In this document: positions 1 to 35,335 of the stretch, piece by piece
Layout of the letters: each line of letters opens with the position of its first letter
Numbering within the stretch: position 1 is the stretch's first letter
Source: a virus
IMG/VR virus record: IMGVR_UViG_3300008448_000309
Coordinates: 1-35,335 of that record
Reading direction: 5' to 3' (one strand)
Length of the DNA stretch: 35,335 nt
The notes under the pieces: model-generated
What the model was told of the DNA's origin: nothing
Seen by the model: only the letters and a program-made list of their open reading frames with translations
Database searches by the model: none
Made by a program: the position numbers and the translations under genes

Positions 1-72
1 TAAAAAAGTTGTTTTTGCTTCATTAATTTGAGCTTCAACTAGTAAATCATGTATTCTTTGAATGTAGTTCAT
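1..72 (-). CDS. partial CDS, N-terminus of a head-module protein
   Basis: An ATG at 72-70 opens a frame that runs off the left edge after 24 codons. The peptide starts MNYIQRIHDLLVEAQINEA, which resembles the start of the next gene upstream (MNYYNRITEVI): both have N-Y at positions 2-3 and R-I at 6-7. It holds two [L/I]-x-E sequences, LVE (11-13) and INE (16-18), the form cut by T4-type prohead protease. The stop of the 486-aa gene (76-74) lies one base before this ATG, so the two are probably translationally coupled. The rest of the protein is outside the window and its function is unknown. An internal or head-associated protein is inferred from the company it keeps. Confidence 0.6.
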   Translation of the reverse strand, partial: MNYIQRIHDLLVEAQINEAKTTFL

Positions 73-73
73 A

Positions 74-1534
74 TTAGCAATTCCACTTTCTTAATGCTTT
101 GTTTATTCTGCTATCAGGGTTGTTAGCAGTCTTTGCGGATGTTCTGCTCTTTTTCATCCCACCCATCCGAGCGCAGAATGATTTTCTTCTATTAGCAGCC
201 TTTGAACCTTTTTTAAGTTTTGAAGGCTTGGTAGTTACAGCGGTCTTTAATTTTGAACCGGGGTTTTCTTTACGATAAGATGCAACCCCTTTTTTATTTA
301 ATCCACCAGATGGGTTCTTGCCAGATTTTTTTTGCCAAGCTGCTACTTCGGTTATTAAATTACCTATGCGCTCAATTGAAGCATTTACATATTTTTTAGA
401 TTTAGTAAAATCGTTTGGATTTTTTGCTAATCCTTGTATGGCAGTGTCAAGACTTGGATTTAATTCTTTTGTTGATCTCAGAGCTTCTGGAGATGTAGCA
501 CTTATGTATGCGCTTTTACTACTATATCGACCGGGAATCATCGCTGGTTTTGGTAAAGTAGAACCAAAACCTTTCCCCCCTCTTGGACTTAATCTAGCCA
601 TATCCCTTTGACTACTTCCAGCCCAATCACTCCTGTCAGATCTACCAGTAAGCCTTCTATTAAGTCTTTTTTCTAAAGCCGCAGGTGTGTTAGCCATACT
701 AGACTTTAAAAAAGAGCCAACTTTTCCTGATTGAAGTTCATTAAACATGTTAGTTCCATAATAACCAGTTTTACTTGGGTCTGTTACTGGAATCATCTCG
801 CTTATTAAATCACCTATGCGCTCAATTGAATCAGATACAGGAACACAATTAGGAACTTTGCGTCCACCTTTCATCTTCATGCCAACAGCTTTATATCCTT
901 TCCAACAAGGACCTTTTTTCTCATTTAATTGGAAAGACTCACGAATCATATTTGCTATACTACCGTAATAGGTTGATGCGTTTTGAGTTACTAAATCTGC
1001 CTGCTGTTCCATACCTTTTCTAACAGCCCCTTTGAATTTCTTAGCCCTATCAGATAATCCTACAGCCTGCCCAAGTCGAATATCTGCTTGTGTTGCAGGT
1101 TTAGGCCCACTCTTTGCGTACTGAACTCCTGTTCTTAACGCATTTATCATGTTTGCTCGCCCCTCTTTATTTTTAGGTAGCAGACCTCTAACTGTTGCTG
1201 CGTGTTGTTTTTTCTTATCAAACTCCGCTTGCTGCTCTGGAGTTCTAACCCTCTTGGTTGGTTTTGTTTCTGCGGGAGCAGCATCTTTTTTCTTAGCAGC
1301 TACTCTAGCTCTAATTGCTGCTCTTCTATCATCTGCATTTAAACCTCCCTCATACTTTCCTCTCAATGGATTCCATTGTCCTGTATAGGGGTTAGCTGGT
1401 TTGGATGAAAGTAGAGTTCCCATCGCTCTACCAATTCTACCAAGAAGTTCATCTATTCTTTCTTGTTGTTCTTGAGACTCTACAATAATTTGATCGCCTG
1501 AGATTACTTCAGTTATTCTGTTGTAATAATTCAT
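74..1534 (-). CDS. basic modular head/internal protein with C-terminal DUF6321-like domain
   Basis: The 486-aa protein is very rich in Lys/Arg and looks modular. After a short N-terminal helix (1-20) comes a basic Ala-rich segment (50-175), then a small cysteine-containing module at 206-232 (KKGPCWKGYKAVGMKMKG, ending VPNCVP), of a kind I recall from many phage virion proteins. A central region of unknown fold follows. The C-terminal module at 397-486 has SFCARM-GMK and ends LRKWNC, matching my recollection of DUF6321. A peptide SIERIG(D/N)LI(S/T)E occurs twice, at 236-246 and 386-396, each time ending in a [L/I]-x-E site just before a new module. The start has a good SD (AAGGA, 7 nt upstream) inside the end of the 128-aa gene, which it overlaps by 4 bp. 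The role is not established; a DNA-associated or proteolytically processed head protein is the best inference. Confidence 0.7.
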   Translation of the reverse strand: MNYYNRITEVISGDQIIVESQEQQERIDELLGRIGRAMGTLLSSKPANPYTGQWNPLRGKYEGGLNADDRRAAIRARVAAKKKDAAPAETKPTKRVRTPEQQAEFDKKKQHAATVRGLLPKNKEGRANMINALRTGVQYAKSGPKPATQADIRLGQAVGLSDRAKKFKGAVRKGMEQQADLVTQNASTYYGSIANMIRESFQLNEKKGPCWKGYKAVGMKMKGGRKVPNCVPVSDSIERIGDLISEMIPVTDPSKTGYYGTNMFNELQSGKVGSFLKSSMANTPAALEKRLNRRLTGRSDRSDWAGSSQRDMARLSPRGGKGFGSTLPKPAMIPGRYSSKSAYISATSPEALRSTKELNPSLDTAIQGLAKNPNDFTKSKKYVNASIERIGNLITEVAAWQKKSGKNPSGGLNKKGVASYRKENPGSKLKTAVTTKPSKLKKGSKAANRRKSFCARMGGMKKSRTSAKTANNPDSRINKALRKWNC

Positions 1535-1917
1535 TTGTGTTCCTTGTATTTCAAAAACTTCTTGGATCTTTGCTTACCATGTTTTTTCATGGTGCGAACT
1601 GAATAACCTTTGATTTCGCTAAATGGAGTTCCAGCAGAAAAACCCTTAGCAACTTTTTCTGATTGTTGAACGCTCTTCTTGCCCCATGTAGGACGGGTAA
1701 CTACATATAATCTATCACTAGCAGTTGTGGAAAAGATTGTTCCAAAGTCTAAAACTCCTAATGCTTTAGAAATTGAAGGGAATACTCTAACTCTTGATTT
1801 TCTAGCTTTTACTCGTTCTCTACTTGCGCCTTCTTTGGATGCAAATACATTCCTACCAGAACGGCTACCCTGTCCAGATTCAAATCTAGAATCAATAATT
1901 AGTTGTAATATTCTCAT
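1531..1917 (-). CDS. small basic protein of unknown function in head module
   Basis: This 128-aa, strongly basic protein has many Arg/Lys/Ser. I do not recognise a family. It starts with a hydrophobic stretch (MRILQLIIDS) followed by a Gly/Ser/Arg-rich segment. The middle part (about 45-80) looks like mixed beta sequence and the C-terminus (100-128) is almost entirely Lys/Arg/His with aromatic residues. The start is supported by GGAAG 7 nt upstream of ATG. It overlaps the 486-aa gene by 4 bp and sits one base after the 132-aa gene, so it belongs to the same transcript. Unlike its neighbours it has no clear [L/I]-x-E site near the N-terminus. Confidence 0.6.
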   Translation of the reverse strand: MRILQLIIDSRFESGQGSRSGRNVFASKEGASRERVKARKSRVRVFPSISKALGVLDFGTIFSTTASDRLYVVTRPTWGKKSVQQSEKVAKGFSAGTPFSEIKGYSVRTMKKHGKQRSKKFLKYKEHK

Positions 1918-1918
1918 A

Positions 1919-2317
1919 TCAATACTTCCACTTCTTCTTTATTTTTTTCTTCTTAGCAGCACCAGCCATATTAACACCAATCATCCCGCAAGAAGTCATC
2001 TCCTGAATCAACCCTCTAGCTTGAACTAGAACTTGTTCAAATTCAGCTATTAGTTGTTCAGGAGATTTAGTCTTAGTTCTTTCCTCTACCCTCTTAGATT
2101 CTTGTACAGGTCTAGCTACAGCCTTCTTTTTTATTCCAAAGGATCTAGCAAATATATCTGTGACCGTAGCTTCATCTACTTGAATCTTAGAGAGATCAGG
2201 ACCATCAGGAGTTGGGATTGACACGGGCAATCCATTAGATGTACTTCTCTTGTACTCATTTTTGTTTTGCTCAATGAGTGACATTGCAAAGTCACCTATA
2301 GATTTAATATTGCTCAT
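1919..2317 (-). CDS. small head-module protein of unknown function, Lys-rich C-terminus
   Basis: The protein has 132 aa and no family I recognise. The N-terminus (MSNIKSIGDFAMSLIEQ) is a predicted amphipathic helix ending in LIE (14-16), a possible prohead protease site. A Pro-rich linker (about 29-42) and a helical segment near 85-105 follow. The last 13 residues are almost all Lys with a few aromatics (AKKKKIKKKWKY). The start codon overlaps the stop of the upstream 167-aa gene in an ATGA arrangement, and no strong SD is seen, so coupling is likely. Confidence 0.6.
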   Translation of the reverse strand: MSNIKSIGDFAMSLIEQNKNEYKRSTSNGLPVSIPTPDGPDLSKIQVDEATVTDIFARSFGIKKKAVARPVQESKRVEERTKTKSPEQLIAEFEQVLVQARGLIQEMTSCGMIGVNMAGAAKKKKIKKKWKY

Positions 2318-2817
2318 TTTTTACCGTAGTAAAGTTTTGATCCTTTTGGAGGATTAGCAGCTTCTGGTCCAAATTCTCTGCTTACTCTTCTCTTTGCTGC
2401 TTTATGAACACCAGCAGCTCTTTCACCTGTAACTTTTTTAGTTCTTCCTTTTGGCCCAGCGGTAACTTCCCCCTCTTCAGGGGTTCCTTCATACTTAAGT
2501 TCCTCCATCAATGAACGAAGAATAGGATCAGCTATAGCTAAGAAAGCCTCTTCTGAGATTAGTTCATCTTGATAAGCCTCTTTGATAAGGTTTAAAATGT
2601 TTGCTATCTCAGTAGATGCATTTACTTTTTTTCCGGCTTTTTGCTTGTGGTTATGGTCATAAGGATTGGCTGATCCCAAAGGTGATTTTTGACCACCCTT
2701 CTTCTCTTTATGAGTAGGGATCATTGGGTTACCTTTACCTTTACCGGATTTTTTCTTAGCCTTTTTAGCTTTCTTAGCTTCGTTAATTGAAGCAAATATA
2801 CGATTTAGTGAATCCAT
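2314..2817 (-). CDS. basic head-module protein, candidate processed internal protein
   Basis: This 167-aa protein opens with MDSLNRIFASINEAKKAKKA: a short hydrophobic helix, then INE (11-13) followed by a long basic Lys/Gly tract. That is the order found in T4 internal proteins, where a capsid-targeting peptide is removed after [L/I]-x-E. A second helical part (about 68-108) contains LIKEA and LISEE, two more possible sites, and a basic tail follows. The start has AAAGG a few bases upstream. Two small hairpins lie between this gene and the acidic gene upstream. Internal protein is an inference from sequence form; no homologue is recognised. Confidence 0.6.
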   Translation of the reverse strand: MDSLNRIFASINEAKKAKKAKKKSGKGKGNPMIPTHKEKKGGQKSPLGSANPYDHNHKQKAGKKVNASTEIANILNLIKEAYQDELISEEAFLAIADPILRSLMEELKYEGTPEEGEVTAGPKGRTKKVTGERAAGVHKAAKRRVSREFGPEAANPPKGSKLYYGKK

Positions 2818-2829
2818 AGTTACACCTTT

Positions 2830-2870
2830 CTTGCTAACAGCAAGTTAAATAGATGTGAGTTTAGACTCAC
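2830..2870 (-). promoter_or_regulatory. two tandem hairpins between acidic and basic head-module genes
   Basis: Two perfect inverted repeats lie within 41 bp. GTGAGT/ACTCAC with a 4-nt loop occupies 2855-2870 and overlaps the stop codon of the 143-aa gene (2869-2867). CTTGCT/AGCAAG with a 3-nt loop occupies 2830-2844, just before the SD of the 167-aa gene. Neither is followed by a clear U tract, so an intrinsic terminator is not convincing. An RNA processing or expression-balancing site is possible. Confidence 0.35.
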
Positions 2871-3298
2871 TTCTTCTTCATCATACCTTTTGGCATGTTA
2901 CCTTTTTTTGCCAATGCCTTCTTTAGTTGAGCAGGCATTTTTTTGGCTTCTTCGATTTGTTCATCTTCATCGTCGAAGTCTTCTTCATCATCTTCGTCTT
3001 CTGATTCGTCTTCTTCAAAGAGTTCTTCGCCGTCTTCTTCTTCCTCTTCTTCATTGAGGGTAGCAGCATTAACTGCTTCGAGAACATTAGCTGTGTGCTC
3101 CATTAGAGCCTCGTCGCTAATAGCCTCGTCTAGGTGTGAAGAGCAGAGGGGGCATACATGAGCTTCCTCTTCTACTTCTTCGGTTGACTCGTCTATTTTC
3201 TGGTCTTGTGTTTTGTTAACCTTTAGACCAAAATCTGACCAAGCGGCGTTCTCAAGAATAATCTTCATTGCATCATCTGATATATTTAAGTGCTTCAT
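2867..3298 (-). CDS. highly acidic head-module protein with Cys/His cluster, prohead-core-like
   Basis: The 143-aa protein begins with a predicted helix ending in ILE (14-16). Next comes a small cluster H47-x-C49-x2-C52-x2-H55 that could bind zinc, then helices to about 80. Residues 83-117 are almost entirely Glu/Asp, and a short basic tail (119-143) follows IEE. The charge pattern recalls prohead core or scaffold proteins such as the acidic T4 gp67, although I see no direct sequence match. It is the first gene of the left module and has its own SD (AAGGA, 9 nt before ATG) and a T4-like late promoter upstream. The Ser-rich reading on the opposite strand is only the complement of the Glu/Asp codons. 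Confidence 0.65.
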   Translation of the reverse strand: MKHLNISDDAMKIILENAAWSDFGLKVNKTQDQKIDESTEEVEEEAHVCPLCSSHLDEAISDEALMEHTANVLEAVNAATLNEEEEEEDGEELFEEDESEDEDDEEDFDDEDEQIEEAKKMPAQLKKALAKKGNMPKGMMKKK

Positions 3299-3307
3299 AA
3301 TTTTAAA

Positions 3308-3343
3308 TCCTTTGTGGGAATAAGTTCCCTATTGTTATTTATA
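3308..3343 (-). promoter_or_regulatory. T4-type late promoter with 5'-terminal leader hairpin and SD
   Basis: In the 82-bp gap before the acidic gene, the minus strand reads TATAAATA exactly (3343-3336), the octamer recognised by T4 gp55-type late sigma factors. Initiation about six bases downstream would fall at A3330. The next bases form GGGAA-CTTA-TTCCC (3329-3316), a hairpin at the very 5' end of the predicted mRNA, followed by SD AAGGA (3312-3308) and the ATG at 3298. The octamer is expected by chance a few times per strand in DNA this AT-rich, so its intergenic position carries the weight. Confidence 0.6.
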
Positions 3344-3380
3344 CTACTTTAAAACAAGTAGAATATTTTTATTAATTTTT

Positions 3381-3671
3381 TTAATTAGCAAAGACATCTG
3401 GGGATCCAATTCCTGCAATATCTCCACATTGAACTAAATCCCCTGTTCTATGGACCCCTTTATTGTTAACAAGGACAGTAGAGCTTCCTGTAGCAGCGGG
3501 ACCCATGACATGGGTATCATCACCACAAGTGTGAGTTTGAGAGTAATTATCCCCAATCCTGACCACAGGTTTATTGTTAACAAAGACATCTGGACTGCCT
3601 ATTAAACAAGGTTTAGGCCCATAACAATGTCCTGTTGAAATATCTGTATTTGCTCTAAATATTTGGGGCAT
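3381..3671 (-). CDS. PAAR-domain tail spike tip protein
   Basis: This 96-aa protein matches the PAAR family in size and pattern. Three similar beta-hairpin segments are visible: IGSPDVFVNN (24-33), TGSSTVLVNN (61-70) and IGSPDVFAN (88-96). H15, H47, H54 and C82 are candidates for the metal site that holds the cone tip. PAAR proteins sharpen the end of the gp5/VgrG-type spike in contractile systems, and the spike gene is in this window at 22849-23748. The first 17 bp overlap the end of the 1171-aa gene, and the start has only a weak SD, suggesting coupled translation. It is the last gene of the tail operon. Confidence 0.9.
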   Translation of the reverse strand: MPQIFRANTDISTGHCYGPKPCLIGSPDVFVNNKPVVRIGDNYSQTHTCGDDTHVMGPAATGSSTVLVNNKGVHRTGDLVQCGDIAGIGSPDVFAN

Positions 3672-6600
3672 TTCTAACTCTAAGGTTATTAATAGCTGCG
3701 GGGTTTGCTGTATTTATTTCAACTGGGACTACCTTGGCAGCATCAGGAACACCCTGAATTGTCACTGGCCTAAAGCCTAGTAATCTCGTTTCTTTACGGA
3801 ATATATCGTTTCGATTGTGCAGTAATTTAACTCCGGTCTTTTCTCCGAGTCTTAACTTATCTATCATAGTCTTGGAAATTCCTATCTTAAATGTCTTATA
3901 TTGTTCTATAGTTAATCTAATGAACAAATCAGACCAAGAAACTCCCTCGTCAATGACATAGTTATTATTTATTGCACTAGCAGTTTCTACTGCGGCTCTA
4001 AATCCGTGTTTCTTTCTAGGTAATTGTTCTGCTCCTGTTTTAAATCCAAGAGATAACAATCCTGCACGACCAGTAAATGTACCCTTCTTACCATTAACAT
4101 TTAAATCATCATTAACATCAGTATCAGGGTAAGTATCTTCTATCTTTATCCAATGCTGATCTAGTCCAGTTTTGCTATATCTGGGATCTGGGGATGCTGT
4201 AAAGATAAGTCTACGCTTATTCCAGTCTAACAATCTGGAGTAACCATTGAAGAAGTTTAAATTAAATTTATCTGTAGGAAGCACAATTATAAGTTCAGGA
4301 ATCTTTCTAACAAACAATTGCTCCCCAGACTTTGTTCCGAATTGTTGCAGGCTAAAGTTTGTAAACTCAAACTCGTAAGTACTGCTTGCATGGAAGTGAC
4401 CTAAGATAGGGTCATTATGATTTACTGTGAATACCTTCCAAGGATACAATCTAAATTCTACTGCGTCTCTAATGTTTTGTGCATTAGTTTCAATAGTATA
4501 GTTAACTTTTGTTTTTCTAGTGAATATACTATCGGGATCAGGAACATTTAGTATTGAAGATCTATCTATTTTTAAAACATAATACCTAGATCTTTCCCCA
4601 GATAATGTATAGTTAAATTCTAGATCGCTCGCTGATGGTGATGTCACAGTCAGTATTGATCCCCACTTAGATCCGACATCATGCAAGGTTGCAATCTCTA
4701 CTTCATTTTGGATAGTGTACGCCCGATCAATATCATTATAAGAGCCTATATAATCCAAGCTACTATTAGTTAAAGTAACACACACAGAATAATCAATTCT
4801 ATCTACAGGAACAGTAATGCTAGACCCAGCAGAAGTTGTTACTTGAATAGTGTCGGTATCTTGAATGTAAATGGGGTAATCTGTTCCGCTGGCAGAAACT
4901 AAAATTCTACGGTTTATATCTGTGGGCAAGATATACCACAACTTCAACAATTCTTTATTTTGATCAGCGTATTTAGAGGGGTCTAGAGGTTTAGCATTCT
5001 GTAATGCACGAACAACACCTCTTGTTTGATTTGGTGCAGTATCAACAGCTATTGTCTGTGGAGCTAACGCTCGTTGTTTTTGTAATTCCCGCTGCTTCTT
5101 TAAATCAGTTTTTGTAATGCCGAACTGAGATCTGATTAACTGCAACGATTTAGTGTCTGAGGTTGTTTGTTTTATAGATCTATCTCGCAACTCCGCAATA
5201 TAGCCAATGTCTATTTGGTCTACAGTATTCTCTAATAAATGCTTCTTTATTGCTTTAGCTATTTTTGATTCCGGTATTAGTCTACCATCAGGGTAAGTTA
5301 AATTGAATAGAATATCCCGTAATTCTTTTTTAACTGATTGCTTTATGTTAGTTAGGGATAAACTAGCAATATCAACATTCAAAGCACTAAGAACAGATTG
5401 AGAGCTTGTTAATAAATTTTGAACTCTAATATCCCTTTGTTCCGCGAAGAAATCACTATACAAAGAAGACTTTACAAAATTAGTAACATTAGATTGTCTG
5501 TTAGTTATAATATATGTTGGATCCCCAAATGAGTATCCCGTAGGTACATTCTCATCTATTTTTGTTGGATCGTATTGATAGTTAGATATTACTTTTCCGC
5601 CTTGAGTTAAAGGTATTGTAGGCTCGTCTGGATTTATAATTTCTATGCAGGAGTTAGGTATTAATGTTATAGTAGTTCCAGCACATAAAGGACTAAACCC
5701 TGTACAATCTCGTCTCTGGCCCGGTCCCGGTTCTGGTGGTTGTGGAGTAGTATATGGGATAACTACAGGATCACAGGATTTAGTAACCTTCCTACATCTA
5801 CAATCTGTTTCTGCCGGATCTACTTCTACATATCCTTCCGAAGTTAATATGCAGGGGATTGTTGATTCTGTTGTATTGCAGACATAATAAGTAACGCTAT
5901 TACCTTCAGAGTCAGTGCAAGTGTTAGGTATTGGAATTAAAGTAGTTCCAGCACACAAAGGACTAAACCCAGCGCATGATCGCCTTTGATTTGGTTCTGG
6001 ATCTGGTGGCGTTGGAGTAGTATAAGTAATAACTACAGGATCACAAGATTTAGTAATTTTTGTACATCTACAATCTGTTTCGGTGGGGTCTACCTCTACA
6101 TACCCCCCAGCAGATTCAATACATGCAACAGTATCCTCAGTTTCAGTACAAACATAATAAGTAATTGAGTTTGGCTCAGTAGTATCTGGGCAAGTATTTG
6201 GTATTAGTGTTAGTGTAGTTCCAGTACAAGGAGGACTAAATAGGTTACAATCTAATGCTTGTCCGGGTCCCGGAGGTGGCGGTTGTGGAGTAGTATATGG
6301 GATGACTACAGGATCACAAGACTTAGTAACCTTCCTACATCTACAATCTGTTTCCGCAGAAACAGATTCTACTAATCCACCCCCAGCCGTTTGTATACAT
6401 GGAACAATTTCCTCAATTTCATTACAAACATAGTAAGTAACAGCGTTCCTCTCAGGTTCATCCGGGCAACTATTTGGTATTAGTGTTAATGTAGTTCCGG
6501 TACAAGGAGGACTAAATAGGTTACAAGCTAATGCTTGCCCGGGTCCCGGGGGTGGTGGTTCTGGGGTAGTATAAGTAATAATTATAGGATCGCAGGATTT

Positions 6601-7170
6601 AGTAACCTTCCTACATCTACAATCTGTTTCCCCTAAGACAGTCTCTACTAATCCCCCACCTGTTGTTTGTATACATGGAACAATTTCTTCAGTTTCATTA
6701 CAAACATAATAAGTGATTGCATTACCATCACCATTACCACCGGGAGGTTTAGTATCATCACGACAAATTACTTGACAGTCACTTATACTGGCGTAAACTA
6801 CCTCACCATCAAGAACATCCCGTCTACGAACATATAAACATTCTAGCTGGGATGTAATCGCATTTCGCCTACAAACAACAACAGGAATACACTCAAACTC
6901 ACAATCAGCTTGACTACCATGAATGCTAATTGCTCCGGGTGGAACAGAATTTATACTATATTGGAAACAAGCTCGCCCAGTCGGACTTACTCCGGGACTA
7001 ACACTTTCACAAACCCACACAGTAGGAATAGGATCTACTGGATCCGTTGTATCGCCATCACCATCATCATCTGGGTTCTCAATACTTCCACCATCAATGG
7101 CATCAACCGGAACAGGTAATTGCCCCGGATTGCCTAACTCACATGGAAGTCTATTGAGATCAACTGTCAT
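3655..7170 (-). CDS. large baseplate/tail protein with cysteine-rich tandem repeats
   Basis: The 1171-aa protein has an Asp/Pro-rich start (1-50) and two short cysteine modules (51-94, 97-136). Four tandem units of about 85-92 residues follow (150-508), each with YYVC, DCRC, KSCDP and FSP-C landmarks and a Pro-rich loop. The C-terminal two thirds (about 520-1171) is a different, mostly beta region with no cysteine repeats and a helical part near 560-690; I do not recognise its family. The position between the 760-aa baseplate protein (4-bp overlap) and PAAR points to an exposed baseplate or fibre component. The start has no SD, so it probably depends on coupling to the gene before it. The cysteines could bind metal or form disulphides after release; the sequence does not decide. 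Confidence 0.7.
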   Translation of the reverse strand: MTVDLNRLPCELGNPGQLPVPVDAIDGGSIENPDDDGDGDTTDPVDPIPTVWVCESVSPGVSPTGRACFQYSINSVPPGAISIHGSQADCEFECIPVVVCRRNAITSQLECLYVRRRDVLDGEVVYASISDCQVICRDDTKPPGGNGDGNAITYYVCNETEEIVPCIQTTGGGLVETVLGETDCRCRKVTKSCDPIIITYTTPEPPPPGPGQALACNLFSPPCTGTTLTLIPNSCPDEPERNAVTYYVCNEIEEIVPCIQTAGGGLVESVSAETDCRCRKVTKSCDPVVIPYTTPQPPPPGPGQALDCNLFSPPCTGTTLTLIPNTCPDTTEPNSITYYVCTETEDTVACIESAGGYVEVDPTETDCRCTKITKSCDPVVITYTTPTPPDPEPNQRRSCAGFSPLCAGTTLIPIPNTCTDSEGNSVTYYVCNTTESTIPCILTSEGYVEVDPAETDCRCRKVTKSCDPVVIPYTTPQPPEPGPGQRRDCTGFSPLCAGTTITLIPNSCIEIINPDEPTIPLTQGGKVISNYQYDPTKIDENVPTGYSFGDPTYIITNRQSNVTNFVKSSLYSDFFAEQRDIRVQNLLTSSQSVLSALNVDIASLSLTNIKQSVKKELRDILFNLTYPDGRLIPESKIAKAIKKHLLENTVDQIDIGYIAELRDRSIKQTTSDTKSLQLIRSQFGITKTDLKKQRELQKQRALAPQTIAVDTAPNQTRGVVRALQNAKPLDPSKYADQNKELLKLWYILPTDINRRILVSASGTDYPIYIQDTDTIQVTTSAGSSITVPVDRIDYSVCVTLTNSSLDYIGSYNDIDRAYTIQNEVEIATLHDVGSKWGSILTVTSPSASDLEFNYTLSGERSRYYVLKIDRSSILNVPDPDSIFTRKTKVNYTIETNAQNIRDAVEFRLYPWKVFTVNHNDPILGHFHASSTYEFEFTNFSLQQFGTKSGEQLFVRKIPELIIVLPTDKFNLNFFNGYSRLLDWNKRRLIFTASPDPRYSKTGLDQHWIKIEDTYPDTDVNDDLNVNGKKGTFTGRAGLLSLGFKTGAEQLPRKKHGFRAAVETASAINNNYVIDEGVSWSDLFIRLTIEQYKTFKIGISKTMIDKLRLGEKTGVKLLHNRNDIFRKETRLLGFRPVTIQGVPDAAKVVPVEINTANPAAINNLRVRNAPNI
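5647..6723 (-). repeat. four cysteine-rich tandem coding repeats
   Basis: Units lie at 6723-6448, 6447-6172, 6171-5902 and 5901-5647 (276, 276, 270 and 255 bp). Each unit starts (A/S)(I/V)TYYVC and ends near IPN(S/T)C. Units 1 and 2 are the closest pair (both have CNLFSPPCTG). Units 3 and 4 share GYVEVDP and GFSPLCAG, while units 2 and 4 share VIPYTTPQPP, which suggests exchange between units as well as duplication. Confidence 0.9.
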
Positions 7171-9449
7171 TTAAGTTGTATTGTTGGAGTATTACTTTGA
7201 GATAGTCTGCCGTTGTACGCTTGTGATGGATACCCTACAACTTCAAAAGATATGGTTGGGTAAACACAGGTTGTATAAATTGGATTCTTACTTCTGTGTG
7301 AACTTTCTGATGAAGAATTTATGTTATAATCTAAAACATCATATCCATTATTTGCTGTTGGATAAGGTAGTTTTGTAGTGAATGTATGGAACTTTAGTCC
7401 AGCAGTACTATCTCTATTTTTTCTTGGATTATAATTACCCGCTATGTCATCACTGAATAAATTACCAAAGATGATTCCCCAATCAAAGAATCCAAAATTA
7501 GATCCGGCTTGTCTAAATTTAAGATTTATTGGAGCTATGCAATATATTATAAAGTGATCGGAAAACTTTTCGTAATATAATCCACCACCTTGAGAAAATA
7601 CATAATCATCAGTCTCAAAAGTTCCTACTCTAAGTCTGCCGTCAGTATTGGGTTGATAGCAATTCTTGTAAGATAATTTTACTTCATAATCTGCCATCCA
7701 AGGGACTTGAGTTTTATCTATGTTGATTCTTTTTTTCAAGAATAACATACCATTTAATCGTTCATCAATCTGTCTGAGGAAATTGTTGTTAATCTGCCCC
7801 ATTTGTTTGTCGTAGAATGAGAAGTTAATTCTATCAGCAACTTTAGTTCCGGGATCTACGAGATTAGCTGTGGCTGTTGGTGGTTCTGAAGTCCACCAAT
7901 CAGCTAAATCCCAATCTGGTAATGCGGGAACAGTATCATCTGTAAACACATTCTCAGTAATTCCTAAAGAAGAAAGGGCGGCATTAATTGCTCCCTCTGG
8001 TCCGAAGTTCAATCCACCCCAAATAGTTCCCCCCGCTACAGTTCTAGAAGGGTTATTACCTTGTTGAATCGTACCCCCTAATCTAGTGACCTCTGCATCA
8101 ATGTAACTCTTTAATTTTGATGCTTCCGCATCTATAGCATATTGAGTTGCTACAGGGTTAGCTAGTGAGGGGGAAGGTAATGCAGCAGCTAAACCAGCAC
8201 GCTCATTGTAAGTTAACTCTGCTGTTCTAAAGAATGGACGGATATCTAAAATATCAGACTCAGCTAGAACTATATTACCTAAAGAGTTGACTGTACCTGT
8301 TTTTCTGACAACAACATAAGCTAATGGGAGTATTGATTGTCCAATTAGTTGAGCATCCGTTTCAGATAATCTCTCAGAGATTACAGGAGCTAAGTTCATT
8401 AAATCATCGGGGCTGGGGAATGATCCATGAACATTAATTGATGTAGCTTGGAATCCATTTGTAGTTATGGATGCATCTTTATAGTCTGCTAAAATTTGAG
8501 TGTTTCCAGCAGCATCGCGTGCAGGAGAAACTGAATAAGTTGTTGGCGATATGCCTACACCTGCACCACGCACAATACCTAAAACTGGTTTAGTTATTGT
8601 TACGGGTTGACCACCAGACCACTTTTGTATTGTTGTTGATGAAACATCAACAGGTTTGCTGTAAACAAACAATAAATCTATTCTAACTGATGCGTTAGGA
8701 ATTACTTGTTTCTCACCAGCAGGAGTTATCGTGAAGAAATCATTCTCATCAAAGTTGGGTATTTGAATAGATAATTCTTCTGGAACATCAACAATTGCAG
8801 TTCTAGCTACGCCTCTAAATTGTTTTACAAACTCAGCACCTAATCTTGGCAACTCATATCCTGCACCATATGCTTGAGTAAATGTTGCAAAGAAATCAAA
8901 GTTGTTTAACAAAGGCCATTTAGAAGAAGAGTTTACTAGCCCTATTGAAGGTAAAGAATTTTGAATACTAGTGCTACCAACCAAATCTGTATCAAATACA
9001 GGCCAAGTAAGGACTCTTTCTACAAGACCATTTAGGGAAAGAGCATTTGTTGTCGTTGCTGATTGTAGGCTAGAAACAAATGATTGAGCAAGGGTTAGGC
9101 CACTAGGGTTGTTATATTGCTCGAATTGACCTGCTTCCAATCCAGTTAGTAAAGAAAGTTTTTGTAACGGATTTTTATTGTATGCATCATTAATTCTAGC
9201 AGTAAAGCGTCCGGGTTTAACCTTTACAATATTTGTATTTCCCTCTACATAAGGACGCAATTCGTTAATCTCATTACGATCTATACCATCTGCTGCTGGG
9301 TTTGATGCTATTTGATCTTTGAGCCACAAACAGTTTTCTTGCAACTGTTTTAGTGGTATATTATCCACTTCCCAGTAGTAAGGATCATTCTCCTTAAAAT
9401 ATCTTACAGGATCAGTAAAAACATAATTAGATTCTTTAAAACCAGCCAT
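7167..9449 (-). CDS. baseplate structural protein with YWExDNxP N-terminal motif
   Basis: This 760-aa protein lacks a family I can name with certainty. Residues 25-47 read YWEVDNIPLKQLQEN followed by CLWLKDQI; the same spaced motif occurs at the N-terminus of the adjacent tail spike, so it is probably a docking segment for the baseplate. The rest is mostly beta with Ser/Thr/Asn-rich loops and a helical stretch near 425-460, and the C-terminal part (about 560-760) has many aromatic residues. The start has AAGGAG 9 nt upstream, within the end of the tail spike gene. Its place next to the spike and cysteine-repeat genes suggests a peripheral baseplate component. Confidence 0.7.
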   Translation of the reverse strand: MAGFKESNYVFTDPVRYFKENDPYYWEVDNIPLKQLQENCLWLKDQIASNPAADGIDRNEINELRPYVEGNTNIVKVKPGRFTARINDAYNKNPLQKLSLLTGLEAGQFEQYNNPSGLTLAQSFVSSLQSATTTNALSLNGLVERVLTWPVFDTDLVGSTSIQNSLPSIGLVNSSSKWPLLNNFDFFATFTQAYGAGYELPRLGAEFVKQFRGVARTAIVDVPEELSIQIPNFDENDFFTITPAGEKQVIPNASVRIDLLFVYSKPVDVSSTTIQKWSGGQPVTITKPVLGIVRGAGVGISPTTYSVSPARDAAGNTQILADYKDASITTNGFQATSINVHGSFPSPDDLMNLAPVISERLSETDAQLIGQSILPLAYVVVRKTGTVNSLGNIVLAESDILDIRPFFRTAELTYNERAGLAAALPSPSLANPVATQYAIDAEASKLKSYIDAEVTRLGGTIQQGNNPSRTVAGGTIWGGLNFGPEGAINAALSSLGITENVFTDDTVPALPDWDLADWWTSEPPTATANLVDPGTKVADRINFSFYDKQMGQINNNFLRQIDERLNGMLFLKKRINIDKTQVPWMADYEVKLSYKNCYQPNTDGRLRVGTFETDDYVFSQGGGLYYEKFSDHFIIYCIAPINLKFRQAGSNFGFFDWGIIFGNLFSDDIAGNYNPRKNRDSTAGLKFHTFTTKLPYPTANNGYDVLDYNINSSSESSHRSKNPIYTTCVYPTISFEVVGYPSQAYNGRLSQSNTPTIQLK

Positions 9450-12400
9450 TAGTCATCTCTCCTTAGATCAAATATTTCAGCAGATTTAAATCCTTTACCG
9501 TAGCCAGCAACATTAGAATCATATCCTTGTCCACCAGCAGTAGATGTAGATCTATAGATGGTAACTAATGCATGCCGTCCAGACTTTGCTATTGCATTGT
9601 GTTTTGCGTTAGCGAAAGAATCAGCAGCGGATTCATCCAACCGTACTCTGTTTTTGTAACTAGCATCTACCATGGCTGAAACATAGTAGAACGCAGATGT
9701 GGATATGCCGCTGTAAATTGCATCAAATGCCGATGCACCTATTAAGTTTCCTGATGGATTGTATCCTTGAGCCAGCATTTGATAGGGAGCACCGTAGAAA
9801 GCTGCTTGACCTGCTCCGGTTCCGCTAACATAACCAAGCATCTTAGCTTGCGAATGTGGTGAGAAATACAATCTAAATGGTCCGTAATTTGTACCCGCTC
9901 TAGATGAAGATACCCCATAGAAATCCAAAACACTTAAAGTACTAGTATCTGGAGTAGAAGAAGGTGCTCCTGAAGCTGGAACGCCTGCACCACTTAAATA
10001 AACTGCACTAGGGCCATAATATCCAGTTAAACTTGGATACATTCCACTAACAGATAGGTAAGCTGCTTCCAACTCAGAGTTTTGACAGATGTTCCAAATT
10101 CGCAACAATTCACAGTTTCCAGATGATGAATCATAGAATGCAGATGAAGTGTTATACCATCCAGCAGCAAAGTTTACATTTAGAGCTTTTACTTTACTAC
10201 CATTTTGAGCTTTAACACAAATTCCACCCTTAGAATAGTTGGAAATATTTGTTGGAGAGTTTGCATCTGTATATGGTGTTAAGAAGTAACCGGGGCTTGT
10301 TTCTGTATATGCATACGAGCCTATTGCTGCTGGGACTAAGTTTGTACCAGTTAACAAGTTATCATCTTGTGGATTAGGGTAGAATTGAACATACCCACCA
10401 CTGGTGTAATAAGTTGTATTGTATACATCAGAATTATTGTAGTCTTGGCTAGGTAAGGCAGCTACTCCCCAGTGAGTAGCATAATCTCCAATGTCCTCCA
10501 TGTTAATTACAGAGTTTTTATCTGCAACTAAGCAAGATTTAATTGCATGTAATTCTACTCTTGTATGATTCTGATTATTACTTAAGTTCCAACCAGAAAC
10601 ATCTAGTGTATTATTATCTCTCTTATGAGGTCCAAAGTTTACTATTGAGTTATCTTCAGCTAAAACATCTACAGCCCCTTGTGAAATCAATGTGTTTCCG
10701 TTGAATGTAACCGCTGAGTTTTTAGATACATAAACAACTGCTGCCTTTTTCTGTGCAGCTAAAGTTTGAGGTCCAACTAACATAGTGGGACCTGTGTTAG
10801 GGGATACACCACCTGAACCACGCAAAACAACTTTACTGTTATCAGATATAGATAAGCATGCACCGAACAAAGGTTGTGCATACACGCTAGTTGTTTGATA
10901 AGTTTTAATTTCAGGGTGTATTAATTCTGCGCGTGAGCTATTCTTTATTTCTATAGCAGGTAATCTTCCCTTTGTACCACTTACATTGTAAGACCCAAAA
11001 GAATCTATGGCAAGAATATTACCTACCTTTGAAGGCATTGATGTTGCATATGGATATCTCAAAATGGAATGGTTTAGAACCATGTGTTGCCCATTTCGAT
11101 AGAATGTAAATTGCTTGTAAGTTTTACCTATCTGACTGTTTTCATACGATGTAGTCACGCTAGGTCTAATTAAATCTGGATTTAAAACAATATCGCAGTT
11201 ATTAGCTTCTAAACCAATCTCTTGGTTATTTTCGACAGTAAGTAATGGGAAGTTTAGCTTAGAATTGTTAGCAATTATACCATTGTAGTTGTTAATAATT
11301 TCCAATCCACCTTGATGGTCAAAGATAGAATTAGTTGCTTCCAAACCAATTCGTTTGTTATACAACGATTGGATCATTGTGGGACCATCAGCAACAGAGA
11401 ATGATGTTGTTATCTTGTTTCCACCAACTATCTTAGAATTGTTTAGTTGGATACCCACATCATTAAATGCAAATTGTGATATGAAATCTACGCCTGAGTA
11501 TTGAACATATGCGGTGCTTACAGGAATAAAGTTAATTAAACTGTTCTCTGCATATAAACCAATACCATTTGAATTCGCAGATCTATCAGAAGTTGAAGAT
11601 ATTTCATAGTTTCTTGCAGCTACTATGGCTCTACGAACATCTACATTAGAATTAATTATTTTAAATCCATGCTTCTTGCAACGCATGGACATTACATTTT
11701 CTAAAACAACATCAGAGTTTACTATATTGAATCCTGAGTCAATACTTTGTGTAATAGTTCCTGTTGTGTCTAATGACCCATCAACCAAGAATCCACGAAT
11801 AAATATTGGACCATCACAATTACTAACTTTTACATTAGATAAGAAATTACCAAATGCTAAAACTGCAACATTAGATTGGTCTTGTATTGCTGTTCTTGCT
11901 ATTGCTGCTCCTGAGATTGTATCCGTTACTGCTACATCATATGCAGTGATAGTTGGGTCTTGAGTATTGCCATATTCTGCAATAGCGAACTTATTTGTTG
12001 CTATTGATTGATCAAATTGAGAATCTTTAAAACTTAGTATAGGTTTTTTAGTTAGTAATGATGTTGCTCCGTAAGCGTAATTTACAACCCATGAACGGTT
12101 ATTTGAATTTAGTCTTGCATCTGTAGTAGCACTCAAAACTACTGAACTTATGGCAAGAGCAGATGCATTATGGAACATTTCCTTTATCATCAACGAGCTT
12201 ACTGATGGATCGCTACTGATGTACAATGCAGATGGGGCTGCGGCAGAACCAAATTTAGACCTTGCAAAAACTCGGTTAACTATTTCTAGACCTGCGCCCG
12301 GACAGGAATCATCTATCTTTATATTATTTAAATTAAGTTCACCTAAGTTTCCAAAACTTGCTACTTCGATTATAATTGGATAAGTAATTGGATTAGGGAG

Positions 12401-12703
12401 TACATTTATAACTGAACTTAAATCTCTAAAAACTATACCACTAGAATCTTGTCCAACAGGGAAACCATAGTCTGAGGACACAACAAACATCTTGCCGGGA
12501 ATACCGGAGAACCCGTCCCTAACTGGGTAGCCTATTCTTTCCCAGATATAAGATGTACGATCCTCAAGATCATATATTGGCATGTTATCTTCTTCCCAGT
12601 TGTAGAAAGAAGATGAATCGAACTTAGTTACAGTTGCTTGCCAGTCGTTAATTATTCCGACTGTGCCCGAGGTTAAATATAAATCTTGAGGGATGAAAGA
12701 CAT
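9449..12703 (-). CDS. tail spike/fibre-like protein with parallel beta-helix
   Basis: The 1084-aa protein carries the same N-terminal motif as the 760-aa protein (WEEDNMPIYDLED then YIWERI, residues 36-57). The centre (about 230-720) is full of short Asn/Ser-rich rungs such as NNSKI, ENSLINF and NNCDIVLNP at roughly 20-30-residue spacing, the pattern of a right-handed parallel beta-helix seen in tail spikes. The C-terminal part is rich in Tyr, Gly and Ser, suitable for trimer contact or receptor binding. No catalytic motif can be named, so depolymerase activity is not claimed. A strong SD (AAGGA, 6 nt spacing) precedes the ATG, and an exact TATAAATA octamer lies 74 bp upstream inside the preceding gene. 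Confidence 0.75.
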   Translation of the reverse strand: MSFIPQDLYLTSGTVGIINDWQATVTKFDSSSFYNWEEDNMPIYDLEDRTSYIWERIGYPVRDGFSGIPGKMFVVSSDYGFPVGQDSSGIVFRDLSSVINVLPNPITYPIIIEVASFGNLGELNLNNIKIDDSCPGAGLEIVNRVFARSKFGSAAAPSALYISSDPSVSSLMIKEMFHNASALAISSVVLSATTDARLNSNNRSWVVNYAYGATSLLTKKPILSFKDSQFDQSIATNKFAIAEYGNTQDPTITAYDVAVTDTISGAAIARTAIQDQSNVAVLAFGNFLSNVKVSNCDGPIFIRGFLVDGSLDTTGTITQSIDSGFNIVNSDVVLENVMSMRCKKHGFKIINSNVDVRRAIVAARNYEISSTSDRSANSNGIGLYAENSLINFIPVSTAYVQYSGVDFISQFAFNDVGIQLNNSKIVGGNKITTSFSVADGPTMIQSLYNKRIGLEATNSIFDHQGGLEIINNYNGIIANNSKLNFPLLTVENNQEIGLEANNCDIVLNPDLIRPSVTTSYENSQIGKTYKQFTFYRNGQHMVLNHSILRYPYATSMPSKVGNILAIDSFGSYNVSGTKGRLPAIEIKNSSRAELIHPEIKTYQTTSVYAQPLFGACLSISDNSKVVLRGSGGVSPNTGPTMLVGPQTLAAQKKAAVVYVSKNSAVTFNGNTLISQGAVDVLAEDNSIVNFGPHKRDNNTLDVSGWNLSNNQNHTRVELHAIKSCLVADKNSVINMEDIGDYATHWGVAALPSQDYNNSDVYNTTYYTSGGYVQFYPNPQDDNLLTGTNLVPAAIGSYAYTETSPGYFLTPYTDANSPTNISNYSKGGICVKAQNGSKVKALNVNFAAGWYNTSSAFYDSSSGNCELLRIWNICQNSELEAAYLSVSGMYPSLTGYYGPSAVYLSGAGVPASGAPSSTPDTSTLSVLDFYGVSSSRAGTNYGPFRLYFSPHSQAKMLGYVSGTGAGQAAFYGAPYQMLAQGYNPSGNLIGASAFDAIYSGISTSAFYYVSAMVDASYKNRVRLDESAADSFANAKHNAIAKSGRHALVTIYRSTSTAGGQGYDSNVAGYGKGFKSAEIFDLRRDD

Positions 12704-12712
12704 TTAAAATCC

Positions 12713-13315
12713 TTAGAATGTTATAGTCCACTTAAATACTAGTGCAAAATCAGAAGATTTTTCTATAGGTGTAAAATATTTATATGCTACGAGAATGGGG
12801 GCTGGAGTTGATAACTTTCTAATGTTATGTACAAATAACCCGATCTCATCCAAGTAATCAGGAAGTCCGTTCGCATTGTTTGCACCTAAGAATAAAATGT
12901 ATTGCACGGCATTTTTAGATACTCGAACAATATTATTATCAGGTATTTTAGCGAAAGTTTTATTACTAACAATCGTCCCGTTAGCTAACTGACTAAGAGT
13001 AGACAATTGTAACTCCCCTGTCTGCCCGTAAGAATCTATACTACTTAAAGATGATCCTAGCTGATAAGTTCCTATTCCGGGCACAGATCCGTTAGTTCCG
13101 ACTTGGAACCATCTAATCTGGTAATCATATGCTTTATCGGATCCAGATGCAGCAAATAGGTGAGATAAAGCTACACCCATACCAGATACAATCTGGTTAG
13201 AGTCCGAGAAATGGAGTTCTCGCTTCCCGTCTGGGTAAACTTTCCAAATTTCAATTTCCCCTGTAGGGCTATAAACTTCTCTATTTGATCTCATACTTGT
13301 ATATATTTCTCCCAC
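12713..13315 (-). CDS. tail/baseplate structural protein, related to upstream neighbour
   Basis: The 200-aa product begins at GTG 13315, directly after the TGA of the 339-aa gene; an ATG seven codons later (13294) is an alternative start and neither has a well placed SD. Residues about 20-50 (GEIEIWKVYPDGKREL, then SNQIVSGMG) align with the start of the 339-aa protein (GYVEVYKDYGTPQQEL, then SNNLIVDSGG). The two therefore look like paralogues of a small beta-rich structural family. The C-terminal part contains beta strands and a final WTITF. Similar proteins sit beside receptor-binding genes in T4-like phages, so an adaptor or fibre role is likely but unproven. Confidence 0.65.
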   Translation of the reverse strand: MGEIYTSMRSNREVYSPTGEIEIWKVYPDGKRELHFSDSNQIVSGMGVALSHLFAASGSDKAYDYQIRWFQVGTNGSVPGIGTYQLGSSLSSIDSYGQTGELQLSTLSQLANGTIVSNKTFAKIPDNNIVRVSKNAVQYILFLGANNANGLPDYLDEIGLFVHNIRKLSTPAPILVAYKYFTPIEKSSDFALVFKWTITF

Positions 13316-14335
13316 TCATAAGAAGAATATTCTCCATATTATAGTTAAGTTTGAGTAGTTAGTTAACCCTGCACTAGACCCATTATCACTAATTCCTACT
13401 ATATTTTTATTAAAAGTTTTCTTGCTAAAAAGTTTATAATCTAAAACATTGGTATACGGGTGGAATGAATATGGAGGAGTTCTTCCTGCCGATAACATGG
13501 ACTTAGTGTTTAATCCCCATAAACCCATTTGAGTTATACCGCCATACATATTAGCCACATTCGCGTCACCACTAGCTATGGTAATTTGATATATAATCTC
13601 TCCTGTAGAAGAGAAAGTGGCTGTTGAAGAAGTAACTAAACCACTTAATGGATTGGTGCTTGATGTGGTAGTTACGAACCCTCTCCAATCCATAGATGAT
13701 ACAACATTAAAATTACTACTTGTAGTAGTTGTTGCAACTATGGAACTATTAGTATAATTAATTATGTATAAAGTATTAGTTGTGGATCTAGGCCAACATC
13801 CAGCCCTTAAATACCATCTAGCTTGCTGTGTCCCTGTATATAACTGTGCATAATAATTATAAACATTAATTAATTGCCCAAGTTCAGCTAATGCGGATAA
13901 TGCAGAAGTTACATTACCTAGGGAATCAAATGTACCACTGCCTATACTTAAATATGAAGATGGTATTATTTCTAATTTAGTATCGTAAGGAGTGGGATAT
14001 TTTGGTAGAAAATTAGTAGGATTATATGAGGATACAACAGAACCTACAAGGCCCCAAATATGCCCATTACCTTGCCCAGAAAGTTGTAAAGGAGACACTC
14101 CATGAGCATTGTACGCATACGCTGAAGCATCTTTCCCAAAAGATACTGCTCGTATGGTATAATTTGAAGCATCATATATGGCAGATGCTGATGCAATGCC
14201 AGACCCCTCTAAAGGGAGTGTCATTAGATCAACAATCATCTCCCCACCACTATCGACAATTAAGTTATTAGACGCTTCCACTAACTCCTGCTGTGGAGTG
14301 CCGTAATCCTTATAAACTTCTACATAACCTCTCAT
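13316..14335 (-). CDS. tail/baseplate structural protein, paralogue of downstream gene
   Basis: The 339-aa protein has an N-terminal segment (residues 2-40) similar to that of the 200-aa product. A long Ser/Thr/Tyr-rich beta region follows, and the protein ends with strands (LTIIWRIFFL) resembling the neighbour's C-terminal ALVFKWTITF, so the whole fold may be shared with an insertion here. It overlaps the end of the 1281-aa gene by 4 bp and has no SD, indicating coupled translation. No enzymatic motif is seen. Confidence 0.65.
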   Translation of the reverse strand: MRGYVEVYKDYGTPQQELVEASNNLIVDSGGEMIVDLMTLPLEGSGIASASAIYDASNYTIRAVSFGKDASAYAYNAHGVSPLQLSGQGNGHIWGLVGSVVSSYNPTNFLPKYPTPYDTKLEIIPSSYLSIGSGTFDSLGNVTSALSALAELGQLINVYNYYAQLYTGTQQARWYLRAGCWPRSTTNTLYIINYTNSSIVATTTTSSNFNVVSSMDWRGFVTTTSSTNPLSGLVTSSTATFSSTGEIIYQITIASGDANVANMYGGITQMGLWGLNTKSMLSAGRTPPYSFHPYTNVLDYKLFSKKTFNKNIVGISDNGSSAGLTNYSNLTIIWRIFFL

Positions 14336-17300
14336 CTGTATATGTCGATTTGTGTGTATTGATTAAATCCAGCAGACTTAGTGTTTGGACCCCAGTCAGG
14401 ATGGTATCTGTAATTAATTCTACTGCCACCAGATGTTTCAAAAGTTCCACTTGTTATTGTGGCTTGTCTTGATGCCCTAGCTGCTGCTATATCTACAAAG
14501 TATCTATATGCCACTAGTAATTCTTCTGGAGTGTACCCTGATACATTAGTATTTATGGTTAAATCCTTGGCAGACACAGAATCTAATATTGTATAAGTGT
14601 CCCCCGTGTCATCAGGCAACATAAACACTTCTATTGTGTACCCTTGATTTTTTCTATGTACTTGTTGTCCTATAACTGAATAATAGTTTGGTATACAGAT
14701 AGGAGGATTTAAAGTGTTGATTTTAATAGTAAAATCTTTAAATAAATCGGATATTAAGTTTTCAATACCAACCTTAGTTACTGAACTTGTTTCAAATACT
14801 TGATTTATACACGGGATACTAGACGCTACAACCGTGTCAGGTATTGGTTCTAACGGGAAAGCATACAAGTGAGACAAGTCTTGTACTTTTTGTAAATTTA
14901 TCCCAGTTACAGGAGTTATCTCCCATCTAAAGTCTTTATTGTACGACCAAACATAACCTGCTTCTGGATCGGTATGAATCCAAACGCCTATGGCTCCACC
15001 ACCCATATTACCACCAGACTCCTTACCCATAAACGCCCGAACAGTCAATTCAAACTGGTGTTCTGGCAACAAGAAGTTAGATGTTCCGTAGTTTCGTAAA
15101 CTAAAGCGTAGTCTAGGCAATCCGAAGAAACTACCAGATTTAATTTTTATTAAAGGATTAGCAATTGCAAAGTTTTCTTGTGATTCTCTAGAGTCACTAA
15201 CATCTAAATTGTAGATAACAAAGTCGTTAAGTTCTGAATCTCCAGAAGTCTGGACAAACTCTATACCACTTAAAATATGAGGATTTCTAAATTCATATTT
15301 TTGAATGTACAAATCATTTAATGTGCTAGCGACATAAGTTCCTGATGGAGATCCTGATATGCTTAAAATTCCAGATCCACCACCGGAATTAATATGAATC
15401 TCGCTACCTATTGTAGATGTTATCAAGGAATAAGTCTGTGCAGCCGACCCTGATTTATCAAAGAATCCGTTGAACAACAATGGCCCATACGCATGTGAGA
15501 TTACATTTGGACCGCCTGATAAATCTAAAATTTCTTCCCCTAAATCATGGCCCCCAAAGTCAGTAACATAACTCTTGTATGTTGTATGAATTCCTCTGTT
15601 GAACTGGAAATCAAAGAAATCAAATATTGATGAAGGGCCACCACTGGCGTTTGATAGATTTCTAGCTATGTCTGAGTAATATGCAGATGTATCATAACTA
15701 TTAAAAACAGTTTCATTTTGTAAAGACGCTGACGCTGTGGCGTATGATCTCTCTAATATTTTTCTATGTATTAATGGTATAATTGGATCCGCATCTCCAC
15801 GGGTTGAATACGCAGCACAAGATGAAACAAAATAATCAACGCCACGGCAAGGGAATGTAGAGCTAGTTGCAACACCATTAATTATTGATGTAGAATCTAA
15901 GTTCTCACATTTAGTGTAAACTTGTGGAATGCTACTGTAATTTGTTATAGAAACATACTTGCCTGCGGATGGTATATACCCCAGAGGCATGTAGTAATTA
16001 TAATTTGGAACAGTTGATGGTGCTAGGTACGGAGGCATATTGAAGCCGTCTCTGTAGTACCAACCATCTTTAGGTATTAGATTCTTTAGGCTTCTTCTAC
16101 GAACGGAGGTTCTTCTTAAGTTTGTTAGTGGAACAGTGCTGGTAAATACCGCATCAGAAAGTAGGTTTACATCATTACGAGTAAACACCCTACCTAAAGA
16201 ACTCATATTCATTCCAGAGAATTCAAAACCACCTACGACACTAGAGACGAAAACATCGTCTTGTGGCATTACTATATCTGTACAAACCAATTCATTGTAT
16301 CCAGCAAAATCCTCGTCTGTAGCAATTAAATCAATGTTAGGGATCGCGTGCGCGGGTGTGAATAAGTTTGTAGCTCTTGCTACAGATTTTAGTCCTGTAT
16401 AAGATCCAAATTGGAATGCATCGGTATCAACATTAAATCCAGATGCATCTAGGAGTAAATTGAAGTGAGATGATTTACCATTCCAAAGAGGTAAGTACTT
16501 ATACCTTTTTTGATCAAGATTAGCTAATATGTAATCGTAGTTTGGTGGTAAAATATTTTGAGATGTAAAGAATAACCAGCCATTTCTAGAAGATACCCTT
16601 GTAGTTTCTAGAGTGTTTTCTGTAATAAAATTATACAAAGCATCAGCAAACGATTTTCTTACACCCAAGCAAACTAAACGGTCATAGAAGTAATCTACTA
16701 TTTCTTTTGTTATACCGCAATACTTGTAAAACTTCTCCAACTCCCAAGGAGGAATATTTGTTATTCTTCCACGATATTTAAATACGAAATCAGAGTCTCC
16801 TATTCTAAACGGATTGTTCCCTATGTAGAACTTATCTGGGAATAGTATTGCCGCTTTTCTAATGATATCATCGACAACAAATCGAATGTTTGTATCCATG
16901 TCATCATCAGAATACTCTTGAATGTTAAGTGCTTGGGCTGTTGATCTAGACCAAATATCAAAACTACTGAATGCTGATGTTTCTGTCACTAAAGCATAAT
17001 ATAGTAAGTTAGGTACATAAGATTCCCACAACTCTGAGATATTAGCAGTTACAGTATCAGATGATTCATTGTTGACACCAAATAGGGTATCTAAAATTAA
17101 TTTAAGAGCGTTCTTCGTGCCTTTTGCTTTATAAATAGCAACAGCATTTTTTAACTGCATTCTCCACTTATCAGGGTTAGGGCCAATTAATTCCCATCCA
17201 ATTATGTCAGCTAAATACGGGAGATATGTGTCGGGGCAATCATCTATGCTGTGTAATAACAACAAATTACTAACTTGATCATTGATATCAAACATTCCGT

Positions 17301-18177
17301 AAGAAACAGCAGCTAATAATCTACGGAATGCTCCTGATGATTCTAACGATTGAGTAATATCTTCTGTAGCTAAATAATTCTCAAATGCAGTCTGTACTCT
17401 AACATCTTTTGAATCAGATAACAATGGAGAGTAAATAACATCTATTAAGGTTTCTAATTTTTGTAAGGATTGTGTTCCCGATGTGAACTTTTCTGTGCCA
17501 GACAAAAATGCCGTGGGAATAAAAGTTTGGAATAAGGAGCAAACCCCGTAATTCCTCCAAATATAATTCTCTAAACCTTTTATACCATCGTTTAGTCTAA
17601 CAGTTTCTCCATAATAAATTTTGTCTACTAGAAGGTCTGCAACATATGCTGATGGTTGATATGCTAATCCTGCTGCGCCAGATAAGTTTAATAAGTATAA
17701 CCATGACATATTTTCTATCAAATAGTCATGAGCTTCAGCAGCAGTAGGAAGTCCAAATGAGTAATTAGGCGTGTTTAATCTAATATTTGGAAGTAGGGTG
17801 CTGGTTACATAATTTCTAAAGTCGGCACTGGTATCGAAATCTTTTAGTTTCTTATTAAGTGGTTTTAAAATTAATCTTTCAAAATCAAATGCGTCTAGTT
17901 TTAATGGATTATTTTGTTTTATAAAATAGCCAGCGATACCAGAAAATACTCGTAATGCAGAACCTTCGGTCGTTCCAGATACATTGAATATGGTATTAAA
18001 ATTATTAGCTACATCAATGTGCGAATTTATTATTTGATCTATAGGGGATACTTGTTGCCCAAAAGTATCAATATCATCCTGCAAATAAAATTTAGGAGTC
18101 AATAACTCCAAAACTTCAATGTAATTTTGCTTGAAGTATTTTTCCCCACGATTCGCAAATTGATTAAAGTTAGCCAT
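14332..18177 (-). CDS. giant baseplate wedge protein, P2 gpI/T4 gp7-like domain
   Basis: At 1281 aa this is the largest product. Around residues 310-365 it contains DDCPDTYLPYLADIIGWEL and, after a short gap, AVAIYKAKGTKNAL, which is the typical core of the P2 gpI tail-protein family (Tail_P2_I), the counterpart of part of T4 gp7. P2 gpI itself is far smaller (under 200 residues), so long helical N-terminal and beta-rich C-terminal regions have been added, as in T4 gp7. Position after gp25-like and gp6-like genes fits the conserved W-J-I order of baseplate wedge genes. It overlaps gp6 by one base with no SD. The C-terminal 500 residues look like sandwich-type beta domains with many Ser/Gly loops. 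Confidence 0.8.
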   Translation of the reverse strand: MANFNQFANRGEKYFKQNYIEVLELLTPKFYLQDDIDTFGQQVSPIDQIINSHIDVANNFNTIFNVSGTTEGSALRVFSGIAGYFIKQNNPLKLDAFDFERLILKPLNKKLKDFDTSADFRNYVTSTLLPNIRLNTPNYSFGLPTAAEAHDYLIENMSWLYLLNLSGAAGLAYQPSAYVADLLVDKIYYGETVRLNDGIKGLENYIWRNYGVCSLFQTFIPTAFLSGTEKFTSGTQSLQKLETLIDVIYSPLLSDSKDVRVQTAFENYLATEDITQSLESSGAFRRLLAAVSYGMFDINDQVSNLLLLHSIDDCPDTYLPYLADIIGWELIGPNPDKWRMQLKNAVAIYKAKGTKNALKLILDTLFGVNNESSDTVTANISELWESYVPNLLYYALVTETSAFSSFDIWSRSTAQALNIQEYSDDDMDTNIRFVVDDIIRKAAILFPDKFYIGNNPFRIGDSDFVFKYRGRITNIPPWELEKFYKYCGITKEIVDYFYDRLVCLGVRKSFADALYNFITENTLETTRVSSRNGWLFFTSQNILPPNYDYILANLDQKRYKYLPLWNGKSSHFNLLLDASGFNVDTDAFQFGSYTGLKSVARATNLFTPAHAIPNIDLIATDEDFAGYNELVCTDIVMPQDDVFVSSVVGGFEFSGMNMSSLGRVFTRNDVNLLSDAVFTSTVPLTNLRRTSVRRRSLKNLIPKDGWYYRDGFNMPPYLAPSTVPNYNYYMPLGYIPSAGKYVSITNYSSIPQVYTKCENLDSTSIINGVATSSTFPCRGVDYFVSSCAAYSTRGDADPIIPLIHRKILERSYATASASLQNETVFNSYDTSAYYSDIARNLSNASGGPSSIFDFFDFQFNRGIHTTYKSYVTDFGGHDLGEEILDLSGGPNVISHAYGPLLFNGFFDKSGSAAQTYSLITSTIGSEIHINSGGGSGILSISGSPSGTYVASTLNDLYIQKYEFRNPHILSGIEFVQTSGDSELNDFVIYNLDVSDSRESQENFAIANPLIKIKSGSFFGLPRLRFSLRNYGTSNFLLPEHQFELTVRAFMGKESGGNMGGGAIGVWIHTDPEAGYVWSYNKDFRWEITPVTGINLQKVQDLSHLYAFPLEPIPDTVVASSIPCINQVFETSSVTKVGIENLISDLFKDFTIKINTLNPPICIPNYYSVIGQQVHRKNQGYTIEVFMLPDDTGDTYTILDSVSAKDLTINTNVSGYTPEELLVAYRYFVDIAAARASRQATITSGTFETSGGSRINYRYHPDWGPNTKSAGFNQYTQIDIYR

Positions 18178-19757
18178 TATACTAATACGATATTGATTGT
18201 AAAGTTGTTTAGTTGTATGATTTCATTAAAATCTACAACTACATCAGTATCTAGGTTATCCACAGTAGCAAACCTAACTTCTGGTATGGTAAATATAGCT
18301 CTGCTTAATTCTCCTAAAACTAATGTTTTTCCAAAATCAAAGTTGTTGACATTGAAGAAATTCACTAATCTTCTTCTAATTTTACCTTTAATTAATTCTT
18401 CCTTGGCAGCTAAGTTTTTATCTATTCTAGCTGTTATAACTAAATCTACTGTTCTGATTACACCGTCAACAATTATGACCTCATCAGTAAGCATTTTCTT
18501 TTCGCCAATACTAGTTAGAATCTCTTGCTTGAATGGGATAGTAGCCTGTTGTAGCTGTAATGGTGATGCTACCTGAAGGACATATATATCCAATATATTA
18601 GCGGAGCTATAAGCATCCCGCACCACTGCGCGAGCCTTACCTGTTGCTCCAGTTGATCCTATGTATGAATTAACGAAGGTGGAATAATCTTCTGCTGTAA
18701 CTAGTCTATCCTGCCGTTTGAATGTTAGCGGTGCGTAGCGTTTAGCATGCTCAACTGTTTCTGCATCTTGACCACCTGTTGCTTGTGTAGTATTTTCAAT
18801 TGTAGCTGTATCTGCTCCAATTGTTAACTGAGCATTAATAATTTCAGCAGCTATGTTACCTCTAGTTCCACCACCCACGCGATAGGACACAGTGTAATCA
18901 GCATTGGCAGGAGGAATATTTCCTACCACACCATCACCGAAAATAACTGTTGCACCATAATTCTCATCGTAAGAAACTTCAAAATAGTTTTGTCCCCCGC
19001 CCGAGGCGAAGAATAAATTGTCTACTTGAGTCCAAGCACCAGAAGCTCCACTGTCTGTAGTTGTGATGAACACATTAACGCTTTTTTCTACAACAGGAGA
19101 TGCTGTTAACGGTATCTTTTTAATAATGTCTGTAGAAGTAAAAGAACCAGTTTGAACTACCAAAGCACCCTCTAACAACGCTAGATTTTGCCAGACGGAG
19201 CTTGCACTATTTTCTGATTCAATTCCTTCCAGTTGAATAGAAGCATCAGAACTCATCGGGCTTAATGCTCCGTTGATTGGTTCTGTTTTGTATAGTGTAA
19301 AGTTTAACGGAGCACCATCTTCTGGAGAAGTTATTGATACTACTCGTTTATCAGGAGTTATTACCACCGGAACCGCTGTTGCAGGTGAATCAAAAGTTAT
19401 TCGTGCATTTGCCATGGAGGAGATAGGTCCCTTCATTCGCACTCCTATCAACTCCATTATCTTCTTTACATTGTTTCGATTCTTTGCAGTGGTTAAGAAT
19501 GTTTCATTTGCGAGCATGTCTGCCTTCATGGACATTACTGCACCCATGTAAGCGACAATCTCAATCAACATCATACCTAAGTCAGATTCCGAAAAGTTTT
19601 GATAATCTAATGGGTATGTTGCCTTGATATAGTTGATTAAAGCAGTCCGCAGAGAAACGAAATCTGTGGCTGCATAGTTTATATTGTCCGCTTTTTTAGA
19701 ATCAGGTAATTGAACTAATTTTAAGAAATCGGATTCTACTGTTCCATTAAATACCAT
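18177..19757 (-). CDS. gp6: baseplate wedge protein, gp6/Baseplate_J-like
   Basis: This 526-aa protein is a Baseplate_J family member (P2 gpJ, Mu gp47, T4 gp6). Typical features are the N-terminal helix with FSESDLGMMLIEIVAYMGA near 57-75, a KADMLANETFL segment, and an LIG motif before the beta region. A VRVGGGTRGN-like loop (here YRVGGGTRGN) follows, then the conserved APLTFKRQDRLVTAEDYSTF segment in the second half. gp6 forms the ring that ties wedges together and transmits sheath contraction. AGG five bases before the ATG supports the start. It follows the gp25-like gene by one base. Confidence 0.92.
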   Translation of the reverse strand: MVFNGTVESDFLKLVQLPDSKKADNINYAATDFVSLRTALINYIKATYPLDYQNFSESDLGMMLIEIVAYMGAVMSMKADMLANETFLTTAKNRNNVKKIMELIGVRMKGPISSMANARITFDSPATAVPVVITPDKRVVSITSPEDGAPLNFTLYKTEPINGALSPMSSDASIQLEGIESENSASSVWQNLALLEGALVVQTGSFTSTDIIKKIPLTASPVVEKSVNVFITTTDSGASGAWTQVDNLFFASGGGQNYFEVSYDENYGATVIFGDGVVGNIPPANADYTVSYRVGGGTRGNIAAEIINAQLTIGADTATIENTTQATGGQDAETVEHAKRYAPLTFKRQDRLVTAEDYSTFVNSYIGSTGATGKARAVVRDAYSSANILDIYVLQVASPLQLQQATIPFKQEILTSIGEKKMLTDEVIIVDGVIRTVDLVITARIDKNLAAKEELIKGKIRRRLVNFFNVNNFDFGKTLVLGELSRAIFTIPEVRFATVDNLDTDVVVDFNEIIQLNNFTINIVLV

Positions 19758-19758
19758 A

Positions 19759-20211
19759 TTATCCTATCTCCACTTCTACATCTATAATTTGATTATCCAG
19801 TTCTTCTACTTGAACATTTAGAATAACATACAAACTTTGAACACCTTCCAAATTAACTTTATTACTTGGGAATACTTGTAATTTAGTTACCGAAACTCCG
19901 GGAGCATATTTAGAAATAGCTTGTAGTATATCATCCCTAATATTTTGAACCGTAAATTTATCTAATGGTTCAAATAAATATGATTGCAAGTTTGTACCAT
20001 AATCTGATAACATCACTCTTTCGCCCTTGTTAGTCAGTAAAAGTTGACGCAGATTATTTCTAACTAAAGTTACACCACTTTGTTTAGCAAAGTAGCCTTT
20101 TTTTGGAGTTATTGGTAATGGGTAACCAAATCCGTACACCTTTTTTGTGGTGGAGATTACATCCTTTTGGATTCCTATAGATGGTGATCTTCCGTAAATA
20201 GAGGTTGTCAT
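19759..20211 (-). CDS. gp25: baseplate wedge protein, gp25/gpW-like
   Basis: A 150-aa member of the GPW/gp25 family. The signature is clear: VRNNLRQLLLTNKGERVM (about 50-67), then a YGTNLQSYLFEP segment, a helix with IRDDILQAISKYAPGV, and closing beta strands with a Val/Glu-rich end. gp25 sits next to the sheath's first ring and starts sheath polymerisation. Size is close to T4 gp25 (132 aa), with a somewhat longer N-terminus. It overlaps the LamG-bearing upstream gene by 4 bp. Despite older names, this family is structural and not a lysozyme. Confidence 0.93.
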   Translation of the reverse strand: MTTSIYGRSPSIGIQKDVISTTKKVYGFGYPLPITPKKGYFAKQSGVTLVRNNLRQLLLTNKGERVMLSDYGTNLQSYLFEPLDKFTVQNIRDDILQAISKYAPGVSVTKLQVFPSNKVNLEGVQSLYVILNVQVEELDNQIIDVEVEIG

Positions 20212-22847
20212 AGGTCTATATTCTTAAAGAATCCTTTCTGGGCGTTGAAGTTGCTTAGTGTTTCTTGAGGGGTTAATGCTTTTGCATAGAATTTAACACT
20301 ACCCATGTGCCCATTCAAACCACTACGAAGTCCAGAATCAGCGTTCATGAACCCTCCATAAGGTTTGTTTCCATCCGTGTACCCACCACCTAGAACCCAA
20401 GGTGTGAAATAATCATTAAGTTTTGGTCCATTTATATGGTATTGAGATTGTGTAGATGAGAATGAATACTCAAAGCTATTAGATTGTTTGAATGTAGGTA
20501 TCCCCGGAGCAGTAAACTGTTCATTTCCAAAAACATCAGGAATGGTGGAAGTAGCTACTAGAGTTCCATCAAAGCAGATACGAACTTCATTCTTTCTAGG
20601 TTCTACCGCGACACTGATCTGCATGAATTCGTCGCCAATAGAACTCACATACTTCCCAGTTGTTACTTGTGTTGATATGGGGACGGCGCACTTCAAAACT
20701 TCAAAACCAGATGCACACCCGAAAACACTAGCTTTGTTTACAAAGGATACATCTGATGCGTTTACAGATCTAGTGGGTGCAATAAAGAACATTCCCGCAG
20801 ATGCTGCGTTCGCTGTTGTAGAGGCACTGGGTGCTAAGTTCTGAGTTACCTGCCTGTCTCTTGTAAACCCTATCATCATGCCTTTTGTTACAGTGCTGTT
20901 GTTAGAATAAGGAGCTTGATTAGCATTAATACTATCATTCAAACCACCAGTATTCTCACAAGCAAGCATCAGTCTGTAATAAGATGATACACCATACCCT
21001 GTTGCAGGTTCTACTGATGTAAAAGATCTACCTACTCCGGGAACATACGCCCATGCTTCAAAAGTGAATCCCTCTGGGTTATATGTCCAATCTTGGAATT
21101 CGGGATTATCTGGAAGTAATCCAAAAGAACCAACTCCGTTTATAAATTGCATGCTATTGTATGTTGCAATTCCGGTGAACTTAGGAATACCTAATCCACG
21201 AGTAAACACACTTGATGGATTAGGACCGATCAAAATAGCATTATTATAATTATTTCCAGATGTGCAGTTTAGTACATTATACTTAGTCGATCCAATAGTT
21301 GCGACTTCACCATCTAAGAAATTGTAGATAGCAAACAACTTATCTTTAACAACTAGGTCAGTTAGAGATAATATTGTTGCTGTGCTTCCTATGCTATCCG
21401 AATCATATACAATAGCTCCGGTTCCAATTTCAGGAACCACTAAGTGAGACATGGTAACTGTGGATTGAGCCTCCGCTGCTGTTACGAACTTAGGCTTGAT
21501 TGGAAGCACAACACCAGAAACCTCAGCCTGTTGCAAAACTAATTTCTTTTGTTTCTCATAAGCAACAGCTAGGTTTAAATCTTTCAAGTAAGAGAAGTCA
21601 TTAATTGGAACCTCTCCCTTCTTGAATATCGGGCCTTTACCAAAAAGGTAAGGGGATTTAACTGCTACTTCTATTTGCTTCTTGCGACGATTCATCTTAG
21701 AATCGTAAGTAGCTGCTGTTGAGAATAATGATTGTTTTAAGTTAGAGATTATTGCTAAGGAATACCCATTAGCCGTAGCATCAGAAATCTGACCTGACAG
21801 GTCATAAACATGTTTTATTTTTTGATTTTTAATTACAGACAAGAAGTGGTCAGCATCATACTGCTCTATCATTTCTTTCGTTTCATCAATTTTATTTAAA
21901 TCAAAAATAGTATCTACATTAGAATTAATTGATTCAACAGAAACTGCGAATCCTTTGCCGCCTAAATTAGCTGCTTGCTCAAACTTATATTTGTCTTCTG
22001 GGGCCACTGAACCTGTAACTTCAGGAATTCCACCCGTTTGTGAGTCGTAATACAAACCATCAACTGAAAGTAAGAATTGCCCTTTTTTAGATTTAGGTGG
22101 TCCGAATACCAGTCTGAATATAGGTGCATCTTGTTGACCAGCATCGGATGCGACTAGCAATCCAGTTCCCGATACCAAGGCAGCGTTTACAAATTGAGGT
22201 TCTAATGAAGGATCAGCAAGCCTAGCTGACATTACATTTCTAGCGTTTTGTAAAACCTCGTCTGCTTCTTGTATAAAACCTAAAGCAGATTGAACCTCTG
22301 CAATTTCTAAAGCATATTGAGTTTCTACATAATTCGGATCTAGTTCTTTGGCTTTTAATGTGGATGGTCCTTTTTGAAGGTCTAGGAATGTTTTGTACGA
22401 CTGAATACAATCCCCGATACCTTCAATTACCTGTGCTGCGCCTAAGTAGTTCGCATAAAGCTCAGTACCTAATTGAGTAGCGTACCCAACAGCATCTGCT
22501 ATTGCGCCTATGGTTTTAGATTCTGTGGCTGCACCCTTATCCTGACCATTTCTACTATAATCGGAAGAAAATCTAAAAGTTCCGTTTTCCGTATTGATCT
22601 CAAAGATACCATTCTCTTGCAAGATTTTCTTTTTAACTTTGGCAATTTGAGATGATGCTCTGTCTCTGCCTTGTTGTACTTTATCTGATATACTTAAAAC
22701 TGCATCGCTAGGCAATAATGCTAAAGCAGCACTTTTACCTATGTCTAATAGACACTGAGGAACTCCAAAGGCTGTACCTAAGGAATCAACGGGACTCGCC
22801 CCCTCCCCATAAACTTTCGCTGCTGTTTCTAGATCAAAATAAACCAT
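20208..22847 (-). CDS. tail/baseplate protein with C-terminal LamG/concanavalin-like domain
   Basis: The 879-aa protein combines a helical N-terminal half (Ala/Gln/Lys-rich segments about 20-240 and 320-450) with a beta-rich C-terminal third. From about 580 onwards it has EGFTFEAWAYVPG, a central FDGT strand-turn and closing HMGSVKFYAKALTPQETL, all hallmarks of a LamG/concanavalin A-like jelly roll, often used for sugar binding. Its place between gp25 and the central spike is unusual for a carbohydrate-binding domain; it may decorate the baseplate rim or hub. There is no strong SD. The gene lies one base after the spike gene. Confidence 0.7.
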   Translation of the reverse strand: MVYFDLETAAKVYGEGASPVDSLGTAFGVPQCLLDIGKSAALALLPSDAVLSISDKVQQGRDRASSQIAKVKKKILQENGIFEINTENGTFRFSSDYSRNGQDKGAATESKTIGAIADAVGYATQLGTELYANYLGAAQVIEGIGDCIQSYKTFLDLQKGPSTLKAKELDPNYVETQYALEIAEVQSALGFIQEADEVLQNARNVMSARLADPSLEPQFVNAALVSGTGLLVASDAGQQDAPIFRLVFGPPKSKKGQFLLSVDGLYYDSQTGGIPEVTGSVAPEDKYKFEQAANLGGKGFAVSVESINSNVDTIFDLNKIDETKEMIEQYDADHFLSVIKNQKIKHVYDLSGQISDATANGYSLAIISNLKQSLFSTAATYDSKMNRRKKQIEVAVKSPYLFGKGPIFKKGEVPINDFSYLKDLNLAVAYEKQKKLVLQQAEVSGVVLPIKPKFVTAAEAQSTVTMSHLVVPEIGTGAIVYDSDSIGSTATILSLTDLVVKDKLFAIYNFLDGEVATIGSTKYNVLNCTSGNNYNNAILIGPNPSSVFTRGLGIPKFTGIATYNSMQFINGVGSFGLLPDNPEFQDWTYNPEGFTFEAWAYVPGVGRSFTSVEPATGYGVSSYYRLMLACENTGGLNDSINANQAPYSNNSTVTKGMMIGFTRDRQVTQNLAPSASTTANAASAGMFFIAPTRSVNASDVSFVNKASVFGCASGFEVLKCAVPISTQVTTGKYVSSIGDEFMQISVAVEPRKNEVRICFDGTLVATSTIPDVFGNEQFTAPGIPTFKQSNSFEYSFSSTQSQYHINGPKLNDYFTPWVLGGGYTDGNKPYGGFMNADSGLRSGLNGHMGSVKFYAKALTPQETLSNFNAQKGFFKNIDL

Positions 22848-22848
22848 G

Positions 22849-23748
22849 TTAATTTAAATAAATTTTATTCCCACTTATATCTATATCCCCACCTGTAGAT
22901 TGCATAATAATTCCATTAGCGGCTGTCATGACAATCGTATCTTTTGCGTTTATCACAACATCCCCGCCCTCTCCGTTAGATTCTAATCTAATTTCTTGAT
23001 TCTGCCCTGTGGCTACAATATTAACATCCCCATTTTTTGAAAGTATATTAATATTACCAGTCCTAGAATCATTGCCTGCTCCAGAACCTAGGCCAGACTT
23101 GTTCTCTATATTTATGGTTCTACCATTAATTACGGTTAAATCTAAGTCGCCTTGTTGTGATGTGATTGATACATTACCTGTAACTTGTACGGAAAATGAT
23201 GCTGGACCACCCATAGCCGTCTGGTCAGCCATGCTATTTTCAGTAAGAACTAACATGGCATTGTTTGTTGAGTTGCCGAGAGTTATTGTGCCTGTGGAAT
23301 CATCTAACGATAACCTCATACCTCTGCTAGTCTCTAAGTGTGTTCCAATGTAAGAGCCATCTGGGTTGTATCCATCAGAAAGCATTATCTTATTTCCTTT
23401 AGGAGAGCTAAAAATATAAGCCTGAGGTACAACCCCTCGAAACCTGTAAAGGTCATTAAATGGGTTTTTTACACCCTCATCAATAACCTTGCCCTCACCC
23501 GCACCATCTGCAAAGTTATTTTCGATTATGGACCCTAAGTAATACCAATCGTTTTTATTAGCAGGCTTACAAATCAATACATCCGTTCCAACCTCAGGAA
23601 TCGCCATGAAGCCTATATTGTTAACAGTTGTAAAAGGAGAAACATATTTAATTCCAATCCCTAGTGGATACTCATCCCAAGCAACAGTAATTCTACCTGA
23701 TTTAAATAAATCTATATTAGATCTAACATTCCCTACTTTAATCTCCAT
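22849..23748 (-). CDS. central baseplate spike, gp5-like OB fold plus beta-helix, no lysozyme
   Basis: The 299-aa protein starts with an OB-fold of the gp5/VgrG/P2 gpV type: GRITVAWDEYPLGIGIKYV and PEVGTDVLICKP within the first 65 residues. The C-terminal half is a series of short repeated strands (GDLDLTVINGR, GNINILSKNGDVNIVA, GGDVVINAKDTIVM), the usual sequence of the triple-stranded beta-helix needle. No lysozyme domain lies between them, unlike T4 gp5. It overlaps the hub gene by 11 bp, with GAGG 9 nt before the ATG. PAAR, at the end of the operon, would cap the needle. Confidence 0.88.
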   Translation of the reverse strand: MEIKVGNVRSNIDLFKSGRITVAWDEYPLGIGIKYVSPFTTVNNIGFMAIPEVGTDVLICKPANKNDWYYLGSIIENNFADGAGEGKVIDEGVKNPFNDLYRFRGVVPQAYIFSSPKGNKIMLSDGYNPDGSYIGTHLETSRGMRLSLDDSTGTITLGNSTNNAMLVLTENSMADQTAMGGPASFSVQVTGNVSITSQQGDLDLTVINGRTINIENKSGLGSGAGNDSRTGNINILSKNGDVNIVATGQNQEIRLESNGEGGDVVINAKDTIVMTAANGIIMQSTGGDIDISGNKIYLN

Positions 23749-26638
23749 CTTGTTTATCCTCTTCTGCTTTTACATCTAATGTGTCGATTGAATCAACCTT
23801 CTCTGGAGTAAGACCTTTTGGCAACTGAATTCTAGGATCTTTTGTTATGTGGAATGATGAATGTGCTTCACCTCTACCAATTGAATGCTCATACCCATAA
23901 ATAACCCACAACCCATTTAAAGAATCACTAATTGAACTATTTTTATTTACACCCAACATAGATGTTTCTTTTACAAATAATAGGGCTGGATTTAAAGATC
24001 CAACACTCATACTTAAATGGAAAAACGGTAGTGTCCTGATAGTTCCTCTATATGCAATCTTAGACATTTGGCTCAACATTGAATAAAAATGGACCGCTGG
24101 GTTTTCAGACTGCCACCAATCCAAATTCCTAACTGCACCTTTATCATCAGTAAATGCAATTAAAGAAACAAACGCTGCCTCTAGGTCTTGCAACGAGTAT
24201 GACGCTAACTCTGGTGCAATCTTCTTTAATTCTTCAGTTTTATTTGGATCTAATGTCGGTGGCTTATTAGGACTGACAACCATGTAGTTTTTAATTAAGT
24301 TTGCAACTTTATTTTTGTCTAAAGTTAATAAAGGATTAAACTTGTCGTTTAAAGAATCTACTGTTCCAGCACCCCCCTTATGAAGATTGGTTGTTTGATA
24401 AAATACACTGTTTAGGATATTAAAGTAATAATGATCAATATCAATATCTAAATCTAAAACATTTGAGTCTTGAACACCAAATTTAAATATAGGGATATTA
24501 GATTGTTTCAAACCCTCTTCATCTTCTTTTTTAAACGCAAATTGTGATGTGGGCAACTTGTAAGAATTAAAACAATTGTCTTGTTTTGCTAACTGAAAGT
24601 ACTTGGCTGCTATTTCTTGATATTTTTGTGATATAAATTTAACATCTCTCGTGGCTACTAAATTGTTATAATTAAATGCTTTAGATCCTTGATCTGTATT
24701 GTTTTTATTTAATTCTGCTTCTGATACATCAGAACCAAAACCAAACTTAAATATCCCTATATTCTCTAGTCTAATTTTACCGTAAAAGAATCTATCTATC
24801 ATCGTTTTATCACCATAGATGATTAGGGGCTTATTTTCATCTATGGTAATAATCTCTTCTAATCTTTTTGATTGAATTACTTTTTCAGATGTAATATTTA
24901 TTCTTCTGCGATCCTCTTCTAATGAGTGCCCTGCACAAAATTTCTTTAAATCACGGAGAAAATCAGCGTTGTTTTCAACTAAAAAAGTAGGCTCAATTAT
25001 TTTTAAATTTTTAGGAAACTTATTTTTTATATCAAGAAGAGGATCTATAAATTTTTGTCCCGGCTTCTTTACCAAATTAAGGTACAAATTTTTAGCAACA
25101 TTCGTGGAGCTTTTTACTACTTCAGGATAATATGCAGCGTTACCATTTTTTCCAATTACTTTATCTGGATGATAACTAATAACCTTACCATCTTGAACAA
25201 CCTCTTCTGATACATCAAAACCTAATTCTTTCATTATTTCAGGAATGATATAAAATTCCGATTTTGGTATTCTTATTCTAGTTCCATCAAATAATGCAAC
25301 ATCACAAAATCCGGTAAATTCATTTTCTGGGATAAAGGTTGCGTTTGCTTCTAAATTGTTTTTTAGTGGTAGTATTAATTCGTTTAAATCTGGGAACAAC
25401 ACAATCACATTAGCTTTGTTACTAACACATTTTAGTATGTAATCTTTAATACATTCTGATATTACATAATGATAATCAATATAATTTTCTTCTGCCTTAA
25501 TTTCCTCCATCTTTTTGTTAGTTGATTTAGAAGCCTGTAATTTAGCTAATTTAGTTAATCTGCCTGCATCACCTTGAAGGTCAAACTCTCTCATTGAGTA
25601 TAATTCATTTTTAAACAATTTTCCTTCACCATAGGCTACTTGCTGCTCGGCAATACGCAACAAAGGATAAGATCCAAACACTTGTAGTTCTCTACCTAAA
25701 TTAAACCTAACATCATCCATAGGTGTAAGTCCGGGAAACTGAGCATTTACTGTAAAAACTAAAGTAATTGTTCTAAACCCAGTTTCAGCGGAAAAACCAA
25801 ATTTGGCTCCCGTCAACCAACACAAAAATGGACCCGCCCAGTTTTCTATATTAGACCCACAACCATATGAAATATACATGGTGGTTGGAACAACGGGCTT
25901 TGTTAGTTGGTGTAATTGATTTTTTAAACTTTCTAAATAAGCTGCTCTTTTTTCCTCAAACTCTTTTGTATATTTATTTTTTTCTTCGTCGAAAAGTTCT
26001 TTTTCTTTTGAGTAATTTGGATTTGTTGTTGTTCTTTGTACAGCTTGACCACCCCTAGCTGCATTACCACCAGAATCAAATTCTGTATATCCCCCCTTCT
26101 CAACTTCTGCAACATCAGTATATATTAACTGTGTATAATATTCGACAGGCTCTTTTAATTCTTTTAATTTTTTATTTAAATCGTATAGTTCTTTTTCTGT
26201 GGTCCCAGTAGAATCTTTATATTTATCTAAATTTAAAGCAAAACTATCTGGACTGTCAGCAACTGACTTTAATCTACTTTCTAATGCTTTTATTTCTGAT
26301 TCTACGCTGGTGTCGGCAAAATCCTTACCAAGTAAAGAGGATTTACCATTAAGTAATTGTTTTAAAGAATTAACTAGATAATTTTGTTCAAACACTCTGC
26401 CCGGATCTAAAACTTCTAAAGTAATTGTAAAGTTATCTGTCTCTTTTCCTTGCTTTTCTTGGAATGTATACGCATGAGACAACCTTAAAAAGTTGTCAGA
26501 TATGTTTGTAAACAATACGCTATCCTTACGATTGCGTAGGAATGCGTCCATTGACTCAGGTGCTGCCCTTTTTAGATCAGCGAACACTTGCTTGTCAAAA
26601 GCAACAATAATGTTATATGTTGGTATAGGCTTAGTCAT
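23738..26638 (-). CDS. baseplate hub protein, gp27/gpD-like with coiled-coil insertion
   Basis: This 966-aa product lies directly upstream of the spike, where gp27/gpD-type hubs belong. The N-terminus has beta strands fitting a tail-tube-like barrel, including HAYTFQEKQGKETDNFTITL near 53-72. Residues about 110-235 are a charged Lys/Glu coiled-coil region with a Gly-rich break, which looks like an insertion in the first barrel domain. After about 240 the barrel-like sequence resumes (TMYISYGCGSNIENW). The C-terminal part contains IAYRGTIRTLPFFHLS and WVIYGYEHSIG, like the end of hub proteins. T4 gp27 has 391 residues, so this is much enlarged. No SD is seen; it overlaps the LysM-type gene by 4 bp. 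Confidence 0.78.
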   Translation of the reverse strand: MTKPIPTYNIIVAFDKQVFADLKRAAPESMDAFLRNRKDSVLFTNISDNFLRLSHAYTFQEKQGKETDNFTITLEVLDPGRVFEQNYLVNSLKQLLNGKSSLLGKDFADTSVESEIKALESRLKSVADSPDSFALNLDKYKDSTGTTEKELYDLNKKLKELKEPVEYYTQLIYTDVAEVEKGGYTEFDSGGNAARGGQAVQRTTTNPNYSKEKELFDEEKNKYTKEFEEKRAAYLESLKNQLHQLTKPVVPTTMYISYGCGSNIENWAGPFLCWLTGAKFGFSAETGFRTITLVFTVNAQFPGLTPMDDVRFNLGRELQVFGSYPLLRIAEQQVAYGEGKLFKNELYSMREFDLQGDAGRLTKLAKLQASKSTNKKMEEIKAEENYIDYHYVISECIKDYILKCVSNKANVIVLFPDLNELILPLKNNLEANATFIPENEFTGFCDVALFDGTRIRIPKSEFYIIPEIMKELGFDVSEEVVQDGKVISYHPDKVIGKNGNAAYYPEVVKSSTNVAKNLYLNLVKKPGQKFIDPLLDIKNKFPKNLKIIEPTFLVENNADFLRDLKKFCAGHSLEEDRRRINITSEKVIQSKRLEEIITIDENKPLIIYGDKTMIDRFFYGKIRLENIGIFKFGFGSDVSEAELNKNNTDQGSKAFNYNNLVATRDVKFISQKYQEIAAKYFQLAKQDNCFNSYKLPTSQFAFKKEDEEGLKQSNIPIFKFGVQDSNVLDLDIDIDHYYFNILNSVFYQTTNLHKGGAGTVDSLNDKFNPLLTLDKNKVANLIKNYMVVSPNKPPTLDPNKTEELKKIAPELASYSLQDLEAAFVSLIAFTDDKGAVRNLDWWQSENPAVHFYSMLSQMSKIAYRGTIRTLPFFHLSMSVGSLNPALLFVKETSMLGVNKNSSISDSLNGLWVIYGYEHSIGRGEAHSSFHITKDPRIQLPKGLTPEKVDSIDTLDVKAEEDKQDGD

Positions 26639-26934
26639 AATTTAGGTATAAGTATTCTATCACCAACATTAAATCCTTCAAAAGGATCAGAAACATTGTT
26701 TACTAACATTAGCAACCACCAGTATCCTGCTGTATTATAGAATAATTCTGATATAGCATCTGGTCTATGCTGAAATCCAGCAGGGACATACCCCACTTCA
26801 AACTCGTATAGCCGACCAGAATATTGCGTCAGTAAATCTTGAGCAGGATGGCCTACCGATGTATTCGTTTTTACTCCCTTATGTTCGACCATAACTTGGC
26901 CTACTGAATAGCGAGTTCTTGGTGAATTAAGCAT
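26635..26934 (-). CDS. baseplate protein with LysM-type end, gp53/gpX-like
   Basis: The 99-aa protein has the compact form of baseplate LysM proteins. RPDAISELFYNTAGYWWLL spans about 57-75 and is followed by LVNNVSDPFEGFNVGDRILIP at the C-terminus, where an Asn-x-x-x-DPF turn and final G-D-x-I-x-I-P are typical. P2 gpX and T4 gp53 carry this motif and link wedges to the hub or tube. An SD (AGGA, 8 nt spacing) supports the start. Position between hub and tube-junction genes agrees. Confidence 0.85.
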   Translation of the reverse strand: MLNSPRTRYSVGQVMVEHKGVKTNTSVGHPAQDLLTQYSGRLYEFEVGYVPAGFQHRPDAISELFYNTAGYWWLLMLVNNVSDPFEGFNVGDRILIPKL

Positions 26935-26937
26935 ATA

Positions 26938-27915
26938 TTAGTTCCTGTAATTATTATTTTGTATTCCTATATCAGGTCGAATAGGATCTATGGTGTTACT
27001 TCCATTCAAAATAACTTCCCACCCTACCGAGTTATCTCTTTGTACATATTTGTTTATATTGTAATCACCAAAATCACCTACTCTAATTTCTTGCAAATTA
27101 ATTTCGAAAGAAATAACTCTAGGTAACAAAGTCCGTAGATCAGCACCATGAGCTTTATCATAATCTATTTTATAATCTAAAGCCACACATGGGATATCTT
27201 GATATAGAATGCCATGATTTAATCTTATTATTGGAGGACCATTTGTAGGATTTTTTGCGTTATTTAAAACAGACAATCTAATTAAATTAGTCCAATACAT
27301 AACCAAATCAATACCACGATTTATTTCTGGTCTTGGGTTATTTTGTATTGATGTTCTTCTACTTGCGACAAATGTACCTGTAACTCCCACACGCGAGGTA
27401 GTTGTGCCGTCAAAATCTTGATCTAAATCTCTAAAGTATAAATCATGGTCTTTTGCATTACCTCGACCAGACTTAAAGTGTTTTGTAGTATCATTAACAT
27501 ATAAAGATTTAAAAAACAAATTTTTCATTTCTTCTTTAGATTTTAAATTAGAATGATTTGTAGATAATATAGTATCCGCTGTTGATAATATATGTGGTAA
27601 AGTTATTTTAAATGATAGTGAAAACTGTCTTGATTCTGCGCCTGTGTAAGCTAGAAGAGTGCTGTTCCTGCTAATAGGTTGATACTTTGCATGCATCGCT
27701 TTTCTAGATTCTCTAATCTCTGGGTTTTCATAAAACATTAAATATCTAACATTTGGCGCATCCTTGGAAGATTCATAGAACTCAAACCGTAAGTAAGATC
27801 TCTCCTCTAATTTACGATCAAAATTCTTTGGATTGTTAACATACTCTACAAGTGCAGTTTGCCCAGTTTTACCTGCTTGGCTATCTGTTACAGAATTAAG
27901 TACACTTTTTATCAT
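26938..27915 (-). CDS. tail tube-baseplate junction protein, CIS tube/gp48-gp54-like
   Basis: This 325-aa protein has a pattern found in the tube-adaptor proteins of contractile systems. Residues about 54-100 give LMFYENPEIRES, then a SLLAY-like segment (STLLAYTGAESRQFSLSFKI). A later part reads GPPIIRLNHGILYQDIPC then a Val-rich strand and a final EINLQEIR strand. Such proteins (T4 gp48/gp54, Afp7-like) sit on the hub and start tube polymerisation. The gene order tape measure, junction, LysM, hub supports this. GAGG lies about 12 nt before the ATG. Family assignment is from pattern only. Confidence 0.65.
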   Translation of the reverse strand: MIKSVLNSVTDSQAGKTGQTALVEYVNNPKNFDRKLEERSYLRFEFYESSKDAPNVRYLMFYENPEIRESRKAMHAKYQPISRNSTLLAYTGAESRQFSLSFKITLPHILSTADTILSTNHSNLKSKEEMKNLFFKSLYVNDTTKHFKSGRGNAKDHDLYFRDLDQDFDGTTTSRVGVTGTFVASRRTSIQNNPRPEINRGIDLVMYWTNLIRLSVLNNAKNPTNGPPIIRLNHGILYQDIPCVALDYKIDYDKAHGADLRTLLPRVISFEINLQEIRVGDFGDYNINKYVQRDNSVGWEVILNGSNTIDPIRPDIGIQNNNYRN

Positions 27916-27928
27916 AAATTAATTAGCC

Positions 27929-29482
27929 TCATGTTGATATTGGAGCGGATCCTCTTTTACTGTTATTTTGAATGACAGTTAGTAATAATAACATTGCATT
28001 CTTTTGTTCCTCATTTACATTCAAAAGTCGTTTGGATAAATCAGTGCCGTAAATAATATCTTGCATAGTTCTGTTTAAACTTTGTGATTGCATCTCTAAT
28101 AGTGAATTTGTTTTATAGTTAAGAGCGGCACGAGCATCATTTATGGCTTTTTGTCTTTGTGCATCTAATCGTTTTCTTTCTTCTTCTGCTGCTCGTTTCT
28201 TCTCTGCTTCAGCCTCATCATCTTCTCCAGAACCAAGCCAAGACATTAATTCAGGGATGAAAGAAACTAACAATGATATTAATAATCCTACAGGACCTGA
28301 TAAAAATCCTAATACTCTAGTGAACATTAATCCACCTTTAGCTAAAGCATTTCCAATTTTAGATATTTTTCCAGTAGCTATACTAGCTGCTCGCATCTCC
28401 CTTCCCAATTTAATCATGTTTCTGGACAGATCTTCTAATTTGGTTCTAAGAGAACCTAAAATTACTGTAACAGCAACAAATTTTAGTGTATTAACTAATA
28501 AAGTCATGTTATTTACTAACAAGGGAACTATATTAGCCGCTAATTCTTGTAATGGTCCAGTTGCCTTTTCTAATGCCGTCATTAGGTTAGCAAATGGATC
28601 TTGTTTTGCTCCAACATCAGGAACTATTTCTTTGGGTTGTAATTTACTTATTGCTTCCGACAAAGTTACTAGTTCTTGAGATCCAAAGTAATCTCCTAGT
28701 CTCTGTAATATTACAGAGGGATCCAAACCTTGCATTTCCAACGCTTGGCGTTGAGCATCTATCATTGGTTGCAATGTTTTAGCTATGCCAAACAAAGACT
28801 CTTCTATTTGTTCTGCCGTAGAATCTTTAGCCATCAGCTTTTTAGCCATGTCTGAAATGCCAAACGCCATTCTCTTACCAAACATGTCTGGATTCATTAT
28901 CTGTTTGGAGAAGCGTTCAATCAAATCTTCAGATCCCTGACCAAACTTGCCTGCAACCTTTGCAGCAGCTTCTGAGAATTGTCTACCTACCCCATAAAAA
29001 GCTAGATCTAAATCTGAAGAGAATTTACCCATAGCATCTACTATATTTTCAGTAGAGATCTGGTAAGTGTCTCGTAATTTAGAAATCCTCTCAGAGAAAT
29101 CAGAAAGATTGCTGTTGTTTAAGTTTCCTGTTATGATTGATTGTCTGGTTAGCTTTAGTAACCCAGCATTACTTTTTCCGGCTACTTTATTTTCTAATGT
29201 TAGCTTAGTCAACTCTTTGTTATTAAGAGTTATGCCCTCTTCAACCATCTCCAAGGCATTCTGAAGTTCCTCATTCCGACCAGCTAAATTTCCTAAGTTA
29301 GGCCCTAGAACTTTTGATACACTAGCGACAGAGGTTCCTATTGAAGCAGATGTTTTATTCATCGTATCTGCTTGCTTTACGAACTTAGCTAATGTAGCAG
29401 TAAGACTACCCATTACTTGAGCACCTGCTAGGTAGCCTATACTTTTACTTAATTCAGCAAGAACTGAGTCTGTAGTAGCCAT
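27929..29482 (-). CDS. tail tape measure-like protein
   Basis: The 517-aa, almost entirely helical protein has small-residue and coiled-coil stretches (40-110, 150-250), hydrophobic segments at about 315-345 and 387-416, then a charged helix (420-450, Glu/Lys/Arg/Ala). Helical content, the hydrophobic segments and its place before junction and hub genes fit a tape measure. If its length sets the tail at the usual 1.5 angstrom per residue, the tail would be about 78 nm, slightly shorter than T4's (gp29, 590 aa). The start overlaps the stop of the 149-aa gene (TAATG) with no separate SD. A hub chaperone or ejected pore protein is also possible. Confidence 0.65.
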   Translation of the reverse strand: MATTDSVLAELSKSIGYLAGAQVMGSLTATLAKFVKQADTMNKTSASIGTSVASVSKVLGPNLGNLAGRNEELQNALEMVEEGITLNNKELTKLTLENKVAGKSNAGLLKLTRQSIITGNLNNSNLSDFSERISKLRDTYQISTENIVDAMGKFSSDLDLAFYGVGRQFSEAAAKVAGKFGQGSEDLIERFSKQIMNPDMFGKRMAFGISDMAKKLMAKDSTAEQIEESLFGIAKTLQPMIDAQRQALEMQGLDPSVILQRLGDYFGSQELVTLSEAISKLQPKEIVPDVGAKQDPFANLMTALEKATGPLQELAANIVPLLVNNMTLLVNTLKFVAVTVILGSLRTKLEDLSRNMIKLGREMRAASIATGKISKIGNALAKGGLMFTRVLGFLSGPVGLLISLLVSFIPELMSWLGSGEDDEAEAEKKRAAEEERKRLDAQRQKAINDARAALNYKTNSLLEMQSQSLNRTMQDIIYGTDLSKRLLNVNEEQKNAMLLLLTVIQNNSKRGSAPIST

Positions 29483-29931
29483 TATTCTATATCTTCCGTA
29501 CTTTCAGGCAGCTTCTCTTTTTCAATAGATATTTCATTGAGATCGGACATTTCAGATAATTTATAAGTCCTAAAGCTATTTGGACCAAAAATAGCCAGCA
29601 ACCCCCTAGAAACATTATCGTAATCAGCAAAACGCCTATTTTTATATAGGGTCTTAAGTACATTAGAACTTATTTCTGGAGACACCGAAGTTAGTTTAAA
29701 ACAGGCTACTAGCATATTTCCCCTTGTGGAAATGAATAACCCATTCCCTCTTTTAACTTTAACAACAAAAACAAATACCCTACCACTTCCCGGATAAACA
29801 AAAGATAAGACATCTCCGGGGGAAATAAACCCTGCGCTCCTAGGAATTACCCCTACATGCTCTTTTCCTTCGTGGTTAATATCTTTTAAAAAATTACCAC
29901 CGTTTTCGTAATATTTTTCGTAACGATTCAT
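29482..29931 (-). CDS. conserved-type phage protein of unknown function before tape measure
   Basis: The 149-aa protein is the first gene of the tail operon. Residues about 35-85 look like a small beta barrel (SPGDVLSFVYPGSGRVFVFV, then KVKRG, GLFISTRGN, LLACF-like MLVACFKL), followed by helices with NVLKTLYKNRRF and an acidic Glu-rich tail. The barrel recalls SH3-type folds, but I do not recognise the family. It is divergent from the plus-strand 92-aa gene with 21 bp between starts. No SD is obvious upstream of the ATG. A tail assembly role is inferred from position only. Confidence 0.6.
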   Translation of the reverse strand: MNRYEKYYENGGNFLKDINHEGKEHVGVIPRSAGFISPGDVLSFVYPGSGRVFVFVVKVKRGNGLFISTRGNMLVACFKLTSVSPEISSNVLKTLYKNRRFADYDNVSRGLLAIFGPNSFRTYKLSEMSDLNEISIEKEKLPESTEDIE

Positions 29932-29947
29932 GTATAATAATCCGAGG

Positions 29948-29955
29948 TATTTATG
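29948..29955 (-). promoter_or_regulatory. possible late promoter of tail operon, CATAAATA
   Basis: The minus strand reads CATAAATA, one base from the T4 late octamer, 16 nt before the ATG of the first tail gene. A start site six bases on would leave a leader of only about 11 nt with no SD, which weakens the call. The same bases include the start codon of the plus-strand 92-aa gene. On the plus strand a TATAAT occurs at 29933-29938. Confidence 0.3.
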
Positions 29956-30231
29956 ACTGAAAATATAGATGAGAGCATAGTAGATTTTCTTGATTTAATT
30001 AATTTTACCCTATCTAATAAGTTTGAAGATAAGTGGAGACATAGATTTAGTTCTTCCTTCATAAAATTATTCCAGTTAAAGCTATTAGAATGTATGGACA
30101 GCCAGAAGCCAATAAAGAGATCTACTTTATTTACTTACCTAACAAAAAGATGTAAGTATTCTGAGGAACAGGTAGAAAACTTTTTCAAAGCAATAGAAAT
30201 AGAAATCTACGACCCGGTGATCCAAAAATGA
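29953..30231 (+). CDS. small helical protein of unknown function
   Basis: The 92-aa protein is on the opposite strand to the tail operon. GAGG ends 4-5 nt before the ATG, so the start is well supported. Sequence is mostly helical: an acidic helix (1-20), a basic aromatic stretch (KWRHRFSSSFIKLFQLKLLE), and a C-terminal half with RSTLFTYLTKRCKYSEEQV that could form a helix-turn-helix. Small helical proteins of this kind in T4-like phages include transcription co-factors such as gp33, but no match is visible and no function is assigned. It overlaps the next small gene in an ATGA arrangement. Confidence 0.6.
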   Translation: MTENIDESIVDFLDLINFTLSNKFEDKWRHRFSSSFIKLFQLKLLECMDSQKPIKRSTLFTYLTKRCKYSEEQVENFFKAIEIEIYDPVIQK

Positions 30232-30383
30232 GCGAAAAGAAAAGACACGGCCTGAGAAGCGTTCCGAGAGACAATTCACTCGACTACCTTCGTCATACCA
30301 ATAACATAATTGGCTGTGCTTTTATATTTTATGCATTCCTTTTTTTCCTAGCTTTAATAAAAATATTTATTGACGCTATTTAG
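30228..30383 (+). CDS. 51-aa single-span membrane peptide
   Basis: A short frame starts at ATG 30228, overlapping the TGA of the 92-aa gene (ATGA), and ends with TAG at 30381-30383. The 51-aa product has a basic, polar N-terminus (MSEKKRHGLRSVPRDNSLDY) and one hydrophobic segment at 28-48 (IIGCAFIFYAFLFFLALIKI), so it is probably an inner-membrane peptide with the N-terminus inside. It overlaps the end of the nuclease gene on the other strand by 8 bp. Coupling with the 92-aa gene suggests one small operon. Function is unknown; small phage membrane peptides act in lysis control or exclusion, but nothing here selects one. Confidence 0.55.
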   Translation: MSEKKRHGLRSVPRDNSLDYLRHTNNIIGCAFIFYAFLFFLALIKIFIDAI

Positions 30384-31152
30384 TTTTTGATTCCTTTGCT
30401 TTCTTGCACTCGGTGATGTAGTTTTTTACATCATCTGTACTGTAGAACTCAGGACAGGCTTGCTTGTACCCACACCAGTTACAAAACTGGTTTCTGCTGG
30501 GAGCAAAGTCTGACTTCTTCCGCTTTCTAATATCCCAAACATCTTTTTGGACATCGTTTACATATTTGTGAATCTGTCCCGGAAGATAGTTAACAAACAC
30601 AAAGTTATTGGTTAGTGGGTAGTAGTGTGCAGCAGTAATCTTTTGAACAGGGATGTTAAAATGTTTGTGGATGGCATAGGTGTATGCCTTAAGTTGGTCG
30701 TTATTAAATAACTCTAACTTTGATTTCTCGTCCGCGCCTGTCTTGTAGTCAATAATTAAATAGTTACCTTGCTTAGATTTAATTATGCGGTCAATGACTA
30801 CCCGCTGATCTGTCCCCTCTAGCAGTGCTACCTTGAAATCTGATTCAGTTCCAACCGTTTCCTCTAGTGTAGCATTAAACCTTAGAAAATTTTTAAGGCA
30901 TACAGAAATCTTCTTGTCATAGCTATTATCGAAGGTATAGTTGGGGCGTTGTTCCTCAGCTATCTTAGCCAAATCATCATGAGTCTTAGCTGCAACACCC
31001 AACTCGAAGATCTTATGGATGTAAGACCCGAACTGCATGGCATCAGCGTTTGCCCCACTCTCAGGGATTCGTTCATAGTACTTCAAGTAAAACTTCCAAC
31101 CACACTGCTTGTAAGTATCCCTTTTGGAATGTGAAATTTCAGTTATGAACAT
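30376..31152 (-). CDS. Cas4/RecB-like PD-(D/E)XK nuclease with Fe-S cysteines
   Basis: The start chosen is ATG 31152, preceded by AGGAG at six-base spacing; a longer frame from 31170 has no comparable SD. The 258-aa product shows the RecB-type nuclease core: H46 in GSYIHKIFE, D121 in VVIDRII, and D135-x-K137 in LIIDYKTG, with Q153 in NDQLKAYTYA. Four cysteines, C17 and C224-x2-C227-x5-C233, are spaced as in AddB/Cas4 enzymes, where they hold a 4Fe-4S cluster joining the two ends. It would act on DNA ends in recombination or replication. The gene is head-to-head with the primase and shares 8 bp containing both start codons. A CRISPR role is not supported: no array or cas1 is present. Confidence 0.88.
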   Translation of the reverse strand: MFITEISHSKRDTYKQCGWKFYLKYYERIPESGANADAMQFGSYIHKIFELGVAAKTHDDLAKIAEEQRPNYTFDNSYDKKISVCLKNFLRFNATLEETVGTESDFKVALLEGTDQRVVIDRIIKSKQGNYLIIDYKTGADEKSKLELFNNDQLKAYTYAIHKHFNIPVQKITAAHYYPLTNNFVFVNYLPGQIHKYVNDVQKDVWDIRKRKKSDFAPSRNQFCNWCGYKQACPEFYSTDDVKNYITECKKAKESKTK

Positions 31153-32122
31153 TGATATCTCCTGCTTCATTAAAGACTACCTGACAACCAAATTCTCAGG
31201 AAAATTTAAATTATCTAGTAATGGTAGGGAATTGATGATGAACTCCCCTGTAGACCCGACAGATAGAAAGCAGCACTTTTCTATCAATTTGGAAACAGGG
31301 TTGTGGCAGGATTTCCGTAAAGGGGAGAAGGGTAACTTCTACTTCCTCTATAGTTATCTAGAGGGGGTCACATACAAACAAGCAGTTAAAGAAATCCACA
31401 TCCGCAGCATTAACAAAGAGCCTCTCCCAGCTACGGTCATTGAGGCTCCGTCTAGCTCCATCAAGGAGGAGATGAAGAACTTTGTACCAATCCTGCTAGA
31501 CAAGCAGCCCGAATCAGAACTAGAGATTGCTGCTTACCTGTACTTAAGTGATCGTAAGATACTAAATAACAAATACCCATTCTTTGTTGCTATGGATGGT
31601 AGATTCTACGGGCGCGTGATCATCCCGTTCTGGAGAAACGATGATTTAGTGTATTTCCAAGCCAGATCACTTATCGGTCAAAAACCTAAGTACCTAAACC
31701 CCGGAGCAGAGTTTGGTCTTAAGAGCAAGAGCTACCTATTCCCCTTTGATCTCTCAGAGCGGTATGTCGTTGTATGTGAGGGTCCGACTGATGCAATTTC
31801 CCTACAACTACAGGGCGTAAACGCTACTGCTACCCTAGGATGCTCTCTCAGCGTAACTCAATCAAGAATGCTTGCAGGCTTCCAAGGTCGCATTATTGTA
31901 GGGTACGATAACGATAGTGCAGGCAAAGCAGGACTAAAGAATATCCATACTACAATTAATTGCCAAAGATTCCTCCCCATCAGCTACTGCTTCCCAGACA
32001 GTCGATACAAGGATTGGAACGAAATGCATGTAGATAACATTAACCTCAGACAGTATGTAAAAGAGAACACCCGAGAGTATGATTCCCGGGTGTTTGAAAT
32101 AAGTTCCGTACTAGGTATTTAG
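31145..32122 (+). CDS. DnaG-type primase with TOPRIM domain, lacking zinc ligands
   Basis: The start at ATG 31145 gives 325 aa; a TTG seven codons earlier (31124) would lengthen it but extends further into the nuclease gene. Residues 33-80 match the layout of the DnaG zinc-binding domain (NSPVDPTD, FSINLETGLWQDF, KGNFYFLYSYLEG), but the Cys/His ligands are absent. The TOPRIM core follows: VVVCEGPTDAI with E212, VGYDNDSAGKAG with D255 and D257, and YKDWNEM with D290. It would lay down RNA primers with a replicative helicase that is not in this window. SD is weak (GGAA 15 nt upstream). The end overlaps the opposing 311-aa gene by 4 bp. Confidence 0.85.
   Translation: MNIDISCFIKDYLTTKFSGKFKLSSNGRELMMNSPVDPTDRKQHFSINLETGLWQDFRKGEKGNFYFLYSYLEGVTYKQAVKEIHIRSINKEPLPATVIEAPSSSIKEEMKNFVPILLDKQPESELEIAAYLYLSDRKILNNKYPFFVAMDGRFYGRVIIPFWRNDDLVYFQARSLIGQKPKYLNPGAEFGLKSKSYLFPFDLSERYVVVCEGPTDAISLQLQGVNATATLGCSLSVTQSRMLAGFQGRIIVGYDNDSAGKAGLKNIHTTINCQRFLPISYCFPDSRYKDWNEMHVDNINLRQYVKENTREYDSRVFEISSVLGI
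32066..32094 (-). terminator. candidate terminator hairpin for 311-aa gene transcript
   Basis: A perfect 8-bp inverted repeat, AACACCCG (32066-32073) and CGGGTGTT (32087-32094), has a 13-nt loop. In the minus direction it lies 25 nt beyond the stop of the 311-aa gene and is followed by CTCTTTTAC, a short U-rich run. In the plus direction there is no U tract. The hairpin is inside the 3' end of the primase coding sequence. Confidence 0.45.
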
Positions 32123-33054
32123 TCTAATATTAGGTACATTAAATCGGAGACTATAGTTTCTCGTAATATATTGTATTTTACTTGTATAGAGTAAGTGCCT
32201 GTTAAAGGTCCAAAAGTTCCTGCTGCAACAGCGGGTAATGTAGCTATTGTGGCAGTATTCCAGTTAAACACGATTGTGTTATCACCTGTAATATCAACGC
32301 CGGAAGTTGTATCTGTAAATGAGCTAACTGTAACTCGTGCAGGTAATGTGTAATCGTCGTTTAGTTTTACTATTTGTACCTGTGCAGATGTAATCGCAGC
32401 ATCCTCAAAGGTGTTTCTAATACTTCTACTTATGTTTTTATTACCTATATTTATCTCGGTAACAACTTTTAAATCAACCTTTGAGCCTAGTTTAACATGC
32501 TTGTTAGTTAGCCTGTTTGTAGTGCTAATTAGTAAAGGTTCTGTGCTTGTGAAGATTGTATCTCTGTACAAACGGAAATCATTTATGAAGATTTCCCAGT
32601 CGCTATTTTGCACCCAGCGGACAGTCCAAATGTCTATGTAATCACCAACAGAAGATGCTTTGTTTGCTATTGTGGTTCCTTCATAGGATCCTGACAAAGC
32701 AACCTGCCCATTCAAAACTGTTACATATTCGCCTGTTGATAGCTTATAGATGCCGTTAGCTGTTGTTCCGGGTGTGTAGTTAGACGCATCAAAAGTGGCG
32801 TTGGTAGTTAGTGTGGCAGCATTCTTGAAGCCCATTTTAACTACGGAGGATGCAATAGTTGGATCTATTAAATTAGCTGATGTCAGTATTGTGCTGGGGC
32901 TGGTATTGTCTGCTAGAGTGAATACTGTTACTGAACTAATTTCATAAGGATCCTGAAAGACCCCGTTATTAATGAAAAAGCATCTAAGGCCCACAGGTTG
33001 TAGCACTGAAGGTCTATTATTCCGATCATAAACTGTGTAACCGTTAACTAGCAT
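32119..33054 (-). CDS. virion structural-type protein of unknown function
   Basis: The 311-aa protein is Ser/Thr/Val/Asn-rich and nearly all beta, without signal peptide or enzymatic motif. The N-terminal segment (LRCFFINNGVFQDPYEISSV, residues 23-42) resembles starts of structural proteins I recall from T4-like phages. A middle part (120-170) has VGDYIDIWTVRW and the C-terminus has YSIQVKYNILRETIVSD. The ATG (33054) overlaps the end of the -1 frame extension of the gp26-family gene by 11 bp, so the two are probably translated together. The 3' end overlaps the primase by 4 bp. Confidence 0.65.
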   Translation of the reverse strand: MLVNGYTVYDRNNRPSVLQPVGLRCFFINNGVFQDPYEISSVTVFTLADNTSPSTILTSANLIDPTIASSVVKMGFKNAATLTTNATFDASNYTPGTTANGIYKLSTGEYVTVLNGQVALSGSYEGTTIANKASSVGDYIDIWTVRWVQNSDWEIFINDFRLYRDTIFTSTEPLLISTTNRLTNKHVKLGSKVDLKVVTEINIGNKNISRSIRNTFEDAAITSAQVQIVKLNDDYTLPARVTVSSFTDTTSGVDITGDNTIVFNWNTATIATLPAVAAGTFGPLTGTYSIQVKYNILRETIVSDLMYLILD

Positions 33055-33220
33055 GTTTATTCATAGCCTCCATACGCTCTCGGTGTAATTCCAAGAAAAT
33101 CAGTCTTTCTCGTCTAGACATCCTCAGAACATCCGCATAGGTCATGTGGACATCATGTACTAGTATATAGGCTTCTCTAAGTAGAACCTCTAAATTTAAA
33201 ATAGGTTCTAATTCACGGTA
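33044..33220 (-). CDS. -1 frameshift extension of gp26-family protein
   Basis: From the slippery run of seven T (minus strand 33226-33220), the -1 frame is open for 58 codons to TAA at 33046-33044. The peptide begins YRELEPILNLEVLLREAY and continues to MTYADVLRMSRRERLIFLEL before a charged end. An internal in-frame ATG exists (start of MTYADV) but has no SD, and 25 open codons precede it, so independent initiation explains the frame poorly. A (S/T)Y-x-(D/E)-(V/L)-x-x-(M/L)-x-x-x-E-R pattern is common in the T parts of tail assembly chaperones. The fusion product would be 302 aa. Confidence 0.7.
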   Translation of the reverse strand, partial: YRELEPILNLEVLLREAYILVHDVHMTYADVLRMSRRERLIFLELHRERMEAMNKHAS

Positions 33221-33226
33221 AAAAAA
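33182..33226 (-). promoter_or_regulatory. programmed -1 frameshift signal: slippery site plus stem-loop
   Basis: In the zero frame the codons are GAT TTT TTT ACC, giving the heptamer T_TTT_TTT at 33226-33220. After a 9-nt spacer an 8-bp perfect stem TAGAACCT/AGGTTCTA (33210-33203 with 33189-33182) closes a 13-nt loop. The zero-frame UAG stop is part of the stem. The elements and spacing are those of bacterial and phage -1 frameshift sites. Confidence 0.75.
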
Positions 33227-33951
33227 TCAGCACCTATCGGCAAGTCTACAACATTGTGAGCCTTGCATTCAGTACACTCAAATTTAACCTTAGTTTGTAC
33301 CCCATAAGAAGCCCCTGAAATGGCATTTATGATGGTATGAATATCTTTTAACGGTAGACGAGGGTCTGATAAGAATTTAGATATTAGGGTCTTATCTGTG
33401 TTACCATCTACTGAAGTTACGAATCTCCACAGGTTATCAAATACTTTAGTTTTATCTAAAAAGTACTGCTCATGTATAACTCTGGGGAAGATAACCTTTA
33501 CTTTCTTTTGGAGAACGGGTAGGGTTATCTCCCTAGGATCTAAAACATTGTCAGGAATGTATTCTACTGGTAAAGACATTAGTGGAATATCCATACCGTT
33601 TTCAGCGTTACATTCAGAGCAGATAGTTATTGCTTTGTAAATATCCCCATAGGAAATTGCTCTTAGGTTGAAGATAAGAGACAGCTTATCCAGCAATAAC
33701 AAATCATCTATATCAACGCCTTCTACACATCTGGACAAGACAATATTAATTGGATCCGTTACTTTTCCTTTTGCTAGAGCGATTGCTTTTTCATCCTCTA
33801 GATTCATCGGACGGATCTTAATGCCAGTAGAATTTTTATAGAATTTACCATTAGAAGGTAAATTTACTTTTTTATCTATCTCTACAGGTAAATGTTCAAA
33901 TAATTTATCTAAATCTTGATTATTATTTACTGGTATGCTTGGTATTTCCAT
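33208..33951 (-). CDS. gp26: T4 gp26-family baseplate/tail assembly protein
   Basis: The 247-aa product fits the T4_baseplate (gp26) family. Features are an N-terminal VNLPSNGKFYKN segment and IKIRPMNLEDEKAIA; a helical part with VLSRCVEGVDIDDLLLLDKL and LRAISYGD; and two CxxC pairs, ICSECNAEN near 110 and FECTECKAHN near 230, which could form a zinc ribbon. T4 gp26 is described as a hub assembly factor. Here the gene ends with a slippery site and continues in the -1 frame, as tail chaperone genes do. The ATG lies 43 bp from the divergent helicase start; a TATAAT is present 30 bp upstream, and the nearest SD-like AAGGA is rather far (13 nt). Confidence 0.85.
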   Translation of the reverse strand: MEIPSIPVNNNQDLDKLFEHLPVEIDKKVNLPSNGKFYKNSTGIKIRPMNLEDEKAIALAKGKVTDPINIVLSRCVEGVDIDDLLLLDKLSLIFNLRAISYGDIYKAITICSECNAENGMDIPLMSLPVEYIPDNVLDPREITLPVLQKKVKVIFPRVIHEQYFLDKTKVFDNLWRFVTSVDGNTDKTLISKFLSDPRLPLKDIHTIINAISGASYGVQTKVKFECTECKAHNVVDLPIGADFFTVN

Positions 33952-33994
33952 ATATTAACTTATATCCTTAATATGAATATATTATAGGCGAAAA
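33952..33994. promoter_or_regulatory. short divergent gap between gp26-family and helicase genes
   Basis: This 43-bp, strongly AT-rich gap holds a minus-strand TATAAT (33986-33981) and, for the plus strand, an AGG (33986-33988) six bases before the helicase ATG. No matching -35 box and no exact late octamer is seen, so the promoters are uncertain. Confidence 0.3.
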
Positions 33995-35335
33995 ATGAAA
34001 ATTTTTATAAAAAACTTAAATTCCCGAATAGAAACTGATAACCCACGGTTACTTAAAGCCCTCGTAGATAGATATACCCATTCGATTCCCGGAGCTAATT
34101 ATTCAAACGCATACAAGCGAGGACATTGGGACGGTAAAAAATATTTCATCCACCCGCGCACGGGGGAGTTTAAAACTGGGTTGTTAGATTTAATTTTGGC
34201 AGATTTAAAACTTATAGAGTGCGAGCCAGAACTTATCTACGAAGAACCAATTGAACCAAACATTAAAATTCAAGATCATACCTTTGACGGATGGGATCTT
34301 CATGATTACCAAGAGGCTCTTGTTGGTCAGGCCCTAGATAATAAGCGTTGCGTAATAAAATCTCCAACAGGATCTGGCAAGACATTGATTATGGCTTCGG
34401 TCATCAAGGCGTTCGGCCCACAGGCAAAAATCCTCTGTCTGTTCACCAAGAAACAGTTGATCAACCAGACCTACGAGTTCTTGGTCAAGAAATCCCCCGC
34501 AGGCGTAGAACTAACCAAGACAAAGGAATTTTCCGTAGGAGTTTCGTTCTCGGAAGGTTTTGAATACGGTAACATAATGTTATGTTCCGTTTACAGCCTA
34601 GAGCGTTTAATTGGCACTCCGCACGAGCGTCCAGATGTTTTAATTGTAGATGAATGCCATGAGTTTTCTAAAGGTAAACTTACATCTGAAGCCATCAGTT
34701 CTTTCCCTACAGCTAAGTACCGTATTGGATTTACTGCAACTCCTCCTACCGAAGCAATTCCAAAATTTACTTTACAGGGTGGATTAGGGCCTGTTATAAC
34801 CGAAGTAGACACATCATCCTTAATCGAACGAGGGATGCTGGCAAGACCATTTGTTCAAATACTACCGTTGCATACTTCTGCTGATGATCATCTTGATATG
34901 GACTACCGTGGAGTTTACGATAAGTATATTGTGAACAACGAGATGAGAAACCAAGCAATCACATCTATTGTAGAGACTGTTAAAGCAAAAACTCCAGCAG
35001 CGAAAGTATTGATTTTAGTAAACAGTTTAGAACATGGTCAAAACTTAATGCAAAAGATTCCAGAGGCGAAGTACTTACAAGGCTCTGACGATCTGCGTGA
35101 ACGAAACAAGATTATCAAAGACTTTAAAACTAAGAACGAGTTTAAAGTATTGATTGGAACTAAGATTCTGGAGACAGGCGTTAACATTCCAGAAATCACT
35201 CACTTCATAAATGCTAGGGGATTGTTCTCCGAGATCGCCACAATACAGGCACTTGGGCGTGCGCTTAGACTTAACGATTTTTCCGAAAAAGTTTATGTGT
35301 ACGACTTCTATGATGAGGTAAAATATTTAAGTACT
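33995..35335 (+). CDS. uvsW: UvsW-like superfamily 2 DNA helicase, partial
   Basis: The frame is open from ATG 33995 to the right edge (447 codons, C-terminus missing). The N-terminal ~95 residues contain NAYKRGHWDGKKYFIHPRTG, a small DNA-binding module typical of UvsW-type phage helicases. Helicase motifs follow in order: Q-type HDYQ, Walker A SPTGSGKT (123-130), motif II DECH (219-222), motif III TATP (247-250), a motif V segment GTKILETGVNIPE, and motif VI QALGRALRL near the end. T4 UvsW unwinds branched DNA and R-loops, and moves replication from origin to recombination-dependent mode. AGG six bases before the ATG is an acceptable SD. Confidence 0.93.
   Translation, partial: MKIFIKNLNSRIETDNPRLLKALVDRYTHSIPGANYSNAYKRGHWDGKKYFIHPRTGEFKTGLLDLILADLKLIECEPELIYEEPIEPNIKIQDHTFDGWDLHDYQEALVGQALDNKRCVIKSPTGSGKTLIMASVIKAFGPQAKILCLFTKKQLINQTYEFLVKKSPAGVELTKTKEFSVGVSFSEGFEYGNIMLCSVYSLERLIGTPHERPDVLIVDECHEFSKGKLTSEAISSFPTAKYRIGFTATPPTEAIPKFTLQGGLGPVITEVDTSSLIERGMLARPFVQILPLHTSADDHLDMDYRGVYDKYIVNNEMRNQAITSIVETVKAKTPAAKVLILVNSLEHGQNLMQKIPEAKYLQGSDDLRERNKIIKDFKTKNEFKVLIGTKILETGVNIPEITHFINARGLFSEIATIQALGRALRLNDFSEKVYVYDFYDEVKYLST

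Follow-up and report, generated by a model that had tools for sequence, protein, structure and literature searches.

A candidate programmed -1 frameshift in a gp26-family gene of an uncultivated phage, a probable single-gene counterpart of T4 genes 26 and 51

The stretch of DNA analyzed here (the window) is 35,335 nucleotides long and corresponds to positions 1 to 35,335 of the IMG/VR virus record IMGVR_UViG_3300008448_000309. Toward one end of the window, the minus strand carries a gp26-family gene whose 3' end reads GCT GAT TTT TTT ACC GTG AAT TAG (Table 1). Membership of the gp26 family was proposed in a first-pass annotation and is borne out by a match to PF12322, the T4 base plate protein family (E 3.8e-17, 63.1 bits against a cut-off of 24.5). 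The gene also matches phrog_150, a baseplate hub family (E 1.1e-18). The AlphaFold2 model of the 247-aa product has a pLDDT of 82. Its nearest model is that of SP-15 gp26 (E 1e-18), and it is also similar to models named gp26 and T4 gp51-like from T4-like phages. A Foldseek comparison of the gp26 model with the PDB returned nothing at E 0.001 or better, and blastn of the region against phage records returned no match.

The gp26-family gene adjoins a divergently oriented helicase gene (33995-35335, plus strand; phrog_16 DNA helicase, E 4.8e-78) that is perhaps UvsW-like. In T4, uvsW likewise lies near genes 25 and 26. Elsewhere in the window, the minus-strand ORF at 3381-3671 matches a PAAR-motif family (phrog_281, E 1e-20) and probably encodes the tip of a tail spike. 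Among the 26 other ORFs of the window, comparison with PHROGs revealed no recognizable tape measure gene.

The first-pass annotation placed a programmed -1 frameshift signal at the end of the gp26-family gene, and the layout it described is found in full. The gene ends in GAT TTT TTT ACC and contains T_TTT_TTT, the spacer, stem, and loop have the lengths given, the stem starts with the zero-frame UAG, and the -1 frame stays open for 58 codons. The same annotation called the stretch otherwise gene-free, and this is mostly correct, apart from an 11-base overlap between the extension with its stop and the beginning of the ORF listed next (32119-33054). It also judged the combination unlikely to arise by chance, which holds for the heptamer and open frame together and fails for the stem alone. 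A heptamer of the X_XXX_YYZ type occurs in the -1 overlap of three of the 25 window genes checked, and only in the gp26-family gene is it joined by a long -1 frame, which runs 54 codons beyond the stop (17 and 6 in the other two). The stem region of the window folds no better than dinucleotide shuffles over 93 nt (z 0.20), and its stability over 60 nt is not unusual against shuffles (z -0.14).

Table 1. Features of the gp26-family locus in the window.
Feature	Position	Strand	Basis
gp26-family gene, predicted short product TAC-N, 247 aa	33208..33951	-	PF12322; phrog_150; AlphaFold2 model
Slippery heptamer T_TTT_TTT	33220..33226	-	Sequence; T_TTT_TT[TC] conserved across 81/81 loci (window + best 80 of 120)
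9-nt spacer	33211..33219	-	Sequence; longest stem begins 8 or 9 nt past the heptamer in 26/41 representatives
Zero-frame UAG stop (first three bases of the stem)	33208..33210	-	Sequence
Stem 5' arm TAGAACCT	33203..33210	-	Fold; stem length in 41 representatives exceeds synonymous recoding
Stem 3' arm AGGTTCTA	33182..33189	-	Fold; 13-nt loop between the arms
-1 frame extension (TAC-C), 58 codons (33220-33047) + TAA (33046-33044)	33044..33220	-	Joined after gp26 residue 244; dN/dS; gp51 tail profile
Conserved element GAAGCCTATATACT	33162..33175	-	Synonymous conservation; 14-mer scan of viral contigs

The decisive support for the putative frameshift signal is its conservation in relatives. These were found by searching with aligned gp26 proteins of the window type, and the window together with the best 80 of 120 gives 81 loci, with 40-100% amino-acid identity to the nearest query. 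They reduce to 62 distinct loci and to 41 representatives under 80% amino-acid identity. Loss of the T run or an early stop in the -1 frame had been named beforehand as evidence that would speak against the signal. Among the 81 loci (window plus best 80 of 120), the T run is never lost: T_TTT_TT[TC] is in phase in every one, and the first Phe codon is always 15 nt ahead of the stop codon. The 3' codon of the heptamer is TTC in 42 of these loci and TTT in 39. Beyond the stop, 80 of them keep the -1 frame open for 53-62 codons; in the remaining one, the contig runs out after 19 nt. The search used two patterns, one of which included [DN]FF[TS] and thereby constrained the amino acids of the site while leaving its codons free. 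The codons there are NNT TTT TTY in all 62 distinct loci (from the window plus best 80 of 120), compared with a usage of 73% for NAT and 80% for TTT outside the site in the same genes.

The extension evolves as a coding sequence. Over 166 pairs of equal extension length and 70-98% identity, the extension has a pooled dN/dS of 0.175 when read in the -1 frame, against 0.97 (zero frame) and 1.67 (+1 frame); these values are descriptive because pairs share sequences. The pN/pS of the -1 frame over the 166 pairs is 0.26. Among the disjoint pairs listed, 21 of 21 have more synonymous than nonsynonymous changes per site in the -1 frame. Judging by these substitution patterns, the extension is under protein-level selection, and in the -1 frame only.

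Such a sequence could instead be translated separately, as a small gene that has its own start and is coupled to the gp26 end. Small ORFs annotated in relatives (SP15_046, AUZ95433.1, and WWT39326.1) share the extension's stop, as this explanation would have it. It is nevertheless very unlikely, because an ATG, GTG, or TTG is present in the first 15 extension codons of only 4 of 61 distinct loci (from the window plus best 80 of 120; L029, cut by the contig end, is left out of the count). In the window, the first start codon is extension codon 26, which comes after the conserved EAYILV. A separate gene also needs no in-phase T_TTT_TTY, yet 81 of 81 loci (window plus best 80 of 120) have it.

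Stems downstream of the heptamer are longer in the relatives than their coding content predicts. Mean stem length in the 41 representatives is 7.93, whereas 200 synonymous recodings average 6.15 (sd 0.22, max 6.80), and 23 of the 41 have an uninterrupted stem of at least 8 bp (synonymous null: mean 5.9, max 13). By this comparison, the stem is selected across relatives beyond what the encoded protein explains. Its register varies between loci, 13 of the 41 representatives have no uninterrupted stem longer than 6 bp, and RNAalifold over the 41 gave no consensus structure. The folding z-score downstream of the heptamer averages -1.32 in the representatives and is below -2 in 14 of 41. Relative to synonymous recoding, the value is -1.10 past the heptamer and -0.08 to -0.64 in eight windows inside gp26; the next 60 nt are also low (-1.25), so energy alone cannot single out the stem. 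A putative stimulatory structure 5-9 nt downstream of the heptamer is present for the group, and the window's own stem is weak or ordinary.

A fusion could also be made from mRNA of altered length if RNA polymerase slipped on the T run. Runs of 7-8 T are present in 30 of the 62 distinct loci (from the window plus best 80 of 120), but 32 of the 62 have just 6 T, and 6 T is short for transcriptional slippage. The T run is held in the phase needed by tandem tRNA slippage and is followed by a selected stem, and we regard polymerase slippage as extremely unlikely. Another alternative, in which a recent frameshift mutation or an assembly error has split a longer gp26, is compatible with the sequence alone but has a negligible chance of being correct, as the same arrangement recurs in 81 of 81 loci (window plus best 80 of 120) at 40-100% amino-acid identity and the distance to the zero-frame stop does not vary. 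The first-pass reading of the site as a programmed -1 frameshift signal is supported by the conserved heptamer, the selected open -1 frame, and the group-wide selected stem. It is very probable that a programmed -1 ribosomal frameshift yields both a short form (TAC-N) and a long form (TAC-NC) from this one gene.

T4 gp26 (208 aa) is made up of the PF12322 body only, and T4 gp51 (249 aa) has the PF12322 body at residues 1-201 followed by a C-terminal tail. In hhalign, a profile of 44 window-type extensions (the 41 representatives and three more) matches the tail of ten gp51 proteins with a probability of 92% and a score of 33.8. Controls scored at most 17.8 (60 column shuffles) and 8.1 (reversed profile). 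The extension matches the gp51 tail as a probable homolog, and the long form would end in a gp51-like C-terminal domain. In all four window-type proteins tested, the phrog_150 match ends at profile position 233-234 without the extension and at 273-282 with it, for gains of 0.9, 0, 10.8, and 7.0 bits. For the fusions of SP-15 and Atu_ph07, this match ends at the junction. The window extension alone matched no Pfam or PHROGs family, and the extension of L025 alone has a weak match to phrog_634 (E 0.031). A smaller profile, built from nine window-type extensions without L007 and L015, found neither T4 gp51 nor the other extensions.

In the proposed mechanism, ribosomes that do not slip would release TAC-N, a putative T4-type tail assembly chaperone that is gp26-like. 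Some ribosomes would slip by -1 at T_TTT_TTT, at a frequency that is itself a prediction, and bypass the gp26 stop. These ribosomes would append the 58-residue C-terminal domain and produce the gp51-like TAC-NC. By analogy with lambda gpG and gpGT, the role of TAC-N would be to coat the tape measure protein, and TAC-NC, in fewer copies, would recruit tail tube subunits. The pair is most likely the single-gene counterpart of T4 gp26 and gp51.

Gene number was compared in 18 records, 10 of which are contigs and possibly fragments. T4 has two PF12322 copies (26 and 51), 16 records have one each, and Mel-JY01 has none over threshold. The one-copy records that are not contigs include SP-15, LIS04, GXN1, Atu_ph07, and two large uncultured phage assemblies. 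Given a single PF12322 gene and a match to the gp51 tail, one gene seems to make what T4 makes from two. In LIS04, as annotated, the gp26-family gene lies between the tail tube and tape measure genes. In SP-15, it lies between the tail tube gene and the gene for a large putative tail protein, and is likely just upstream of the tape measure gene there as well. The place between tail tube and tape measure is the position of lambda G/GT. A palindromic CTAT[AT]ATAG, maybe a promoter, is found no more than 75 nt upstream of the gp26 start used in 34 of 41 representatives; the window lacks it upstream of gp26 and has only the related GCCTATAATAT there.

Synonymous constraint on the fusion gene, in the window and 41 representatives, is strongest at the element GAAGCCTATATACT, which lies 44 nt past the heptamer. 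The excess of codon identity over expectation, followed across all 302 codons of the fusion, has a mean of 0.019 (sd 0.074) within gp26. The peak of synonymous conservation spans codons 242-263, which take in the heptamer, the loop codons, and GAA GCC TAT ATA, and the excess at these last four codons (260-263) is 0.51. A second, smaller rise (0.33), at codons 300-302, is close to where the fusion overlaps the next gene. Within the element, alanine is encoded by GCC in 37 of 39 cases (expected 0.21) and isoleucine by ATA in 39 of 39 (expected 0.32).

Viral contigs were also scanned with the 14-mer GAAGCCTATATACT alone, a search blind to the heptamer and not subject to the [DN]FF[TS] pattern bias. 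It matched at least 120 stretches and yielded at least 14 distinct sites beyond the 81 loci (window plus best 80 of 120). Among the matches listed, 38 of 80 are in this same frameshift context, and the distance to the heptamer is exactly 44 nt in 37 of these 38, a fixed spacing due in part to conservation of the encoded protein. The remaining 42 of the 80 listed are outside it, one of them (L157) only since its stretch begins too near the element. In the window, the GCCTATATA element is not a repeated motif (5 found with at most one mismatch, 11 expected), and the late-promoter motif TATAAATA is not enriched (3 found, 5.7 expected). A search for a pairing partner of the GCCTATATA/GAAGCCTATATACT element gave none that was consistent (mean pairing probability about 0.5).

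One possible but rather doubtful reading is a composite signal, in which the heptamer, a stem of sliding register, and the fixed GAAGCCTATATACT would act on translation and set the ratio of TAC-N to TAC-NC. The binding partner of GAAGCCTATATACT would then be the ribosome, an RNA, or a phage protein. If true, it would represent a new kind of downstream recoding element. A DNA-level role for GAAGCCTATATACT, e.g., as promoter of the next gene, is equally allowed by the evidence.

A frameshifted tail chaperone is a mechanism already known for helpers of tailed phages, to which the window very probably adds a member. What the uncultivated gp26-family phages appear to contribute is a one-gene, frameshifted form of the T4 26/51 chaperone pair, and this form bears on the origin of the two-gene form of T4. 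The 41 diverged frameshift cassettes provide a test set for the stem, the heptamer, and the extra element. Annotation can also be corrected, since some relatives have annotated small ORFs that are probably pieces of a single fusion. Probable extension fragments are SP15_046 (L003:3794-3913), AUZ95433.1 (L027:3388-3510), and WWT39326.1 (L026:3195-3431).

Among the matches listed in a full-text literature search, no paper was recognizable as dealing with this phage group. Nineteen loci, including the window and both near and more distant relatives, divide into 14 with T_TTT_TT[TC] and a -1 extension and five with a +1 extension, the exact junction in the latter being a guess. The five are L002 (GXN1), L003 (SP-15), L004 (LIS04), L006, and L026. 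SP-15, LIS04, and GXN1 resemble the window in having a gp26-family gene followed by an out-of-frame extension, but their extension is read in +1, and all three have NCC_CGA close to the end of the gene in place of a -1 heptamer signal. With both -1 and +1 extensions present, a change in shift direction seems to have occurred inside the gp26 family.

Lambda G/GT, reportedly described by Xu, Hendrix, and Duda in 2004, has a frameshifted long form with an extra C-terminal domain. The predicted long form of the window is likewise frameshifted with an extra C-terminal domain. The lambda slippery site is a different one, and the two systems are likened here by arrangement only.

Vladimirov et al. 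(2022) are said to have reported that T4 encodes TAC-N and TAC-NC separately as genes 26 and 51, and that several T4-like groups keep the frameshift. The window shares the PF12322 body with both T4 genes, and its extension is a probable homolog of the gp51 tail. T4 has two genes, whereas the window has one gene with a candidate -1 frameshift signal. The available part of one source lists gp26 and gp51 as hub assembly chaperones (PMC3004832).

A parallel described in the accessible portion of a second source is that of the Vandenendeviridae, where TAC-N/TAC-NC and a conserved -1 frameshift are described and the -1 frame is open in every aligned allele (PMC12846349). For T4-like phages, the same portion refers to Vladimirov et al. 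2022 and describes poly-T frameshift signals in TAC-N genes as known (PMC12846349). The TAC genes of Vandenendeviridae and Andersonviridae (Adele), likened here by description only, resemble the predicted signal of the window in that a -1 frameshift falls on a T-rich site near the end of TAC-N, and differ in their invariant motif, GTTTTT, and in a locus upstream of the tape measure gene, as far as that portion describes them (PMC12846349).
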